Shown: positions 1 through 64,000 of the stretch, piece after piece
Position numbering within the stretch: the first letter of the stretch is position 1
Layout: every line of letters begins with the position of its first letter
Assembly (NCBI RefSeq): GCF_041821085.1
Contig: NZ_JBGUAZ010000002.1
Location: 434,001 to 498,000, forward strand
Direction of reading: 5' to 3'
Length of the DNA: 64,000 nt
Source of the DNA: Natrinema sp. HArc-T2
Lineage (GTDB): Archaea; Halobacteriota; Halobacteria; Halobacteriales; Natrialbaceae
Translations under genes and position numbers: made by a program
Notes under the pieces: model-generated
Seen by the model: only the letters and a program-made list of their open reading frames with translations
Databases searched by the model: none
Told to the model about the DNA's origin: nothing

Positions 1-44
1 GTAGTACGCGCAGATGCACCCCGCGGTGCTGGAGGGCCCAATAG

Positions 45-683
45 ATGGGACTGTTCACAGAACTCAAAGATAGTATCTCTCGGGTGACGGATCGCCTGTT
101 TTCGGAACAGGAGCCCAAACGAATCGGTATCTACGGTCCGCCGAACGCCGGCAAGACCACGCTCGCAAACCGAATTGCACGCGATTGGACGGGTGATGCC
201 ATCGGTGCGGAGAGTCACATCCCCCACGAGACGCGTCGCGCACGTCGGAAAGAAAACGTCGAAATCGAACGCAACGGCAAGACGGTGACGATCGACATCG
301 TCGACACGCCCGGTGTGACGACCAAGGTCGACTACGAGGAGTTCACGGACGAGCTCGGGGAGGAGGATGCGATTCGTCGCTCCCGTGAAGCGACCGAAGG
401 CGTCGCCGAGGCGATGCACTGGCTGCGCGAAGACGTCGACGGCGTTATCTACGTGCTGGACAGCGCCGAAGACCCGATCACGCAGGTCAACACGATGTTG
501 ATCGGCATCATCGAGTCCCGCGATCTCCCGGTTCTCATCTTCGCGAACAAGACTGACCTCGAGGACTCGAGTGTCAAGCGGATCGAGGACGCCTTCCCAC
601 AGCACACGACCGTGCCGCTCTCTGCGAAAGAAGGCGACAACATGGACGAAGTGTACGACAAGATCGCGGAGTTCTTCGGGTGA
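45..683 (+). CDS. oapA: Era-like GTP-binding protein (origin-associated OapA type)
   Basis: A 212-residue small GTPase of the Era/Der type. The P-loop GPPNAGKTT lies at about residues 31-39, the G3 motif DTPG near residue 87, and the G4 motif NKTD near residue 167, so nucleotide binding looks intact. Haloarchaeal homologues sit next to the main replication origin and are called OapA; the exact cellular role is unsettled, and the family is not known to be a replication enzyme itself. It overlaps the next gene region tightly (stop at 683, next ATG at 689), which supports a three-gene operon with 689-1090 and 1090-2004. Only 44 bases precede it, so the promoter and any origin repeats are outside the window. 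Confidence 0.88.
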   Translation: MGLFTELKDSISRVTDRLFSEQEPKRIGIYGPPNAGKTTLANRIARDWTGDAIGAESHIPHETRRARRKENVEIERNGKTVTIDIVDTPGVTTKVDYEEFTDELGEEDAIRRSREATEGVAEAMHWLREDVDGVIYVLDSAEDPITQVNTMLIGIIESRDLPVLIFANKTDLEDSSVKRIEDAFPQHTTVPLSAKEGDNMDEVYDKIAEFFG

Positions 684-688
684 TACCA

Positions 689-1090
689 ATGCCGAAGGCA
701 ACCAATGCAGACGATTCGGAACCGTCCGACGGCGTCCAGATCGATCTGATCAGCGGCGAACGCATGGATGGGATGGCCACGATGGAAAAGATCAGAATGA
801 TCTTGGATGGCGTCCACGACGGGAACATCGTCATCTTAGAAGAGGGGCTGACCCCGGACGAGGAGAGCCGACTCATCGAGGTGACGATGGCCGAAATCAG
901 CCCCGACGAGTTCAACGGGATCGAGATCGAGACCTATCCCAAGTCCGAGGCCAGCGACTCGTCGCTACTCGGCCGCATCATGGGTAACGACAAGGTGGAG
1001 ACGAAGCTCACCGTGATCGGACCGGCCAATCAGATCGAGACGCTCCACAAGGACGAAACGCTCATCAGTGCACTCGTGTCCCGTAACTAA
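689..1090 (+). CDS. oapB: DUF2073 protein (OapB/ArvB family)
   Basis: A 133-residue protein beginning MPKATNADDSE, followed by a compact region starting at about residue 19 (VQIDLISGERMDGM). It matches the DUF2073 family that follows the OapA-type GTPase in haloarchaea. An upstream in-frame GTG at 680 overlaps the previous stop, but the ATG at 689 is preferred because it leaves the usual short acidic tail. The stop codon overlaps the start of the zinc-ribbon gene (TAATG), so the three genes are probably translationally coupled. Biochemical function is unknown; the genomic link with the origin is the only firm clue. Confidence 0.85.
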   Translation: MPKATNADDSEPSDGVQIDLISGERMDGMATMEKIRMILDGVHDGNIVILEEGLTPDEESRLIEVTMAEISPDEFNGIEIETYPKSEASDSSLLGRIMGNDKVETKLTVIGPANQIETLHKDETLISALVSRN

Positions 1091-2004
1091 TGCCTCATCA
1101 GTGTACGAATTGTGGCCGAACGTTCGCTGACGGCTCCAAGGAGATGCTCTCGGGCTGTCCCGACTGTGGCGGGAACAAGTTTCAGTTCGCCCCCAAGACT
1201 GCAGCCACACCTGACTCGTCCGACGGAGCTGGTGACGCAGAATCTGCCGACAGGGGATCGACAGACTCGGACAGTGTCGCGAGCCGTGCCACAGAGACCG
1301 TCCGCGAGTGGATCACCGGAGGCGACGATCCGGCGGACGGTCGGGACCGACCGCCCGCCGAACCTGCCGCCCAGTCCAGTCCCGACGACTCGAGCACAGC
1401 GATGCACTCGGAGCGCTCGTGGCCCTCGAGCGGGGAGGCTACGACCGAGGCTGATGACGTAACCGACGAGGAGTTCGCCGAGTGGCCCGAGACGGCGCGG
1501 CGACCCGAAAACCGAACTGGCACAGCGACCGCGACGAGTGATGGATCCAATGACGATGACGATGACAGCGAGCGCTCGCGCCAGCGCTCGGTCGGGCCGA
1601 CGACGACGCTTGCGGACGGCGAGAATTCGGCACAGGCCGACGCCCGCAGCGAAGTCGTTCCGGAAGATGACTTGCCCGCTCACGATGGGGCCGCTGTCTC
1701 CGAACCTCACCGTCGTGCCGATACTGGCGAGCTGTCCGATTCCCCGGCAGCCGGAGGCGATCAACCGCCAGAACACGGTCGCGTCGTCAGCGAACCGAGT
1801 GGGGATCGTCCCTCGATCGAAGACCTTCGAGAGGAACTCAACGAACAGTTCGAGAGCATCAAGATCGTTCGACCGGGCCAGTACGAACTCAACTTGATGG
1901 AACTCTACAACCGCGAGGAGTACATTATCTCCCTTCAGGAGGATGGCCGATACGTCATCGATGTCCCTGATTCCTGGCGCGACGGTGGCGACAGCGACGA
2001 GTGA
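1090..2004 (+). CDS. oapC: OapC/ArvC family zinc-ribbon protein
   Basis: A 304-residue protein with three visible parts. First is an N-terminal zinc ribbon with cysteine pairs at residues 5/8 and 23/26. A long low-complexity linker rich in D, E, S, T and R runs from about residue 40 to 235. A conserved C-terminal domain starts near residue 240 (IEDLREELNEQFESIKIV) and ends WRDGGDSDE. This layout is that of the third gene of the origin-adjacent oap operon. The linker is probably disordered and varies among species. The start overlaps the stop of the DUF2073 gene. Function is unknown; zinc binding is inferred from the cysteines. Confidence 0.85.
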   Translation: MPHQCTNCGRTFADGSKEMLSGCPDCGGNKFQFAPKTAATPDSSDGAGDAESADRGSTDSDSVASRATETVREWITGGDDPADGRDRPPAEPAAQSSPDDSSTAMHSERSWPSSGEATTEADDVTDEEFAEWPETARRPENRTGTATATSDGSNDDDDDSERSRQRSVGPTTTLADGENSAQADARSEVVPEDDLPAHDGAAVSEPHRRADTGELSDSPAAGGDQPPEHGRVVSEPSGDRPSIEDLREELNEQFESIKIVRPGQYELNLMELYNREEYIISLQEDGRYVIDVPDSWRDGGDSDE

Positions 2005-2096
2005 TCGACGCGGAGAAACGCCGGTGTTCGGGACCGCCGTCGGTCATCGACCGTCGGCGACAGTCCTCATACTCGAGCCCTCTGAGCCGCTCTCAC

Positions 2097-2182
2097 CTAT
2101 AGTACCAACTGAAACTGGTAACACACTGATCGCACAGCCATCGTGTGAGCAGGTGTGCACTGACGGTCAGTGGCTACGATAG
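2097..2182. mobile_element. MITE-like element, copy 1 (86 bp)
   Basis: The element begins CTATAGTACCAACTGA and ends TCAGTGGCTACGATAG. The two ends form imperfect terminal inverted repeats of about 16 bp. The last 30 bases match copy 2 at 17166-17292 almost exactly (one mismatch). It lies between the oap operon and the next gene and has no coding capacity. No clear target-site duplication is visible. Confidence 0.6.
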
Positions 2183-2314
2183 CTCTAAACCGGTGGCGAT
2201 GGTGTGATGCGGCTGCTCGAGTCACGGCAATTCGACCAGAACGCGGGGACGAGCCGGTCGAGATGGCGGACGGAGACAGATGGATTTAAGCAATGGCGAT
2301 ACGAGACGGCACAT

Positions 2315-2404
2315 ATGAGCACTGCAACCAAGGTTGTTCTTTCCACGGTCGCCGCATCGGCACTGCTGTCGATTCTGCTCGTTTTCCAGACGGCGCTCGC
2401 CTGA
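2315..2404 (+). CDS. 29-residue single-pass membrane miniprotein
   Basis: A very short gene, MSTATKVVLST through VFQTALA, with almost the whole peptide a single hydrophobic segment. Its stop overlaps the start of the next gene (TGATG at 2402-2406), which suggests translational coupling. A TTTAAG box at 2285-2290 lies about 25-30 bases before the ATG, the usual spacing for a leaderless haloarchaeal transcript. A longer reading frame in another phase covers the same bases, but its N-terminal part lacks haloarchaeal composition. Function is unknown; a small membrane peptide is the most that can be said. Confidence 0.6.
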   Translation: MSTATKVVLSTVAASALLSILLVFQTALA

Positions 2405-3189
2405 TGTTCGAGGCTCGTGCGCTCCCGGATCGGCTCGCGTCGGTCCGTGACGCTCACGCACCGGGCGTTCGAGTTCTCGACTGCGAGCGTGACTTCGAAA
2501 CCCTTCCACCAGCGCTCGCTGAGGATCTGGGCTTACTCGTCGACAGCCTTGAGCCGGCTAGTTATCCAGCCGCCTGGCTACCCGAGGACGCACCGACGCT
2601 GCTCGCTCGCTACGCGAGTTCGGATTTCACGGTCGGAATGCCGGGCGACGGCAGCGTCGCCTGGACCCGGCAGACGGAGCCGCCGGTCGTGGTGGTCAAA
2701 CCCAGAGTCGAGGGCTCGCCCGAATCGTTCGTCGACTTTTTGCTCGCCGAGGCGTTCGTCCAGCTCGGGCTCGAGGTGCCCGAACACTTCATCGGCTTCT
2801 TCGAGGACTCGTATCGCGACCTCGATCGCGCGGTGCCACTCGACCCGAACGGCACCTATCAGGTCGCCGCCGCGCTGTACGACGGCTGGGTCGGCCTCCA
2901 GACTCGGGAGGTCTTTGCGGACTGGCATGACGACCATCCGGCTCTCGCCGACGCCTGGCAGGATGCGGGGACGCGACTTGAGGATCGGGTCGCGGGGCTG
3001 CCGCGGGCGGTCGCTCGCGGCGAGACGGATTTCGCGGACGCGACCGAGCTGGCATGTGCCGCGATCAAGCACGCGATCGAACTGCCGGCCCCCTTTGCCG
3101 CACTCGATACGGACGCCTACCGAGACCACGGCCCGGCGTACGCGATCCGGTGGGCCGAGAAGACGTTCGACTCGCTCGCAGACGAGTAG
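2404..3189 (+). CDS. conserved haloarchaeal protein (DUF7089-like)
   Basis: A 261-residue soluble acidic protein beginning MFEARALPDRLASV. An upstream extension to 2293 is possible in the same frame, but it runs through the promoter and the 29-residue gene, so the ATG at 2404 is preferred. There are no signal peptides or membrane segments and no motif I recognise. The order with the divergent or convergent RecA-fold-like gene at 3270-3848 is common in haloarchaea, where the two are listed as adjacent DUF families. The family number is from memory and less certain than the gene call. Confidence 0.7.
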   Translation: MFEARALPDRLASVRDAHAPGVRVLDCERDFETLPPALAEDLGLLVDSLEPASYPAAWLPEDAPTLLARYASSDFTVGMPGDGSVAWTRQTEPPVVVVKPRVEGSPESFVDFLLAEAFVQLGLEVPEHFIGFFEDSYRDLDRAVPLDPNGTYQVAAALYDGWVGLQTREVFADWHDDHPALADAWQDAGTRLEDRVAGLPRAVARGETDFADATELACAAIKHAIELPAPFAALDTDAYRDHGPAYAIRWAEKTFDSLADE

Positions 3190-3269
3190 CATTTCCCCTC
3201 GGTTCGAGTGTCGCGATACCAAGCCGTCTCTCGAGCGTGCGTGATATCGGACGCGACTGTACCTCGCGG

Positions 3270-3848
3270 TTAGAACTCGGCGTCGATGCTGCCGTCCTCG
3301 TCTAAGTCGATGATGCCGTCGAACAGCCCGCGGAACTCGTCGACGACCGCGTCGTCGTGTGGTTCCTCCGAGAGATGGAAGAGACCGACTGCGTCGTGGT
3401 CTTCGAGCAGTGCGAGGATTCGTTCGACGGCCTCGAGGGCCCGCTCGTCGCCGGCGTAGTAGGCGAGTTCGGTAACGGAATCGAAGCTGATGCGGACTTT
3501 CCCCTCGTGGTTGTCGAGGAAGGCGTCGATCTGAGCGACGATGCCGTCGATGTCGTCCGGGGCGGCCACGTAGTGGACGGTGTCGGACGAGCGCCGGGAG
3601 TAGCCACGTTCGATGCTCAGCGTATCGAGAATTTCGGCACACTCCTCGTCGACGTCGTAGTACTCGAGTTTCTGTCTAACTTCGCGAGCAGTGGTTCGCG
3701 TCGAAACGACGAGGAAGTGGTCGGTGTCGGCTTTGAGGAAGTCGGTATCGATACGGTCAGTTTCGCCGGTGCTTGGATGCAAGAGGAGGACGCCGGTCCC
3801 ACCCGGTACCGTCTCCGGTGTCCCGTTTATCTCGAGCGTGTAATCCAT
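3270..3848 (-). CDS. conserved haloarchaeal protein (DUF7090-like, RecA/HTR-like fold)
   Basis: A 192-residue protein starting MDYTLEINGTPETVPGGTGVLLLHP. The early GGTGVLLLHP stretch resembles a degenerate P-loop of the KaiC/RecA-like family but lacks the GKT/S residues, so ATP binding is doubtful. The middle (HYVAAPDDIDGIVAQIDAFL) and the ISFDSVTELAYY segment fit a RecA-like core strand. The frame is open to 3995, but the first 49 codons lack the acidic composition of a haloarchaeal protein and run into a promoter region, so the start at 3848 is chosen. It converges with the upstream gene across 80 bases. Function is unknown. Confidence 0.75.
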   Translation of the reverse strand: MDYTLEINGTPETVPGGTGVLLLHPSTGETDRIDTDFLKADTDHFLVVSTRTTAREVRQKLEYYDVDEECAEILDTLSIERGYSRRSSDTVHYVAAPDDIDGIVAQIDAFLDNHEGKVRISFDSVTELAYYAGDERALEAVERILALLEDHDAVGLFHLSEEPHDDAVVDEFRGLFDGIIDLDEDGSIDAEF

Positions 3849-4031
3849 ACTGGCGTGAACAACTTTCGGCACTCCCTTAAGCGTGCGGATGTCTCTCGGG
3901 ATGAAACTCGACTCCGGAAATCGGAGGAAGGGTCCAAAACTGGCGAGTGGTGGGACAGTGTGGCTCACCGAGGATCGCGAACTCCAGATGCCCACGGAGT
4001 TCGATCACCGACGACCCTTCACTCTCTAGGA

Positions 4032-4047
4032 TTTAGGCCAGCCTAAA
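4032..4047. promoter_or_regulatory. DtxR/Idr-type palindrome
   Basis: TTTAGGCCAGCCTAAA has perfect 7-base arms (TTTAGGC and GCCTAAA) around CA. TTAGGC/GCCTAA-type dyads are bound by DtxR-family metal regulators, and related sites precede iron genes in haloarchaea. It lies in a 344-base gap between the divergent genes at 3848 and 4193. No iron-uptake gene is adjacent, so its target is unclear. Confidence 0.5.
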
Positions 4048-4192
4048 GTATCTGTCGATGGTTCCCATAGCAGTGAGCGCGCCTCACAAGGTCTCGTTGC
4101 ATACCGGCTGCCGACCGCGACCCCGAGCGACGCCACAGCGTCCCGGATCGTCATGCGAACGCGTTTATCCCTGCGTCTCCCATCGCCCCGAT

Positions 4193-4873
4193 ATGAGCGT
4201 ACGCGAGGAGTTCGACGACTGGGCAACGAGCGGTCGTGACAAAGGAATGGAAGAGAGACACTGGCACACCGCAAAACATGCGCTCGCGCGGATGCCCGTC
4301 GAACCGGGTGAGACCGTCCTCGATCTCGGCTGCGGGAGCGGCTACGCCGGTCGCGCACTCCGCGATACCAAGGGCGCTGGTCGCGTCTACGGCCTCGATG
4401 GCGCACCCGAAATGGCCCGCAACGCGGCCAGTTACACTGACGACGCGAACGTCGGCTTCCTCGTCGGTGACTTCGACGCGCTGCCCTTCGCCGACGACTC
4501 GATCGATCACGTCTGGTCGATGGAGGCCTTCTACTACGCCGCGGACCCACACCACACCCTCGAGGAACTCGCTCGAATCCTCCGTCCCGGCGGCACCTTC
4601 TACTGTGCGGTCAATTACTACGAGGAGAACGTCCACTCCCACGAGTGGCAAGAGTTCATCGACATCGAGATGACTCGCTGGGATCGCGACGAGTACCGCG
4701 CGGCCTTCCGCGAGGCGGGCCTGCACGTCGCCGAACAGGACAACGTTCCCGATCGCGAGATCACGATCCCCGACAACGACGAGTTCCCACTCGAGGACTG
4801 GGACACCCGCGAGGCGATGGTTGAGCGCTACCGCGAGTTCGGCACACTGTTGACCGTCGGTGTTGCTCCCTGA
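4193..4873 (+). CDS. class I SAM-dependent methyltransferase
   Basis: A 226-residue methyltransferase of the UbiE/Methyltransf_11 type. Motif I is VLDLGCGSGYAGR at about residues 42-54, followed by the acidic residue after strand 2 in YGLDGAPEMA, and motif II around LVGDFDALPFADDSIDHVWS. These are the SAM-binding and class-defining motifs. The substrate cannot be read from the sequence. The frame is open to 4058, but a GTTTATCC box at 4162-4169 about 25-30 bases before the ATG at 4193 supports the shorter start (MSVREEFDDW). The gene stands alone, with no cofactor pathway genes next to it. Confidence 0.85.
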   Translation: MSVREEFDDWATSGRDKGMEERHWHTAKHALARMPVEPGETVLDLGCGSGYAGRALRDTKGAGRVYGLDGAPEMARNAASYTDDANVGFLVGDFDALPFADDSIDHVWSMEAFYYAADPHHTLEELARILRPGGTFYCAVNYYEENVHSHEWQEFIDIEMTRWDRDEYRAAFREAGLHVAEQDNVPDREITIPDNDEFPLEDWDTREAMVERYREFGTLLTVGVAP

Positions 4874-5034
4874 CCGCTCCGAACCCCCTCATTTCCACTC
4901 GAGTCTCTGATTCCTGTCGTACAGCCCCAAACACGGTCGGTGACTCGAGTCGAAACACCCCTCTTGAGAGAACCTCTCACATCCGGATCGCTCTCGAGCG
5001 CAGGGGACGATACGGACCGCAACTTTCGAGCGTA

Positions 5035-5601
5035 CTATTCGTACCGTTCGCCTGCCGGAATCGTGATCTCGAGCCAGTTCTCTTCTGGCGGCAGCGGACA
5101 GTCGAACGTCTCGCTGTAGGCACAGAACGGCGAGTACGCGAGGTTGAAGTCGACGACGAGTTCGTCACCGTCTTCGAGGTCGCGCTCCGCCTCGAGTTCC
5201 ATGTAGCGACCGCCCTGATAGGTCTGCTGGCCCGTGGTTTTGTCCCGGAACGGGACGAACAGCGGCTCCGCGTTCGGACTCTCCTGCTGGTAGGCCGCGA
5301 GTTCGAACGTGCCGTCCTCGAGATCCTCAGCTTCACGGTCGAGGTCGAACTCGAGCGTCGCGACGCGAAGATAGCGCACCTCTCTCCCTGCGGTGGACTC
5401 CATCAAGACCACCTCGGGGTCGTCGTGGACCGTCGCGGTCGCCGTCACGCGGTAGGTCGGATCAGGGTCGAAGTACTCGAGGCCGTCGAACTCGTCGCGT
5501 TCCTCGGGCGGGATCGGCGACTGTGGATGGGTCGCAAAGAAGTCGTCTTTCTCGGCACGTTTCGACTCGAGTTCCGCGCGCCAGCGATCGACATCGTCCA
5601 T
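5035..5601 (-). CDS. DUF1684 domain-containing protein
   Basis: A 188-residue protein of the DUF1684 family. It starts MDDVDRWRAELESKRAEKDDFFATHPQSP. The W, the K and the following FF with HPxSP are typical of the family N-terminus. Near the C-terminus, DFNLAYSPFCAYSETFDCPLPPEENWL matches the conserved family signature (NPYCAY...CPLPPxEN). No enzymatic activity is established for this family. There is no signal peptide, so it is probably cytoplasmic. It sits alone on the minus strand between the methyltransferase and a membrane protein. Confidence 0.82.
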   Translation of the reverse strand: MDDVDRWRAELESKRAEKDDFFATHPQSPIPPEERDEFDGLEYFDPDPTYRVTATATVHDDPEVVLMESTAGREVRYLRVATLEFDLDREAEDLEDGTFELAAYQQESPNAEPLFVPFRDKTTGQQTYQGGRYMELEAERDLEDGDELVVDFNLAYSPFCAYSETFDCPLPPEENWLEITIPAGERYE

Positions 5602-5705
5602 ACATCCGATTCGAGTGCGCGGTAGGAATGGGTTGTGTTTGTCGTCGCGTACACGCGACGACGCAGATCGGTGGATCGCGTGCGGATCCGTCCCCGTGCG
5701 ATGTG

Positions 5706-6416
5706 TTAGAAGAACTCTTCGTCGAAGTAGATCACTGCAGCGGCAGCGATGCCGGCTGGAATGCCGACGAGGGCCGAGTTCACCACGGTGTTCCCGATGT
5801 TGATCGAGCCGAGATCCATCCCCTGGACCATTTCGGCTTCGGTACTCGCACCGGACGCACCGTCAAGCGAGTTGGCAGCTGACATCACGTCACCGGCAGA
5901 CGGCGTAACCATCGACGCGATGATGACGACGATGAACGTAAACGCGACCGTCCCAACAGCTACCCCGACACCGGCGGCTCCCATTTTCGCCTGTTTCGTG
6001 TCGTCCATTTTGAAGGCGACGAGAAAACCGAACAGCGGTGCCATCAGAAACGCCAGGAAGATTGCCAGCTCGTTTGCCATGTAGGCAATCGTCAGCTGGT
6101 GCGTTGCCGCGAGGGTTTCCTCGACGCCGCTCGTTCCCGAGAACTCGCTGACGATTCCAGGCAGCAGCGATCGACCGCCGATCTGTGCAACCAGATACAC
6201 GCCAAGTCCGAGGAGAGCCCCCATCGCACCCATCAGACCGGCGATCCCTCGAATGAACTGTTGTGGACCCGGTCGCTGGACGGCGTCCGTGATCGACTCC
6301 TCGGCACCCGGCGCGGGTGCCTGTCCCCGCTTCGATTGGGTCGTCTCCCGCGACTCGTACCGTTGTTCAGTTCCGCTATTATCTTCGCTACTCTGACTTT
6401 CAGTTCCTTCAACCAT
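5706..6416 (-). CDS. haloarchaeal membrane protein, about four TM segments
   Basis: A 236-residue protein with an acidic, serine-rich N-terminal tail of about 45 residues, then hydrophobic segments near residues 55-80, 108-132, 145-170 and 210-230. Between the third and fourth is a likely exposed loop (TPSAGDVMSAANSLDGASG). I do not recognise the family. It is divergent from the ABC-2 permease at 6607, sharing a 190-base promoter region, so co-regulation with that exporter is possible but not shown. Confidence 0.68.
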   Translation of the reverse strand: MVEGTESQSSEDNSGTEQRYESRETTQSKRGQAPAPGAEESITDAVQRPGPQQFIRGIAGLMGAMGALLGLGVYLVAQIGGRSLLPGIVSEFSGTSGVEETLAATHQLTIAYMANELAIFLAFLMAPLFGFLVAFKMDDTKQAKMGAAGVGVAVGTVAFTFIVVIIASMVTPSAGDVMSAANSLDGASGASTEAEMVQGMDLGSINIGNTVVNSALVGIPAGIAAAAVIYFDEEFF

Positions 6417-6481
6417 ATCGTGTCATGTCTATTGGAGCTACAAGTAGTCTATGGCCTCAAGTTTCGAGTGCGCCGGAATCC

Positions 6482-6503
6482 ACTGACGGGAGTCAGTATG
6501 ACA
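6482..6503. repeat. 22-bp dyad repeat, copy 1
   Basis: The pattern is ACTGAC-GGGA-GTCAGT followed by ATGACA. The same arrangement with a different 4-base centre occurs at 36852-36873. It lies between two divergent genes here and between two convergent genes at the other site. Confidence 0.4.
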
Positions 6504-6606
6504 CGACACGAGTGCCGGATGCTGACCGCCGGACCTGCCACGCCGTCTTCGATGGTCGCCGATCGAGTCGCAAAATCAATATATCCGTGAACTAATACCT
6601 GCAGCA

Positions 6607-7674
6607 ATGGATCTGGGGGCGTTTTTCAAGAAGGAGTGGTTCCAGTTTCGCCGAAACATCGGCGTCATCTTGATCGTGCTTGTTCTGCTACCGGGGGCGG
6701 CCGCGATGGGGACTGCGGCGTTTCAACAGACGATCCCCGAAGACGTTCCGATCGGTATCGCAGCCCAAGACGAGACTGTTGCCGAGACGGACATGGCGAC
6801 GATTCAGGCCGGGACGGCACTGTACGCGTCGCCGAGCCGATACGATTCTCGAGCGGCAGCCGAGAAGGCACTCGAACGCGAGGACGTGTATCTGGTGCTT
6901 TTGGTCCCGAACGACACGTTCGAAGAGAGGGCAGATGCAAACATCACGATGATCTCCGATCAGCGTCTGGCACCGTTCCGCGAAGCGTCGAACTACACGG
7001 CCAGCGTGTTGGACTATCAGTTGGATGAGCAGCTGCCATCCGACGTGACCGTCACTCACGAACGGATCGGCGTCCAACACTCGCTGTCGGAGTATCTCAT
7101 CCCGACGGCACTGTTGCTCGTGGTGGTCCTGTACGCGTTCGTTTACTTCCCGTTCGAACTGTACCGGGAGCGGGACGTGTTCGAACGTGTCGAACTCCAG
7201 TCCCGGATCGAGACTGCCGTTCTCGCGAAAATCGCGTTTCACTCGCTTTTGCTCATCATCCCGCTGACCGTGTTCCAACTGGTCAGTCTCTCTGCCGGGT
7301 ACCGACTGTCACATTTCAACCCCTACACGATCGCGGTGATCGCCGTGACTTTCGTCTATCTCACGTCGATCGGGGGCCTGATCATGTTCCTGTCGAAACT
7401 GCGGCGGACTGGGATCTACCTCAATATCGGGGTCATGACCGGCATCCTCGCGCTCTCGAGTTTCGTCTTCCCGGTCGGCTTTTTCTCCTCGGTTCGCAAG
7501 ACGATCGCGCTGACGTTGCCAACCTATCACTCGATGGTGATGGTACGCAGTACGATGATGAAGGGGGTGTCACTTGCCCTGTTCAGTCCGCGGTTCGAAC
7601 TCCTCGTCGGCTTCACCGTCGTGATGGGGGTACTCTTACGAGCGAGCATCAACTACTATCGACGAGCGAAATAA
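6607..7674 (+). CDS. ABC-2 type transporter permease
   Basis: A 355-residue integral membrane protein of the ABC-2 exporter type. There is one N-terminal segment (about residues 18-38), a large extracytoplasmic domain of about 140 residues, and then five C-terminal segments beginning near residue 163 (YLIPTALLLVVVLYAFVYF). This one-plus-five layout is characteristic of NatB/YhgE-like permeases. Its partner ATPase starts 8 bases after the stop, so the two form an exporter operon. The substrate is unknown. A divergent membrane protein lies upstream and a secreted PKD protein downstream on the opposite strand, suggesting a cell-envelope role by context only. Confidence 0.82.
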   Translation: MDLGAFFKKEWFQFRRNIGVILIVLVLLPGAAAMGTAAFQQTIPEDVPIGIAAQDETVAETDMATIQAGTALYASPSRYDSRAAAEKALEREDVYLVLLVPNDTFEERADANITMISDQRLAPFREASNYTASVLDYQLDEQLPSDVTVTHERIGVQHSLSEYLIPTALLLVVVLYAFVYFPFELYRERDVFERVELQSRIETAVLAKIAFHSLLLIIPLTVFQLVSLSAGYRLSHFNPYTIAVIAVTFVYLTSIGGLIMFLSKLRRTGIYLNIGVMTGILALSSFVFPVGFFSSVRKTIALTLPTYHSMVMVRSTMMKGVSLALFSPRFELLVGFTVVMGVLLRASINYYRRAK

Positions 7675-7681
7675 TCACAGT

Positions 7682-8473
7682 ATGACATCTCAACGGGGCC
7701 GATCGGACAGCGACGACGGTGGAGCCAGCGACTACTACAGCCACGACATCGACCCGGCGCTCCTCGCGGAGAAACTCCCGGACGATGTCGCCCCGCTGAC
7801 GCTCCACGACGTGACGAAACGATACGGCGCGCTGGACGCGCTTCGTGACGTGACGTTCGAGGTAGCGCCCGGCGAATTTCACTGTCTGGCAGGGCCGAAC
7901 GGCTCGGGAAAGACGACTCTGGGAAAGATCGCGGCGGGACTGACACGACCGACGAGCGGGGAGGCGATCCTTCCGGAGCAGTCGGTCGGGTTCGGGTTTC
8001 AGGACCCGCGATTTTACCCGGACCTTACGGTACGGGAAAACGTCGCGGTGTTCTGCGAGACGGCAGCCGTCTCCCCCGAGAGCGAGTGGGTCACGGCGAT
8101 CCTCTCGACGCTTCGGCTGACGCAGGTCGACCAGCAGGCCGCTTCGGAACTGTCCGGCGGTTTCAAGAAGAAACTGGACCTGGCCATCGCGATGTTGGAT
8201 GCGCCGCCGTATCTGTGGCTGGACGAACCGTTGACCGACATCGACGACGTGTCCGTCCAACGGGTCGTCTCGCTGCTTGATCTGTACGCGAGTGCCGGCG
8301 GTGGCGTCGTCGTCTCGACGCACAACATGGCCGCGTTCGACGATGCGTTGACGCATCTGACCGCGTTCCTCGACGGCGATTCCTCCGATACCGCCGTGCT
8401 ATCAGACTCCGAGTCGCTGTCGACCGAGGCGTTGTATCAGACGCTGGTCGACGGATTGCGGTCGTCAGCTTGA
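7682..8473 (+). CDS. ABC transporter ATP-binding protein
   Basis: A 263-residue ATPase that powers the permease encoded just upstream. The Walker A motif GPNGSGKT is at residues 71-78, a Q-loop glutamine is near residue 107 (GFGFQDPRF), the signature LSGGFKKKL at about 157-165, Walker B YLWLDEP at about 177-183, and the H-loop histidine in VVSTHNMAAF near residue 219. All catalytic motifs are intact. About 35 acidic residues precede the ABC domain, longer than usual for the family. The start at 7682 is the only ATG close to the permease stop. Confidence 0.88.
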   Translation: MTSQRGRSDSDDGGASDYYSHDIDPALLAEKLPDDVAPLTLHDVTKRYGALDALRDVTFEVAPGEFHCLAGPNGSGKTTLGKIAAGLTRPTSGEAILPEQSVGFGFQDPRFYPDLTVRENVAVFCETAAVSPESEWVTAILSTLRLTQVDQQAASELSGGFKKKLDLAIAMLDAPPYLWLDEPLTDIDDVSVQRVVSLLDLYASAGGGVVVSTHNMAAFDDALTHLTAFLDGDSSDTAVLSDSESLSTEALYQTLVDGLRSSA

Positions 8474-8578
8474 GACAGATACCGGGCCGCTCGATGTCGA
8501 AACACGCGACTTTATCGGCGAACCGCTCAGAAAACCTGTTTGACTCGACAATGGGAGCAATTGCGTTTCCCAGTGGGA

Positions 8579-11332
8579 TTAGCGACACATCTTGCGTACG
8601 GCGACGCTACTTGCGCCGAGAGCGATTGCGATGAGCACGCTGACGGGACCGAATCCGGGTGTGCTTTCGCTCGTTTCGTCGTCAGTCACCGTCACCGAGA
8701 TCGGTTCGATCGATGTCTGCTGGATATTCGACTGATTGCCGTAGTAGTAGGCCGACTGTGCGCTGATATCGTAGTCACCGGGTTCGTTGAACCGCATTCG
8801 GACTCGTAGCGACTTTTGTTCGCCGCCGGAGACGGTGACGAAGCCGGTCGAGCTCCGACTTTCTACACTCCCGCCTTCGACGCTGGCGATCGACACGCCG
8901 GTCGACGGCAGATCCAGTTGTAAGCGTGCGTCGACAGACCGATCCGGAATGTTGTTCGTCACGCTATAGGTAACGACAGCCGTCTCTCCTGCTTTGACTG
9001 TTTCGAGATTCGATGTCAGTTCGAACGAGGCGTCGGGATCGACTGTGACCACGCGCGATGTCTCACTCGTGATACCATCTGTGTTGGTCGCGGTTACTGT
9101 TACCCTATGCTCGCCGGAATTCTCGAAGATGTGTGTGATTTCTGCCCCTTTCTTGTCGGTGATGCCGTCACCATCAACGTCCCACTCGTACTGGTCAATA
9201 TTGTCAGTGGAATGTGCCTTGAGCCGGACGGACGACCCTGCAATTGGTTCTGCAGGGTCGGCAGTGATCTCTGCTGATGGCGTCGGGTACACGGTGACCG
9301 TCTCCGACCGTTCGACACGATGGCCCGTATCGTCGACGACAATCAGCGTCACCTCGTGGCGACCGAGGTTCGAGAACGACCGTTCGATCGACTTGCCCCG
9401 TTTAGTTTTGCCGTCACTGAACTGCCAGATATAATTAGTTATCGTGCCGTCTGCATCGGTTGAACTGCCCGCATCGAAGGTGACGGGACGGTTTTGGCCG
9501 GCGGTGCTGGTAGAGATATCCAATTCAGGTTCTGGTGGTAGACTTACCGGAACCGTTGTCGTAGTCGTCGAACTGACGCCACCGTTGTCTGTCACTCTGA
9601 GACTGACCCTGTGACTGCCCGCGGAGTTGTAGGTGATTGTCGTCGTTTGACCGGCGCTGGCGTCGGTGTAATCGTCGTAATCGCCGTCACCATCGGTGTC
9701 CCACTCGTAGGACATGATCGTTCCGTCAGGATCGCTCGAGCCACTGGCATCGAGAGTGATCGCCTCGCCTGGTGTCGGTGCTGTCGGTGAGAACGTGATG
9801 TTCACCGATGGTGGTGGGTTTTCGACCGTGATCTGTTTGGTGACGGTGTCGGTCTTACCGCCGTTGTCGGTCACTTTGAGGCCGACAGTATAGGTGCCGC
9901 CGGACTCGAACGTCCCCCTTGTCGTTCGGCCGTTGTCAGCATCGTCGTAATCGTCGTAGTAGCCGTCACCATCGGTATCCCACTCGTAGGAGGTGATCGT
10001 CCCGTCAGGATCGCTCGAGTCGCTGGCATCGAGAGTGACTGCGTCGTCGGGATTCGGGGTCGAGGGTGAGGCGGTAAACGATGCAGTCGGTGCTGGGTTC
10101 TCAACAGTGATCTCTTTCCGTTTGGTTACGGTTTTGCCACCGTTATCCGTGACGCGAAGGCCGATGGTGTACGTGCCACCGCTGTCGTAGGACTCGGTAG
10201 TCGTCTCCCCGCTGGGAGCGTCATCGTAGTCGTCGTAGTAGCCGTCGCCGTCGGTATCCCATTCGTAGGACGTGATCGTCCCGTCAGGGTCACTTGAGTC
10301 ACTGGCGTCGAGCGTAATGGTATCGTCCGGATTCGGCGTCGACGGTGAGACCGTAAACGACGCAGTCGGTGCTGGGTTCTCGACGGTGATCTCCTTCCGC
10401 TTGGTTACGGTTTTCCCGCCATTGTCTTCGACGCGCAGGCCAACAGTGTACGTGCCACCGCTATCGTAGGACTCGGTAGTCGTCTCCCCGCTGGGAGCGT
10501 CATCGTAGTCGTCGTAGTAGCCGTCGCCGTCGGTATCCCACTCGTAGGAGGTGATCGATCCGTCGGGATCGCTCGAGTCGCTGGCATCGAGCGTAATACT
10601 ATCGTCCGGGTTCGGAACCGATGGCGAAAACTCGAACGTCGCTGTTGGCTCCGGATTGTCGACGGTTATCTGTTTTCTGACTGTCGTAACTGCGCCGCCG
10701 TTGTCCTCGACCCGGAGACCAACAGTGTACGTGCCGCCACTGCCGTAGGTTACAGTAGTCGTTTCCCCATTGGGTGCATCGTCGTAATCGTCGTAGTAGC
10801 CGTCACCATCGGTATCCCACTCGTAGGTGGTAATCGAGCCATCAGAATCGCTCGAGTCGCTGGCATCGAGCGTAATACTATCGTCGGGGTTCGGAACGGA
10901 CGGTGTGAACTCGAACGCTGCCGTTGGCTCCGGATTGTCGACTGTGACCTGCTTTGTCACCGTCTCGGTGTTGCCGGTATCATCGGTGATCTTGAGACCA
11001 ACAGTGTACGTGCCACCGCTGTCGTAGGACACGGTGGTCGTCTCCCCGCTGGGAGCGTCATCGTAGTCGTCGTAGTAGCCGTCGCCGTCAGTATCCCACT
11101 CGTACGAGACGATCGAACCGTTGTCGCTTGAGTCACTGGCGTCGAGCGTAATCGTCTCATCCGGATTGGGCGTTGATGGCGAGTAAGTGAACGCTGCTGA
11201 TGGCGGCGAGTCGCTGCTGGCGATGCTTGCGTGTACTGGTTCCGTCGCTATTCGTCCGCTGTCGGCGGCCCCGACCGCTACCGGTATCGCAAGCAGCAGG
11301 AGACCGGCGACGAAAAGCGTCTGTCTATTCAT
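8579..11332 (-). CDS. secreted multi-PKD protein with PGF-CTERM anchor
   Basis: A 917-residue exported protein. Residues 1-22 are a Sec signal peptide (hydrophobic LFVAGLLLLAIPVAVGA). About eight PKD domains follow. The first six repeat with a 93-residue period, and most carry a loop of the type DTDGDGYYDDYDDA, which resembles DxDxDG calcium-binding loops. Two more divergent PKD domains and a CARDB-like domain (DASFELTSNLETVKAGETAVVTYSV) come next. The C-terminus is TPGFGPVSVLIAIAL followed by a basic tail. That fits PGF-CTERM, the signal cut by archaeosortase A for lipid anchoring. It probably sits on the cell surface as an adhesin or S-layer-associated protein. Confidence 0.85.
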   Translation of the reverse strand: MNRQTLFVAGLLLLAIPVAVGAADSGRIATEPVHASIASSDSPPSAAFTYSPSTPNPDETITLDASDSSDNGSIVSYEWDTDGDGYYDDYDDAPSGETTTVSYDSGGTYTVGLKITDDTGNTETVTKQVTVDNPEPTAAFEFTPSVPNPDDSITLDASDSSDSDGSITTYEWDTDGDGYYDDYDDAPNGETTTVTYGSGGTYTVGLRVEDNGGAVTTVRKQITVDNPEPTATFEFSPSVPNPDDSITLDASDSSDPDGSITSYEWDTDGDGYYDDYDDAPSGETTTESYDSGGTYTVGLRVEDNGGKTVTKRKEITVENPAPTASFTVSPSTPNPDDTITLDASDSSDPDGTITSYEWDTDGDGYYDDYDDAPSGETTTESYDSGGTYTIGLRVTDNGGKTVTKRKEITVENPAPTASFTASPSTPNPDDAVTLDASDSSDPDGTITSYEWDTDGDGYYDDYDDADNGRTTRGTFESGGTYTVGLKVTDNGGKTDTVTKQITVENPPPSVNITFSPTAPTPGEAITLDASGSSDPDGTIMSYEWDTDGDGDYDDYTDASAGQTTTITYNSAGSHRVSLRVTDNGGVSSTTTTTVPVSLPPEPELDISTSTAGQNRPVTFDAGSSTDADGTITNYIWQFSDGKTKRGKSIERSFSNLGRHEVTLIVVDDTGHRVERSETVTVYPTPSAEITADPAEPIAGSSVRLKAHSTDNIDQYEWDVDGDGITDKKGAEITHIFENSGEHRVTVTATNTDGITSETSRVVTVDPDASFELTSNLETVKAGETAVVTYSVTNNIPDRSVDARLQLDLPSTGVSIASVEGGSVESRSSTGFVTVSGGEQKSLRVRMRFNEPGDYDISAQSAYYYGNQSNIQQTSIEPISVTVTDDETSESTPGFGPVSVLIAIALGASSVAVRKMCR
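9540..11200. repeat. tandem 279-bp repeats encoding PKD domains
   Basis: Six units with a 279-base period encode the first six PKD domains of the surface protein. The calcium-loop blocks recur near 9675, 9955, 10230, 10510, 10790 and 11070. Units near 10180-10260 and 10460-10540 are nearly identical over about 80 bases, which points to recent duplication or gene conversion. Confidence 0.85.
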
Positions 11333-11432
11333 TGAATCTGTCTCTATTGGATTTCATTGATATCTCAACGTAACCCGACGAACGATGGATCAGCCGGATA
11401 TGTTGCTTACTGAACTATTACTGCTGTCGTCC

Positions 11433-12122
11433 TCACTTGGATGAGCGACCGACCGCCGCTGCGATCACTGCGACAAGGACGCCGAGAAGTGCCGTCATCG
11501 TGAACCCGCCAGCGAGCGCGGTGGCGTTATCTCCCTCGTCGGACTCGTTTGGCGGGGACGTTGGTTCTTCGACATCGAAGGCAAAACTCAAGCCATCGAT
11601 CTCGCGTGCCTGATCCTCGTGGCCTTCGGGCCAGTACTGGATATCCGCAGTGACGGTTTTCTCGCCGGTTTCGTCACTGTACACCTCGGCAGCGATATCC
11701 TTGATATTCGCGCCGGGATCGACGGTAAAGCGGCTAGTAACCATCCCAGCACCGCTAGAGGTGAAGTCGGACCCGCCGGAGATCGAGACGCCGCTGGGAA
11801 CGCTCATCGTGATATGGACGACGACAGGACAGTCCGCGGTGGGACTGACCTGAAACCCACCTGAGAGCCGCCCAGGACTGTCAGTCTCGACGGTCGTATC
11901 GCTTGCATGCAAACGTGCCTGTTCCATCTCTGGTTCGTCTTCTCCAGGCTCACACACGTCACCTGTGGAGTGATCGTCTGTTGTCGTCTCGTTCTCAGTC
12001 GATACGCTTGTCTGGGCAGCGACAGGTGCCGCCACCGCCCCCACGAGAAGCATCGCTACGAGCGCTGCAATGACAACGACAGAACGCGCTCTATCGGAGT
12101 CGCTATCGTCCTTCCCAATCAT
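11433..12122 (-). CDS. secreted protein with C-terminal membrane anchor
   Basis: A 229-residue exported protein. A signal peptide runs from about residue 13 to 36 (VVVIAALVAMLLVGAVAAPVAAQ, a Sec-type cleavage after AQ). A beta-rich middle region contains PVVVHITMSVPSGVSI and one cysteine pair (DVCEPG, DCPVV). An acidic spacer leads to a C-terminal hydrophobic helix ending GRSSK. The residues before that helix, AGGFTMTALLG, look like a PGF-CTERM variant in which P is replaced by G. A TTTTAAG-type box lies about 30-40 bases upstream of the start. It follows the PKD protein gene in the opposite transcriptional order, with 100 bases between. No enzyme family is recognised. Confidence 0.7.
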   Translation of the reverse strand: MIGKDDSDSDRARSVVVIAALVAMLLVGAVAAPVAAQTSVSTENETTTDDHSTGDVCEPGEDEPEMEQARLHASDTTVETDSPGRLSGGFQVSPTADCPVVVHITMSVPSGVSISGGSDFTSSGAGMVTSRFTVDPGANIKDIAAEVYSDETGEKTVTADIQYWPEGHEDQAREIDGLSFAFDVEEPTSPPNESDEGDNATALAGGFTMTALLGVLVAVIAAAVGRSSK

Positions 12123-12422
12123 TCTCTTCTAATGATACGAGATTCGTCATCACTTAAAACTATTTATTGAAAACCAATCAACATAGGTCCATTTAATCTC
12201 TTCTCTGAAAACGTCAGGTATTTGTTCCTGTATCGAGTTTAAAATCAAATAGTCCTCTATTCGCAGGCCCCAATCCGTGTGATCACTCCTGTATATTTCT
12301 GAAACAGCAGTGCCACGAAATGAGCCAAAACTCACATCTTCGAGAACTGCAGGTTTACGTACAATGCTGGATCTATTGTGGTCCGTCAACTCTATGACTG
12401 ACTATCTCCGAGTACGCGAAGC
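12123..12422. other. AT-rich gap with a doubtful 79-codon ORF
   Basis: This 300-base stretch is visibly richer in A and T than its neighbours. It holds the promoter of the secreted-protein gene at its left end. A minus-strand frame (12150-12389, MTDHNRSSIVRKPAVLEDVS) encodes 79 residues of non-acidic, aromatic-rich composition. It could be a foreign or decayed gene or simply open by chance. I recognise no family. Confidence 0.3.
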
Positions 12423-14795
12423 ATGACGAACTGGCGCGCGATCTTCGGCCACGACAGTCCCTACGACCCGCAGGTCGACGGCATCGAAACCGCCATCGAC
12501 ACCGGACGGAAGGGCGGCTACACCGTCATCGAAGGGGCCTGTGGCACCGGGAAGACGATGATCGCGCTCACCGCGGGGATCGACCTCGTGCGCGACCCCG
12601 ACACCGATTACGAGCGTGTCCTCGTCCTGACGAGCGTCAAACAGCAACTGCGCCAGTTCGAAGCCGACCTCGAGACGATCAACGCGAACCTGCCGGCCGA
12701 CTGGGACCCGGTTTCGGGACTCACACTCGTCGGCAAGGCCGACGTCTGTCCGTACAACCGCGAAGGCGCGGCGGGCATCGACGACGGCAACGTCTACGAC
12801 CGCTGTGAGACGCTGCGGGATCGTACCCGCGATCTCACCGGCGAGGGTGGCGACACGACCGCAAAGAATCTGGCCGCTCGCGCCCGCAGCCAGCAGATCG
12901 GCCTGGCCGACAGCGGTAGTCAGGCCACGAGCACGTTCCTCGAGACCGCGGGCGAACCGACGCCCTATCCACCCGACCTGCCCGAGTATGGCGAGGGCGG
13001 TCCCGTCGGGGCCGAAACCGAGTACTGCCCGTTCTACGCGCAGTACCTCGCGGACCTTCCGGATGACGAAGACGGCGCTGTGGCGGAAGCAGTCCCCTAC
13101 GATTTCACCGATGCCGGCATGGTCACACCCGAGGACCTGGTCGCCCGCTCGGTGACACACGGCACCTGCCCCCACTCCGTGATGGGGGCTGCCCTCGGCG
13201 AGGTCGAAGTCGTCATTGGAAACTACTACCACGCGTTCGATCCCCGGACGGTCGGCTCCTTTACTGGCACACTGCTCGACGACTCCACCTTCGTCGTCTG
13301 CGACGAGGCCCACATGTTAGAGCCGCGCGTACGCGATCTGGTCAGCGAAGGCGTCGCCGATGCGACGCTCCGGGACGCCGAAACCGAACTCTCGAGAGTT
13401 ATCCAGCCGATCAAGTTCGAGCGTGAGGGTCGACAGGCCGAAGGCGGCTCCAAGACCGCCGACGCCGATCTCGTACGCGGGGAGCTCAAGGAGAGCGACG
13501 TCTCGTTCGAGGAACTCAACCGAACCCTCGAGTTCGTCCGTGACCTCCGAGCCGAACTCGACCGCCGCGTGACTGCCTCTCTCGACCGGAACTATCGGGG
13601 TTGGCAGTCGAATCTGACCGACCTAAACGACGAGGAGATCCCCCTCCGCGATCCCGCCGAACCGGTCGAAGACGAACTCTCCGAGTGGGCAAGCGAAGCC
13701 GGATACGGCGACGCAGACTGGGTCCGTGCCGAAACCGTCGGCGCGGTCGTCGCCCGCATATTGAACGAGGCCGAAGACGAAGATCGAACCCGCGCCGCCC
13801 CCGCGGTCGGTCGCGTCCTCGGCGAGTGGTACCGGCAGGACCACACCGACTACTTCCGGGAAATCGAACTCGAGCGTACCTGGGACGACACCGAGCCTGC
13901 TGGCTCGTGGCGGCGGGCCTACAACGCCCGACTCGCGTTGCACAACTGCGTCCCCAGCGATGCGATCGGTGATCGACTTGGGATGTTCGGTGGTGGCATC
14001 CTGATGAGCGCGACTCTCGAGCCGATGGATGCGTTCACCGAGGTGACGGGTCTCCAGTATCTCGAACGCGAGGACGACCGACCGGTGGTCGAACGTCGAT
14101 ACGGCCTGCACTTCCCCGCGGAAAACCGCGAGAGTTTCGCGGTCGCCGCGCCGAAGTTCACCTACGATAACCGCGGCCAACCAGATGCAGACAATCAGAC
14201 CCGGTCCCACTACGCAAACGCCATCGCGAAAATCGCTCGGCTTCCTGGCAACGTCCTCGTCGGGATGCCCAGCTACGCCGAAGCCGAGTGGGCTGCCGGC
14301 GTCCTCGAGCAACGCGTCGACAAGTCGGTCCTGCGCGACGCCGCGAGCGACGACGAGACGACCCAGTCGCTCAAAGCCGACTTCTTCGCGGGCGAGGGCA
14401 AGGTGCTCGTCACGAGTCTGCGGGGGACGCTGACCGAGGGCGTCGACTACAGCGGTGACCGGTTGGCCGCGGCGGTCGTCTGTGGCGTTCCGATCGTCAA
14501 CACCTCGAGCCCGCGGACGAAAGCCGTCCGCCGGGCCTACGACGACACCTTCGGCGACGGCTTCACCTACGCGCTGACGATTCCCGCGGTGCGAAAGGCT
14601 CGGCAGGCGATCGGTCGCGTCATCCGCAGTCCCGACGACGTCGGCGTACGTGTCTTGCTAGACGAACGCTACGCTCGCGACAGCTGGGACTCGGTGCGAC
14701 CGTATCTGCCCGCAGACGGCGAGTTCCAACCCGTCAGTCCCGACATGTTAGATGTCGGCCTCGAGCGGTTCCGCTCGCGGCTCTCCTCACAGTGA
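12423..14795 (+). CDS. XPD/Rad3- or DinG-type ATP-dependent DNA helicase
   Basis: A 790-residue superfamily 2 helicase that would unwind DNA 5' to 3' if it behaves like its relatives. Walker A GACGTGKT is at residues 38-45 and the DEAH box at 294-297. Between them, cysteines at about 109, 128, 202 and 249 are placed as in the Fe-S cluster domain of XPD/DinG enzymes. C-terminal motifs include MSATLEPMDAF, TSLRGTLTEGVDYSGD and the arginine motif QAIGRVIRS. It is longer than XPD because of extra sequence around the Fe-S region. There is no operon partner; it likely acts in DNA repair. Confidence 0.86.
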   Translation: MTNWRAIFGHDSPYDPQVDGIETAIDTGRKGGYTVIEGACGTGKTMIALTAGIDLVRDPDTDYERVLVLTSVKQQLRQFEADLETINANLPADWDPVSGLTLVGKADVCPYNREGAAGIDDGNVYDRCETLRDRTRDLTGEGGDTTAKNLAARARSQQIGLADSGSQATSTFLETAGEPTPYPPDLPEYGEGGPVGAETEYCPFYAQYLADLPDDEDGAVAEAVPYDFTDAGMVTPEDLVARSVTHGTCPHSVMGAALGEVEVVIGNYYHAFDPRTVGSFTGTLLDDSTFVVCDEAHMLEPRVRDLVSEGVADATLRDAETELSRVIQPIKFEREGRQAEGGSKTADADLVRGELKESDVSFEELNRTLEFVRDLRAELDRRVTASLDRNYRGWQSNLTDLNDEEIPLRDPAEPVEDELSEWASEAGYGDADWVRAETVGAVVARILNEAEDEDRTRAAPAVGRVLGEWYRQDHTDYFREIELERTWDDTEPAGSWRRAYNARLALHNCVPSDAIGDRLGMFGGGILMSATLEPMDAFTEVTGLQYLEREDDRPVVERRYGLHFPAENRESFAVAAPKFTYDNRGQPDADNQTRSHYANAIAKIARLPGNVLVGMPSYAEAEWAAGVLEQRVDKSVLRDAASDDETTQSLKADFFAGEGKVLVTSLRGTLTEGVDYSGDRLAAAVVCGVPIVNTSSPRTKAVRRAYDDTFGDGFTYALTIPAVRKARQAIGRVIRSPDDVGVRVLLDERYARDSWDSVRPYLPADGEFQPVSPDMLDVGLERFRSRLSSQ

Positions 14796-15037
14796 GCGCG
14801 GTCTCCCGGCCAGCCTCGAGTCGTCGTCCGGAGTCCGCTCAGTCAGACCCGGCGAGCCCGCGATCCGTTGGGACCAGTGACAGCAGCCCGTATCGGTCGG
14901 CGTGACCACCTCGAGACGATACCGAACCGGGCCCTTCAAACGTGACCATCACCGATCCCTGACTATCAATCGTGTCCGGATTCTTTCCCTGTCGTATCGG
15001 AGCGACTGCGCTGGCGACCGATCCCGGTGGGTTGGCA

Positions 15038-16918
15038 GTGACCCCCGAGATGGTGGTCGTCTTCGGGATCATCGTCGTCGCACTGGTGTTGTTCGTGACC
15101 GAGTGGCTCCCGATCGACGTGACTGCCATCCTCGTGATGGTGTTGTTGATGGTGCTTGGAACCGACGGTGTGGTGAACTTCACCGAGATCTCGACGGGCG
15201 AAGGCACGTCTGGGTTTTCGAACTCGGCGACGATCACCGTCTTGGCGATGCTCATTCTCAGTTCCGGGATCAGTCAGACGGGGGTCGTCCAGATACTCGG
15301 TCGGAAACTGTCCGCGTTCGCCGGTGACGACCTCGATAAACAGTTGCTTGCGACGATCGGCGTCAGCGGCCCGATCTCGGGCTTTATCAACAACACGCCG
15401 GTCGTCGCCATCCTCGTTCCCGTCATCTCCGATATCGCCCACAAGGGGAAGACTTCGCCCTCCAAACTGCTGATTCCGCTCTCGTATGCCTCGATGTTCG
15501 GCGGGATGCTCACGCTCATCGGCACCTCGACGAACATCCTCGCGAGCGACGTCTCCGCTCGCCTGCTCGATCGGCCCTTCTCGATGTTCGAGTTCACCCA
15601 ACTGGGACTCATCGTCCTCGTCGTTGGCAGCATCTATCTCATGACCATCGGTCACCGACTGTTGCCCGAGCGCGTCCCCGTCGACGAAGACTACGTCCAG
15701 GAGTACGCCATCGAGGAGTACCTGACCGACGTCGTCGTCGACGACGACTCCCCGCTGATCGGGTCGACCGTCGACGACGCCATCGACCACGTCGCGTTCG
15801 ACGCCGACATCCTGCAGGTCGTCCGTGACGGCGAGGAGTTCATCGAACCGATCGGCCAGAAGACGCTCCGGGCCGGCGACTTGCTTCGATTGCGGGCCGA
15901 CCGTCCGACTGTCCAGCAACTCGTCGACAGAGAGACGCTGACGTTCGCTGGCAACCCCGAGACTGCGGACGAACTCGAGCCCGAGGCAGTCCCCGAGCAG
16001 ACGCTCGTCGAAGTCGTCATCCCGCAAGGGTCGTTTCTCGCGGGCAAGTCGCTCGAGAGCTCGACGTTTCGCCAGCGCTACGACGCGACCGTGCTGGCCT
16101 TCCGCAGCCGGGGCGAGACGGTTCGGTCCAACATCGACGAGCGTCGGATCCGCGTCGGCGACACGCTGTTGGTGCAGGCGGCCCCGGACAGCATCGATCG
16201 ACTCTCGCGGAACGACGACTTCATCGTTGCCCACGAACCCGACGAACCCGACTACCGGACCGAGAAGATCCCCCACGCGGCGGCGATCATGGCGGGTGTT
16301 GTCGGCGTCGTCGCGATGCCGTGGGGAACGATCGGCGCGACGGTCGCCAGCGTGACCGGTGTCGCCGCGTTCGAAGCGCTGTCCGCACTATCCCTGCCGA
16401 TTCTCGTGACCGCCCTCGCGGGCGTCGTCGCGATGGTCGCGACTGGCGTCCTCAAGCCGACGGAGATCTACGACGCCGTCGAGTGGGACGTGATCTTCCT
16501 GCTGGCCGGCATCATCCCGCTGGGAATGGCCTTAGAGCAGACCGGTGGCGCTGACCTGCTGGGAAGTCTCGTCGCCGAAACCGGTACGTATCTACCGGTA
16601 CTCGGCGTCCTGTGGGTGTTCTACATCGCGACGGGCCTGATTACTGGTGTCATCTCCAACAACGCGAGCGTCGTGTTGATGCTGCCGGTGGCCGTCGAGA
16701 CTGCGTCCCAGATCGGCGCGAACCCGTTTGCGTTCGTGCTCGCGGTCACCTTCGCTGCCTCGACCGCGTTTCTCACGCCGGTGGGCTACCAGACGAACCT
16801 CTTCGTCTACGGCCCCGGCGGCTACAAGTTCTCGGACTTCGTCCGGGTCGGCGCACCGCTGCAGTTGCTACTCTCCGTCGTGACTACCTTCGGCATCGCC
16901 TTTTTTTGGGGGCTGTAA
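15038..16918 (+). CDS. SLC13 family permease with two TrkA-C domains
   Basis: A 626-residue membrane carrier of the DASS/SLC13 type. Several hydrophobic segments come first. The motif FINNTPVVAILVPV near residue 130 corresponds to the conserved SNT-like sodium/substrate motif; a second copy in the C-half reads GVISNNASVVLMLPVAV. Two RCK/TrkA-C domains are inserted in the middle (about residues 235-400, with GSTVDDAIDHV and GKSLESSTFRQRYDATVLA). These often bind regulators. The substrate (dicarboxylate, sulfate or another anion) is not readable. The GTG at 15038 is chosen over the upstream frame at 14972, whose extra residues are not membrane-like. ATG 15050 is an alternative. Confidence 0.82.
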   Translation: MTPEMVVVFGIIVVALVLFVTEWLPIDVTAILVMVLLMVLGTDGVVNFTEISTGEGTSGFSNSATITVLAMLILSSGISQTGVVQILGRKLSAFAGDDLDKQLLATIGVSGPISGFINNTPVVAILVPVISDIAHKGKTSPSKLLIPLSYASMFGGMLTLIGTSTNILASDVSARLLDRPFSMFEFTQLGLIVLVVGSIYLMTIGHRLLPERVPVDEDYVQEYAIEEYLTDVVVDDDSPLIGSTVDDAIDHVAFDADILQVVRDGEEFIEPIGQKTLRAGDLLRLRADRPTVQQLVDRETLTFAGNPETADELEPEAVPEQTLVEVVIPQGSFLAGKSLESSTFRQRYDATVLAFRSRGETVRSNIDERRIRVGDTLLVQAAPDSIDRLSRNDDFIVAHEPDEPDYRTEKIPHAAAIMAGVVGVVAMPWGTIGATVASVTGVAAFEALSALSLPILVTALAGVVAMVATGVLKPTEIYDAVEWDVIFLLAGIIPLGMALEQTGGADLLGSLVAETGTYLPVLGVLWVFYIATGLITGVISNNASVVLMLPVAVETASQIGANPFAFVLAVTFAASTAFLTPVGYQTNLFVYGPGGYKFSDFVRVGAPLQLLLSVVTTFGIAFFWGL

Positions 16919-16937
16919 CTCGGTCCCGATGCAGTAA

Positions 16938-17114
16938 CTACCCGTCCGCTGTGTCGTCTTCCTCGTCCGACTCCTCCTCACCCGACTCCTCGTCGTCCTC
17001 GAGCGCCGGTTCGGCTTCGTCACCGCGCTCGAGTTCCTCGGTGAGTTCTCGCTCTCGCTGGTGTTTCTCCGCGTCGTCGGCTTGCTTGTCTCGTCCTTCT
17101 TTCGTGTCTCCCAT
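16938..17114 (-). CDS. 58-residue acidic protein
   Basis: A short gene reading MGDTKEGRDKQADDAEKHQR and ending EEESDEEDDTADG. It is charged throughout, with a predicted helical first half and a very acidic tail, and has no cysteines. Codon third positions are G/C as in neighbouring genes, and there are no frame breaks. It converges with the SLC13 gene, stopping 19 bases after that gene ends. Similar tiny acidic proteins are widespread in haloarchaea, but no function is known. Confidence 0.62.
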   Translation of the reverse strand: MGDTKEGRDKQADDAEKHQRERELTEELERGDEAEPALEDDEESGEEESDEEDDTADG

Positions 17115-17165
17115 ACTCGTGGCCTACACCAGTGAGTGGCATAACACTGTGCCCGCTCGTTGCCA

Positions 17166-17292
17166 CTATAGTAACGACTGAACCGAGTGACACATCGATC
17201 GCATCGTCCGTGGTTCGGAGCGAGAACTGCGAGCGAGAACCGCGCTCCCGTCGTGCGATCGGGTGTGCAGTGACGGTCAGTGGCTACGATAG
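17166..17292. mobile_element. MITE-like element, copy 2 (127 bp)
   Basis: It begins CTATAGTAACGACTGA and ends TCAGTGGCTACGATAG, matching the ends of the copy at 2097-2182. The two outer parts align, while this copy has about 41 extra bases in the centre. The terminal inverted repeats are about 16 bp. It lies between two short genes and touches the 3' end of the one at 17296. Confidence 0.6.
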
Positions 17293-17295
17293 CTG

Positions 17296-17607
17296 TTATC
17301 GCGATTCGACCCAGCCGAGCGGGCGAAGCGCGGTCTCGTTCGGCACGACTCGAACGAGCGTCGACGTCGGTTCGTACGCCTCGCGCCCGGTCGGTGACTT
17401 CGCCGCGACGAGCTTCCAGAACCCGGGCGAATCGAATTGCAACCGACAGCGACCGCGCTCGTTCGTCCGTACGGATTTCGTCTGCGCGTCGACGATCGCT
17501 CCCTCGACGGGGTGTCGCCGATCGTCGCGGACGTAAACGGTGATCTCGGTCCCGACAGCCACCGTTTGCCGGTCGACGCCGATTCGAAGCCGACGGACTA
17601 CTTTCAT
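17296..17607 (-). CDS. 103-residue beta-sandwich-like protein (carboxypeptidase-regulatory type)
   Basis: Encodes MKVVRRLRIGVDRQTVAVGTE and a following pattern (ITVYVRDDRRHPVEGAIVDAQ, then TNERGRCRLQF) typical of a carboxypeptidase-regulatory or transthyretin-like beta sandwich. There, a G-x-x-V substitution strand is followed by a T-x-x-x-G repeat. There is no signal peptide, so it is probably cytoplasmic. The frame is open to 18006, but the upstream part is antisense to the next gene. The start at 17607 leaves about 100 bases to the AI-2E gene. The 3' end abuts MITE copy 2. Function is unknown. Confidence 0.65.
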   Translation of the reverse strand: MKVVRRLRIGVDRQTVAVGTEITVYVRDDRRHPVEGAIVDAQTKSVRTNERGRCRLQFDSPGFWKLVAAKSPTGREAYEPTSTLVRVVPNETALRPLGWVESR

Positions 17608-17704
17608 GTGGTGCTCTACTACTCCTCCGTCGAAAAAGGATACCCTGTCCAATCCAGTCCCGCTGCCAGACAAAGACTTTAATCCTCCGGTGAGAGTCCC
17701 GTCT

Positions 17705-18826
17705 GTGACCGATCTCGCGAACGGAGCGACTGGCTCGAGCCGCCAGCGACGGTATGTCCTCGCGAGCGTCGTCGTCGCGCTCGGCGTCGTGACCGGCGCG
17801 ATCTTACTCGAGGTGCTCGGGACGATCCTGCTCTCGCTGACCGTCGCGTACGTCCTCGTTCCGGTCCAGCGCTGGTTCGTCAGGCGCGGACTCACCGAGT
17901 GGACCGGTGCGCTGGCCGCGACGCTGGTCGGCTTTGTGAGCGCGCTCGCGGTCAGTGCGCCGCTGGTCGTCGCGCTGTACTTTCGGCTCGAGGATGTCGT
18001 CGACACCCTCGCTGCGCTGCCGCGGGAACTGTCGGTGTCGGCGTTCGGGATGACCTACGCGATCGAAACCGGGCAGGTTCAGGCTACCGCGCTCGAGTTC
18101 GTCCAGGGAGCTGCGACCTCGTTCGCGCTGGCGCTGCCGGTACTCGCGATCAAATTCGCGCTGTTCGTTGTCCTCCTGTTCGGCCTTCTGCTCAAAGGTG
18201 ACGCAGCGGGCCGGGCGGCCATCGCACCGGTGCCCTACGCGTATCGAGATGTCGTCCACGCGCTGGCTCGGCGGGCCCGCGAGACGCTGTATGCGATCTA
18301 CGTGCTGCAGGTCGCAACGTCGATTGGGACGTTTGCCGCCGCCTACCCGCTGTTCTGGATGCTTGGCTACGAGGCGGCGCTGACGCTCGCGATCGCCGCT
18401 GCAGTCTTGCAGTTCGTCCCGATCATCGGCCCGAGCATGCTCGTCGTGCCGATCACGCTCTACCACGTTGCCGTCGGTGACCTCGTCGCGGCCACGCTGC
18501 TCGGCACGCTCGGGCTCGTCCTGATCGCCTGGTTGCCAGACGTCGCCGTCCGACCACGGCTGGCCAGACGCTCGGCGGGTCTCCCTGGCAGCCTCTACTT
18601 CGTCGGATTCACTGGCGGCCTCTTTACCCTCGGTGCGATCGGCGTCGTCGTCGGCCCGCTGCTCGTCGCGGTGTTCGTCGAGGCCGTCGACTTGCTCGCA
18701 GACGAGGTCAACGGCGACGCCACGTTCACAGAGTTGGTCGAAGACGGCCACGAGGACCCCGAAAGCGGCCCCGACGAAACGGAGACGACGTTCGAGGAGC
18801 CGGATTCGAAGGTCGCTGACGACTGA
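17705..18826 (+). CDS. AI-2E family transporter (PF01594 type)
   Basis: A 373-residue membrane protein with paired N-terminal segments (about residues 17-60), a central region, and a C-terminal bundle. The family motif appears around residues 235-245 as AAVLQFVPIIGPSMLVVPI (normally L-x-x-x-P-x-x-G-P). The last 45 residues form an acidic cytoplasmic tail. Members transport varied solutes; some bacterial ones export autoinducer-2 or sodium, so the name does not prove a substrate. GTG 17705 is chosen over the longer frame because a CTTTAAT box at 17677-17683 lies about 25 bases upstream, fitting a leaderless message. Confidence 0.83.
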   Translation: MTDLANGATGSSRQRRYVLASVVVALGVVTGAILLEVLGTILLSLTVAYVLVPVQRWFVRRGLTEWTGALAATLVGFVSALAVSAPLVVALYFRLEDVVDTLAALPRELSVSAFGMTYAIETGQVQATALEFVQGAATSFALALPVLAIKFALFVVLLFGLLLKGDAAGRAAIAPVPYAYRDVVHALARRARETLYAIYVLQVATSIGTFAAAYPLFWMLGYEAALTLAIAAAVLQFVPIIGPSMLVVPITLYHVAVGDLVAATLLGTLGLVLIAWLPDVAVRPRLARRSAGLPGSLYFVGFTGGLFTLGAIGVVVGPLLVAVFVEAVDLLADEVNGDATFTELVEDGHEDPESGPDETETTFEEPDSKVADD

Positions 18827-18916
18827 TCGAACGCCAGCCCTGATCGGCGACTGGGCGCTGCCGACACACCGTCTTGGACCACCGACACTTTTCTCCCTCC
18901 CGACCCTTCGTTGGGT

Positions 18917-19474
18917 ATGGTTCGGACGCGAACGGTCGTCAACGCGATTATCGGCGCTGCCATCAGCGTCGTCGCCTCGTTTATCCCGGGCTCGACCGTC
19001 CTCGGCGGGGCTGTCGCGGGCTTTCTCGAGGGGCCAGACGAGCGAGCGGGCGCGATCGCGGGTGCGCTGGCCGGGGCGATCACGCTCATTCCCTTCTTGA
19101 TTCTCGGGGTTTTCGTCGCCGGATTTCTCAGTCTCGGACTGATCGGCGGCTTCCCGATCGAAGGGGTGGTCCTGTTCACGTTCGTGCTCTTTAGCGCCGG
19201 CTTCTTCCTGCTGCTCTACACCGTCGGCTTCTCGCTGCTCGGTGGCTACCTCGGCGCGTACCTCGCACGGGAGTACCCCGATCGCCACCGGCGAACCCGG
19301 GAGACGGTCAGCTTCGACACGAGTTCGGCGGAGACCGATCGCCGTTCCGACACGCCGTCGACGCGAGACGACGAGGCGTCCGCGTTCGAAACCGAGTTCG
19401 GGGACTCGAGCGATCGCGCTGACGACCGAGACACACAGCGTGAGCGCGATCGGGATTCCGATCGAGAGCGATGA
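18917..19474 (+). CDS. DUF5518 domain-containing membrane protein
   Basis: A 185-residue protein with glycine-rich hydrophobic segments at about residues 8-35, 43-70, 73-95 and 98-118, followed by a highly charged tail of about 60 residues rich in D, E, R and S. The glycine zipper pattern FIPGSTVLGGAVAGFLEG near residue 22 is typical of DUF5518. The ATG at 18917 (MVRTRTVVNAIIG) is used rather than the upstream TTG. It is downstream of the AI-2E gene but separated by 90 bases, so an operon is possible but not clear. Function is unknown. Confidence 0.78.
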   Translation: MVRTRTVVNAIIGAAISVVASFIPGSTVLGGAVAGFLEGPDERAGAIAGALAGAITLIPFLILGVFVAGFLSLGLIGGFPIEGVVLFTFVLFSAGFFLLLYTVGFSLLGGYLGAYLAREYPDRHRRTRETVSFDTSSAETDRRSDTPSTRDDEASAFETEFGDSSDRADDRDTQRERDRDSDRER

Positions 19475-19480
19475 GCACAC

Positions 19481-20803
19481 TCACTCGTATCTGAGTGCGT
19501 CGATCGGGTCCGTCCGCGCGGCTCGCCAGGCCGGATACAGCCCGGCAAGGATTCCCACGACCATCCCGACGACGATCGCGAGCGCGACGTACTCGAGCGG
19601 GTAGACCAGCGGCAGATCGATGTACTGCACCCCGAGATAGCCCGCGGCGAGGCCCAGTCCGGTCCCCAAAATCGCGCCGATGACGCCCAAGATCACCGAT
19701 TCGGTCAAGAACAGTCCGAGGATGTCGCGATTTTGCGCGCCGACGGCTTTCATGATACCGATCTCGCGGGTCCGCTCGGTGACGCTGACGAGCATGATGT
19801 TCGCGATGCCGATCGAGCCGACCAGCAAGGAGATAGCCGCGATTCCCACGATGAAGTTCTGCAGGAGGTTCAACACGTCCTCGAGCTGGCTGAGCAGTTC
19901 CGTACTCGTCTGGAACTGCACCGCGAGGTCGTCGCCTAACAACTCGCTGGCGTCGGAGGCGTCGCTCTCGAGGTAGTCGGTCGCGCTCTCGCGGGCGGCG
20001 TCGATGTCGGCCTGATCGGCCGATTCAGCCTCGACGATAATCGCGAGAAAGCGGGCTTCGCCGCCGGTGATACTCTGGTTGCCAGCGCCAGCGTCACCGC
20101 TAGCCCCACTCTGGTTGCCAGTGTTAGCGCCAGCGCTGATCCCCAACATTGATGCCTGCTCCGTGTAGTAGGGGTCCGTCGGCACGTAGATCCGCGGCGA
20201 GGACTCGAACCCTTCGAACGGACTCAGTCCCTCGCTGTTGTCGGTGATGCCGACGACCTTGACTTCGGTTTGCTGCCCGCCGAGCATCGCCACGGTGAGG
20301 GTGTCGTTGAGGCTGACGTTCTCCTCGAACTGGTTTGCAGCCGCCGGGTTGAGCACCGCTTCGTCTGCTCCCATCTCGAACTGTCTGCCCTCGGCGATGC
20401 GCTCCTCGCGGATGTACGACGGCCCCGAGGCGATCAACCCGCTGCCTTGCGCTACCGTTTCCTCGCCGTTCGAGATCGCCTGCGTCTGGAGCGTCGCGTA
20501 GCCGTAGGCCGCGTCGACGTCTTCGAGTTCTTCGACTGCCTCAAGATCGTCCTGTGTGAAGACCGGCTGGGCACCGGCAAGCGGGCCGCCTTCGGTGTCG
20601 GGCTCGGCAGCCCAGCCATAGAGGTTTCGCTGGTCGTCAGGGCTGATGTCGCCGATTACGCCGGCCTGGAGGCTCGCACCCAGCGTGACGAAGGCGATCA
20701 CCGCCGCGATGCCGATCACGATCCCGAGCGTCGTCAGCGCCGATCGGAGCCGGTGGCCGCGGATCGACCGCCACGCGAGGCGCAGACTTTCGAGCGGATT
20801 CAT
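19481..20803 (-). CDS. ABC transporter permease, MacB/FtsX type
   Basis: A 440-residue permease. One TM segment sits near residues 20-40 (SALTTLGIVIGIAAVIAFVTLGA). A large extracytoplasmic MacB_PCD-like domain spans about residues 50-305. Three C-terminal FtsX-domain segments start at IVGIAAISLLVGSIGIANIML. The VTERTREIGIMKAVGA motif after the first is the family signature. The extracytoplasmic domain has several NxS/T sites (GNQSGASGDAGAGNQS). Its ATPase partner overlaps by 4 bases upstream. Such exporters move lipoproteins, peptides or drugs; the substrate is unknown here. Confidence 0.87.
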   Translation of the reverse strand: MNPLESLRLAWRSIRGHRLRSALTTLGIVIGIAAVIAFVTLGASLQAGVIGDISPDDQRNLYGWAAEPDTEGGPLAGAQPVFTQDDLEAVEELEDVDAAYGYATLQTQAISNGEETVAQGSGLIASGPSYIREERIAEGRQFEMGADEAVLNPAAANQFEENVSLNDTLTVAMLGGQQTEVKVVGITDNSEGLSPFEGFESSPRIYVPTDPYYTEQASMLGISAGANTGNQSGASGDAGAGNQSITGGEARFLAIIVEAESADQADIDAARESATDYLESDASDASELLGDDLAVQFQTSTELLSQLEDVLNLLQNFIVGIAAISLLVGSIGIANIMLVSVTERTREIGIMKAVGAQNRDILGLFLTESVILGVIGAILGTGLGLAAGYLGVQYIDLPLVYPLEYVALAIVVGMVVGILAGLYPAWRAARTDPIDALRYE

Positions 20804-21552
20804 TCGTTGCTCCCTCCGGGTTCCTGGCCTGCCGGCGACCCCGTCCGCGACTCGTCGCGCTCCTCGAGTTCCTCGATTCGCTCGATCTTTCCATCGAGGA
20901 GGTGGACGATCCGGTCGGCCCGCTCGGCGACGTGGCGCTCGTGGGTGACGACGAGCATCGTCGTCCCGCCCTCGTGGAACTCATCAAAAAGATCCAGAAT
21001 GTCGGCTTCGGTGTCCGTATCGAGGTTCCCCGAGGGCTCGTCGGCCAGCACGATTGCTGGGTCGTTGACTAGCGCGCGGGCGAGCGCGACCCGCTGGCGC
21101 TGGCCGCCCGACAGTTCGTTCGGCAGATGATCCGCTCGATCCCCGAGTCCGACGCGCTCGAGCAACTCGCGTGCCCGCTCGCGGCGTTCTGCCCGTTCGA
21201 CATCCTGAAACAGCTGCGGCAGCGCGACGTTTTCGACGGCGTTCAACCGCGGCATGAGGTTGAACGTCTGAAACACGAAGCCGACCTCCGTTCCCCGGAG
21301 TTGCGTCCGTTCGCGGTCGCCAAGCGTTCCGACTTCTTTCCCACCGACGACCACCGTTCCCTCGGTCGGCGTGTCCAGACAGCCCACCAGGTTCATCAGC
21401 GTCGACTTGCCCGACCCACTCGGCCCCATGATCGCGGTGTAGGAGCCACGGGCTACCTCGAGGGAGACGCCGTCGAGTGCGTGGACCGGCTCGCCGATAC
21501 GATATGTTTTGCGGACATTCGAAAGAGAGACGGCCGTGTCCGAACTCGCCAT
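20800..21552 (-). CDS. ABC transporter ATP-binding protein, LolD/MacB type
   Basis: A 250-residue ATPase that partners the MacB-like permease. Walker A GPSGSGKST is at residues 43-51, the Q-loop is in VGFVFQTFNLMPRLNAVENV, the signature LSGGQRQRVALARAL near residue 147, Walker B is VLADEPSGNLDT, and the H-loop is VVTHERHVAE. NLMPRLNA with LSGGQRQR is the LolD-type pattern. The stop overlaps the permease start by 4 bases (ATGA type), so the two are translationally coupled. The C-terminus ends in a charged tail of about 20 residues. Confidence 0.9.
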   Translation of the reverse strand: MASSDTAVSLSNVRKTYRIGEPVHALDGVSLEVARGSYTAIMGPSGSGKSTLMNLVGCLDTPTEGTVVVGGKEVGTLGDRERTQLRGTEVGFVFQTFNLMPRLNAVENVALPQLFQDVERAERRERARELLERVGLGDRADHLPNELSGGQRQRVALARALVNDPAIVLADEPSGNLDTDTEADILDLFDEFHEGGTTMLVVTHERHVAERADRIVHLLDGKIERIEELEERDESRTGSPAGQEPGGSNE

Positions 21553-21678
21553 GTCCGTTCGACGACGGACGGTCTGAAAAAAGTTCTGCGCAACAGTGGT
21601 GTCCGGCGATTCGGTTGCATTGCTCGCCGCCGCAATGAAGTTACAACGCTTTTCCCGTCGCCGCTCGCTTGCACACGC

Positions 21679-22386
21679 ATGAAGACGGACGGTGGCTCAG
21701 ACGAAGCGAAACGACGCGCCGGCGAACGCGCGGCCGAGGCAGTCGCGGACGGCGACGTCGTCGGCCTCGGCACCGGCTCGACGACCGCCCACGCGATCCG
21801 GGCGCTTGGCCGGGCCGTCGACGACGGCCTCGAGATTCGCGGAATCGCGACCTCGTTTCAGTCCCGTCGACTGGCCCTCGAGGTCGGCATCCCGCTGACC
21901 GACCTCGACGCGGTCGGCGGTGTCGACATCGCGATCGACGGCGCGGATCAGGTCGTCGACGATCCCGATGCGCCCGCTCACGGCGCGCTCATCAAAGGCG
22001 GCGGCGCGGCCCACGCACGCGAGAAACTCGTCGATTCGGCTGCCGATCGGTTCATCGTCGTCGCTGACCCCTCGAAGCTGACCGAGCGCCTCGAGCGGTC
22101 GGTGCCGGTCGAAGTCCTTCCCGATGCTCACACCGTCGCGGCAGACCGAATTCAGGAATTGGGCGGCGAGCCGACGCTCCGGGACGCCGAGCGCAAGGAC
22201 GGCCCGGTCGTGACCGACAACGGCAATCTGGTGCTGGATTGTGCGTTCGGTCGGATCGACGATCCCGACGCGCTCGCGACGCGACTGTCGGCGATCCCCG
22301 GCGTCGTCGAACACGGCCTGTTCGTCGGGCTGGCCGACGTGACCTACGTCGGCCGCGAGGACGGCGTCGAGCGCCAGGAGTACTGA
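21679..22386 (+). CDS. rpiA: ribose-5-phosphate isomerase A
   Basis: A 235-residue enzyme interconverting ribose 5-phosphate and ribulose 5-phosphate in nucleotide and pentose metabolism. The phosphate-binding GLGTGSTTAHAI lies at residues 29-40, the catalytic aspartate region IAIDGADQV near 87, and LIKGGGAAHAREK near 104. The later DNGNLVLDC also fits RpiA. The length is normal for the family. The frame is open 550 bases upstream, but that region is antisense to the ABC gene. The ATG at 21679 follows directly after the divergent promoter of that ABC operon. Confidence 0.93.
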   Translation: MKTDGGSDEAKRRAGERAAEAVADGDVVGLGTGSTTAHAIRALGRAVDDGLEIRGIATSFQSRRLALEVGIPLTDLDAVGGVDIAIDGADQVVDDPDAPAHGALIKGGGAAHAREKLVDSAADRFIVVADPSKLTERLERSVPVEVLPDAHTVAADRIQELGGEPTLRDAERKDGPVVTDNGNLVLDCAFGRIDDPDALATRLSAIPGVVEHGLFVGLADVTYVGREDGVERQEY

Positions 22387-22387
22387 T

Positions 22388-22813
22388 TCACGTGGTCGTC
22401 GTGTTGGCGTCGGTGTCGACCGTCCGCTCGCCCTCCGTCGAGCGCGCCAGCAGGAGCACCGTCAGGTAGAGCACGCCCAGCAGCCGAGCCGCGGGCACCA
22501 CCCACAGCCGTAACTCGAGGTCGTCGGTGTTGGCATACACCAGGTGCTGGCTGAACGTGATGATTGGGCGCGGAACCAAGACGAGTACCAGCCCGGCGAG
22601 TCCGAGCAGCGCGCTGACGAGCGTCGATCCCTCGCGACCGCGGGCGAGTAGCCAGACGAAGACCAGTCCCTCGAGCCGTGCGCCGGTCAGCGCGAGCGGT
22701 CGTCGCCGGGCCGCCTCGGGGTTTTGCAGGCCGATCCGCTCGCAGGCCTCGATCACCGGTCGCGGCGTGACGATCTCGACGAGCCCGAAGCCGAGCAGGA
22801 GTGTACGTAGCAT
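22388..22813 (-). CDS. conserved haloarchaeal small membrane protein
   Basis: A 141-residue protein beginning [20 protein letters not shown]. Hydrophobic stretches lie near residues 1-18, 45-60, 66-82 and 103-122, and the middle is arginine-rich ([20 protein letters not shown]). The C-terminus is a threonine-rich tail. It converges with rpiA (1-base gap) and is divergent from the IPP isomerase gene, sharing a 123-base promoter region. I do not recognise a family, though membrane helices and proximity to isoprenoid synthesis suggest an envelope role only weakly. The frame extends farther upstream, but that part is antisense to fni. Confidence 0.65.
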
Positions 22814-22936
22814 GGAACACGATACCGCGGCGAGGAGCAAAAAACGCGAGTCGCCCTCGCAGTTCGTGCAGCGACCGGGACGACGAATGGACACCTTTTC
22901 AATACCGTCACGCCACCCTCCGATGGAGACGATTCG

Positions 22937-23998
22937 ATGCCCGAGACATCCGACAGGAAAGACGATCACATCCGCATCATCGAAGAAGAAGACATCGAGA
23001 CGGACGGCGCGGGGTTCGCCGATATCGACCTCGTCCACGAGGCACTGCCGGATGTCCACCGCGACGAGATCGACACGACCACCTCGCTGTTCGGCCACGA
23101 CCTTGCCGCCCCCATCGTCATCGAGAGCATGACCGGCGGCCACCCCAATACGACGAAGATCAACCGGGCGCTGGCCGAAGCCGCCCAGGAGACGAATATC
23201 GCCATGGGCGTCGGCAGTCAGCGTGCCGGCCTCGAACTCGACGACGAGGACTTGCTCGAGTCCTACACGGTCGTCCGCGAGGTCGCACCCGACGCCTTCC
23301 TCTATGGCAACGTCGGCGCGGCCCAGTTGCTCGAGTACGATGTCGACGACGTCGAGCGCGCCGTCGAGATGATCGACGCCGACGCAATGGCGGTCCACCT
23401 GAACTTCTTACAGGAAGCCGTCCAGCCCGAAGGCGATGTCGACGCGCGCGGCTGTCTCGACGCGATCGAGGCCGTCGCCGCCGACCTCTCGGTACCGGTG
23501 ATCGTCAAGGAGACGGGCAACGGTATCTCACGGGAAACAGCGACCCGGCTCGCCGACGCCGGTGTCGACGCCGTCGACGTCGCCGGGCAAGGCGGCACGA
23601 CATGGTCGGGAATCGAGTCCCATCGCGCGGCCGCGGTCGGTGCCGACCGGCAAGAAGCGATCGGACAGCTGTTCCGGGCCTGGGGTGTCCCAACTGCAGT
23701 GAGTACGCTCGAGGCGGCGTCCGTCCACGACTGCGTGATCGCAAGCGGCGGCGTTCGCTCCGGGCTGGACATCGCGAAGGCGATCGCCCTCGGCGCGCGC
23801 GCTGGCGGGCTTGCCAAGCCGTTTCTCGCGCCGGCAGGCCAGGGAACCGATGCGGTCGTCGACCTGATCGAGACGCTCGCCCTCGAGTTGCGGACGGCGA
23901 TGTTCGTCACCGGGTCAGCGTCGGTCCCGGAGCTACGCGAGACAGACTACGTGCTGCTCGGTCGAACGAACGAGTACGTGACTCAGCGCCAGCGCTGA
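22937..23998 (+). CDS. fni: type 2 isopentenyl-diphosphate delta-isomerase
   Basis: A 353-residue FMN- and NADPH-dependent enzyme that interconverts IPP and DMAPP for archaeal lipid and carotenoid synthesis. Family motifs include [11 protein letters not shown] near residue 56, the FMN-binding [11 protein letters not shown] near 92, the NVGAAQL stretch near 119, VHLNFLQE near 154 and VKETGNGIS near 192. The C-terminal flavin-phosphate region [20 protein letters not shown] is also intact. The length agrees with the family. It is unrelated in sequence to the type 1 (Idi) enzyme. Confidence 0.94.
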
Positions 23999-24108
23999 GC
24001 GCTGGTTCGTTCCGTCCTTTTTGACTCGTTGACTATCGGTGAGCAGCGACGCGACCGACACGCACGGCTATCCGGCGTGGCGTCGATAAAAAACGAAGCG
24101 GGTCGACC

Positions 24109-24276
24109 TTACAGGTCGCGGGGCTGGACCGTCTTCCGGTCGTTGGCCTCTGCGCGTCGGGCAGCGTCGTCGAGCAGCTCGGAGACCTCCTCGTCGAGGG
24201 CGTCGTAGAAATCCGAGGCGACGTTTTTGTCATCGAGCGCTTCCTTTACGGCGGCTTTGACGATAAGATCTGCCAT
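24109..24276 (-). CDS. 55-residue DUF1931 histone-fold protein
   Basis: A short protein beginning MADLIVKAAVKEALDDKNV and ending KTVQPRDL. The helix pattern V-K-A-A-V-K-E-A-L then D-F-Y-D-A-L-D-E-E-V-S-E-L-L-D-D-A-A-R-R-A and the terminal TVQPRDL match the histone fold seen in DUF1931 proteins. Full DUF1931 proteins carry two folds, so this is the single-fold haloarchaeal form. A CTTATATAGGG-type box about 30 bases upstream (24296-24306) supports the start at 24276. DNA binding is inferred, not shown. It is missed by length cutoffs for gene calling. Confidence 0.75.
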   Translation of the reverse strand: MADLIVKAAVKEALDDKNVASDFYDALDEEVSELLDDAARRAEANDRKTVQPRDL

Positions 24277-24562
24277 ACGATCTATTTCTTTCCCGTTACC
24301 CTATATAAGGATTGTGCTTACTACCGGAAATACGGGGGTTGCAGCGGTTAATTCGCCTGTTTCGATGGCCAGAATCACCGGAAAGTATATGTCTAATGAG
24401 CAGCCGCGTTCGATTTTGCGGCTGGTTACCCACCGGATCCGGCTCGCGCGCGGTCCTCCGGGGCTCGAGCGCACGTTCAGCACCTGGCCAGCGCCGTCGC
24501 TCGCTCGATCGTTCTCGATCCTGGGTCGACGGATTCGTGTGTCTCGACCGCAGAGACCGTGT

Positions 24563-25321
24563 ATGCGCGAACTCCTCGACGCCGTCGCCGACGGCACCGT
24601 CTCGCCAGCGGCGGCCGAAGCCGAACTCAGAGGGTATGCCACCGGCGAGGCAGGCCGGTTCGACGCGGCCCGCGACCAGCGCCGTGGCGTTCCGGAGGCG
24701 ATCTTCGCGGAGGGAAAATCGATCCCACAGGTCGTCGCACTGGCCGAAACCGCCCTCGAGACGACGGGCCGGGCGCTGCTCACCCGCGTCTCCGACCAGC
24801 AGTTCGCGGCTCTCGAGGACTACGTCGCGGAGACGGCTCCGGACGCGACGATCCACCGTCACAGCGGTGCGGTTCGGGTGACGACCGCCGACTACGAGCC
24901 ACCGTCGCTCGAGGCGACTGTCGGTATCGCCACCGGCGGAACGGTCGATAAGGAGGTCGCCGACGAAGCCGAAGCGGTCTGCCTGGACGCCGGTGCGACG
25001 GTCGACCGGGTCGACGACGTCGGCGTCGCGGCGCTCTCTCGAACGCTCGACCAGCTCGATCGCTTTCGTGAGGCCGACGTGATGATCGTCGCTGCCGGCC
25101 GGGAAGGGGCACTGCCAACCGTGATCGCTGGCCTCGTCGATACGCCGGTCATCGGCGTCCCCGTCTCGAGCGGCTACGGCTACGGCGGCGACGGCGAGGC
25201 AGCACTTGCCGGGATGCTCCAGTCCTGTACCGTTCTCTCGGTCGTCAACGTCGATGCAGGGTTTGTCGCCGGCGCACAGGCGACGCTGGTCGCACGAGCG
25301 ATCGCCGCTGCTCGCGAATAG
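24563..25321 (+). CDS. larB: nickel pincer cofactor biosynthesis protein LarB
   Basis: A 252-residue LarB-type carboxylase/hydrolase. LarB adenylates and carboxylates nicotinic acid adenine dinucleotide in the first step of the nickel-pincer cofactor of lactate racemase. The N-terminus (MRELLDAVADGTVSPAAAEAEL) and the R-G-V-P-E-A-I-F-A-E-G-K-S stretch near residue 42 are signature residues. The C-terminal half has the PurE-like core (VGIATGGTVDKEVADEAE, VIGVPVSSGYGYGGDG). No larC, larE or larA lies next to it. The ATG at 24563 is chosen over a longer frame without promoter support. Confidence 0.87.
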   Translation: MRELLDAVADGTVSPAAAEAELRGYATGEAGRFDAARDQRRGVPEAIFAEGKSIPQVVALAETALETTGRALLTRVSDQQFAALEDYVAETAPDATIHRHSGAVRVTTADYEPPSLEATVGIATGGTVDKEVADEAEAVCLDAGATVDRVDDVGVAALSRTLDQLDRFREADVMIVAAGREGALPTVIAGLVDTPVIGVPVSSGYGYGGDGEAALAGMLQSCTVLSVVNVDAGFVAGAQATLVARAIAAARE

Positions 25322-25440
25322 CTCGCATGCATCTATGGGGAAAAATATTTTCTATATGGGAAAAGCCAAACAGTGTTTGGAGAAGCCTATTTAACCATCC
25401 ACCCGATATATTCGGATACCGGCTTCGGCCGGTGTGTCCA

Positions 25441-25590
25441 ATGCCCAAGTGTAACCACTGCGGCGCCCACGTCTCCGAACGGTTCGCACGCGTTTTCGCC
25501 AACGAACGCGGTGAGATCCACGCGTGTGTCAGCTGTTCGGCGAACGCTGGAATCGCTGAAGCCGCGAAAGAACGCGCTCGCGGCGCCTGA
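25441..25590 (+). CDS. 49-residue zinc-finger protein (DUF7563-like)
   Basis: A small protein MPKCNHCGAHVSERFARVF with cysteines at residues 4, 7, 29 and 32, two CxxC pairs forming a probable zinc ribbon. The composition and length match the small haloarchaeal zinc-finger proteins, some of which affect biofilm or swarming in Haloferax. An AT-rich tract (25330-25420) with GATATATTC immediately upstream contains the likely promoter. It is 73 bases ahead of the GIY-YIG gene. Function is unknown; nucleic acid or protein contacts are possible. Confidence 0.7.
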   Translation: MPKCNHCGAHVSERFARVFANERGEIHACVSCSANAGIAEAAKERARGA

Positions 25591-25663
25591 ACGTATCGCG
25601 ACGACCGACCAGGGACCCCTACGGACGTGAGACTTTTTACGGCTCCGTCCCGTTCGACAGTCG

Positions 25664-25918
25664 ATGGCCGAGGCTGATCACGTCGTCTACGTCCTCGAGT
25701 GTGCCGATGGCTCCCTTTATACCGGCTATACGACCGATCTCGAGCGACGCGTCGCCGAACACGACGCCGGCGATGGCGCAAAGTACACCCGTGGACGAAC
25801 GCCGGTCGAACTCCGCTATCACGAACGGTTCGACTCGAAGTCGGCCGCCATGTCCCGCGAGTACGAGATCAAGCAACTGTCTCGAGCGGCAAAAGAGCGA
25901 CTCGTCGGACTCGAGTGA
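25664..25918 (+). CDS. GIY-YIG nuclease superfamily protein
   Basis: An 84-residue single-domain protein of the UPF0213/YhbQ type. The GIY-YIG signature appears as [16 protein letters not shown] at residues 8-23. Then come the conserved arginine in DLERRVAEH near residue 28 and the metal-binding glutamate in [15 protein letters not shown] near residue 66. This is the minimal catalytic core without extra DNA-binding domains. Family members have been linked to DNA cleavage, though in vivo roles are unclear. Start: ATG 25664, with TTTTTAC 27 bases before it. Confidence 0.87.
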
Positions 25919-25994
25919 TGCCCTGTGCTCGCGCTCGCAGCCCAGCAGTTCGCCGGTGACTGGTCGTATCCCGACCTGGCCGTCCAACAAATAG

Positions 25995-26969
25995 ATGTAT
26001 GATGGTGATGACAGTCGGCTCGAGATGCAACTCGACGTCGTCGACGATCTCAGACAGCCCGACTACACTGGCGAGAACCGCTGTGAACCCTGTACCGTCC
26101 TGAACCTCATCATCGCGGCGGTGGCCGGCTCCCTCATCGCACGGAAATCCCGTCTCGGCGGCCTGCTTGCCGTCGGGATTTCGATCGCACTGATCTACTT
26201 ACGGGGATATCTCGTCCCCGGGACGCCGACGCTGACCAAACGGTATCTCCCACCGGCAGTCCTGCGCTGGTTCGGCAAGGACCCCGACCCTGACGTGGCG
26301 AGCGGCCTCGGCGGCGATACCACGGCGACTACCGACGCAGGCCGTGGTGAACCCGGTGTCGAGCCGGCCAGCGCTGGCGACGTGACGACTGTCGGCGAAG
26401 CCGACGCGTCCGAACCCGATGCCGAGGCTGCTGTCGAAGCCACCGAGGCGCTCGACCTCGAGACGCTGTTTCTCGACCACGACGTACTCGAGCCCTGTGA
26501 CGACCGGGATGACCTCTGTCTGACCGATGCCTTCGAGGCCGACTGGTTCGACGCGATCGACGCTGTCGAGGAGTCCGGCCTCGACGCTACGGCGGCCGCC
26601 GACGCCTTCGGGTTCGACGCCGACCCCGCTGAATTCGACCTCGACGATCGCGGCGAGGCCTGCACGCTTCGCTCCGCCGCCGGCGTTGCGGGTCGGTGGC
26701 CCTCTCGTGCCGCACTGCTCGCCGATGTCGCCGCCAGCCATACCCTCGAGTCGTGGCTGCCCGACTGGGATACCTTCGATCCCGAGACGAAAGGCGTGGT
26801 GCTCAACGGCCTCCGGATGTTCCTCGAGACCTGTCCTTCCGGCGGCGACGTCCGGATGGGCGAGGAGGTCGTCGAATCCTGCTGTCACTCCCACGAGGTC
26901 GTCGCGGTCACCTGCGAGGAGACGGGTGAACGGCTCTTCGAGCAGCGCCTGGCAAACGCCGACGCCTGA
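25995..26969 (+). CDS. haloarchaeal membrane-anchored protein of unknown family
   Basis: A 324-residue protein. After an acidic N-terminus with CEPCTVLNL near residue 33, there are hydrophobic segments at about residues 36-50 and 54-72 (LLAVGISIALIYLRGYLVPG). A linker with many D, E, G and A follows, then a C-terminal soluble domain (about 150-320). It holds several cysteines (LEPCDDRDDLCLTD, ACTLRS, FLETCPSGG, ESCCHSHEVVAVTCEETGE) that could form a metal-binding or disulfide cluster. I do not know the family. The phosphohexomutase gene follows after 86 bases in the same direction. Confidence 0.65.
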   Translation: MYDGDDSRLEMQLDVVDDLRQPDYTGENRCEPCTVLNLIIAAVAGSLIARKSRLGGLLAVGISIALIYLRGYLVPGTPTLTKRYLPPAVLRWFGKDPDPDVASGLGGDTTATTDAGRGEPGVEPASAGDVTTVGEADASEPDAEAAVEATEALDLETLFLDHDVLEPCDDRDDLCLTDAFEADWFDAIDAVEESGLDATAAADAFGFDADPAEFDLDDRGEACTLRSAAGVAGRWPSRAALLADVAASHTLESWLPDWDTFDPETKGVVLNGLRMFLETCPSGGDVRMGEEVVESCCHSHEVVAVTCEETGERLFEQRLANADA

Positions 26970-27055
26970 ACTGGCCTGCTGTGGTGTGACGTGCCACATT
27001 TCTGTGGTCGCAGTTGCCCGTCGCTTTTTTCGCATCGGCCCGCGACCACCGCACC

Positions 27056-28450
27056 ATGGAGACGATCAGTTTCGGTACCGACGGCTGGCGGGCGACGCTC
27101 GAGGAGTTTACGACGCCACGCGTCCGGATGGTCGGACAGGCGGTGGCGACGTATCTCACGGACGAAGGACTCGAGGGGCCGGTCGCGATCGGGTACGACG
27201 CCCGCGAAACCTCGCGCGGGTTCGCCGAGGAACTGTCGCGGGTGCTGTGTGCGAACGGGTTCGACGTACTGCTCTCCGATCGGGACCGACCGACGCCGCT
27301 GGTCGCCCACGCGATCGTCGACCGCGACCTCGCGGGTGCGCTCGTCATCACGGCCTCGCACAACCCGCCCGAATACAACGGCGTGAAGTTCATCCCCGAA
27401 GATGGCGCACCGGCGCTACCCGCCGTCACCGACGCCATCGCGGATCGCCTCGCCGAACCCGAGTCGCTGCCCGAAGCCGAGCACGGCACCGTCCGCGAGG
27501 TCGACTTCGCCGAGACCCACGCGGATGCCGTCTTCGATCTGGTCGAATCGATCACCGGCAGTACCGACCTCTCGGCGCTGTCCGTCGCCTACGACGCCAT
27601 ACACGGCAGCGGTCGCGGGACCACCGACGCCGTCCTCGAGCGCGCCGGGGCCGACCTCGAACGCTATCGCTGCGAGCGCGACCCCGACTTCGGCGGCGGC
27701 TCACCCGAACCCGCCGCCGAAAATCTCGAGACGCTGATCGCAACCGTCACCGACAACGATAGCGGCGTCGACCTCGGGATTGCCAACGACGGCGACGCCG
27801 ATCGCATCGCCGTTGTCACACCAGAGCGGGGGTATCTCGACGAGAACCTGTTTTTCGCCGCACTCTATGACTTCCTGCTCGAGGACGCCTCCGGATCCGC
27901 GGTCCGGACCGTCTCGACGACGTACCTGATCGACCGCGTCGCGGAGGCCCACGGCGAGACCGTCCGGGAGGTCCCGGTCGGCTTCAAGTGGGTCGCCGAC
28001 GCGATGACAGACGGCGAGGCGCTCGTCGGCGGCGAGGAGTCGGGGGGCTTTACCGTTCGGGGCCACGTCCGCGAGAAAGACGGCGTGTTGATGGCGCTAC
28101 TCGCGGCCGCGATGCACGCCGCCGAACCGCTCGACGAGCGAGTCGACCGACTGCTCGCAGCACACGGGACGGTCGTCCAGGACAAGCTCAGCGTCGACTG
28201 CCCCGACGACGAGAAGGCACGGGTGCTCGACGATCTCGAGGCCGAAATCCCAGAGACCGTCGCGGATACCGAAGTCGAGGACGTCAACACCGCCGATGGG
28301 TTCAAACTCCTGCTGGCCGATGGCTCGTGGCTGCTCGTTCGCCCCAGTGGTACGGAGCCAGTGTTGCGGGTCTATGCCGAGGCCGCGGACGAAACGCGAG
28401 TGGACGAGTTGCTCGAGGCGGGTCGAGAGCTGCTCGAGCCGCTGATCTGA
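27056..28450 (+). CDS. phosphoglucomutase/phosphomannomutase family protein
   Basis: A 464-residue alpha-D-phosphohexomutase. The phosphoserine loop is TASHNPPEYNG near residue 97, the metal-binding loop is GDADRIAV near residue 246, the sugar-binding loop is GGEESGGF near 326, and the phosphate-binding RPSGTEPVLRVY is near 427. All four family motifs are intact. It should move phosphate between C1 and C6 of a hexose or hexosamine, supplying sugars for glycosylation; which substrate is not clear. The ATG at 27056 (METISFGTDGW) is the expected N-terminus, preferred to the longer frame at 27014. Confidence 0.9.
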   Translation: METISFGTDGWRATLEEFTTPRVRMVGQAVATYLTDEGLEGPVAIGYDARETSRGFAEELSRVLCANGFDVLLSDRDRPTPLVAHAIVDRDLAGALVITASHNPPEYNGVKFIPEDGAPALPAVTDAIADRLAEPESLPEAEHGTVREVDFAETHADAVFDLVESITGSTDLSALSVAYDAIHGSGRGTTDAVLERAGADLERYRCERDPDFGGGSPEPAAENLETLIATVTDNDSGVDLGIANDGDADRIAVVTPERGYLDENLFFAALYDFLLEDASGSAVRTVSTTYLIDRVAEAHGETVREVPVGFKWVADAMTDGEALVGGEESGGFTVRGHVREKDGVLMALLAAAMHAAEPLDERVDRLLAAHGTVVQDKLSVDCPDDEKARVLDDLEAEIPETVADTEVEDVNTADGFKLLLADGSWLLVRPSGTEPVLRVYAEAADETRVDELLEAGRELLEPLI

Positions 28451-28458
28451 GTCCTTCT

Positions 28459-28977
28459 TTAGTCGACTCGCTCCGCCGGGACGCCGACGACGGTCGCGCC
28501 GGGCTCGACATCCTGCGTGACGACTGACCCGGCACCGACGGCTGCCTCTGCACCGATCGTGATGTCGCCGAGCAGCGTCGCGTTGGCTCCCAGTTGTGCG
28601 CCTGCTTCGACCGTTGGATGGCGCTTGACCGGTTCGTTCGTGGCCCCGCCGAGCGTGACGCCGTGGTACATGTGGACATCGTCGCCGATCTCGGCGGTCT
28701 CGCCGATGACGACGCCCATCCCGTGATCGATCGTCACTCGTCGACCGAGGTCCGCACCCGGGTGGATCTCGACGCCAGTCAACAGTCGCACGAGCTGCGA
28801 AAGCAGTCGCGCCACGAATCGCTCGCCGGTCCCGCTGCCGGTCCACAAGCGGTGTGCGATCCGGTGGGCCCAGACCGCGTGCAGCCCCGGATAGCAACAC
28901 AGTACCTCGAGCCAGCCTTTCGCCGCAGGGTCGCGCTTGCGCATTGCCTGCACGTCCTCGTAGATGCGCCTAAACAT
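28459..28977 (-). CDS. cysE: serine O-acetyltransferase
   Basis: A 172-residue left-handed beta-helix acetyltransferase making O-acetylserine, the precursor of cysteine. The N-terminal helices ([24 protein letters not shown]) are short, and hexapeptide repeats span about residues 70-160. The catalytic histidines fall in [18 protein letters not shown] and in YHGVTLGG, as in the family. Both bacterial and archaeal CysE share these. It is shorter than the E. coli enzyme, as archaeal forms usually are. It converges with the phosphohexomutase (8-base gap). No cysK is adjacent. Confidence 0.9.
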
Positions 28978-29181
28978 CGGTCCCGATCGTCACCGCTGTC
29001 GATCCGGTCTCGAGGCGGCGCTTCCGTCGGCACGATGGAGACGGACGCGCGCGACACCACTGGCCCACGATGTGCCGTGGCTGGTTCCGATCGGTACAGA
29101 CAGTCGGGCCGGTGGATACCATAGTAGAGCGTAGCCGTGGGGAGAGTGTAAAAGGCACCATTTCTGTGGTCGCGTGCCGGC

Positions 29182-29856
29182 TCACTCGCCGCGAGCCAGC
29201 CGCGTGCCGATACGGTCTGGGAGCCCGGCCTCGTCGACGGCTGTCTGCACCGCCTCGATGTCGTATTCAACGCGGTCGGTCTCGACAGTCAGCGCCTCGA
29301 GATCGACCACTGCATACCCCGCCTGCGGGTCTCCGTCACGGGGCTGGCCCACACTGCCGGGGTTGACGACGCTCCCCTCCGCGAATCGCTCGACGCCTTG
29401 CACGTGGGTGTGGCCGAGCACCAGGACGTCCTCGTCGTCGAGCAGCCGTGGCGTGAACTCCCGTGGGTAGGTATACCGGGTGTACCGATCCGGGTCGTCC
29501 GGATGCCCGTGGACGAGTTTCACCCGCCCGTCGCAGACGCGACGTTCGTCGGGCAGCGCGGCCAGCCACTCGAGCTGACCGTCCGAGAGCTGCTTTTCCG
29601 CGTGCTCGACGCCCGCCTGTGCCATCCCGTTGAACCGGAAGGGGGTCTCCGCGGCGACGGCGGCGTCGTGGTTGCCCATCACTGTCGGCACGTCCCGCTC
29701 TCGAAGCGTGTCGACGCAGTCGGCCGGCCAGGGGTTGTAGCCGACTACGTCCCCCGCACAGCACAGTTCGTCGACCGGCGGCATGTCTTCGAGGACGGCC
29801 TCGAGTGCGACCCGGTTCCCATGGATGTCCGAGATGAGTCCGACTTTCACGATCAC
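29182..29856 (-). CDS. metallophosphoesterase, YfcE/calcineurin-like
   Basis: A 224-residue phosphodiesterase fold protein. Metal-binding motifs occur in order: SDIHGN near residue 9, GDVVGYNP near 39, GNHDAAV near 61, VHGHPDD near 115 and LGHTHVQG near 147. All are intact, so a di-metal centre is expected. Homologues act on cyclic nucleotides or phosphodiesters; the substrate here is unknown. Two GTG starts are possible (29856 and 29850). The farther one is used, giving MIVKVGLISDIHGN. No partner gene is close. Confidence 0.87.
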   Translation of the reverse strand: MIVKVGLISDIHGNRVALEAVLEDMPPVDELCCAGDVVGYNPWPADCVDTLRERDVPTVMGNHDAAVAAETPFRFNGMAQAGVEHAEKQLSDGQLEWLAALPDERRVCDGRVKLVHGHPDDPDRYTRYTYPREFTPRLLDDEDVLVLGHTHVQGVERFAEGSVVNPGSVGQPRDGDPQAGYAVVDLEALTVETDRVEYDIEAVQTAVDEAGLPDRIGTRLARGE

Positions 29857-30001
29857 AGCTAACAGGTGCCAGTGATTTGTACGTTATCCAGCAGGTGGGC
29901 AGAGCGGTGGGCGGTCGGCGACCCAGCGCCCGTCGATACTCGTTCGGGAGCGATAGCTACGCTGGGCTGGTGATTTCAGCGAGCAAAACGAGCTGTGCCG
30001 C

Positions 30002-30592
30002 TCAGTTGCCGTTTTCGATCGCCGTCTCGAACCCGTCGTCAGTCAGTGCGACACCGGCTGCACAGACGGCGTGCTCGAACTCGTGGTCGTAGACCTCGCT
30101 CGCGGCTGCGTCGGCGCTGTTGGCCTCGAGGTCGAACGCTTCGGGGGCGTCGTTCTCGTAGGTCGCGACCAGCGTCGGCTCGTCGACGGTCTCGACGAGC
30201 AGTGCGTCCTTTCGAACCGTGCCGATCAGTGCCTTGCCGTCGTCGCCGATCGTTGCCGCGATCCGGGGCGTGTCGTAGTCGTCCTTTTCGTAATCGAGCG
30301 CCAGCAGGCTCTCCGCGAGCGCGTCGCGGGCGGGGTAGCCGAGCTCGAGTTTCTCCGCGATCGGATCGACGTGCGAGCCGTTGCCGAAGGCAGCGGTCTC
30401 GCCGGTCGGCGTCTCGACGACGCGCAGGCAGTTGTAGGAGACGTACGGGTTGTCCGTCTCCGGTGCGTCGTCGGTCGGGCCGACGGTGAGTGCTTCCTCT
30501 CGAGCGGTGATCTCGCGGTTGGGGAACGAGCGTGAAGAGACGCGGTAGGCGCCGACCTCGGGGCCGACGACGACGAATCGTCCGACGTACAT
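30002..30592 (-). CDS. purO: archaeal IMP cyclohydrolase
   Basis: A 196-residue enzyme of the archaeal PurO family, which closes FAICAR to IMP in the last step of purine synthesis. It matches the family in the N-terminal [20 protein letters not shown] and in SFPNREI, the two most conserved stretches. A 34-residue upstream extension is open but crosses the divergent promoter of the HNH gene, so the ATG at 30592 is chosen. Purine genes are not clustered here. Bacteria use PurH instead, so this is a good archaeal marker. Confidence 0.87.
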
Positions 30593-30670
30593 ACTCGCAG
30601 GTGTGCGGGAGCAGGAAAAAGGAATGTCGGTTCGCGCTCGAGCGACCGAACTCGCCAGTATCAGGCGAGC

Positions 30671-30676
30671 GTTTAT
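30671..30676 (+). promoter_or_regulatory. TATA box for the HNH-type gene
   Basis: TTTATA at 30671-30676 lies 26 bases before the GTG at 30702. This is the standard spacing for leaderless transcription and decides the start of the next gene. Confidence 0.5.
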
Positions 30677-30701
30677 ACCCGATAACGCGGCCACTGGTTG
30701 T

Positions 30702-31295
30702 GTGACGACGGACGAGGAGTGTCTCGAGGCCCTTCAGGAAGCAGCCAAGCGACTAGACGAGTCGCCGACAAAGGCACAGTACGAGGAGTTGGGATTACGG
30801 CCTGCCTCTGCAACGATTATGGAGCAACTGGGCGGCTGGAATGCAGCGAAAGAACGCGCAGAATTGGAAACGTTCGATCGCGGTGCAACCGGAGACCAGC
30901 CTGTCCAGCCGAAACCGGAGTGGGTTGATATTCCTGGCGACCTCGAGTGGGCAGACCTCACAGGACAACAGCGCTGGTACTACAAGAACCGGGAGGAGCG
31001 AATCGAGCGAAAGGACCGCCGCCGGGCGGAAATCCGGCGATGGCTCTTCGCGTACAAGGACCGACACTGCGAGTGTGCTCGCTGTGACGAGGACAGGCCA
31101 CCGTGTCTCGATTTTCACCATCCCGGCGAGAAAGAACACAGCATCGCAACCATGGTCGTCAATGGCCACTCGAAGGCAAGCATTCGCGAAGAGATCGAGC
31201 GATGTATCGTTCTCTGTGCAAATTGTCATCGTCTCGAGCACGCTGATCCACCTGACTGCGAGCCGGCACGACTCCAACCCGACAATCATAAATAG
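30702..31295 (+). CDS. HNH-type protein with homing-endonuclease-associated repeat
   Basis: A 197-residue protein. The first part ([24 protein letters not shown]... [28 protein letters not shown]) is a homing-endonuclease-associated repeat of the kind that binds DNA. The second part has a zinc-binding pair [11 protein letters not shown] near residue 127, [16 protein letters not shown] with the paired histidines, and [13 protein letters not shown]. This is an HNH-like arrangement with zinc cysteines. The GTG start at 30702 fits a TATA box 26 bases upstream; the frame is open to 30603. It might be a nuclease or a DNA-binding regulator. No intein or intron is seen around it. Confidence 0.72.
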
Positions 31296-31323
31296 GGCCA
31301 CAGCCAACGATCTATCGCAGCGC

Positions 31324-31396
31324 AGTCCCCTGGGGTAGTGGCCAATCCTGAAGCCTTCTGGGGGCTTCGACACAGGTTCGAATCCTGTGGGGACTA
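31324..31396 (+). tRNA. tRNA-Gln (anticodon CTG)
   Basis: A 73-base cloverleaf. The acceptor arms AGTCCCC and GGGGACT pair, with discriminator A at 31396. The anticodon stem AAGCC/GGCTT encloses the loop TTCTGGG with anticodon CTG at 31358-31360, reading codon CAG. The T-loop is TTCGAAT within ACAGG/CCTGT. The 3' CCA is not encoded. There is no intron. It is the only tRNA found in the window. Confidence 0.92.
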
Positions 31397-31526
31397 CTCT
31401 TTCCGTTCTTTCAACTCGAGCACCTTCTTAGCCTCTGCCTCCGGTCTCCAGTCGAAACGAAGGGGTCTGCCGATAACACTCGAGTCACCAGAAACCATAT
31501 TTAATCACCGTCGGTAGCTAACTGGT

Positions 31527-32276
31527 ATGAATCGACGGACGTTCCTCGCGGTTGGTGGGACGGTTGCTCTCGGCGGGCTCGCCGGCTGTCTCGGCGGCAA
31601 CAGTGCGGCGAACGAGTACGAATACAAGACGACGACGACGAACGGCGTTGCTGTGCCGCTCGCTCCGGTCGACGATGTCTACGAATGGTACGAAAACGAC
31701 GACGCACGGTTTGCCGACGCGCGCGGCCGCGCCCAGTACGAGGAACTTCGGGTCGCGGATGCCGTCTTCTCTCCCGCACCCGACGGCACCGAAAACGACC
31801 CTGTCGAAGAGTGGTCGACCGACACGCAGATCGTCACCTACTGTCGCTGTCCACATCACCTCTCGACACAGCGTGCAGCGTCGCTGATCGCTGCAGGATA
31901 CGAGCATACGTACGCGATCGACGAGGGATTCGGCGCATGGATCACTCGCGGCTATCCGATGGCCGGCACGGTCGTTGAAACGCAACAGAACGAGAGCAAC
32001 GACAGCGCGTCCGCCTCGGAGGCGACCTCGGACGTTCAAGTTGACTATCAGCGCTACGAGATTCACGGACGGACGCGTGGCGATACCAGCGGGATGGTCA
32101 CGCTCGAGCAAGTCGGCGTCGACCGCCGCGAAGCGGCGCCGATCGCTGCCGACGGCTCGTTCACTCTGCAACTCCACTACGCGGGCTCGAGCGACGACCG
32201 ATTCAGAGTCGAAGTCGACGGGAGCTCGACTGTGGGGACGCTTGCAGAGCTAACGAGTGCGCCCGTCACGGTCTGA
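31527..32276 (+). CDS. rhodanese-like lipoprotein (Tat-type signal)
   Basis: A 249-residue exported protein. The N-terminus MNRRTFLAVGGTVALGGLAGC has a Tat twin-arginine motif (RRTF) and a lipobox ending at Cys-21. A rhodanese-like domain follows, roughly residues 45-150, with the active loop reading YCRCPHHLS. The usual loop is CRxGxR(S/T), so the second cysteine and the two histidines are unusual. A second, beta-rich region lies near residues 172-245. It converges with the OYE-type gene, overlapping it by 27 bases. It could carry sulfur or bind a metal at the membrane face. Confidence 0.75.
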   Translation: MNRRTFLAVGGTVALGGLAGCLGGNSAANEYEYKTTTTNGVAVPLAPVDDVYEWYENDDARFADARGRAQYEELRVADAVFSPAPDGTENDPVEEWSTDTQIVTYCRCPHHLSTQRAASLIAAGYEHTYAIDEGFGAWITRGYPMAGTVVETQQNESNDSASASEATSDVQVDYQRYEIHGRTRGDTSGMVTLEQVGVDRREAAPIAADGSFTLQLHYAGSSDDRFRVEVDGSSTVGTLAELTSAPVTV

Positions 32277-33620
32277 CCCGACCGTTCGCTCGTAGGCCCC
32301 CGCTCGCTCGAGTTCGCCCCGTTTTCGCAGCACACTGGGCGTCCGACAGATCCCCGGCGCACCCGTCACCTGCGGGACCGTACAGTTGTTACAACTCTCG
32401 CAGACGACACGCGGGTTCTCGTCTTCCCGTCCGGACTCGAGCAGCCGCGCACCCAGCCGCGGCTCGGCATAGAAGGGCCGGGCCATGCCGACCATGTCGC
32501 AAGCGGGCTCTGTTCCTGCGCTCGAGCCGAGCAAGCGATCCATCTCTTCGCGCTCCCGGATCCCGCCCTCCGCGAGGACGGGGATCGACACCTGCTCACG
32601 GACGCGCCGGCAGAACTCCTCGTTCCACGCGGGCTCGAAGTCGTACTGAAACGATTGGACGCGATTCGCCAGCGCGACGAGCCGTCGTCGGGTCGCGCCG
32701 CCGAAGGCCGCGTCGTACGCGTCCTGCAGTGCCTCGTTGTCCCACGCTCGCCCGGGATACGCTCCGCGGACGATGCTCATGTCCCAGGTGACCGACGTCT
32801 GGACCGGGACGACCGCATCGTAACCGATTTTCTCGAGTCGGCGAGCGATTTCGACGCCGTCGGACAGCGAGAGTTTCCGGCGGACGACGGGTGCGGGCGG
32901 GGCGGGCGTCTCGGCGGGGACCTTGGTCACCAGCGGCACATCGCCTGCCCGCTCGCGGATCTCGTCGTGGACGACCGCGAGAAACGCGAGGCGAGCTTCG
33001 GGTGAGCCGCCGAACTCGTCGTCTCGGCGATTGTAAAACGGCGAGAGGAACTGCTGGATGATACCCATGTTTGCTCCGGCGAGGTGAATTCCGTCGTAGC
33101 CCGCGTCGACGGCGCGAGCCGCTGCGCGGCCGAAATCGGCGGCGAGGTCGTACACCTCCGCGGTCGTGAGGACGTGGGGATCGTACTCGAGAAACCCGAT
33201 CCGGTCCAGCAGCCGCAACTGCCACGGCGGCTCCGACACCGCGAGCTGCTCGAGGCCCGGATGCTCCGCTCGGTACTCGGCGTGCCAGGTCTCCATACTC
33301 CGCAGCCCGCCGTGCTCGAGCTGGATAAAAATCCGGCTCCCGTGGTCGTGAATCCGATCGGTCAGCCGAGAGAGTCGGGCGACGAAGTCGGGATCGTGGA
33401 CGCGGGTCATCCCCGGCGCAGCACAGCCGCCCTCACCGCAGACGATCGTCGCGCCCTGGCAGATGAGCCCGACGCCCGATTCGGCGGCCGGTTCGAGATC
33501 GTCGATCAGCGTGTCGGTCGCGTCGGGGCCGTTGCCCGCACACTCGAGTAGGGGCGCACGATAGAGCCGATTGGGGACCGCCATGTCGCCGATTTCGATC
33601 GGATCCTCGAGCGTAGCCAT
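32250..33620 (-). CDS. NADH:flavin oxidoreductase, old yellow enzyme family
   Basis: A 456-residue flavoenzyme. A TIM-barrel N-terminal part begins MATLEDPIEIGDMAVPNRLYRAPL and holds OYE-type motifs, including HLAGANMGIIQQFLSPFYNRRDD near residue 179. The C-terminal part contains CESCNNCTVPQVTGAPGIC near residue 413. Those four cysteines suit a [4Fe-4S] cluster as in 2,4-dienoyl-CoA reductase and trimethylamine dehydrogenase, though the further FAD/NAD domain of those enzymes is absent. It reduces activated alkenes or transfers electrons between carriers. The 3' end overlaps the rhodanese-like gene by 27 bases. Confidence 0.82.
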   Translation of the reverse strand: MATLEDPIEIGDMAVPNRLYRAPLLECAGNGPDATDTLIDDLEPAAESGVGLICQGATIVCGEGGCAAPGMTRVHDPDFVARLSRLTDRIHDHGSRIFIQLEHGGLRSMETWHAEYRAEHPGLEQLAVSEPPWQLRLLDRIGFLEYDPHVLTTAEVYDLAADFGRAAARAVDAGYDGIHLAGANMGIIQQFLSPFYNRRDDEFGGSPEARLAFLAVVHDEIRERAGDVPLVTKVPAETPAPPAPVVRRKLSLSDGVEIARRLEKIGYDAVVPVQTSVTWDMSIVRGAYPGRAWDNEALQDAYDAAFGGATRRRLVALANRVQSFQYDFEPAWNEEFCRRVREQVSIPVLAEGGIREREEMDRLLGSSAGTEPACDMVGMARPFYAEPRLGARLLESGREDENPRVVCESCNNCTVPQVTGAPGICRTPSVLRKRGELERAGAYERTVGSDRDGRTR

Positions 33621-33716
33621 GCAGGCCGTATCACGTGACCAGGCAAGAGTGTAGTGCCGGTCGGCTTCGCGGCTGTCGGCTCGAAACGAGTTGGCGGCTC
33701 GCGTCCGCTGACTGGC

Positions 33717-34760
33717 TCAGGGCGGGAGGATGACCGCCCGACCTTCGATTTCGTTGTGCTCGAGGCGCTCGGCGACTGTGTTGATCTCACCTAAGTCGTG
33801 GCGTTCGGTTCGCAGTTCGACGTCGCCGCGGTCGACGAGCGCGACGAGTTCTTGGAGTTCAGCGTACTTGCCGACGAGCGTCCCCCGGTAGGCGAACTCG
33901 CCGTTGACCAAGGCTTGACTTGGTTCGTGGATGTGGCCGCCGTAGCCGACGATGTGGTGGTCGCCGCCGGCGGCGACGATGTCGGATGCAAGGCCGGTCG
34001 TCTCGTCACCGCCGACGAAGTCGATGACCTGCTGGGCCCCCTCGTCGTCGGTCAGATCGGCGATAACGTCCGGGAGGTCCTCGTCGGCGGCGTTAACCGT
34101 GTGGCGCGCACCGAGGTCCTCGGCCAACTCGAGGGCCTCGTCTTTGATGTCGACAGCGACGATGTCGGCGGCGCTCATCGCCTCGAGACACTGCAGTCCG
34201 ATGTGGCCGAGGCCGCCGACACCGATGACGACGCTGGTGTCGCCGGGATTCAGCTCGTCGACCGCCTTCTTGACGGCGTGGTAGGCCGTAATTCCCGCGT
34301 CGGCATGGGGGGCGATGTCGGTCGGATCGACGCCGTCGGGCAGCGGAATCACCGCACGCTCGTTGGTCTGGAGGTACTCGGCGAAGCCGCCGTCGGTCGT
34401 GAGGCCGTTGAATGCGCTGTTTTCACAGTACATGTCCTCGCCGAGCCGGCAGGGCCGACAGATCCCGCAGGTCTGGACGGGATGACAGATCACCGGGTCG
34501 CCCTCCTCGACCAGCGTTACTTCGTCGCCGGTTTCGGCGACGATCCCCGCGTTTTCGTGGCCCAGCGTCATCGGCAGGTCCTGTGGCGCGTAGTCAGTCC
34601 ACATCCCCTCGATGATGTGATTGTCGGTCTGACACCACCCTGCGCCCTCGACGTCGATCAGGACGCCGTCGGATCGCTCGAGTTCGGGGCGGTCGATCTC
34701 GTCGACCGAGAGCGCGTCGCTCATCTCGTCGGTGTACGCGTGGAGTCTGGCTGCTTGCAT
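33717..34760 (-). CDS. zinc-dependent alcohol dehydrogenase
   Basis: A 347-residue medium-chain dehydrogenase that oxidises alcohols with NAD(P). Catalytic zinc residues are Cys-43 (GWCQTDNH) and the GHE at 67-69. The structural zinc is bound by Cys-98, 101, 104 and 112. The nucleotide-binding motif is VVIGVGGLGHIGLQ near residue 176. All key residues are present. The gene is divergent from the amidohydrolase gene 186 bases away. In actinobacteria, an alcohol dehydrogenase stands with similar amidohydrolase and Fe-S genes next to propane monooxygenase. The alcohol substrate here is unknown. Confidence 0.87.
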   Translation of the reverse strand: MQAARLHAYTDEMSDALSVDEIDRPELERSDGVLIDVEGAGWCQTDNHIIEGMWTDYAPQDLPMTLGHENAGIVAETGDEVTLVEEGDPVICHPVQTCGICRPCRLGEDMYCENSAFNGLTTDGGFAEYLQTNERAVIPLPDGVDPTDIAPHADAGITAYHAVKKAVDELNPGDTSVVIGVGGLGHIGLQCLEAMSAADIVAVDIKDEALELAEDLGARHTVNAADEDLPDVIADLTDDEGAQQVIDFVGGDETTGLASDIVAAGGDHHIVGYGGHIHEPSQALVNGEFAYRGTLVGKYAELQELVALVDRGDVELRTERHDLGEINTVAERLEHNEIEGRAVILPP

Positions 34761-34946
34761 GGGACAGACACACAGTTCATCGCCATCCGTGATAACGTTC
34801 CCCTCGCGTCTCGTGTCACGTGAATGTCTTGGGTTTGATACTACTGCCCGCGACTGCTAATTTTGGCTGTGAAAATAGATCCGAATGTCGTATTCATCCA
34901 TTTCTGAAAAAGAGTGATGTGTTGTGGTATCGATGTGCATGGTGCG

Positions 34947-36011
34947 ATGTATCAGCAGAACGGAGAGGAGATATTCGTCATCGATGGCCACGTCCATCTG
35001 TGGGACGCAACGGAGGCGAATATCAAACACCAGGGAGGGGAAGAGTTCATTCAGTGTTTCTACGACTATCACACGACGTTCACGCCCGAGGAACGCCAGT
35101 GGGACATAGACGAGTATCGCAAGTACGGCGCTGACCGGATGGTCGAGGATCTGTTCGGCAACGCCGCTGCCGACATGGCGATCTTTCAGCCGACGTATCT
35201 CACCGATTTTTACGACGACGGGTTCAACACCACCGAGCAGAACGCCGAACTCGCGACCGAACACCCCGAGCGGTTCGTCCTGAACGGTACGTTCGACCCC
35301 CGCGACGGCGAGGAGGGTCTCGAGTACCTCGAGGAACTCCACGAGAAATACGAGATTCCCGGCGTCAAACTCTATACTGCCGAATGGCGCGGCGACTCGA
35401 AGGGGTGGCGCCTCGACGACGAGGAGGCCTTCGAGTTCTTACAGAAGTGTGCCGACCTCGGCATCGAGAACGTCCACCCGCACAAGGGGCCGACGATCCG
35501 CCCCCTCAATCGCGACGCGTTCGACGTGAAAGATGTCGACGATGCGGCCTCGTCGTTCCCGGAACTCAACTTCATCGTCGAACACGTCGGCCTGCCCCGG
35601 CTGGACGATTTCTGCTGGATCGCCGCTCAGGAGACGAACGTTTACGGCGGCCTGGCCGTCGCCGCGCCGTTTGCCCAGAACCGACCGGGCAAGTTCTCCG
35701 AGATCATGTCCGAACTGCTGTGGTGGCTCGGCGAGGATCGGGTCATCTTCGGATCGGATTACGCCATCTGGAACCCCGATTGGCTCGTCGAGGAGGTCAT
35801 GGAGGCAGAACTCACCGAGGAACACCGCGCGGAGTACGGCGTCGAGTGGGACATCGAGACGAAAAAGAAGGTCATGGGCGAAAACGCCGCCGAGCTCTAC
35901 GATATCGACATCGAGGCGAAACGACAGGCGTTCGAAGACGACGAGATCAGCCAGCAGTTCGACCTCGAGGACCACTACGCAGGTGAAGAACCCGCACCCG
36001 CGGACGACTGA
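34947..36011 (+). CDS. amidohydrolase family protein (propane monooxygenase-cluster type)
   Basis: A 354-residue amidohydrolase_2 family protein starting MYQQNGEEIFVIDGHVHLWDA. The HVH metal pair is at about residues 15-17, HKG occurs mid-protein, VEHVGLPRL follows, and the terminal FGSDYAIW supplies a metal aspartate. It strongly resembles the amidohydrolase beside propane 2-monooxygenase genes in Gordonia and Mycobacterium, where it is needed for active enzyme, though its reaction is not clear. An in-frame GTG at 34914 would add 11 residues (MMCCGIDVHGA), less like the family. It overlaps the next gene by one base. Confidence 0.83.
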   Translation: MYQQNGEEIFVIDGHVHLWDATEANIKHQGGEEFIQCFYDYHTTFTPEERQWDIDEYRKYGADRMVEDLFGNAAADMAIFQPTYLTDFYDDGFNTTEQNAELATEHPERFVLNGTFDPRDGEEGLEYLEELHEKYEIPGVKLYTAEWRGDSKGWRLDDEEAFEFLQKCADLGIENVHPHKGPTIRPLNRDAFDVKDVDDAASSFPELNFIVEHVGLPRLDDFCWIAAQETNVYGGLAVAAPFAQNRPGKFSEIMSELLWWLGEDRVIFGSDYAIWNPDWLVEEVMEAELTEEHRAEYGVEWDIETKKKVMGENAAELYDIDIEAKRQAFEDDEISQQFDLEDHYAGEEPAPADD

Positions 36012-36787
36012 TGAGCACGCAGACATCCGACGGCTCCGCTCCCACGCGAGCGACCGTCCGCGACCGACTCGACCGGGTCACCGATCCGGAACTCGACCGC
36101 TCGATCGTCGCGCTCGAGTACGTCGACGCGATCGAGATCGACGGTGGCCACGTCGGTGTCGACCTCACGCTCCCAACCGCGTGGTGTTCGCCGGCTTTCG
36201 CGTGGATGATGGCCGTGGACGCCCGCGACGAGATCGAATCGCTGCCGTCAGTCGAGGAGGCCCGGATCACGCTCCACGAACACATGCACGAGACGGAGAT
36301 CAACCGCGGCGTCAACGAGCGACTCTCGTTCGCCGAGGCGTTTCCGGACGCCGACGGCGACGTCGCTGCGGTTCGTGCCGAACTCGACGACAAGGCCCGT
36401 GTCGCTCGCCAGTACGATGCCGTCGAAGCGCTGCTCGAGGCCGGACTCGACGCCGAGGCGATCGTCGACATTCGACTCCGAGCCCTCGAGCTGGCCGATG
36501 GAGCCGAGTCCGCCGCCGTCTACGTCAGCGACCGTTCGTTCGCCGTCGCCGTTCCGGCGGCGCCGCTCGAGCGCTACCTCGAGAAAGCTCGCGAAACCGG
36601 CCTCGTCTCGGCGCCGGACGACCGCCTCTTTCGAACGCCAGAGGGCGAACCGATCGACCCCGACTCGTTCGAGCTCGTCCACCGGCGCGGCCGACTCGCA
36701 CAGGTCAACATGTCGAGTCAGGGTGGCATCTGTGACGGCCTTCGAGAAGTACGGGAAGGCCGCCTCGAGCGACGTGCGGATGACTGA
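36011..36787 (+). CDS. MIP18/DUF59-type metal-sulfur cluster assembly protein
   Basis: A 258-residue protein. The N-terminal 120 residues form a DUF59/PaaD-like domain with the signature DPELD at 25-29 and a conserved cysteine at 59 (LPTAWCSPAF). The longer C-terminal part is found in the same gene type next to propane monooxygenase genes. The start ATG overlaps the amidohydrolase stop (TGATG), so the two genes are coupled. By family, it would help insert or repair an iron centre. Its client is unknown, because no monooxygenase is nearby. Confidence 0.8.
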   Translation: MSTQTSDGSAPTRATVRDRLDRVTDPELDRSIVALEYVDAIEIDGGHVGVDLTLPTAWCSPAFAWMMAVDARDEIESLPSVEEARITLHEHMHETEINRGVNERLSFAEAFPDADGDVAAVRAELDDKARVARQYDAVEALLEAGLDAEAIVDIRLRALELADGAESAAVYVSDRSFAVAVPAAPLERYLEKARETGLVSAPDDRLFRTPEGEPIDPDSFELVHRRGRLAQVNMSSQGGICDGLREVREGRLERRADD

Positions 36788-36851
36788 TACGGTCTGCTGT
36801 CACGAGTTGCCGGTGCACCCGCAGTTACGGGTCGCGGTCCCACCGGAACTG

Positions 36852-36873
36852 ACTGACCGTCGTCAGTATGACA
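36852..36873. repeat. 22-bp dyad repeat, copy 2
   Basis: The pattern is ACTGAC-CGTC-GTCAGT followed by ATGACA. It matches the copy at 6482-6503 outside the 4-base centre and lies between convergent genes. Confidence 0.4.
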
Positions 36874-36948
36874 GTGCGGCGGTGGAACCCGAGCGCCATC
36901 GCGATTGACCATCCTCGTCGCGGTCCGACCCTGGCCGTCGCCGCGAGC

Positions 36949-37455
36949 CTACTTTTCGACCTCGAGCAGCGCCACCCGCTCGCAGACCAGTGCCGACAGC
37001 GATGCGTCGGTGGCCTCGCGTTCGGCGTCGGGAACGTCGAAAAAGTCACACAGCGTCTCGCTGTCCTGGACCTCGAGTGTCGGTTCGCGGGCAACGAACG
37101 CATCCAGCGTTTCGACTGCCTCGAGCGCTGCCACTTCGTCCCCGTCTGCATCGCCGTCGATGAGCACCACCGCCCGAGTCTCGCCGTCGTCGACACCCAT
37201 CGCGAGCGCACGATCGATCTGCCGACGACCGGCAGCGTACAGCAGGATTTCGACGGCGCGATCGCGGGCAACGTTCTCGCCGCGGTCGATGGCGCGATCC
37301 GCGAATTCGACGGCTCGCTCAAGGTGGCGGCGGTCGGCGACGTAGCGGGCGTCAAACGCCTGGATCGTCACATCGTAGCGACCGCCGAGCTCGCCGAGGT
37401 CGGCGACGAACGAATCGATGTCGTCGATTTCGAGTCGGCATTCGAGGAGCTGCAT
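36949..37455 (-). CDS. cgi121: KEOPS complex subunit Cgi121
   Basis: A 168-residue protein of the Cgi121/TPRKB family. The complex makes the universal t6A modification on ANN-decoding tRNAs, and Cgi121 recruits tRNA to it. The conserved stretch is IQAFDARYVADRRHLERAVEFADRA near residue 32, followed by ARDRAVEILLYAAGRRQIDRAL near 63, which binds the Bud32 kinase in the complex. The start overlaps the hel308 stop by one base, a pairing found in many archaea. The other KEOPS genes are not in the window. Confidence 0.88.
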   Translation of the reverse strand: MQLLECRLEIDDIDSFVADLGELGGRYDVTIQAFDARYVADRRHLERAVEFADRAIDRGENVARDRAVEILLYAAGRRQIDRALAMGVDDGETRAVVLIDGDADGDEVAALEAVETLDAFVAREPTLEVQDSETLCDFFDVPDAEREATDASLSALVCERVALLEVEK

Positions 37456-39809
37456 CAGAAATCACCCAGACTCGATTGGCTGTCGTTCGTCCGTGGTGCT
37501 GTCTCGTCGGTGTCACCGTCGTCACGATTCGAGTACCCTGTCGGTTCGCTGTCTCCTCCTGTCGCAGCCGTTGACTCGACGCCATCCATCGAGGGATCTT
37601 CACGACCGGCGTTCTCGAGGATGGTCTCGGCTGTCTTCTTCCCTTTGAGTGCGCCGAGAACGACGGCTTTGTCTGCCGTTCGGAGGTCGGCGGGTTCTTG
37701 GATGCCCGCCTCGTAGAGCCGGCGAGCGCGCTTGCGACCGACGCCGCCGACAGAGACGAGTTCCAGTAGGGCTTCACTAACGCCGTGTTCGACGCGGGCG
37801 CGGGCCTCCCGTACGGCGACGGTCCACTCGCTGTCGAGTTCGGCGGCCAGCGACTCGGCAGCGCCGAGCAGCCACTCGGCGGTGTCGACTTTCCCCCGGA
37901 GATCGCCCGGTCCGATCTTGTACCGGTCGGTCAGCCGTTCCTCGTCCGTTTCGTCGGCCCAGTCCTCGAGCAACTTGCCTGTCTTGAGCGCGGCCAGCCA
38001 GTCCTCGAAGCGCTCCTCCTCGAACTCGCTTGGGGTATCACCCAGCAGTTCGGCCTCGCGCTCGTAGTAGAGTTCGCCGAATTTTTCGTCCTCACCCGAG
38101 CGCAGGTAGAGTTCGTACATATCGGGTGTCCGCGAGACGAGCTGGTACAGTCCCAGTGCGGTCGGTCGTTCGTCGGCGCGCTCTAATCCGTGGACGATCT
38201 CTGCTGCGCTCATCGGATCGAGATAGAGCCGCGAGACGGTGTGACCGAGGCTGGTGGCCCCGAGTGCCTCCTCGCCGTCGTCAGCGGCGAGGTCGGCAGC
38301 GGCGGTGAACGCGCTGCCGTCGTCTTCACTCCCGTCACCGCTGTCACTGTCGCGTTCGATGAAATCGTTCGACTCGAGATACTCCAAGACGGTGTCGGTC
38401 ACCGTCTCGAGGCGACCGGCTTCGGTCGATTGGCTGGCGTAGAGGGTGGCCTCGAGGAACTCGAGAAGTTCCGCCCGCGTGCGGGCGAAGCCGGAGGCGA
38501 TCGTCGCGAGTACGTGGGTCCGCAGGGCTGGTTCGGCAGCCAGTTTCGAACGCACCGGCTCGGGGTCGGCCCAGATGTAGCGGTCGAACAGCTCTTGGCT
38601 CTCGTCGTGGTTTTTCGCCAGCAGGACGGCTTCTCCGTAGGGGTCGAGCCCCGGGCGACCAGCCCGGCCCATCATCTGGTGGACCTCGAGGACGTCAAGC
38701 GGTGCCATCCCGCCGGCGCTGGAATCGAAGCGCCGCCAGTCGCGGACGATCACGCGTCGGGCAGGCGTGTTGACACCGGCGGCCAGCGTCGGCGTCGCCG
38801 AGATCACTTTCAGCAGGCGGTCGCGGAAGGCGTCTTCGACGAGGCTCCGCTGGGTGCTCGAGAGGCCGGCGTGGTGAAACGCCGACCCCTGTTCGACGCA
38901 GTCGGCTAAGTCTTTGCTCGTCTCGGTGTCGCTATCCTCGCGGATCTCGTCGGCGAGCTCGGCGAGCTCGGTTTCCTCCTCGGCGGTCAGTTCGTGTCTC
39001 GAAACGCCGCCCAGCCGCTTCGCGGCGGCTTCTGCGTTTCGCCGGGAGTTGACGAACACGAGCGACGAACCGTCCTCTTGGAGGATGTCGCGGACGAGTG
39101 CAGCCTCCTGTTTTTCCGATCCCTCGACGGGTACCTCGCGCGTCGAGCCGTCGGCGAAATTGAGCGCGTTCCCGTAGTGGACGCCCATCTGCAGGTCGAT
39201 CGGTCGCCAGTCGGTGTCGACCAGTTCGGCGTCGAGCCAGTCGGCGATTTCGTCGGCATTGCCAACCGTCGCCGAGAGCGCGACGGTCTGCAGTCCGGGG
39301 TTGAGCTGGCGGAGTTTCGCGAGCGTCACCTCGAGCGTCGGCCCCCGGTTGCGGTCGTCGATCAGATGAACCTCGTCGGAAACGACGCAGGTGAGATCGG
39401 AGAGCCACTCTGCGCCGTTGCGAACGAGGGAGTCGACCTTCTCGCTGGTGGCGACGACGATGTCTTTGGTTGCGAGCCAGTCGCTGGTCGACTCGTAGTT
39501 GCCGGTCGTGACGCCAACCGTGGCGCCGAACTCCTCGTAGGCCTCGAACTCGGCCTTCTTCTCGCTGGCGAGCGCTCGCAGCGGGACGATGTACAGTGCT
39601 TTCCCGCCGCGTTCGATCGCCGACAGCATCGAGAGGGCGGCGATCATCGTCTTCCCGCTGGCGGTGGGGACGGCTGCAACGAGGTTTTCACCCTCGGTCG
39701 CGCCGGCCTCGACCGCCTCGGATTGGGGCGGGTAGAGCTCCTCGATGCCCTCGCTGCGGAAGTGGTCGATGGCACCGGGTGGGAGCCCCGACAGCTCCTC
39801 GATATTCAT
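37455..39809 (-). CDS. hel308: ATP-dependent DNA helicase Hel308
   Basis: A 784-residue Ski2-like helicase for stalled replication forks. Walker A PTASGKT is at residues 48-54 and the DEVH box at 145-148. The motif [13 protein letters not shown] (near 340) and [19 protein letters not shown] (near 370) are typical of Hel308. The C-terminal helix-hairpin-helix region [15 protein letters not shown] is near residue 690. The length fits the family, with an extra acidic insertion in the middle ([13 protein letters not shown]). The single-base overlap with cgi121 suggests co-translation. Confidence 0.93.
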
Positions 39810-39913
39810 TGCCCGTGCTTGGCCCCGTTTGCGGTTTAAAGTATCGTCTTCCGGACTCCCTCAAGCGGGGCTCCAGCGGGGACGCTGTGCGTTCTCGCGT
39901 GCGGTGTGTCAGG

Positions 39914-40339
39914 TCACCGGTCGGCACTGCGGTCGGTCAGCACACCCACACAGATGACTGCTGTTGTAACGTGCATCAGCCCGAGGATCGCGCCAGCGAA
40001 GAGGCTTCCACCGGGTTGATTTGGGATGACCGTAAAATCCGGCACGAGCGAGAGGACGAGGACGACCGCTGCCACGATGAGAAACAGTCGATCAGGACTG
40101 GAACTGAGTCGCGCGAGCACGCCGTAGGTGACGGTCGCACCGATGACTCCGAGGGTCGTAAAGAACGTTACCGGGCCGTAATTCAGTGCTTCCAGTGCCG
40201 GTGCGATACCGCCGGCGTTGGCCACGAACACGATGACCCAGTTGATGATCAGCGACACTGCGAGCGCGCCCGCTCCTGCTCGTACCAGGTCGCTGAGGGA
40301 GAGCGATCGTGTCGATGATATCCCCGTTTCGGATCCCAT
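39914..40339 (-). CDS. DUF6069 family membrane protein
   Basis: A 141-residue membrane protein starting MGSETGISSTRSLSLSDLVR. Four hydrophobic segments are visible near residues 22-45, 54-75, 83-104 and 110-133. The arrangement and length match DUF6069. Upstream on this strand is a GGAGGTGGAGG run about 10 bases before the ATG, a possible Shine-Dalgarno site, and an AT-rich box (around 40380-40396) that may serve both this gene and the stress protein on the other strand. Function is unknown. Confidence 0.75.
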   Translation of the reverse strand: MGSETGISSTRSLSLSDLVRAGAGALAVSLIINWVIVFVANAGGIAPALEALNYGPVTFFTTLGVIGATVTYGVLARLSSSPDRLFLIVAAVVLVLSLVPDFTVIPNQPGGSLFAGAILGLMHVTTAVICVGVLTDRSADR

Positions 40340-40528
40340 GCCTGAGCCTCCACCTCCAACTGATGAAAAGCATTTGCCAGGAATTTATTTTATACTCGAC
40401 TCGGTGATTGATAATCTGGTTGAGATGGGCTGCTATCGCTGAGTAACGACGAACCCGTGACTCACCCTGTGGATGAGAGTGAGTACGACGGCGATAGACC
40501 GATGAGTTCGGCACCCGAAGCCCGTCCC

Positions 40529-40963
40529 ATGGCCGATCCCGACCGCGTTCTCGTCCCCACGCTTGGCCGACCACAGGAAGACGAGGCGCTTTCCTACGCC
40601 CTCGAGACGTTTCCCGACGCCGACATCACCCTGCTGGCCGTCGTGACGCCGCTCGACGCGCCCCTCAGTGAGGGAGGGGTCTTAGAGCGCGACGAGGAAC
40701 GGACGACGCAGGCACGGGCCAGCGCCGAGACGTTGCTCGAGTCGGTTGCCGACCCTGACACGGAGGACCGCGTCCGAATCGATCTCGCTGAGGGCCGACC
40801 CGGAACCGTCGTTCCTCGATATGCGTCGGAGGCGGGGATCGATCACGTCGTGATGGCTGGCGACAGAAATCGCTCGAGTGGCTTTTTCAGGCGGTTTCTC
40901 GGTCGCGGAATCGACGCCACGGTAGTCGAGCGCACTGCGAAGCCGGTGACGGTCCTCGAGTGA
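40529..40963 (+). CDS. universal stress protein (UspA family)
   Basis: A 144-residue UspA-fold protein. MADPDRVLVPTLGRPQEDEALSYALE begins a typical nucleotide-binding fold. The C-terminal stretch HVVMAGDRNRSSGFFRRFLGRGIDA keeps a G-x2-R-x9-G pattern close to the ATP-binding motif (usually G-x2-G-x9-G), with Arg at the second glycine. ATP binding is therefore less certain. In-frame starts at 40502 and 40457 would extend it by 9 or 24 residues; the shorter start gives normal length. It converges with the phosphate permease (11-base gap). Confidence 0.83.
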   Translation: MADPDRVLVPTLGRPQEDEALSYALETFPDADITLLAVVTPLDAPLSEGGVLERDEERTTQARASAETLLESVADPDTEDRVRIDLAEGRPGTVVPRYASEAGIDHVVMAGDRNRSSGFFRRFLGRGIDATVVERTAKPVTVLE

Positions 40964-40974
40964 GCCCGTGGGAA

Positions 40975-42183
40975 TCAGCCGCCTATCACCGTCGCGAACA
41001 GTCGATACAGGCCGTATCCGACGACGACTGAACTGCCGAGCGTCAGGAGCCAGAAGGTGATCGTGACGCCGATCTTGCGCCGCGAGACGCCTGCCGAGCC
41101 GCCTGCCAGCCCGCCACCGATGACGCCCGAGAGGATGATGTTGTTCAGCGAGATCGGGATGCCGAGTGCGATCGCCAGCTGGGCAATGATGAACCCCGGG
41201 ACCAGCGCCGCGATCGACCGTCGCACGCCGAGCTGAGCGTACTCTCTGGATGTGGCCTGTAACAGCCGCGGTGCGCCCATCCAGGCCCCTGCGAGGATGC
41301 CGACCGCGCCGATCGCGAGCAACAGCGATCCCGGGAGCCCGAGTTCGGTCTGAAAGAGGTTCTCGAGCGGGCCGGTCGCAAGCCCAACCTGCGAGCCGCC
41401 AGAGGAGAACGCGACGATACCGCCGAGAACCAGCAGGAACGAGCGGATCCCGCTTTCGACTGACTCGCGGACCTGCCGTCGCACCCAGGCGAACGCGAGC
41501 AGTCCAACGGCGATCGTCACGAGGACGGTCCCGAGATCGACGCCAGCGGCGAGCATCGGGCCGCCGCCGAGTTGCCGGGCGACGAATCCCGCGAGGGTTC
41601 CCTGCTCGGCGGTCGGGTCGGGAATCACGCCGAGTCGGACGTTGGCGACGATCGCGCCGACGACGCCGGCCAACAGCGGGACGCCGACTGTCTCGGGGAC
41701 GTCGTCGCGTCGCAGGACCGTCGCCGTCGCGTAGGCGAGTCCGCCCGACATGATCGGGACCAGCAGCCAGAAGATGCCGAGCCGGCGGTAGGTCGCTATC
41801 GCCGGGTCGCCGCCGAGCGAGAGTCCGACGCCGACCATCGCACCCGTCGTCGCGAACGCCGCGGGGATCGGATATCGCGTGTAGATACCGATCGACATGA
41901 AGCCAGCCGCGGTCAGCAGGCCAGCGGTGGCCGCAAGCGGCGTGATCGTCACGCCGTCGATGAGGTCCGCACCGATTGTCTCGGAGATGCTTCCGCCTTG
42001 CATGAGCGCGCCCGCGGCCGCGAGCAGTCCGATGACGAACGCCGCTTGCATCGTCGAGATCGCGTTCGCACCGATCGCGGGCGCAAACGGCGGCGAGTTG
42101 CTGTTCGCACCGAGCACCCACGCCATGAACAGACAGGTGAGAACGGCGATTCCGACGAGGACAACGAAAGAGAGTACGACCAT
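40975..42183 (-). CDS. inorganic phosphate transporter, PiT family
   Basis: A 402-residue carrier with about ten hydrophobic segments. The PiT signature occurs in the N-half as VLGANSNSPPFAPAIGANAISTMQAAF (about residues 24-50; the typical GAN-D-x-A pattern is altered to GANAIST), and again in the C-half as GIPISLNNIILSGVIGGGLAGG. These halves form the inverted repeat of the family. It is a low-affinity symporter driven by a cation gradient, although the aspartates of the classical GANDVAN motif are missing, so a related anion substrate is possible. No PhoU-like gene is next to it. Confidence 0.82.
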   Translation of the reverse strand: MVVLSFVVLVGIAVLTCLFMAWVLGANSNSPPFAPAIGANAISTMQAAFVIGLLAAAGALMQGGSISETIGADLIDGVTITPLAATAGLLTAAGFMSIGIYTRYPIPAAFATTGAMVGVGLSLGGDPAIATYRRLGIFWLLVPIMSGGLAYATATVLRRDDVPETVGVPLLAGVVGAIVANVRLGVIPDPTAEQGTLAGFVARQLGGGPMLAAGVDLGTVLVTIAVGLLAFAWVRRQVRESVESGIRSFLLVLGGIVAFSSGGSQVGLATGPLENLFQTELGLPGSLLLAIGAVGILAGAWMGAPRLLQATSREYAQLGVRRSIAALVPGFIIAQLAIALGIPISLNNIILSGVIGGGLAGGSAGVSRRKIGVTITFWLLTLGSSVVVGYGLYRLFATVIGG

Positions 42184-42281
42184 TTCGTCTCGTTTTCCGT
42201 TCGGTGAGCGATTGGAAAAGCGTTCCCTCGAGCCCGTCGATGACCGCTACCGATTTACCGCGACCGCTCCAAACGCTGCCC

Positions 42282-42527
42282 ATGAAGATCGAATACAACG
42301 AGGACACCTGTATCGGGATGTTCCAGTGTGTCGCCGAATGGGACGCCTTCGAGGAGGACAAATCGAAGGGCAAGGCCGTCCTCGAGGGAAGTGAGGAAGT
42401 CGAGGACGGCGTTTTCGTCCGCGAGGTGCCCGAAGACGCGGAACTCGACGCCAAGTTCGCCGCCCGGACCTGTCCCGTCGACGCGATCACAGTCTACGAC
42501 GACGACGGCGAGCAGCTAATCCCCTGA
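42282..42527 (+). CDS. small ferredoxin with three cysteines
   Basis: An 81-residue ferredoxin of the Fer4_15 type. The cluster motif is CIGMFQC (Cys-10 and Cys-16), plus Cys-64 in TCPVDAI. There are three cysteines rather than four, which fits a [3Fe-4S] cluster or a fourth non-cysteine ligand, as in ferredoxins that feed cytochrome P450s. The protein is very acidic, as expected for a haloarchaeon. The ATG at 42282 is chosen over an upstream frame. It is convergent with malate dehydrogenase, 33 bases away. Confidence 0.85.
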   Translation: MKIEYNEDTCIGMFQCVAEWDAFEEDKSKGKAVLEGSEEVEDGVFVREVPEDAELDAKFAARTCPVDAITVYDDDGEQLIP

Positions 42528-42560
42528 CGACAGCAAAAACCGATCCGCACCGATCGTCGA

Positions 42561-43475
42561 TTACGCGATCTTGTCGTACTGTTCGGAGAGCTTCTCAGCG
42601 GCTTCGCCGAGTTGGTTACGCTCGAACTCGGTGAGTTCCCACTCGACGATCTCCTCGACGCCGTCGGCGCCGAGTTTGACGGGGACGCCGAATGCGGTGT
42701 CCTCGTGGCCGAACTCACCCTCGAGTTTGACGCTGCCGGGCAACACCGCGCCGGTATCACGGAGGATGGCCTCGACCATGTGGCCGACGCCGGTCGCCGG
42801 GCCCCACTCCGTCGCGCCTTTCTTCTCGATGACGTTCATCGCCGACGTCTGGAGTTCCTCGAGTAGCTCTTCTTTTTCGTCCTCGTCGAACTCGGGGTCC
42901 TGTCCGTTGACTCGTACTTTGGAGAACACGGGGACCTGTGCGTCGCCGTGTTCGCCGAGGATGGTCGCATCGACGTTCTGGACGGGGGCGTCGAAGCGCT
43001 CGGAAATCACGTACCGGAAGCGCGCGGAGTCGAGGCGACCGCCGAAGCCGATCACTTTCTCGCGGGCGCGGTCACCCGTCTCGTAGAGGTGCCGATTGAG
43101 CAGGTCGACGGGGTTCGACGTGGTGACGGTGATGAAGTCGTCGTTGTGCTCGGCCAGCGAAGAGCCGATGTCCTCCATGATCGGTGCGTTGTCGCCGGCC
43201 AGATCGATCCGGGTCTGGCCGGGTTGGCGCGGGATCCCCGCCGTGATGACGACGACATCCGAGCCCGCGGTGTCCTCGTAGCCACCCTGTCGGATCGTCG
43301 TGTTCGAGTCGTAAGCCACGCCATGGTTGGCGTCGGCGGCCTGTCCGACCGTATCGTCTTCCTTGTCCGGAATGTCGACGAACACGAGCTCGTCCGCAAC
43401 GTCCCGAAGCGCGATGTTGTAGCCTGCAGCGGCCCCGACGGTGCCGGCCGCGCCGACCACGCTCACTTTCGTCAT
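42561..43475 (-). CDS. mdh: malate dehydrogenase
   Basis: A 304-residue LDH-like malate dehydrogenase of the haloarchaeal type. The NAD-binding [18 protein letters not shown] begins near residue 5, the acidic residue after strand 2 is in FVDIP, and the mobile-loop motif is [20 protein letters not shown] near 84. The catalytic histidine is in [10 protein letters not shown] near 178. It interconverts malate and oxaloacetate in the citric acid cycle. The length equals known haloarchaeal enzymes. The start at 43475 (MTKVSVVG) is chosen over a 9-residue longer frame. Confidence 0.93.
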
Positions 43476-43676
43476 ACCACGTAATGCTTCCCCATCCCAC
43501 ACGTTAAATCCGTCGGAATTTCCAACCTCACACGAGTTTGATGATATGAGAATTCGATGACTGTCGTTCCCTGCGACGGGCTCGGAGCCGACCCGTCATC
43601 GAGGCACCGTCAGTCGCGTCTCCAGACGCGCCTCGAGACCGAACCGATCATGGCCGATGCCTGCGCCCGTTCGAGT

Positions 43677-44135
43677 ATGCGCGTCAGCGTCATCGGCGGC
43701 GGAACGATCACCGACGAACAGGCGGCTCGCGCCGAGACGGTGGGCCGCGAACTCGCCGCACGCGGCCACACGGTCGTCTGTGGCGGTCGCGGCGGCACCA
43801 TGAAAGCGGTCTGTCGGGGCGCGAAAGCCGCAGGCGGAACGACGATCGGCATCCTGCCGAGCGAGCGCCGGGAGCAGGCAAACGACTACGTCGACGTTCC
43901 CATCGCGACCGGGCTGGGCCACGCCAGAAATGCACTCGTCCCACTAAATGGTGATGCCGTCATCGCACTCGCCGGGGGCGTCGGCACCCTCTCGGAACTC
44001 GGCTTCGCCGGGATCTACGACCGACCCGTCGTCGGACTCGAGGCTCACGACGTCACCGACGCTGGTGTCGACCTCGAGCCTGTCGACACTCCCGAAGCGG
44101 CTGTCGACGCCGTCGAAACCACACTCGAGACGTAA
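43677..44135 (+). CDS. TIGR00725 family protein (LOG/Rossmann-like)
   Basis: A 152-residue Rossmann-like protein. MRVSVIGGGTITDEQAARAE begins the fold, CGGRGGTMKAVCRGAKAAGGTTIGILP near residue 37 is the nucleotide-binding stretch, and LAGGVGTLSELGFAG near residue 98 corresponds to the LOG-family PGGxGTxxE motif with A replacing P. Related LOG proteins are phosphoribohydrolases, but this TIGR00725 branch has no proven activity. The start at 43677 avoids a non-acidic 40-residue extension. Stands alone near the SSSCA1-type gene. Confidence 0.83.
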   Translation: MRVSVIGGGTITDEQAARAETVGRELAARGHTVVCGGRGGTMKAVCRGAKAAGGTTIGILPSERREQANDYVDVPIATGLGHARNALVPLNGDAVIALAGGVGTLSELGFAGIYDRPVVGLEAHDVTDAGVDLEPVDTPEAAVDAVETTLET

Positions 44136-44204
44136 GTGCCACTGTCACGGCCCAGGAATCTCGCTGTCGCAGCTTTTTCGACGCTCCGACACCTCTAGGT
44201 GGAT

Positions 44205-44897
44205 ATGAGCGACTTCGACAAGGAAGCAGAGCGCGAGAAACTCCGCGAGAAGTACGAACGCGACAAACAAGAGCGCAAGGCCACCCAGCGAATGAGCGAT
44301 CTGTTGCTCAAGGGCGCAACGATGACCAACACCCACTGTGGGACCTGCGGCGATCCGCTGTTCCAGATGGACGGCACCACGTTCTGTCCCAGTTGCCACG
44401 GCAACCCCGATGCTGTCGAGGGAACCGACCTCGAGGCCCAGCCGGCTGACGAACAGTCGTCCACGGAGCAGTCTGCGACGGCACAGTCTGCCGCCGATGA
44501 TCGCACCGATACTGCACCGATCGAGACGACGACAGAAGCCACGTCGGAGACGCCAGACACCAAGCCGGATGCAATCGGCCAGCGGGCGTCGTCCCCCGGC
44601 GCAACACAATCTCAGGACGAGCGCCAGTCCACACCTCAGTCCGATGTCGGGACAGCTGGCTCCGATGTCTCGAGTCCGACTGCCGACAGTCGAGCGAGCG
44701 AGCCGAGCGCCCCATCTCGGACTCCTGTGTCGCCCTCACAATCAGCTGACGGCGACCTTCACGTCGCTCACGACGCGCTCGTCCGCACGCTCGAGAAGTT
44801 CGCCACCGAGGCAGCCGCGACGGACGACCCACGATACGCACGGGAGTGTCTCGAGGCGGCGCGCGAGGCCGGCGAGACGCTGTCGACCCTGCGCTGA
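44205..44897 (+). CDS. SSSCA1/ZNRD2-type zinc-ribbon protein
   Basis: A 230-residue protein. MSDFDKEAEREKLREKYERD begins a charged coiled-coil-like helix. It leads to the conserved SDLLLKGATMTNTHC and a zinc ribbon with CxxC pairs at about 45/48 and 62/65. A long disordered D/E/S/T/Q linker (about 75-185) follows, then a short C-terminal helical domain (LHVAHDALVRTLEKFATEA). The helix-plus-ribbon pair is the family signature. The overall plan resembles OapC at the start of the window. Function is not known in archaea. Confidence 0.8.
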   Translation: MSDFDKEAEREKLREKYERDKQERKATQRMSDLLLKGATMTNTHCGTCGDPLFQMDGTTFCPSCHGNPDAVEGTDLEAQPADEQSSTEQSATAQSAADDRTDTAPIETTTEATSETPDTKPDAIGQRASSPGATQSQDERQSTPQSDVGTAGSDVSSPTADSRASEPSAPSRTPVSPSQSADGDLHVAHDALVRTLEKFATEAAATDDPRYARECLEAAREAGETLSTLR

Positions 44898-45182
44898 CAG
44901 CCGACGGCGCTCGAGACAGTCGTACTGCTTCCTGGATTTTCTTGACTTTCTCTGCTGTGAGTGTGTTGCTCCATCGACCTGTAATCGATTCTCTACGCCC
45001 AATATGACAGACAAAATCCAAATCACTAGATATATATTTGATAGTATGGTGTGCTGTGACACAGATCGAAGTGAGTCAGATCGACCGCTGTGTCGGTCGT
45101 GCGCCGGGTAGACTCCGATTTCGCCCTCCATGCTACCGACCCGCGGTCACTCACCGACCCACGGAGAGAGGAGACCCTACCG

Positions 45183-46031
45183 ATGGCACTTGGATTCGTC
45201 GTCTCACTCACGGTACTCGTCGTTTGTATCGGCCTGCTCGGGACTTGCGTGATCTGTCTCGATCGAACCGCTTTGAAGCGGACGGCAACCGACTACGATC
45301 GTCGACTCACCGAAATCTCGCCGTACGTTGGCGTCACGGCACTATTTTTCCTCGGCAAGCGGGCGACTCACGGCCACAGTTTACGGCTCTCGCGCGCGCT
45401 CGACTGGGATCTCACCGCTGAAATCTACGCCATCGAAGGCGAGTTCGTCGCGGTGATGCAAGACGTCGTCCCCGAGGCGACACTCGAGTTCTTCTCGGCG
45501 ATGTATATGTTCGGGTTCCCGTTCCTGCTGGTGACCGCCCTGGTCCTGTATTTCCTGTTGCCCACCCAGCGACATTTGAAAGAACTGCTCATCGCGTACC
45601 TGCTGAACTACTTCATCGGGACCCTGTTGTATACGCTCTTTATCGTCTACGGGCCGCGCAATCACCTCTCGTCCGTCGACGGCCTGATGTACTCGTTTTA
45701 CCCACAAACACAGGAAGTCACGGCGGCAGTGTCGGCGAACACGAACGTTTTCCCCTCGCTCCATACGTCGCTGGCAGTCGTCGTCATGCTGTTCGCCTGG
45801 CGCTCACGCGAGGAATACCCGCGGTGGTTCGGGATCTCGTCGTTCGTGACGAGTTGTGTCGTGTTCTCGACGATGTACCTCGGGATCCACTGGCTGATCG
45901 ACGTTCTCGCGGGCGTTCTCCTCGCTCTCGGGAGCGTTATCGGTGCCGAACGGATCGTCACCCGCGTGGAGGGTACAGCAGGCTCCGTTCCCACCGGCGA
46001 GGACGCCATCGCATCCGACGCGAGCGACTAA
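45183..46031 (+). CDS. PAP2 superfamily membrane phosphatase (AUR1/PAP2_3-like)
   Basis: A 282-residue membrane protein with about six hydrophobic segments. The PAP2 active site is spread over GPRNHLS near residue 157, PSLHTSLAVVV near 195 (phosphatase motif 2) and GIHWLIDVLAG near 240 (motif 3). The PSLHTS form is typical of the AUR1/inositolphosphotransferase branch rather than classical PAP2 (PSGH). It therefore could transfer a phospho-headgroup or dephosphorylate a lipid phosphate. The ATG at 45183 is preferred to the longer frame at 45090. Regulation is not evident. Confidence 0.82.
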   Translation: MALGFVVSLTVLVVCIGLLGTCVICLDRTALKRTATDYDRRLTEISPYVGVTALFFLGKRATHGHSLRLSRALDWDLTAEIYAIEGEFVAVMQDVVPEATLEFFSAMYMFGFPFLLVTALVLYFLLPTQRHLKELLIAYLLNYFIGTLLYTLFIVYGPRNHLSSVDGLMYSFYPQTQEVTAAVSANTNVFPSLHTSLAVVVMLFAWRSREEYPRWFGISSFVTSCVVFSTMYLGIHWLIDVLAGVLLALGSVIGAERIVTRVEGTAGSVPTGEDAIASDASD

Positions 46032-46050
46032 TCGCCGTGCCGCTCCTGTC

Positions 46051-48483
46051 TTACCCAGTATAGTCGCTTCCGATAACTTCTCGAATCCGCTCGGCGGTCA
46101 CCTGCCCGACGCCGTCAGCTGCTTGCAGTTCGTCTTCGGTCGCGATCATCACGCCCTCGACCGTGCCGAACTCCTCGAGGAGCGAGCGCGCGGTGACGGG
46201 ACCGATCTCGGCGATCGAGGCGACGACGTACTCCTGTTGCTCGCTCAGGGTCTTACTGGCTTTCTCGCCGTGGACCGACACCTCCCGGTCGGCGGTCGCC
46301 TGTTCCCGACCGGCGATCACGGCCAGCAGTTCCGTCGTGTCGGCTTCGCTTTCGGTCCGCAGAACGCTCGCGCCGAAGTCGACCGCGAGACTCGAGAGCG
46401 CGCCCCGAACCGCGTTCGGGTGAATGTCGCGTTGTTCGTACAGCCCGTCGCCTTCGACGACGACGATCGGTCGCGAGTAGTGTCGCGCCATGGCGCCGAC
46501 CTGCTCGAAGACCGACCGGTCGCCCCCGACCAGCGAGTCGACGAAGTCGGCGACGGACTTGCGCTCGACGGCCACTCGATCCGAGAGGACGTAGTCGCCG
46601 ACGGCGAGCGTCTCGAGGCGGACGTCGATCTCTTCGCGTCGTGAGAGGTCGCGGGCGATGTTGGCGTCCATCTCGCGCTGGTCCGCAACGATTTCGACGG
46701 CGTCGCCGTCGGCGTGTGGTTCGTGCGTTTCGACCTCGCTGTCCTCGTCAGGGTCCGACTTTGCGTCGGCGAACTCCTGTAAACCGGGCTGATCTGCAAC
46801 CCCTCCGCTTCCGGTGGAAGAATCGCCGACGGCGTCGACTTTTCCGTCGTCCTCGTCTACTTTCACTCCGCGCTCACTGTCGCTTCCGGCCTCGAAATCG
46901 GCCAGTGACTGCTGGGAGTCGTCGAGTTCGTCCTCGAGCTCGTCGGCCATCCCTTTCAGGTCGCGTAACTCGCTTTCCATCTCTTTTTCGCGCCGCCGGG
47001 AGATCCAGAAGTAGGCCTCGTCGCGGGTGTCCTCGGCCATCAGGACGACGACGCGCCCCTCAGACTGACGACCCGTTCGACCCTTGCGCTGGATCGAGCG
47101 GATCGCGGTCGGGACGGGCTCGTAGAAGAGTACGAGGTCGACTTCCGGAACGTCGAGTCCTTCCTCCGCGACCGACGTGGAGACGAGCACCTCGAACTCG
47201 CCCGCCCGAAACTCGTCTAACACCTCCTGTTGTTGCTTCTGGGTCATGCCGTCTGAACCCTCGCGGTCGCCCTGTCCAACGAAGCGCTTCGCGTCGAAGC
47301 TCTCGCTCAAAAAGTCCGTCAGCGCTTCTGCCGTGTCGCGGGACTCGGTGAAAACGATCACGCGCTCGCCGCCCTCGAGCCCCAGCGTCTCGGCCAGCAG
47401 CATACGGGTCTTGCGGTATTTGGGGTGGAGCTCGTCGAAACTCTCTGCCTTCCGCATGGCCTCACGGACGCGCGGGTCCGAGACCATCCGCTGGCTCGCC
47501 TTCGACGCGCCCGACGAGCGAGCCTGGTTGCGCTGGCGCTCGAAGTACCGGCGCAGAGCTTCGACGCTCTGGGTTTCGACCAGCGTGACCGCCTGTCGGA
47601 GTTTCATTACCTCGGCGTGGACCGACATCCCCTCGAACCCCTCCGACTGGTCGTTGTTGATCAGCTGCTGGAGTTCCGCGCGCATCCGATTGAGATCCTT
47701 CTGGGACTGATCGGGCTGGGTCGACTTCGCCACGCCCAGTTCTTTGAGCTTCTCGAGGCGGTCTTTGATGACTTCGTTCAACGTATCCCGAATCTCGATG
47801 ACCGCGTCGGGCAGATCGATGCGCTCCCACTCGACCTCGGTCTCGTGGGTGAACTCGTCGACGTCGGCGTCCTCTTCGGTCATCACCTCGACCTCCGCGA
47901 TGCCGAGGTTTTCACAGACCTCGAGGATGGCTTCCTCGTCGCCGCCGGGCGAGGCCGACATGCCCGTCACCAGCGGTGCGTTGGCGTCAGCGTGGTACCG
48001 CTCGGCGATGTAGTTGTAGGCGTAGTCGCCGGTCGCGCGGTGGCACTCGTCGAAGGTGACGTGGCTTACGTTCGCAAGCGAGACGCGGCTCCCGACGAGA
48101 TCGTTTTCGATCACCTGTGGGGTCGCCATCACGACCGTTGCCTCCGTCCACAGCTCGGCGCGGTCGTCCGGGCTCACGTCGCCGGTGAAGACGACGATCT
48201 CCTCGTTGGGGATTTGGAGAGCCTCCCGGTAGAAATCGGCGTGTTGCTGAACGAGGGGTTTCGTCGGCGCGAGCATCAGGGATTTGCCGCCGACCTCCTC
48301 GAGCCGTCGGGCCGTGACCAGCAGGCTCACCGTCGTCTTCCCGAGCCCGGTCGGGAGACAGACGAGCGTGTGGTGGTTCGCGGCCGTCCCCGCGAGTTTC
48401 AGCTGGTAGAGGCGGCGTTCTAGAAAGTCGGGCTCGAGCAACGGATGCTCGATCGACGCGACGTCCTCGTCCGTCGTTGCCAT
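46051..48483 (-). CDS. hef: Hef: helicase-nuclease for forked DNA
   Basis: An 810-residue archaeal Hef, a repair protein of the XPF/FANCM family. An SF2 helicase domain carries Walker A PTGLGKTT (residues 44-51) and the DECH box at 145-148. An acidic, low-complexity linker (about 530-590) separates it from an ERCC4-type nuclease with the catalytic ERKSVADF near residue 640. A helix-hairpin-helix pair follows (IGPVTARSLLEEFG, GVGQVTAERIREVIG). Start ATG 48483 (MATTDEDVASIEHPL) is the expected N-terminus; the frame opens farther upstream, into the tspO promoter. Confidence 0.93.
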   Translation of the reverse strand: MATTDEDVASIEHPLLEPDFLERRLYQLKLAGTAANHHTLVCLPTGLGKTTVSLLVTARRLEEVGGKSLMLAPTKPLVQQHADFYREALQIPNEEIVVFTGDVSPDDRAELWTEATVVMATPQVIENDLVGSRVSLANVSHVTFDECHRATGDYAYNYIAERYHADANAPLVTGMSASPGGDEEAILEVCENLGIAEVEVMTEEDADVDEFTHETEVEWERIDLPDAVIEIRDTLNEVIKDRLEKLKELGVAKSTQPDQSQKDLNRMRAELQQLINNDQSEGFEGMSVHAEVMKLRQAVTLVETQSVEALRRYFERQRNQARSSGASKASQRMVSDPRVREAMRKAESFDELHPKYRKTRMLLAETLGLEGGERVIVFTESRDTAEALTDFLSESFDAKRFVGQGDREGSDGMTQKQQQEVLDEFRAGEFEVLVSTSVAEEGLDVPEVDLVLFYEPVPTAIRSIQRKGRTGRQSEGRVVVLMAEDTRDEAYFWISRRREKEMESELRDLKGMADELEDELDDSQQSLADFEAGSDSERGVKVDEDDGKVDAVGDSSTGSGGVADQPGLQEFADAKSDPDEDSEVETHEPHADGDAVEIVADQREMDANIARDLSRREEIDVRLETLAVGDYVLSDRVAVERKSVADFVDSLVGGDRSVFEQVGAMARHYSRPIVVVEGDGLYEQRDIHPNAVRGALSSLAVDFGASVLRTESEADTTELLAVIAGREQATADREVSVHGEKASKTLSEQQEYVVASIAEIGPVTARSLLEEFGTVEGVMIATEDELQAADGVGQVTAERIREVIGSDYTG

Positions 48484-48584
48484 TGGCTGCGATTCGACGC
48501 GGGCGCTGTTAAGGATTGAGATAGCGGAGTGAAAGTGGTCTCGCGGCTGCAGTAGCCGCTGGTGCTGGCTGACTCGTGGTCGGT

Positions 48585-48616
48585 TAGGCTGCTGATATAT
48601 ACATCGAGACAGCCTA
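48585..48616. promoter_or_regulatory. inverted repeat around the tspO TATA box
   Basis: TAGGCTG (48585-48591) and CAGCCTA (48610-48616) pair exactly, flanking GATATATAC. The ATG of tspO follows at 48626, so a leaderless transcript would start within or next to the right arm. It could be an operator for a repressor. Confidence 0.45.
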
Positions 48617-48625
48617 CACTGCCGC

Positions 48626-49126
48626 ATGGAAACCCGAACGATCCGCCAACGCCTGCCGGACCTCGGGTCGATCCTCACCGCGGTCGGCTTCGTCCTGCTG
48701 GTCAACCTCGTCGGGGCGGCACCGAGCGCGATCGGATCGCCCGATACGCCGTGGTTTCGCGCCCTCGAGAAACCGTGGTTTTACCCGCCGACGATCGCGT
48801 TTCCGGTCGTCTGGACGCTGCTGTTTACCCTGCTGGGCGTTGCGCTGTGGCTCGTCTGGCGCAGCGATGCCGACGGTCGGCGGCTCGCGCTGGGGCTGTT
48901 CGGCGCACAAATGCTGTTCAACGTTGTCTGGACGCCGACGTTTTTTGCGCTCGAGGCGCCGCTTGCTGCCCTCGGCGTTATCGTCGTCCTCTGGGGACTC
49001 GTCGTCGGGACGATCGTCGCGTTCCGACGGGTCGACCGCCGTGGGGCGGCGCTGCTGGTCCCGTATCTCGCGTGGGTGACGTTCGCAGCCATCCTCAATT
49101 TCGAGCTCTGGCGGTTGAACGCATGA
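48626..49126 (+). CDS. tspO: TspO/MBR family tryptophan-rich sensory protein
   Basis: A 166-residue membrane protein with five hydrophobic segments. Family residues are visible: FRALEKPWFYPPTIAFPVVWTLLF near residue 36, where P-W-F-x-P-P-x-x-F-x-x-V-W-T is the TspO signature. The later segments (NVVWTPTFFALEAPLAALGVI, LVPYLAWVTFAAILNFELWRLN) also fit. Members bind porphyrins and other ligands and respond to light or oxygen. A TATA box flanked by a 7-bp inverted repeat lies 25-35 bases before the ATG, suggesting regulated leaderless transcription. It is divergent from hef. Confidence 0.9.
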   Translation: METRTIRQRLPDLGSILTAVGFVLLVNLVGAAPSAIGSPDTPWFRALEKPWFYPPTIAFPVVWTLLFTLLGVALWLVWRSDADGRRLALGLFGAQMLFNVVWTPTFFALEAPLAALGVIVVLWGLVVGTIVAFRRVDRRGAALLVPYLAWVTFAAILNFELWRLNA

Positions 49127-49164
49127 GGACAACGAACGCAGCATTTCGCTTCGTTCGGCCACTG

Positions 49165-50385
49165 TCACTGTTCCGATAGTGTGGGAAGCCACCGCGTCAA
49201 GGCTATCGCGACGACGACGAGGCCGGCCAGCACGAGGTACGCCTCGTCGAAGTAGCCCCGGTCGGCGAGCGCACCGAACAGGACCGGACTCGCCGCGCCG
49301 GTGGTCATGTAGACGGTCCGCAAGAATCCGAGCCCCGTCCCCTGCATATCCGACGGAAACGCCGTCGTCATGTACGGCAGGGTGATCGTCCCGTAGCCGA
49401 GGATGCTCGAGAGAAAGACAGTCCCGACGGCGATGGGCCAAAAGCCCTCGAGAAACGGCAACGCGACCAGCGAGACGACGATAACGCCCAGCACCGGTGG
49501 CAGCGCCGTCCGGATGCCGAACCGGTCGTAGAGCCGACCAGTCAACGGCTGGACGACGATCCCAGTCGCGAAAAAGGCGCTGAACAGCCCGGTCGCGACC
49601 CCCTCCGAAAAGCCCTTGATCTCGATCAGGTAGGTCGGATAGAAGCCCGTAAACGCCTGCCAGGCGCAGTAGGTGAGGATCTGGATCGCGGTCACGGTCA
49701 CGATCTCCCGCCGGCGCAGTTGCGAACCGACATAGCGTGCCGTCTCGAGCGAGACGCTATCGACGGCACTGGTCGTACTCGAGGTACGTGCGGGGACGAC
49801 GAGCCGGAGGCCGATCGCCACGGCGACGAACGCCGGGACGACGAGGCCGAAGCCGTACTGCCAGGCGAACGCCGAGGCGATGCCGCCAGCCGCAAGCGGG
49901 AGGACGGTGTTGCCGACCTGACCCGCCGCCATCGTGATCCCGATCGCAGTCCCGTCGTTGTCGGGGTAGATATTCGACAGCGTCGTAAACCGGGCGACGC
50001 CGTACAGCGCCGTCCCGAAGCCGAAGGCCGCCGTCGCGAGATAGACGACCGGCGCGGAGCCAGCGACAGCGACGAGACCGAGTGTCACTGCCGAAATCAC
50101 GGTGCTCGCGACGAGAACGTTTCCTTCACCGAATCGGTCGGCAAGCAGTCCGCCCGGGAGCTGTCCGAGCGCATAACAGAGCCAGAGTGCAGTCAGCAGG
50201 AAGCCGGCAGTCGTCAGATCGAGGCCGTAGCTCTCCCGGAGATACGGGAGCAACACCGGATACGCGAGTCGGACGCCGATCGAGAGGAACCAGCCGGCGG
50301 CGACGGCAACCAAAATCCCTCCGCGCCCGTCCGCCAGAAATCCGCGGACGGTTGCGAGTCGACGCTTCGTTCCCAGACGTGACAC
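49165..50385 (-). CDS. MFS transporter
   Basis: A 406-residue carrier with twelve predicted segments. The loop between segments 2 and 3 reads GQLPGGLLADRFGEGNVL, an MFS motif A variant (G-x3-D-R-x-G). A second copy appears after segment 8 (QPLTGRLYDRFGIRTALPP), as the internal duplication of the superfamily requires. The substrate is unknown. It converges with tspO (38-base gap). The N-terminus (MSRLGTKRRLATVRGFLADG) is basic and cytoplasmic. Confidence 0.82.
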   Translation of the reverse strand: MSRLGTKRRLATVRGFLADGRGGILVAVAAGWFLSIGVRLAYPVLLPYLRESYGLDLTTAGFLLTALWLCYALGQLPGGLLADRFGEGNVLVASTVISAVTLGLVAVAGSAPVVYLATAAFGFGTALYGVARFTTLSNIYPDNDGTAIGITMAAGQVGNTVLPLAAGGIASAFAWQYGFGLVVPAFVAVAIGLRLVVPARTSSTTSAVDSVSLETARYVGSQLRRREIVTVTAIQILTYCAWQAFTGFYPTYLIEIKGFSEGVATGLFSAFFATGIVVQPLTGRLYDRFGIRTALPPVLGVIVVSLVALPFLEGFWPIAVGTVFLSSILGYGTITLPYMTTAFPSDMQGTGLGFLRTVYMTTGAASPVLFGALADRGYFDEAYLVLAGLVVVAIALTRWLPTLSEQ

Positions 50386-50526
50386 GGTTCTCTCGTTCGT
50401 TTGCGCGCGGCTGCCTTGAGCGACTCAGAACGGTACGACCTTGCCGATACCGGAACCGGTCGATGTCCGCTTTCGCTTCACAACTCACGTCCTGTGGCCG
50501 TCCGCACTGTGCGGTCGCGACTGGGC

Positions 50527-51111
50527 CTACAGCGGCACGACCTCGAGTGCCATCCACGCCAGACAAGCGGCATAAATCGGGATCGTCAGGTTGTCATCGA
50601 TGATGTAGGTGCGGATCTCGAGGGTGACGCCGTCGGCGATCGTCGCGCCGAGGGCGGCGACCAGCGCGACCGCAAGCGGCAGGAACGGGATCGCGACGAC
50701 CGTCGAGACGAGAAACATCGTGATGAGCACTTTCGGCGGCTTGACCCGCTGGAGGGTGTTGTCCGAGACCGTGCCGCTGATCGGATCGCCCAGCGCGAGC
50801 ATCAACATCGCCGGCAGGGCGATATCCGGCTCGAAGACCACCACGACGGCAGCCATACTGATCAGATACAGCGCGTAGGCAGCGGGGTTGTCCTGCTCGT
50901 ACTCCCGGGTGAGCACGTCGTAGAGCCGCCAGTTGAGTCCGACCTGGAGTCGCAGAAACTCGAGGACGAGCGCCCCGGTCGCGAGCAGAATCAGCAAGAG
51001 CTGAAACCGGAACCACGTGAGTCCGAGCTCGAGGGCGTCGGCAAGCAGATAGAGGACGACAAGCCCCGAGCCGCTGGCGTGGACGAGTCGCCGCTTCAGT
51101 TCGTCGGCCAT
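50527..51111 (-). CDS. dolichol kinase-like/CTP-transferase membrane protein
   Basis: A 194-residue integral membrane protein of the dolichol/phytol/diacylglycerol kinase-like family. It starts MADELKRRLVHASGSG, where R-R-x-x-H is the family N-terminal motif. The sequence ALGDPISGTVSDNTLQRVKPPK near residue 127 is a variant of the G-D-x-x-x-x-x-x-G signature that binds CTP. About six hydrophobic segments are visible. Family members phosphorylate isoprenoid alcohols for glycan carrier lipids. It follows glyS on the same strand after a gap of 250 bases that contains a nested inverted repeat. Confidence 0.8.
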   Translation of the reverse strand: MADELKRRLVHASGSGLVVLYLLADALELGLTWFRFQLLLILLATGALVLEFLRLQVGLNWRLYDVLTREYEQDNPAAYALYLISMAAVVVVFEPDIALPAMLMLALGDPISGTVSDNTLQRVKPPKVLITMFLVSTVVAIPFLPLAVALVAALGATIADGVTLEIRTYIIDDNLTIPIYAACLAWMALEVVPL

Positions 51112-51157
51112 TATGTCGTGGCTCGAGAGAGATGACCTTCAGTCCGTCGATCACCTC

Positions 51158-51232
51158 CAACCTTTTACACTGCGGTCTGCCGCGAGCGAGGCACGAAGCG
51201 CCTCGCTCGCGGCGTCCCTCGGTAAAAGGTTG
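51158..51232. repeat. nested inverted repeat between glyS and the dolichol-kinase-like gene
   Basis: Outer arms CAACCTTTTAC (51158-51168) and GTAAAAGGTTG (51222-51232) pair over 11 bases. Inside, GCCGCGAGCGAGGC (51179-51192) and GCCTCGCTCGCGGC (51200-51213) pair perfectly over 14 bases around a 7-base loop. The element lies 3' of glyS and 5' of the next gene, on the same strand. It may end glyS transcription or form an RNA structure; it may also belong to a repeat family. Confidence 0.6.
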
Positions 51233-51257
51233 ATCAAAAGCCTCCTCCCTCCGTTTC

Positions 51258-51272
51258 GGCCCCGAAGGGGCC
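51258..51272. terminator. short GGCCCC/GGGGCC hairpin after glyS
   Basis: GGCCCC and GGGGCC pair over six bases around GAA at 51258-51272, about 90 bases past the glyS stop. A stem this short is only a possible terminator; no T-run is attached to it. Confidence 0.3.
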
Positions 51273-51361
51273 TTCACATCGGTCGTCGGCCTGCTCGTTT
51301 ACCCTTCGGTTCACTCGCAGAGACAACAAAACCTGTACCGCTACCACTGCTACTGTAGCTG

Positions 51362-53137
51362 CTACAGTTCTTCGAACTCGAGGTCGCCAGCTCGAATCGC
51401 CGACAGCGTCTCGGCGAGTTCGTCGACCGGGAGTCGCTTCTGGTCGGTCGTATCTCGTTCACGGACCGTAACCGTTGTTTCCTCGTCTTCGATCGTCTCG
51501 TAGTCGACGGTCACACAGAACGGCGTGCCGACCTCGTCCTGGCGGCGGTAGCGCCGACCGATGTTGCCCGAGTCGTCGTAGGTGACCGACAGACCTGCCT
51601 CGCGCAGGTCCTCGACGATCCCGTCGGCCTGGGCCTCGAGGTCGTCGTCGTTTTGTAGCGGGAAGACGCCGACGAACATCGGCGCGACTTCCGGCTCGAG
51701 CTCGAGGAAAGTGCGATCCTCGCCGTCGACTTCGTCCTCGCGGTAGGCGTGGTGGAGGACGGTGTAGACCAGCCGGTCGACACCGAAGGAGGGTTCGACG
51801 ACGTGTGGGGTGATGTGCTCGCCGGATTCGGTCTGTTCCTCGACCGCGAAGCCGGTTTTCTCGACGGGGATCTCGTGGGTTTCACCCTCGAGTTCGAATT
51901 CGACGGTCTCGCCTTCGAACGCCTCGCGGTCGCGAGCGGCGAGGTCCTCGAGTTTGCCGACGACGGCCTGTGCGTCGCCGCCGAATTCGGGCCCGAGATA
52001 ACTCATGTCGGGGTCGACGGTGGCGCGCTCGACGGTCTGTGGCTCGTCGTACTGCCGGAAGATGGTAAAGCGGTCGCCGGAGTGTTCGGCGTGTTTCGAG
52101 AGGTCGTAGTTGCCTCGATGGGCGAAGCCGGCCATCTCGATCCAGTTGCCGTCGATCTCGCTTTCGGCGTCCCAGCAGTCGCTGGCGTAGTGGGCCCGCT
52201 CGCCAGCTAAGTGCTGGCGGTAGCGGAATCGGTCCATGTCGACGCCGACCGCCTCGTACCATGGCTTGGCGACGCCGAGGAAGTACGCGACCCACGGGTC
52301 CGTGATGATATTCTCGTCGACGGCTGCGCCGATCGTCGTCTCGAAGGCCTCGCCGTCCTCTTCGTTCTGCTCGCTGGCCGGGTAGAGGGTGACTTCGACG
52401 TCCTCGACGCTCGAGAGGTCCGGTTCGTCGACCTCGGGATCGATGAAGTACTCGAGTTCGGCCTGTGTGAACTCGCGGGTCCGGATGATCGATCGCCGCG
52501 GGCTGATCTCGTTGCGATACGCACGACCGATCTGGGTGACGCCGAAGGGGAGCTGGTTGCGCGCGTACTCCTTGAGGCGGGGGAACTCGACGAAGATGCC
52601 CTGTGCGGTCTCGGGGCGCAGGTAGCCGGGATCGGAGTCGCCGGGGCCGATGTTCGTCGCGAACATGAGGTTGAAGTCCTCAACAGCTTGGCCTGCCAGC
52701 CCGGCACCACAGGAGGGACAGACGAGTTCGTACTCGGCGATGACCTCCTCGACTTCGGGGATCTCGAGGCTCTCGGCGTCCTCGTACATCGTGTTGTCCT
52801 CGACGATGTGGTCGGCGCGGTGGCTCTCGCCACAGTCGGGACACTCGACGAGCATGTCGTCGAAGCCGTCGAGGTGGCCCGATGCCTCGAAGACGGGTTC
52901 AGGCATGATCGTCGGCGCGTCGATCTCCATGTTACCCTCCGCGACGGCAAAGCGGTCGCGCCAGGCGTCCTCGACGTTGCCTTTCAGGGCTGCACCCTGC
53001 GGGCCGAAGGTGTAGAAGCCGCCGACGCCGCCGTAGGCGCCCGACGACTGGAAGAAGTAGCCGCGTCGCTTGGCCAGTTCGACCAGTTTCTCGCTCGTGC
53101 TGTCGCTGCCGTCGTCCGTGTGTTGTTGCTCACTCAT
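51362..53137 (-). CDS. glyS: glycyl-tRNA synthetase
   Basis: A 591-residue class II enzyme of the dimeric (eukaryote/archaeal-like) type that charges tRNA-Gly. The N-terminus MSEQQHTDDGSDSTSEKLVELAKRRG and the stretch GGVGGFYTFGPQGAALKGNVEDAW are family motifs. Class II motif 2 is in FRNEISPRRS (AYRNEISPRRSIIRTREFTQAELEYF near residue 220), and motif 3 near PSFGVDRLVYTVL. The anticodon-binding domain follows. It is complete. The start at 53137 is chosen over a 9-residue longer frame. It overlaps the CBS gene by 8 bases, so both are probably transcribed together. Confidence 0.94.
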   Translation of the reverse strand: MSEQQHTDDGSDSTSEKLVELAKRRGYFFQSSGAYGGVGGFYTFGPQGAALKGNVEDAWRDRFAVAEGNMEIDAPTIMPEPVFEASGHLDGFDDMLVECPDCGESHRADHIVEDNTMYEDAESLEIPEVEEVIAEYELVCPSCGAGLAGQAVEDFNLMFATNIGPGDSDPGYLRPETAQGIFVEFPRLKEYARNQLPFGVTQIGRAYRNEISPRRSIIRTREFTQAELEYFIDPEVDEPDLSSVEDVEVTLYPASEQNEEDGEAFETTIGAAVDENIITDPWVAYFLGVAKPWYEAVGVDMDRFRYRQHLAGERAHYASDCWDAESEIDGNWIEMAGFAHRGNYDLSKHAEHSGDRFTIFRQYDEPQTVERATVDPDMSYLGPEFGGDAQAVVGKLEDLAARDREAFEGETVEFELEGETHEIPVEKTGFAVEEQTESGEHITPHVVEPSFGVDRLVYTVLHHAYREDEVDGEDRTFLELEPEVAPMFVGVFPLQNDDDLEAQADGIVEDLREAGLSVTYDDSGNIGRRYRRQDEVGTPFCVTVDYETIEDEETTVTVRERDTTDQKRLPVDELAETLSAIRAGDLEFEEL

Positions 53138-53984
53138 ACAGTGCCTCCAGCAGATCGATATCACGGACGATGCCGACGAGGTCTTCGCCCGTGACCAGCG
53201 GGATCTGTTCGATGTCGTTGCTGATCATCCGCTGTGCGGCTTCCTGTACCGACGTACTGACTGCAACCGTCACCACGTCGTCGCTCATGAACTCCTGGAC
53301 CGGCCCGGTCGGGATCTCGATGTCCCGCGTGGGGAGATAGCGGCTGCCGACGGCCTTGATCCCTTCCCACGACCAGTCGTCGTCCTGATCGCCGAAGTTG
53401 TCACCGGTCGACTCCTCCCCCTCGACGATCCGGGCGACGTCGATGATGTCGACCTCCGTGAGGATCCCGCTCATCCGACCGTCGTCGTCCAGTGCCACGG
53501 TGTAGGGGACGTTCGCGTAGGAGAGTCCCCGTTCGGCGACGGGCAGCGGTGCCCCCTCGTAGGTCGTGTTCACGTCCTCGCTGACGTAGGATTCGACGGT
53601 GGCATCGGTCTCCTGATCGCCCGTCGCGATCGCGTGGATCACGTCCGTCACCGTGACGATCCCCTCGAACTCGCCGTCGACAACGGGCACGCGCCGTGCA
53701 CCTTCTTCGACCATCGTCCGAGCGACGGCCTCGAGGCTCGTCTCAGCCGTCGTCGTCGGCATGTCTTCTTCCATCAGCATGACGAGCTGGTCCTCGTCAG
53801 GCTGTTCGATCAGCGTCTCCCGCGTGACCAGTCCGCGGTACTCGAGCCCGTCGTCGGTCTCTTTGACGACCGGCACGGACGAGAACGACTGCTCTTGGAG
53901 ATACTCGAGCACGTCGGTCCGGGTGCCCGGCAGATCGACGGTCACCACGTCCTCGCGAGGCGTCATCGCGTCGGCTACGTTCAT
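53130..53984 (-). CDS. protein with four CBS domains
   Basis: A 284-residue soluble protein made of two tandem CBS pairs. Each CBS repeat begins near ADAMTPREDVVTVDLPG (residue 4), EDMPTTTAETSLEAVART, EDVNTTYEGAPLPVAERG and SDDVVTVAVSTSVQEAAQRM. CBS pairs bind adenine nucleotides or SAM and act as energy or metabolite sensors. No enzymatic domain is attached. It lies directly upstream of glyS with an 8-base overlap. A role in sensing is inferred only from the family. Confidence 0.87.
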   Translation of the reverse strand: MNVADAMTPREDVVTVDLPGTRTDVLEYLQEQSFSSVPVVKETDDGLEYRGLVTRETLIEQPDEDQLVMLMEEDMPTTTAETSLEAVARTMVEEGARRVPVVDGEFEGIVTVTDVIHAIATGDQETDATVESYVSEDVNTTYEGAPLPVAERGLSYANVPYTVALDDDGRMSGILTEVDIIDVARIVEGEESTGDNFGDQDDDWSWEGIKAVGSRYLPTRDIEIPTGPVQEFMSDDVVTVAVSTSVQEAAQRMISNDIEQIPLVTGEDLVGIVRDIDLLEALYE

Positions 53985-54095
53985 ATCCCCACCGTACGGC
54001 TAAAATGAGTATAAACCCAGTGTTTCACACCCAGTCTCTGTCCGATTTCCGATCAGTATTGCGATCGGATAGTCAACTTCGACGACTTTATATAC

Positions 54096-54114
54096 TAGTG
54101 AGTGTGACTCACTA
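54096..54114. promoter_or_regulatory. operator-like palindrome before the 53-residue gene
   Basis: TAGTGAGTGTGACTCACTA has perfect 8-base arms around GTG. It starts just after a TTTATATA box (54087-54094) and ends 2 bases before the ATG at 54117. A leaderless transcript would start inside or immediately beside it, so a bound protein would block initiation. The core TGAGT-N3-ACTCA recurs as GAGT-CAC-ACTC at 55020-55030. Confidence 0.55.
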
Positions 54115-54116
54115 TC

Positions 54117-54278
54117 ATGGCAACATCCCCCAACGCCATGGCGTCCGACGATACGATCGTCGGTTCGATCGATTCGACGGCCGCGAGCGACGAGTACGTC
54201 ATTGCGGATATCTCCGCCGACGGTGCCTGGCTGTCCATGGAGGCCGAGGATGCACCGACGCTGCCGGCCTGGCGATAA
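54117..54278 (+). CDS. 53-residue DUF7556-like protein
   Basis: A short gene reading MATSPNAMASDDTIVGSIDS and ending SMEAEDAPTLPAWR. The ending VIADISADGAWLSM matches small haloarchaeal DUF7556 proteins as I recall them. Composition is acidic, and a TATA box plus an operator-like palindrome sit right before the start. Below usual length cutoffs. Function is unknown; the strict promoter layout suggests tight regulation. Confidence 0.68.
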   Translation: MATSPNAMASDDTIVGSIDSTAASDEYVIADISADGAWLSMEAEDAPTLPAWR

Positions 54279-54452
54279 CGGGGGGTGGGATCGGGATTTT
54301 CTTCGGTGAGACCGGTCGCGACGTCGATCGCGACCGAAACTAACAGTTCAACAGTCACGACTGGCCGCTGTGCTGTCCCGTCCATCCGTTGCTCACGTCT
54401 GAGTCGCGTTCACACCGGTAATCGTTTGGCACTCTATGACATAGCATTGCAC

Positions 54453-54959
54453 ATGTCGCTCGAGCAACTGTTCGATCAGCTTCCGGACCCGAGGTCACAC
54501 TCGTTTCCCGACTACTCGCTGCCACGCGGCGATCCCGTGTTGCCGATTGCGATCACACGGACGGAACTGTCGACAATTCTCGAGCTATACGAGACGTTTC
54601 AGGGTGTCGATCCGACGGGCCTGGACGCGAACCCGTTTCTCGAGGCGGCGACGACGTACATGCAGCGGTCGTTCGGAATACCCCAATATCGACCGGACGA
54701 GCAGTTACACGACGATATCGCAGCCCTGCTTAACGATTTCTCGGACGACCTCGGCGGCCGATCGATGGGCGTCGTCGACGCGACGCCGGCTCACCACCGG
54801 ACGCTGTATTTCTTCCTGATCAGTTGCCGTGGCTATCACACTGCGCCTCACATTCGGTTCACACCCGACGAGGCGGCGGTGGAGACGCTGTATGACGTCT
54901 ATCAGCGCGTGACCGAACAGGACGTCTATCTCAAGCGACCGTCGTCTGTGCTCGAGTAA
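54453..54959 (+). CDS. conserved haloarchaeal protein, unknown function
   Basis: A 168-residue soluble protein beginning MSLEQLFDQLPDPRSHSFPD. No membrane segments, cysteine clusters or catalytic motifs are evident; the C-half carries a histidine-rich stretch (ATPAHHRTLYFFLISCRGYHTAPHI). The frame opens to 54285, but that section is less acidic and crosses the region after the 53-residue gene, so the ATG at 54453 is used. I do not recognise a family. It is followed by a 230-base spacer with a small minus-strand gene. Confidence 0.6.
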   Translation: MSLEQLFDQLPDPRSHSFPDYSLPRGDPVLPIAITRTELSTILELYETFQGVDPTGLDANPFLEAATTYMQRSFGIPQYRPDEQLHDDIAALLNDFSDDLGGRSMGVVDATPAHHRTLYFFLISCRGYHTAPHIRFTPDEAAVETLYDVYQRVTEQDVYLKRPSSVLE

Positions 54960-55189
54960 CCCGTCAATAGCGATGTCTCGTGTCGGCTGTCGGTATGACT
55001 CCCGACGTAGTGGCCCGGTGAGTCACACTCGGCGACGGATGACTGCGTGCGGATTGATCGATCGGAATCGAGGGAAAGAGAGGGAAGGTCGGTCATCGAC
55101 TCGAGTCTGCATACGGACTCCTGTCTGTCAGTAACGGTGGGACCGCAGGCGGTCGCGGTCTCACCGGTCACTCGGGACAGCAGATCGTA

Positions 55190-55348
55190 TCACCCGGTGA
55201 GGAAGCCACCCGGCGAGATACGAGTCGCGGGACGGCCCTGTTCGTCCGTCGCCTGGTCGTCGCCGAGTTCGGGGGAGTGGGCGATCGTTCGTCGTGCCTT
55301 TGCGATTCGCTGCGTGCTTGCCGTGACGGTGGCGAGAATCTTACTCAT
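55190..55348 (-). CDS. 52-residue protein of unknown function
   Basis: A short gene reading MSKILATVTASTQRIAKARR and ending TRISPGGFLTG. The first half is basic and the second half acidic and loop-like. It ends in a clean stop, and third positions are GC-rich. Upstream, a CTTAAGTA box (55374-55381) with GAAAACC before it (BRE-like) lies about 27 bases from the ATG, giving a leaderless promoter. The ATG is part of a palindrome at 55341-55358. Too short for the usual length cutoff. No family recognised. Confidence 0.55.
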   Translation of the reverse strand: MSKILATVTASTQRIAKARRTIAHSPELGDDQATDEQGRPATRISPGGFLTG

Positions 55349-55358
55349 ACATGAGTAA
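55341..55358. promoter_or_regulatory. palindrome across the start of the 52-residue gene
   Basis: TTACTCATACATGAGTAA has perfect 8-base arms around AC. The left arm contains the ATG of the minus-strand gene. It resembles, in inverted order, the TGAGT/ACTCA core of the site at 54096-54114. Confidence 0.45.
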
Positions 55359-55463
55359 AGAAGAAAGCGGCGTACTTAAGGGTTTTCGAGATGAAAGATC
55401 GTGTATGTTCGACGGCGATGGTCACGATTTCGCCATCGAGTGAACTGAACTCCTGACCCGTCT

Positions 55464-55500
55464 CGAGCCAGAATTCGTCAAATTCTCCGAGCCAAAATTC
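55464..55500. repeat. 13-bp direct repeat upstream of the 52-residue gene
   Basis: CGAGCCAGAATTC and CGAGCCAAAATTC occur 24 bases apart (one mismatch) in an AT-rich spacer between this gene and the dppF stop. They could be regulator sites or a decayed repeat. Confidence 0.3.
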
Positions 55501-55555
55501 TGTGGTTCGGGATCGATTCACAACCATACAAAAACCGACATTAGGGACGGTCCGG

Positions 55556-56890
55556 TCACCGATGAAGATGACAGGCAGTAATGTGGTCGCCGTCGCCGTA
55601 TTCGGCCTCGAGTTCGTAGGCCGGTCGCTCGCGGGCACAGATGCTCTCCGCGGCGAAGGCCTCGAGCAACAGGTCGGTCGCTGCCGTCCACCGCTTGGAG
55701 TCGTCGTCGCTGTCGGCGTCCGCACCGCGGTCGGTGGCGACGAGATCGATCGCCTCCTCGACGACCGCGCCCGCCTCGCCCCGTGGGGGGCTCCCATCGA
55801 AGAACTCGGCCTCGATCCGCGCGGCCGTCGTCGGTTCGAACGTCCGTCGTTTGACCGCTCGCATGAACGCCCGCGTCTGCGTCCACTCCTCGTCGGTCCA
55901 GCTATACCTGTCGGGTTTGATCAGGCGCGGACACCGCGTCCGGAACCGACAGCCCGAGGGCGGATCGACCGGGCTCGGAACCTCGCCCTCGAGCACCCCA
56001 CGCGAGCCGGTTTCCCGCGGATCGGGAACGGGGATCGATTCGAGCAACGCCTTCGTGTAGGGGTGGTGGGGGTTCTCGAAGAGTTCTTCCTTGTCGGCGA
56101 GTTCGACGATGTGGCCCAGATACATCACCGCCACGCGGTCGCTGATGTGACGGATCACCGAGAGGTCGTGGGCGATAAAGAGGTACGTCAGCCCGAACTC
56201 GTCTTGCAATCGCTCCATCGTGTTCAGCACCTGCGCCTGGATAGAGACGTCCAGCGCGGAGACGGGCTCGTCACAGACGACGAAGTCCGGGTCGACCGAC
56301 AGCGCCCGCGCGAGGTTGATGCGCTGGCGCTGCCCGCCGGAGAAGGCATGAGGGTACCGGTTGTAGTGGCGCGGGTCGAGCCCTACCTTCTCGAGCAAGT
56401 CCTTCGCCCGGGCGCGCCGACTCTCGTCGTCTAACATGTCGTGGGCCCGCATCGGTTCCTCGATGATCTGCCCGACCTTCATTCGGGGATCGAGCGAGGA
56501 CTGAGGGTCCTGGAAGATCATCTGCATGTCCGACCGACGCTGTCTGAGCGCCTCGCCGCCGAGGTCGGCCAGGTTCTCCCCTTTGAAGTAGATGTCTCCC
56601 TCGGTGGGCTCGAGCAGGTGCAGGATCGTCCGTCCGAGCGTGCTCTTGCCACAGCCGCTCTCGCCGACGAGCCCCAGCGTCTCGCCGGGCTGGATCGCAA
56701 GCGAGACGTCGTCGACTGCCGACACCCGCTCGCGGTCGACGCTGATCGGCGGGAACTCGCTGGGATCGAACTGCAGGCCTGCGAGCAGCCCCGATTCTTG
56801 GTCGAAGTGTTTCGAAACGCCCTCGAGCTCGAGCAGCGGGCCGTCCCGGTCGTACTCGCGTTCCTCGTCCAGCCGAAGCCCGCTACTCAT
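55556..56890 (-). CDS. dppF: dipeptide/oligopeptide ABC transporter ATPase, DppF type
   Basis: A 444-residue ATPase. Walker [10 protein letters not shown] is near residue 72, the signature is [16 protein letters not shown] near 180, and Walker B is [12 protein letters not shown]. The C-terminal oligo-peptide-binding region has CRFRTRCP, then about 95 extra residues, then ESIC and ITACHL. Together they give the four cysteines reported to hold a [4Fe-4S] cluster in OppF/DppD-type ATPases. The insertion lengthens the protein beyond the usual 330 residues. The start overlaps dppD by 8 bases. Last gene of the five-gene operon. Confidence 0.87.
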
Positions 56891-58049
56891 GCCCGTCACC
56901 TCCGCCGTCGTCGCTGGCCGGGTTCGCCGCGAGTTCCGATGCCGGCGTCTCGCTTGGCTCGCTCCGTCTGTCGCCACCTGCCCCCTCGAGCGGCGGGCTC
57001 CCGTCGTAGTCGACGTCGAAGGCGTCGTGTTTCACGCAGGCCGCGCGGTGGGGCTCGCCGTCGGCGTCGGCGACGACCATCGTCTCCGGGTGGACCCGCT
57101 CACACACCGCCCGCGCGTCGGGACAGCGCGGATGGAACCGACAGCCCGAGGGCGGGTCGATCGCTTCGGGCATCACGCCCTCGATCGTCTCGAGTTGTGC
57201 GACGGTTCGGTCGGGTCGGGGAATCGAGTTCAGTAAGGCGTTCGTGTAGGGATGGTTGGTGTCGTAGAACAGCTCGTCGACCGGTGCCTGCTCGACGATT
57301 TCGCCGAGGTACATGACGTTCACGCGGTCGCAGATCTCGGCGACGACGCCCAGATCGTGCGTGACCCAGATGACGCTCGTCCCGTACTTCTCCTGCAGCT
57401 CGTCGACGAGGTCGATGATCTGCCCCTCGACGGTGACATCGAGCGCGGTCGTCGGCTCGTCGGCGATGATGAGGCTGGGCTCGCAGGCCAACGCCATTGC
57501 GATGAGCACACGCTGGCGCATGCCGCCGGAGAACTGGTGGGGATACTCCTCGTATCGCTGCTTGGGATCGGGGATGCCGACCTCCCGGAGCATCTCGATC
57601 GCCTCCTCGCGGGCCTCGTCTTCTGCCAGCCCACGGTTCCGTTCGATGAACTCCCGGAGCTGGCCGCCCACGGTGAAGACGGGGTTGAGCGACTCCATCG
57701 GATCCTGGAAGATCACCGCGATCTCGTTGCCCCTGATCCGGGTCCGGAGTTCCTCGTTCGAGAGGGCGTCGTCCCGTCTCCGGGGCTGGCCGTCCGGTCC
57801 CTCCTCGACGGCGATGATCGTCTCGCCCCTGTAGCTGATCTCGCCGGCGACGATCTCGCCGGGGCTCTCGACGAGCCCCATGAGACTCATCGAGGCGACG
57901 CTTTTCCCGGCGCCGCTCTCCCCGACGAGGCCGACGATCTCGCCTTCGTGGACCTCGAAGGAGATGCCGTCGACGGCGTGTACTGTACCTGCCTCTGTGA
58001 AGAACTGTGTCGTGAGGTTCTCGACGCGAAGGAGTGGGTCCGAATGCAT
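56883..58049 (-). CDS. dppD: dipeptide/oligopeptide ABC transporter ATPase, DppD type
   Basis: A 388-residue ATPase. Walker A GESGAGKS is near residue 40, the signature is [16 protein letters not shown] near 167, and Walker B is [17 protein letters not shown]. The C-terminal oligo_HPY part has [16 protein letters not shown] and RAACVKHD, the usual cysteine set. It starts just 2 bases after the dppC stop and overlaps dppF by 8 bases, so the set is co-translated. It acts as a heterodimer with DppF to drive peptide import. Confidence 0.88.
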
Positions 58050-58051
58050 GG

Positions 58052-59086
58052 TTAGTCCTCGATTCGCGGGTCCAGGGCGTCCTGCAGCCCGTCGCCGAAC
58101 AGGTTGAAGCCCATGATGGTGATCATGATCGCCAGTCCCGGCCAGATCGACAGCCAGACGTTCGAGTGCATGTAGCTGTCGTGTGCGACCTTGAGCATCT
58201 GTCCCCAGTCAGGAGTCGGCGGCTGTGCACCGTAGCCGAGAAACGAGAGCCCGGCGACGATGAGGATCGTCACGCCGATCTGGAGTGTCGCGTACACCAG
58301 CACCGGCGCGAAGCTGTTCGGAACGACGTGTCGCAGGATGATGTCTCGATCTTTCACGCCGGCTGCCCGGGCCGCCTCGATGTAGTCCATCTCGCGGATG
58401 CTCAGCACCCGGCTCCGGATGATCCGGGCGAAGACGGGAACGAAGGCGATGCCGACGCCGAGTACCGCATACCAGATGTTCGCCCCGCCGACGAAGACGG
58501 TGAAGACGATAATGAGGATCAGCGGCGGGATCGCATACACCGTCTCGACGAGTCGCATCAGAACGTCGTCGACCTTCCCGCCGTAGTAGCCCGCGACGGC
58601 ACCGACTGCCGTCCCGCCGGTGAGGCCGATGAACGTCGAGACGAGTCCGACGAACACCGACACCTGCGTGCCGTAGACGACCCTGGTGAAGTAGTCGCGG
58701 CCGGTGTGGTCGGTACCGAGCGGGTGCTCGAGCGTCCCACCCGCCGGCAACGGATTCCACGACTGCTCGGCCAGCGGGAAGTACGGCGGCATATGCTGGG
58801 TTCCCTCGCCCGGCGGCGGGATGTGCGTGGGGTGGTCGAAGATCGGCAACAGCCTCGCGAACGTGTAATCCGAGACCTGGCCGAACGTGAGCCGCGAGAG
58901 GTTGCTGTCGACGAGGGCGTACACCGCGACGAACATCACGATCGCCACGATGTACAGCCCCCACCGGGCCGTCGTATCCTGCTTGATCCGCGCGACGGTG
59001 TAGCGCCAGCCAACGCGGGCCTCGACATCGTCCTCGTCGGTTACTGCGCCCGTGTCGCGTTCGAGCGATGAGTCGCCGATTGCCAT
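58052..59086 (-). CDS. dppC: dipeptide/oligopeptide ABC transporter permease, DppC type
   Basis: A 344-residue permease. An N-terminal cytoplasmic tail of about 45 residues leads to a first membrane segment (LYIVAIVMFVAVYALVDSN), a periplasmic-facing insertion (about residues 65-110), and then five segments. The EAA-type loop before the ATPase contact reads EAARAAGVKDRDIILRHVVPNS. This is the coupling helix. The long insertion between segments 1 and 2 is longer than in bacterial DppC. It sits 2 bases after dppB. Confidence 0.87.
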   Translation of the reverse strand: MAIGDSSLERDTGAVTDEDDVEARVGWRYTVARIKQDTTARWGLYIVAIVMFVAVYALVDSNLSRLTFGQVSDYTFARLLPIFDHPTHIPPPGEGTQHMPPYFPLAEQSWNPLPAGGTLEHPLGTDHTGRDYFTRVVYGTQVSVFVGLVSTFIGLTGGTAVGAVAGYYGGKVDDVLMRLVETVYAIPPLILIIVFTVFVGGANIWYAVLGVGIAFVPVFARIIRSRVLSIREMDYIEAARAAGVKDRDIILRHVVPNSFAPVLVYATLQIGVTILIVAGLSFLGYGAQPPTPDWGQMLKVAHDSYMHSNVWLSIWPGLAIMITIMGFNLFGDGLQDALDPRIED

Positions 59087-59088
59087 CG

Positions 59089-60090
59089 TTATTCTCCCTC
59101 TCCGTAGGTGACCCGCGGATCGACGTACGCGTACGAGATGTCCGTGATGATGACGCCGATCACGAACAGCGTGCCGAGCACCATCGTGACGCCCATGACG
59201 AGCTGGTAGTCGTTGCGCTGGATCGCCTCGACGAACAGCTGGCCCATGCCGTTGATGTTGAACACCGTCTCGACCAGGACCGCGCCGCCGATCGCCGTCG
59301 ACAGGTTGAGGCCGACGATGGTGATAATTGGCAGCTGGGCCACCTGAAACGCGTGCTTGCGGAGGATCGTCCGTTCAGGCACGCCGTAGGCCCGGGCCAG
59401 CTTGACGTACTCACCTTGCAGTGACTCGAGCATCTGCGTGCGCTCGACGCGCATGATCGTCGCCATCTGCAGGGTTCCCAGCGCGATCATCGGCAACAGC
59501 AGGTGGCGCAGCGACTGATAGTACAGCTCGAGGTGGCCATCGATCCCGTGGTAGGAACTGGGCGGTCGCCACGGGTAGATGAGCCCGCTCGAGGGCAGCC
59601 AGCCGAGCTGGACCGCGAAGACCAGGATCAGGACGATGCCGATCCAGAACGACGGAGTGCTGACGCCGACGAGCGCGACGAGCCGCGAGGCGTGATCGGT
59701 CGGCTCGTTGCGCCGGTCGGCGGCGACGATGCCGAGCGGGATCGCTGTCACCAGCGCGAACGCGTACGCCGAGAGGACCAACAGGAGCGTCGGCCCGAGT
59801 CGGTCCAGCATCAGATCGGTGACGGGCCGCTGGTAGTAGATGCTTTGACCGAGATCTCCCTGCAGCAGGTTGGCCATATACGTCACGTAGCGCTCGTGGA
59901 GCGGTCTGTCGAGGCCGTAGCGTCGCTCGATCGTCCGGACCAGCTCCTCGCTGTGTTCTTGACCCTGTAACATGAGGCTGACCGGATCGCCCGGCCCCAG
60001 GTTCGCGAGCAGGAACGTGATGATAGAGATCCCGATCAGGACGGGAATCGCTTGCAAGAGCCTGTATATCGTGTACTTGAGTAGCTTCAT
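59089..60090 (-). CDS. dppB: dipeptide/oligopeptide ABC transporter permease, DppB type
   Basis: A 333-residue permease with six segments. The first (AIPVLIGISIITFLLANLG, about residue 14-32) precedes a loop with GDPVSLMLQGQEHSEELV. The EAA-type loop near residue 240 contains VKLARAYGVPERTILRKHAFQVAQLP. It is the partner of DppC. It lies 100 bases downstream of the substrate-binding protein gene and 2 bases before dppC. The order A-B-C-D-F is that of many dpp/opp operons. Confidence 0.88.
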   Translation of the reverse strand: MKLLKYTIYRLLQAIPVLIGISIITFLLANLGPGDPVSLMLQGQEHSEELVRTIERRYGLDRPLHERYVTYMANLLQGDLGQSIYYQRPVTDLMLDRLGPTLLLVLSAYAFALVTAIPLGIVAADRRNEPTDHASRLVALVGVSTPSFWIGIVLILVFAVQLGWLPSSGLIYPWRPPSSYHGIDGHLELYYQSLRHLLLPMIALGTLQMATIMRVERTQMLESLQGEYVKLARAYGVPERTILRKHAFQVAQLPIITIVGLNLSTAIGGAVLVETVFNINGMGQLFVEAIQRNDYQLVMGVTMVLGTLFVIGVIITDISYAYVDPRVTYGEGE

Positions 60091-60189
60091 TGGTCCCTGA
60101 GTCTGGCTTGCACTGGGTCGACGCCGTTGGACCGAAGCGGCGGGGTGCCATGGGCCGTCGAACTCGAGCTAAGCTGTCCGGCTGCCCGC

Positions 60190-61776
60190 TCACTCGAGCG
60201 ACACGTTCGTGTAGTCCGCGACCAGCGTCGGGTTCCGCGTCACCTCCGGATGAGCCTGTAGCCCCTGGACGTAGTCGCGCGCGGCCATCGTGTTGTCCTG
60301 GGTGAATGCAGGGAGGACGGGCACCTGTTCGACGATCTCCCGGATGACCGGCTCGTAGATGTCATAGCGTTCCTCCTGTCCGGCGGAGTTGCGCCCCTCG
60401 GCGATCGCCGCGTGGAAGCCGCTGCTGCCGGCGTAGTAGTGACCCTGATTGACTCCGGCCTGACTCTCGTGAAAGAGCGGATAGAGGTAGTAATCCGGGT
60501 CGGGCCCGCCGGTCCAGCCCAGCAGGTACATCTGGTAGTCGTCGGCGCTGCCGCTGGTGTAGGTGTCGACCAGCGTCGCGAAGTCGAGCACCTGTACGTC
60601 CGCCCCGTAGCCGATCTCGTCCAGTCGGGTGGCGATCCGCTCGGCCAACTGCGCGCGAATCCCCTCCGGCGTAATGATCGTCGGCGTGAAGTCGTCGGGC
60701 GCGTGTTCGTCCAGCAGCGACTGCGCCCCGTCGGGATCGTAGTCGGGGAGCAGCTCCTGATACTCGTCCTGTGGGAATCCCCAGACCTCGTTGACGACCG
60801 GCGGAATTGGACTGTACATCGGCGAGGTCACGTTCCCCGCATTGGATTCGATGAAATCCGACATCGAGAACGAGTGGGCGATGGCCCGGCGCACCTCAGG
60901 ATTCGTCGTCGGTCCCTCGTTGCAGTTGAACGCCATGTACATGAACGTCGGGCTCTCCGCCGAGTAGAGGGAGACGCCCGATTCGTCCTCGAGGACGTCC
61001 CAGTCTTCGTTTGGCACGCCGGCGATGACGTCGGTGTTCTCTGCCCGGATGTCCGAGACCCGGCCCGCGTCGTCGTCGTGGGCGACGAAGCGGACTTCCG
61101 GAACGTTCGGCTCGAGGTCGTCCCAGTAGTCGTCGTTGCGCTCTAGGTCGACGTACTCGTTTTCCTGCAGGCCGGCGAACTCGAACGGGCCGGAGCCGAC
61201 CGGATCCGTGTTGAACGCCTCGCGGTCCTCGGTGCGGACGCTTTCGGGCACGACCGTCACGCCCATCGTCGCGAGTTCGAACGGGCCGTACGGGTCTTCC
61301 CCGAGGTCGACCTGGAGCTGATAGTCGTCGATAACCTCGGTGCTCTCGATCATGTCGTACTCCGAGGCGTTCTCCGTCTCTTCTTCGACGGGTGCAGTAA
61401 ACGAGTGTGCGACGTCCCCAGCAGTTACCTCGTCCCCGTTGTGGAACGTCGCACCCTCCTCGAGTTCGAAGATGTACCGTGTGCCGTCGCGCTCGACGGT
61501 CGGCTCGCCGGTCGCGAGTTTGGGCTGGAGCTCGAGGCCCTCGCCGTACTCGTAGAGTCCGTCGAAGACGAGTTGAATCACCTGAAAACTGTAGGCGTCG
61601 TTCGAGACGACGGGATCGAACTGTTCTTCGCGCGATTGCTCCTGCGTAAAGTGCAATCGGTCGCCACCTCCGGGCCCTTCCCCACCGATGCAGCCTGCGA
61701 TCAGTGACGCAGCGATGGCAGCCCCGGAGCCGAGGAGTCGTCGCCGCGTCACAGCTGAGTGATTCGGCACCACCAT
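60190..61776 (-). CDS. dppA: peptide ABC transporter substrate-binding lipoprotein, DppA type
   Basis: A 528-residue SBP_bac_5 protein. The N-terminus has a twin-arginine signal (TRRRLLGSG) followed by a lipobox ending in Cys-29 (LIAGC), so it is probably exported by Tat and lipid-anchored. The solute-binding domain includes the family stretches ATGEPTVERDGTRYIFELEEGATFHNGDEVTAGDV and the later RRAIAHSFS. It probably captures peptides, though nickel or other solutes are possible for the family. It is the first and highest-expressed gene expected of the operon; its promoter is within the 400 bases upstream. Confidence 0.87.
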   Translation of the reverse strand: MVVPNHSAVTRRRLLGSGAAIAASLIAGCIGGEGPGGGDRLHFTQEQSREEQFDPVVSNDAYSFQVIQLVFDGLYEYGEGLELQPKLATGEPTVERDGTRYIFELEEGATFHNGDEVTAGDVAHSFTAPVEEETENASEYDMIESTEVIDDYQLQVDLGEDPYGPFELATMGVTVVPESVRTEDREAFNTDPVGSGPFEFAGLQENEYVDLERNDDYWDDLEPNVPEVRFVAHDDDAGRVSDIRAENTDVIAGVPNEDWDVLEDESGVSLYSAESPTFMYMAFNCNEGPTTNPEVRRAIAHSFSMSDFIESNAGNVTSPMYSPIPPVVNEVWGFPQDEYQELLPDYDPDGAQSLLDEHAPDDFTPTIITPEGIRAQLAERIATRLDEIGYGADVQVLDFATLVDTYTSGSADDYQMYLLGWTGGPDPDYYLYPLFHESQAGVNQGHYYAGSSGFHAAIAEGRNSAGQEERYDIYEPVIREIVEQVPVLPAFTQDNTMAARDYVQGLQAHPEVTRNPTLVADYTNVSLE

Positions 61777-62179
61777 GATTGGTAATATCTCCCACGCTAT
61801 TTTGGTATCAGCAGGGTACTGACCCCAAAGGACGTGTTACTGGTCGATAAGAGACTCGTACTGGATCGAATAGGTCCGAAAGTTGTTCATCGATGTCGAT
61901 TTGTGTTCGTCAGTGGTGTGAAGGTATCGCCAACGCGTTCCGAAGACGCTCGCAGTTCAGTGACCGACGACTTTCTGTCCGTTCCCGGTCTAAACGACCG
62001 GAGTGAACTGGCGACCGCCTTCGGTTCGTGCTCCGAAGCGTGATTTATGGTGCCACTGCACCAGTTCCGTCCCGCACCACTCTATAGTAGATGATAGTGC
62101 TATATTGTGGTGTGTATTGTCATACCATTCTAGCAGAAGAAGGTATCAATTTTTATGTTCTCAGGCTAAACGTCCGTTG
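61777..62179. promoter_or_regulatory. divergent spacer between dppA and the halocyanin gene
   Basis: This 403-base gap holds the dppA promoter on the left (CCAAAATAGC box near 61800) and the halocyanin promoter on the right (TTTTTATG near 62151-62158, about 22 bases before the ATG). An AT-rich tract around 62080-62140 carries ATACC/GGTAT inverted segments. Nothing coding is supported. Confidence 0.35.
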
Positions 62180-62692
<513 letters not shown>

Positions 62693-63233
62693 CTCCACAA
62701 CCAGTTGGGTTACGACGTCGAATTCGACCTCTGACTGAATCGAATTCGTCGCCGTTCGTTCCGCTTCTCCCGTATTTTCTCCGCCAACGCTGGATGACCG
62801 CCGATAGCGAACGCGGTCGCATCTCCCATTTCCTCTCCCCCATTTAATTCGGAAATAAATGCGTTCAAGCTTGTTACGAAATCAGGTACGATTTGTTCCG
62901 ATCAGTGGACCCGTCGAACGGTGTTGCGGAACGGATTTCACTGCCTCGAGTGCGGTTACCCTCTGGGAGGGCGCAATCCTCGAGGGTACGGCCAGCAGCG
63001 AACTGGCGGTGTACCGCTGTGAACCCACCCACTGATGGAAGGCGAGAGCACGGTCGAATAACGACCCTCGATTGCTGCTCCTGACCGATTTTCCCTTATT
63101 TGAAAGGGACTTTAGGCTGTGGCTGGTTCCGGTCTGTGTGCTTCTTTCCCGTCTGCTGACCGCTATGTGGCCATAATATTTTCATACTTGTATGTAAGGA
63201 AGACTTATACGACTGGCGAGAAAGCGATTGAAT
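62693..63233. other. 541-base gap between the two halocyanin genes
   Basis: Contains no supported gene. A frame from 62888 to a TGA at 63020-63022 reads TICSDQWTRRTVLRNGFHCL then ECGY, which resembles the zinc ribbon of TnpB-type transposon proteins. It could be a fragment, or chance. The promoter of the second halocyanin gene is at the right end, with a CATACTTGTATG palindrome (63183-63194) and an ACTTATACG box (about 63203-63211). Confidence 0.35.
63183..63194. promoter_or_regulatory. CATAC-TT-GTATG palindrome upstream of the second halocyanin
   Basis: Two 5-base arms pair perfectly around TT. It lies upstream of the likely TATA box and about 40 bases before the ATG, a place where an activator could bind. 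Confidence 0.35.
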
Positions 63234-64000
63234 ATGTCTGAGAAAGATACTTTCCGCACTCGGCGAACAGTATTACAACTCGCCGGTGTTGCGGTCGCCA
63301 GTGGATCACTCGCGGGCTGTCTGGACGACAGCACCGGTGACGACGATGCGGACCCGACCAACGCCGGGACCATCGAGTCGGACGACAACAGCACCGACGA
63401 CAGTGAGGGGAGCGATGCCGACGATACCGACAATACTGTCCAGGGAATCGAAATCGAACCCGGAACGGCGATCGAGTTCGACGGACAGACGGCCGGCTGG
63501 GAAGGGATCGCGCCCTCCTCGATCGAGGGTGCGTTGAATCCGACGCTTGTCCTCACAGAAGGAGAAACGTACGAGATGGGCTGGACGATCGGTGACGGCG
63601 CCCAGCACAACATCGCAATCCGTAACGACAACGGCGCGGTCGTCGACGACCTCGCGACGGAGGGCGTCGTCGAGCCCAGAGACCAGTGGCTCGAGTTCGA
63701 GGCCAGCAGCGAGATGACCACGTACGTCTGTAAGTTCCACGAGACGACGATGGTCGGCGAAATCGTGATCGTGGACAGTGACGGGACGGTGGTGGAGTCG
63801 GATACCACCACTGACGACGAGCCCGACGAGACCGTGGACACGTACGGGAAGACGGTCGAACTCGAGCCCGGTGCGGACATCCGGTTCAGCGGCCAGACTG
63901 TCTCTTGGGAAGGACTCTCGCCAGCCGCACTCGAGGGCGTCGAAAATCCAACGCTCGTTCTGCAGGAAGGCGAAGACTACTCGATCGGCTGGACTGACGG
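63234..64000 (+). CDS. halocyanin-type copper lipoprotein with repeated domains (3' partial)
   Basis: Reads open to the window edge, at least 255 residues. MSEKDTFRTRRTVLQLAG is a Tat signal with twin arginine, and the lipobox ends SLAGC at Cys-29. An acidic linker is followed by one full cupredoxin domain with the same copper ligands as the paralog (AQHNIAI; YVCKFHETTM), then the start of a second domain (GQTVSWEGLSPAALEG). The DNA of the first domain closely resembles the gene at 62180-62692, so one is a recent duplicate. The second domain begins near 63840. Confidence 0.78.
   Translation, partial: MSEKDTFRTRRTVLQLAGVAVASGSLAGCLDDSTGDDDADPTNAGTIESDDNSTDDSEGSDADDTDNTVQGIEIEPGTAIEFDGQTAGWEGIAPSSIEGALNPTLVLTEGETYEMGWTIGDGAQHNIAIRNDNGAVVDDLATEGVVEPRDQWLEFEASSEMTTYVCKFHETTMVGEIVIVDSDGTVVESDTTTDDEPDETVDTYGKTVELEPGADIRFSGQTVSWEGLSPAALEGVENPTLVLQEGEDYSIGWTD

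Follow-up and report, generated by a model that had tools for sequence, protein, structure and literature searches.

The stretch of DNA analysed here (the window) comprises 64,000 nucleotides from the haloarchaeon Natrinema sp. HArc-T2 and encodes a protein of tandem PKD domains, most of which carry a loop with the acidic core DTDGDG. An earlier note, made from the letters alone, took this loop for one of the dockerin or thrombospondin calcium kind that does not belong to a normal PKD fold, and the locus raises the question whether the loop is indeed a foreign module and, if calcium stiffens the protein, which residues would hold it. The reading argued for below, held with somewhat better than even confidence, is that of a secreted haloarchaeal stalk, probably anchored by archaeosortase A (ArtA), that is, eight ordinary PKD domains, five of them with a candidate calcium site at the linker, and a probable partner protein that has a domain, called domain X, in common with the stalk.

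The PKD array and its DTDGDG loop

The gene is a single ATG-started open reading frame of 917 aa which spans exactly positions 8579..11332 on the reverse strand (-), the strand of all features of the protein and its partner given below. Two Pfam models, PF18911 (PKD_4, 322.5 bits, cut-off 27) and PF00801 (220.6 bits, cut-off 23.5), each find eight PKD stretches in it. The observation which had drawn attention to the gene was confirmed, that is, the loop occurs in repeats 1-5 and as a variant in repeat 6; the first six PKD domains are loop-bearing as described, but the array has eight PKD domains in total. A hydrophobic stretch of residues 1-22 (11267..11332), by eye a likely signal peptide, is followed by PKD1 (10946..11224, loop 11054-11095), PKD2 (10667..10945, loop 10775-10816), PKD3 (10388..10666, loop 10496-10537), PKD4 (10109..10387, loop 10217-10258), PKD5 (9830..10108, loop 9938-9979), PKD6 (9551..9829, variant loop 9659-9700), PKD7 (9293..9550) and PKD8 (9038..9292). 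Then come domain X (8687..9025), a membrane-proximal beta-sandwich according to profiles and a model, and a probable PGF-CTERM tail (8582..8674). The sequence of this tail, TPGFG, a hydrophobic stretch and RK, fits PGF-CTERM by eye, although TIGR04126 scores 18.6 bits with the protein and 22 bits with the genome, both below the curated cut-off of 24.5. The archaeosortase A gene which the earlier note had proposed to look for was found elsewhere in the window's genome (TIGR04125, 315.9 bits, cut-off 75), and the PKD protein is probably anchored via this enzyme; of the claimed PGF-CTERM anchor, the fit by eye and the encoded ArtA stand, and the family score falls short.

Repeats 1-5 contain exactly WDTDGDGYYDDYDDA, and repeat 6 a variant. 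The loop of the first five reads DTDGDGYYDDYDDA and that of the sixth DTDGDGDYDDYTDA, whereas PKD7 has none (the short WQFSDG) and PKD8 has WDVDGDGITDK; the Dx[DN]xDG core is present as DTDGDG in six of the eight domains and as DVDGDG in one. At the DNA level, TRF gives a 279-bp tandem unit with 5.2 copies in the gene, and the loop DNA falls into two haplotypes, that of repeats 1, 3 and 4 and that of repeats 2 and 5; between the loops of repeats 2 and 3, seven synonymous differences and one non-synonymous were counted among 20 codons. Because the changes between the haplotypes are almost all synonymous, the loop amino acids are held by selection, and because these mostly synonymous differences occur within 279-bp repeats, the repetition of the loop is not a matter of chance. 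Across positions 9938-11095 the loops of repeats 1, 3 and 4 have the same or almost the same DNA, whereas elsewhere the repeats have diverged synonymously, which makes local gene conversion in the loop DNA likely; in this comparison the values for repeat 1 outside the loop are unreliable, since this repeat was compared ungapped in spite of a BC loop shorter by one residue.

As to the place of the loop in the fold, HMMER aligned WDTDGDG to WDF-GDG of ColH and of the structure 2c26 with one residue added. As far as sequence goes, DTDGDG is a longer form of the canonical PKD signature WDFGDG and no foreign insert; the best 5, 3 and 5 matches of three alignments showed the long loop in no solved PKD structure. 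An AlphaFold2 model of PKD4-5 (76 rows, mean pLDDT 94.2, pTM 0.79) has a strand-loop-strand arrangement at the loop. The model was compared by VIA and Foldseek; the best VIA match was 2c26 (Z 15.0, rmsd 1.8, 91 aligned, 40% identity), the calcium-bound ColG PKD 4aqo gave Z 13.6 and rmsd 1.8 with 86 aligned of 86, and ranks 1-10 were all PKD-containing structures. In the model, therefore, PKD4-5 is an ordinary V-set-like PKD fold.

The long loop is also widely distributed. Of 194 Halobacteria genomes, 97 matched a DNA pattern for WDxDGDG, and the figure for WDFGDG was 55 of 194, the reversed control patterns giving 2 and 0 matches overall, respectively; not every WDxDGDG match is PKD, as 3 of 19 segments from 30 class loci (L081, L082 and L096) are of another kind by eye. 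A phylum-wide search, sampling only the best-scoring PF18911 loci, gave, among 53 distinct domains, 41 with short loops and just three that have the Dx[DN]x[DN]G loop in full; the long loop is thus no general feature beyond Halobacteria. Judged by these patterns, the DTDGDG loop is a variant of WDFGDG common in Halobacteria with a lineage-specific acidic extension. The claim that it is foreign to a normal PKD fold was consequently not borne out, since it occupies the place of WDFGDG, is common in Halobacteria and is modelled as strand-loop-strand. The idea that the loop is unique to the window protein was likewise dropped, because the genome G268, which belongs to another family, has the identical WDTDGDGYYDDYDDAPSG in three repeats.

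Candidate calcium sites in the array

In the passages of PMC4356367 that concern ColG and ColH, each PKD-like domain holds one calcium, which is bound by the Asn of the linker, by the two Asp of the DxDG that precedes strand C, by the Asp of VxD, by a carbonyl of the main chain and by one water; the Asp residues of WDFGDG are described as structural, and the bound ion brings the linker between domains into line and increases stability. In the window protein, motif matching found the linker Asn, the DxDG of loop BC and VxD complete in five of the eight domains, repeats 2-6, in the forms ENPAP or DNPEP, SSDxDG and V[TE]D (DNPEP, SSDSDG and VED in PKD2). The set is incomplete in PKD1 (SSDNGS in loop BC, without the linker Asn) and PKD7 (DADG and VVDD, without the linker Asn), and PKD8 is without these motifs. 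In homologous arrays, 19 of the 29 domains that have the long loop carry the loop-BC DxDG, as do 22 of the 34 that lack it (Fisher p = 1), a count by crude motif patterns which omits the remnant in the genome G006 and domains failing the strand-F pattern. Because DxDG is equally frequent with and without the long loop, the known PKD calcium site is independent of the DGDG loop.

From the residues present, calcium is more likely to sit at the known PKD site than in the loop. The eight ordinary PKD domains would stand in line above the membrane-proximal DUF11-like domain of a secreted protein, and in repeats 2-6 the linker Asn, the two Asp of DxDG and the VxD Asp, where strand F ends, would hold calcium. 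Since these repeats carry the residues of the ColG/ColH site, the ion would fix each interdomain linker and thus make the rod stiffer. A calcium-stiffened stalk, which the earlier note had proposed, is plausible through this known site, with the ligand residues in five of eight domains and ArtA encoded in the genome, and so on grounds other than the DxDGDG loop. Against the stalk are the TIGR04126 score below the curated cut-off, the ligand motifs incomplete in three of eight window domains and in many homologous domains too, and the archaeal PKD domain compared in PMC4356367, in which, according to the same passages, two calcium ligands are missing. The calcium question thereby shifts from an eye-catching and common loop to residues with crystallographic precedent, and because the candidate ligands have this precedent, the hypothesis of a stiff stalk is directly testable in high salt.

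The DTDGDG loop, a lengthened version of the WDFGDG turn with which strand C ends, may bind a further ion or none. That it forms a second calcium site, of the integrin FG-GAP type (Dx[DN]xDGxx[DE]), at each PKD domain's far end is a tentative reading to which we give well under even chances, and its corollary of two ions at every interdomain joint of the array is held just as loosely. Of 122 Dx[DN]x[DN]G long loops, taken from all loci minus the PKD loci of the window's own genome, 105 have an acidic residue at position 9, versus 6 of 88 short loops at the matching place; moreover, the loop connects two strands in the model, and within the window protein it varies between repeats almost solely at synonymous sites. 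However, position 9 is acidic also in 18 of 22 long loops lacking the full D1-D3-D5 set (Fisher p = 0.53), and being equally frequent there, this acid may be structural. Of the 32 long loops from the closest homologues, which exclude the window protein itself, 15 have an acid at position 9, 20 at position 10, 6 at position 12 and 19 at position 13; Gly or Thr is frequent at position 9. Furthermore, D3 is replaced by Glu or Asn in the loops of G145, the homologous array of G244 is without the long loop entirely, and a term count and passages of a review on Dx[DN]xDG loops (PMC3123361) gave no mention of PKD.

Domain X and the genes around the array

One hundred bases upstream of the PKD gene and on the same strand lies a gene of 229 aa (11433..12122) which consists of a stand-alone domain X and a C-terminal hydrophobic stretch and for which no Pfam family exceeds its cut-off. 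In the PKD protein, domain X is DUF11/CARDB-like below the Pfam cut-offs (DUF11, 20.3 bits, cut-off 24.6; CARDB, 14.2 bits, cut-off 22.7). The two are joined by profile methods only, that is, by HHalign with separately built alignments (probability 90.7, E 1.2e-6) and by iterated profiles, BLASTP of the domain X against the upstream gene having given nothing useful. Domain X is modelled as a beta-sandwich (pLDDT 92.2) with complement C4, C3 and C5 as best matches (Z up to 12.7), a likeness taken as one of common fold only. A membrane-proximal DUF11-like domain common to a PKD protein and a small upstream gene is new here.

The small domain-X family occurs in 16 of 292 Halobacteria genomes, and in 13 of these 16 a PKD open reading frame lies near the small gene, the neighbourhoods covering 10-19 kb of surrounding DNA per locus, plus the window. 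The PKD protein probably works together with the small protein encoded just upstream of it, although in the DNA covered the small gene is without a PKD neighbour in three of the 16 genomes, which also counts against the stalk; of these, G040 and G090 have a domain-X partner and G163 has neither. In G090 a surface protein of 2151 aa (L112:3479-9931), in which the profile used found no PKD domain, has domain X near its C-terminus and lies beside the small domain-X gene. At the syntenic site of another genome of the genus Natrinema, G006 (L109:4648-5837), the PKD gene is reduced to a truncated, frame-broken copy, and a small partner gene did not turn up in this stretch. A tie of the PKD gene to ABC transporter genes at 6607-8473 was dropped, as these lie on the opposite strand and the one ABC component looked at resembles unrelated ABC ATPases.

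In some relatives the neighbourhood is richer. Six of the 292 genomes have a gene of the JAMM type (Prok-JAB), each of them belonging to the 16 that carry the small gene (hypergeometric p 1e-8), although the JAMM profile was built from these very loci, so that its presence there is by construction. The motif HxHP...SxxD is present in six of the seven aligned sequences, namely those which reach it. A winged-helix-like gene follows the JAMM-type gene in five of the six genomes and in the metagenome locus L011, while in the sixth, G416, the end of the contig cuts the locus off. The cluster of small domain-X protein, JAMM-type peptidase with its HxHP...SxxD intact and winged-helix-like protein recurs beside surface proteins with PKD and domain X at L162:8874-11125, L165:8530-10689, L161:8626-10875, L166:7099-9347, L167:8212-10351 and L011:7657-10017. 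In addition, a protein of Salinibaculum litoreum (L013:5504-8098) combines PKD domains and domain X with a hydrophobic stretch and, at the C-terminus, a kinase-like region; its N-terminal repeats are in another, overlapping frame of this assembly.

These neighbours allow another explanation, that the PKD array is not a stalk but the outward-facing sensor of a system that spans the membrane. It is possible but doubtful, and no less doubtful is the naming of its partners as the small domain-X protein, the JAMM peptidase and the winged-helix protein, or else a fused kinase-like domain. The confinement of the JAMM-type gene to genomes with the small gene, its conserved motif and the Salinibaculum fusion argue for it, but the profile came from loci of the same set, the kinase-like match stays under the Pfam cut-off (28.7 versus 31.7), and the profile search found no JAMM match in the window's genome, an empty answer which for a single genome proves little. 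A joint reading, in which the calcium-stiffened PKD array with domain X pairs with the small membrane-anchored domain-X protein and signals to a cytoplasmic JAMM isopeptidase and the winged-helix protein, or to a fused kinase-like domain, is unlikely; the window would then be a reduced two-gene version, and the joints might hold two calcium ions, one at the known PKD site and one at the DxDGDG turn. A limited literature search found nothing joining 'PKD domain' and 'JAMM', which says little beyond its scope. By their sequences, the recurring gene pair and the JAMM-type peptidase gene in some relatives point to an uncharacterised surface system of Halobacteria.

Surface acid and comparison with known systems

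Acidic protein surfaces are general in haloarchaea, and the aspartates of the array might be nothing but such solvating surface acid, in which case neither the loop nor any other part would hold an ion and the array would be a passive spacer. The PKD repeat region consists of 20.5% Asp+Glu and 4.0% basic residues, and this acid richness regardless of any site is also a point against the calcium stalk. However, the linker Asn, DxDG and VxD coincide with known ligand positions of ColG/ColH, and the loop pattern is strongly non-random; surface acid as the sole explanation is accordingly improbable.

The unusual hybrid repeat of the earlier note, that is, a dockerin-, EF-hand- or TSP3-like module inserted into PKD, is very improbable and was rejected: DTDGDGYYDDYDD of repeats 1-5 does match D1-D3-D5-G6-D9-D12 by eye, but HMMER puts the loop, longer by a single residue, on WDFGDG, the list of 13 Pfam families at E <= 0.1 contains none for dockerin, EF-hand or TSP3, the PKD4-5 model has no flanking helices at the loop save a three-residue turn, and position 12, required in EF-hand and TSP3, is not conserved, being acidic in just 12 of the 122 long loops and 6 of the 32 in closest homologues, which makes such a geometry unlikely. 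What the loops of the window type share with EF-hand, dockerin, TSP3 and FG-GAP loops is D1-D3-D5-G6 and, for the most part, an acidic position 9. The PKD loop differs from these Dx[DN]xDG calcium loops in that it is without a conserved position-12 acid and without a family match and forms a strand-turn-strand at the PKD signature.

The stalk, which remains the preferred reading, has its nearest counterparts among PKD domains. The PKD-like domains s2, s2a and s2b of ColG/ColH (4aqo, 4u7k and 4jgu) have, as far as the passages on them go, the fold and the linker-Asn, DxDG and VxD motifs in common with the window protein, which differs in that a long acidic turn, DTDGDGYYDDYDDA, replaces WDFGDG, in its array of eight domains and in being archaeal. 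The closest solved structure by fold, 2c26 (sequence E 4.5e-12), is the PKD domain of a Clostridium thermocellum endoglucanase, beside a carbohydrate-binding module; unlike the array, it is a lone PKD domain of an enzyme and has the WDFGDG turn. Also close are the tandem PKD proteins of other Halobacteria, those of the genomes G075 (L110), G268 (L160) and G242 (L163), which likewise have 93-residue repeats with the WDxDGDG turn and also, as in the window, domain X, a PGF tail and a small partner gene. They differ in repeat number and in the residues after DGDG, which are DYGDGYDA, YYDDYDDA and SYTEYYDD. The window protein joins these haloarchaeal tandem-PKD surface proteins, and its explanation is mostly ordinary.
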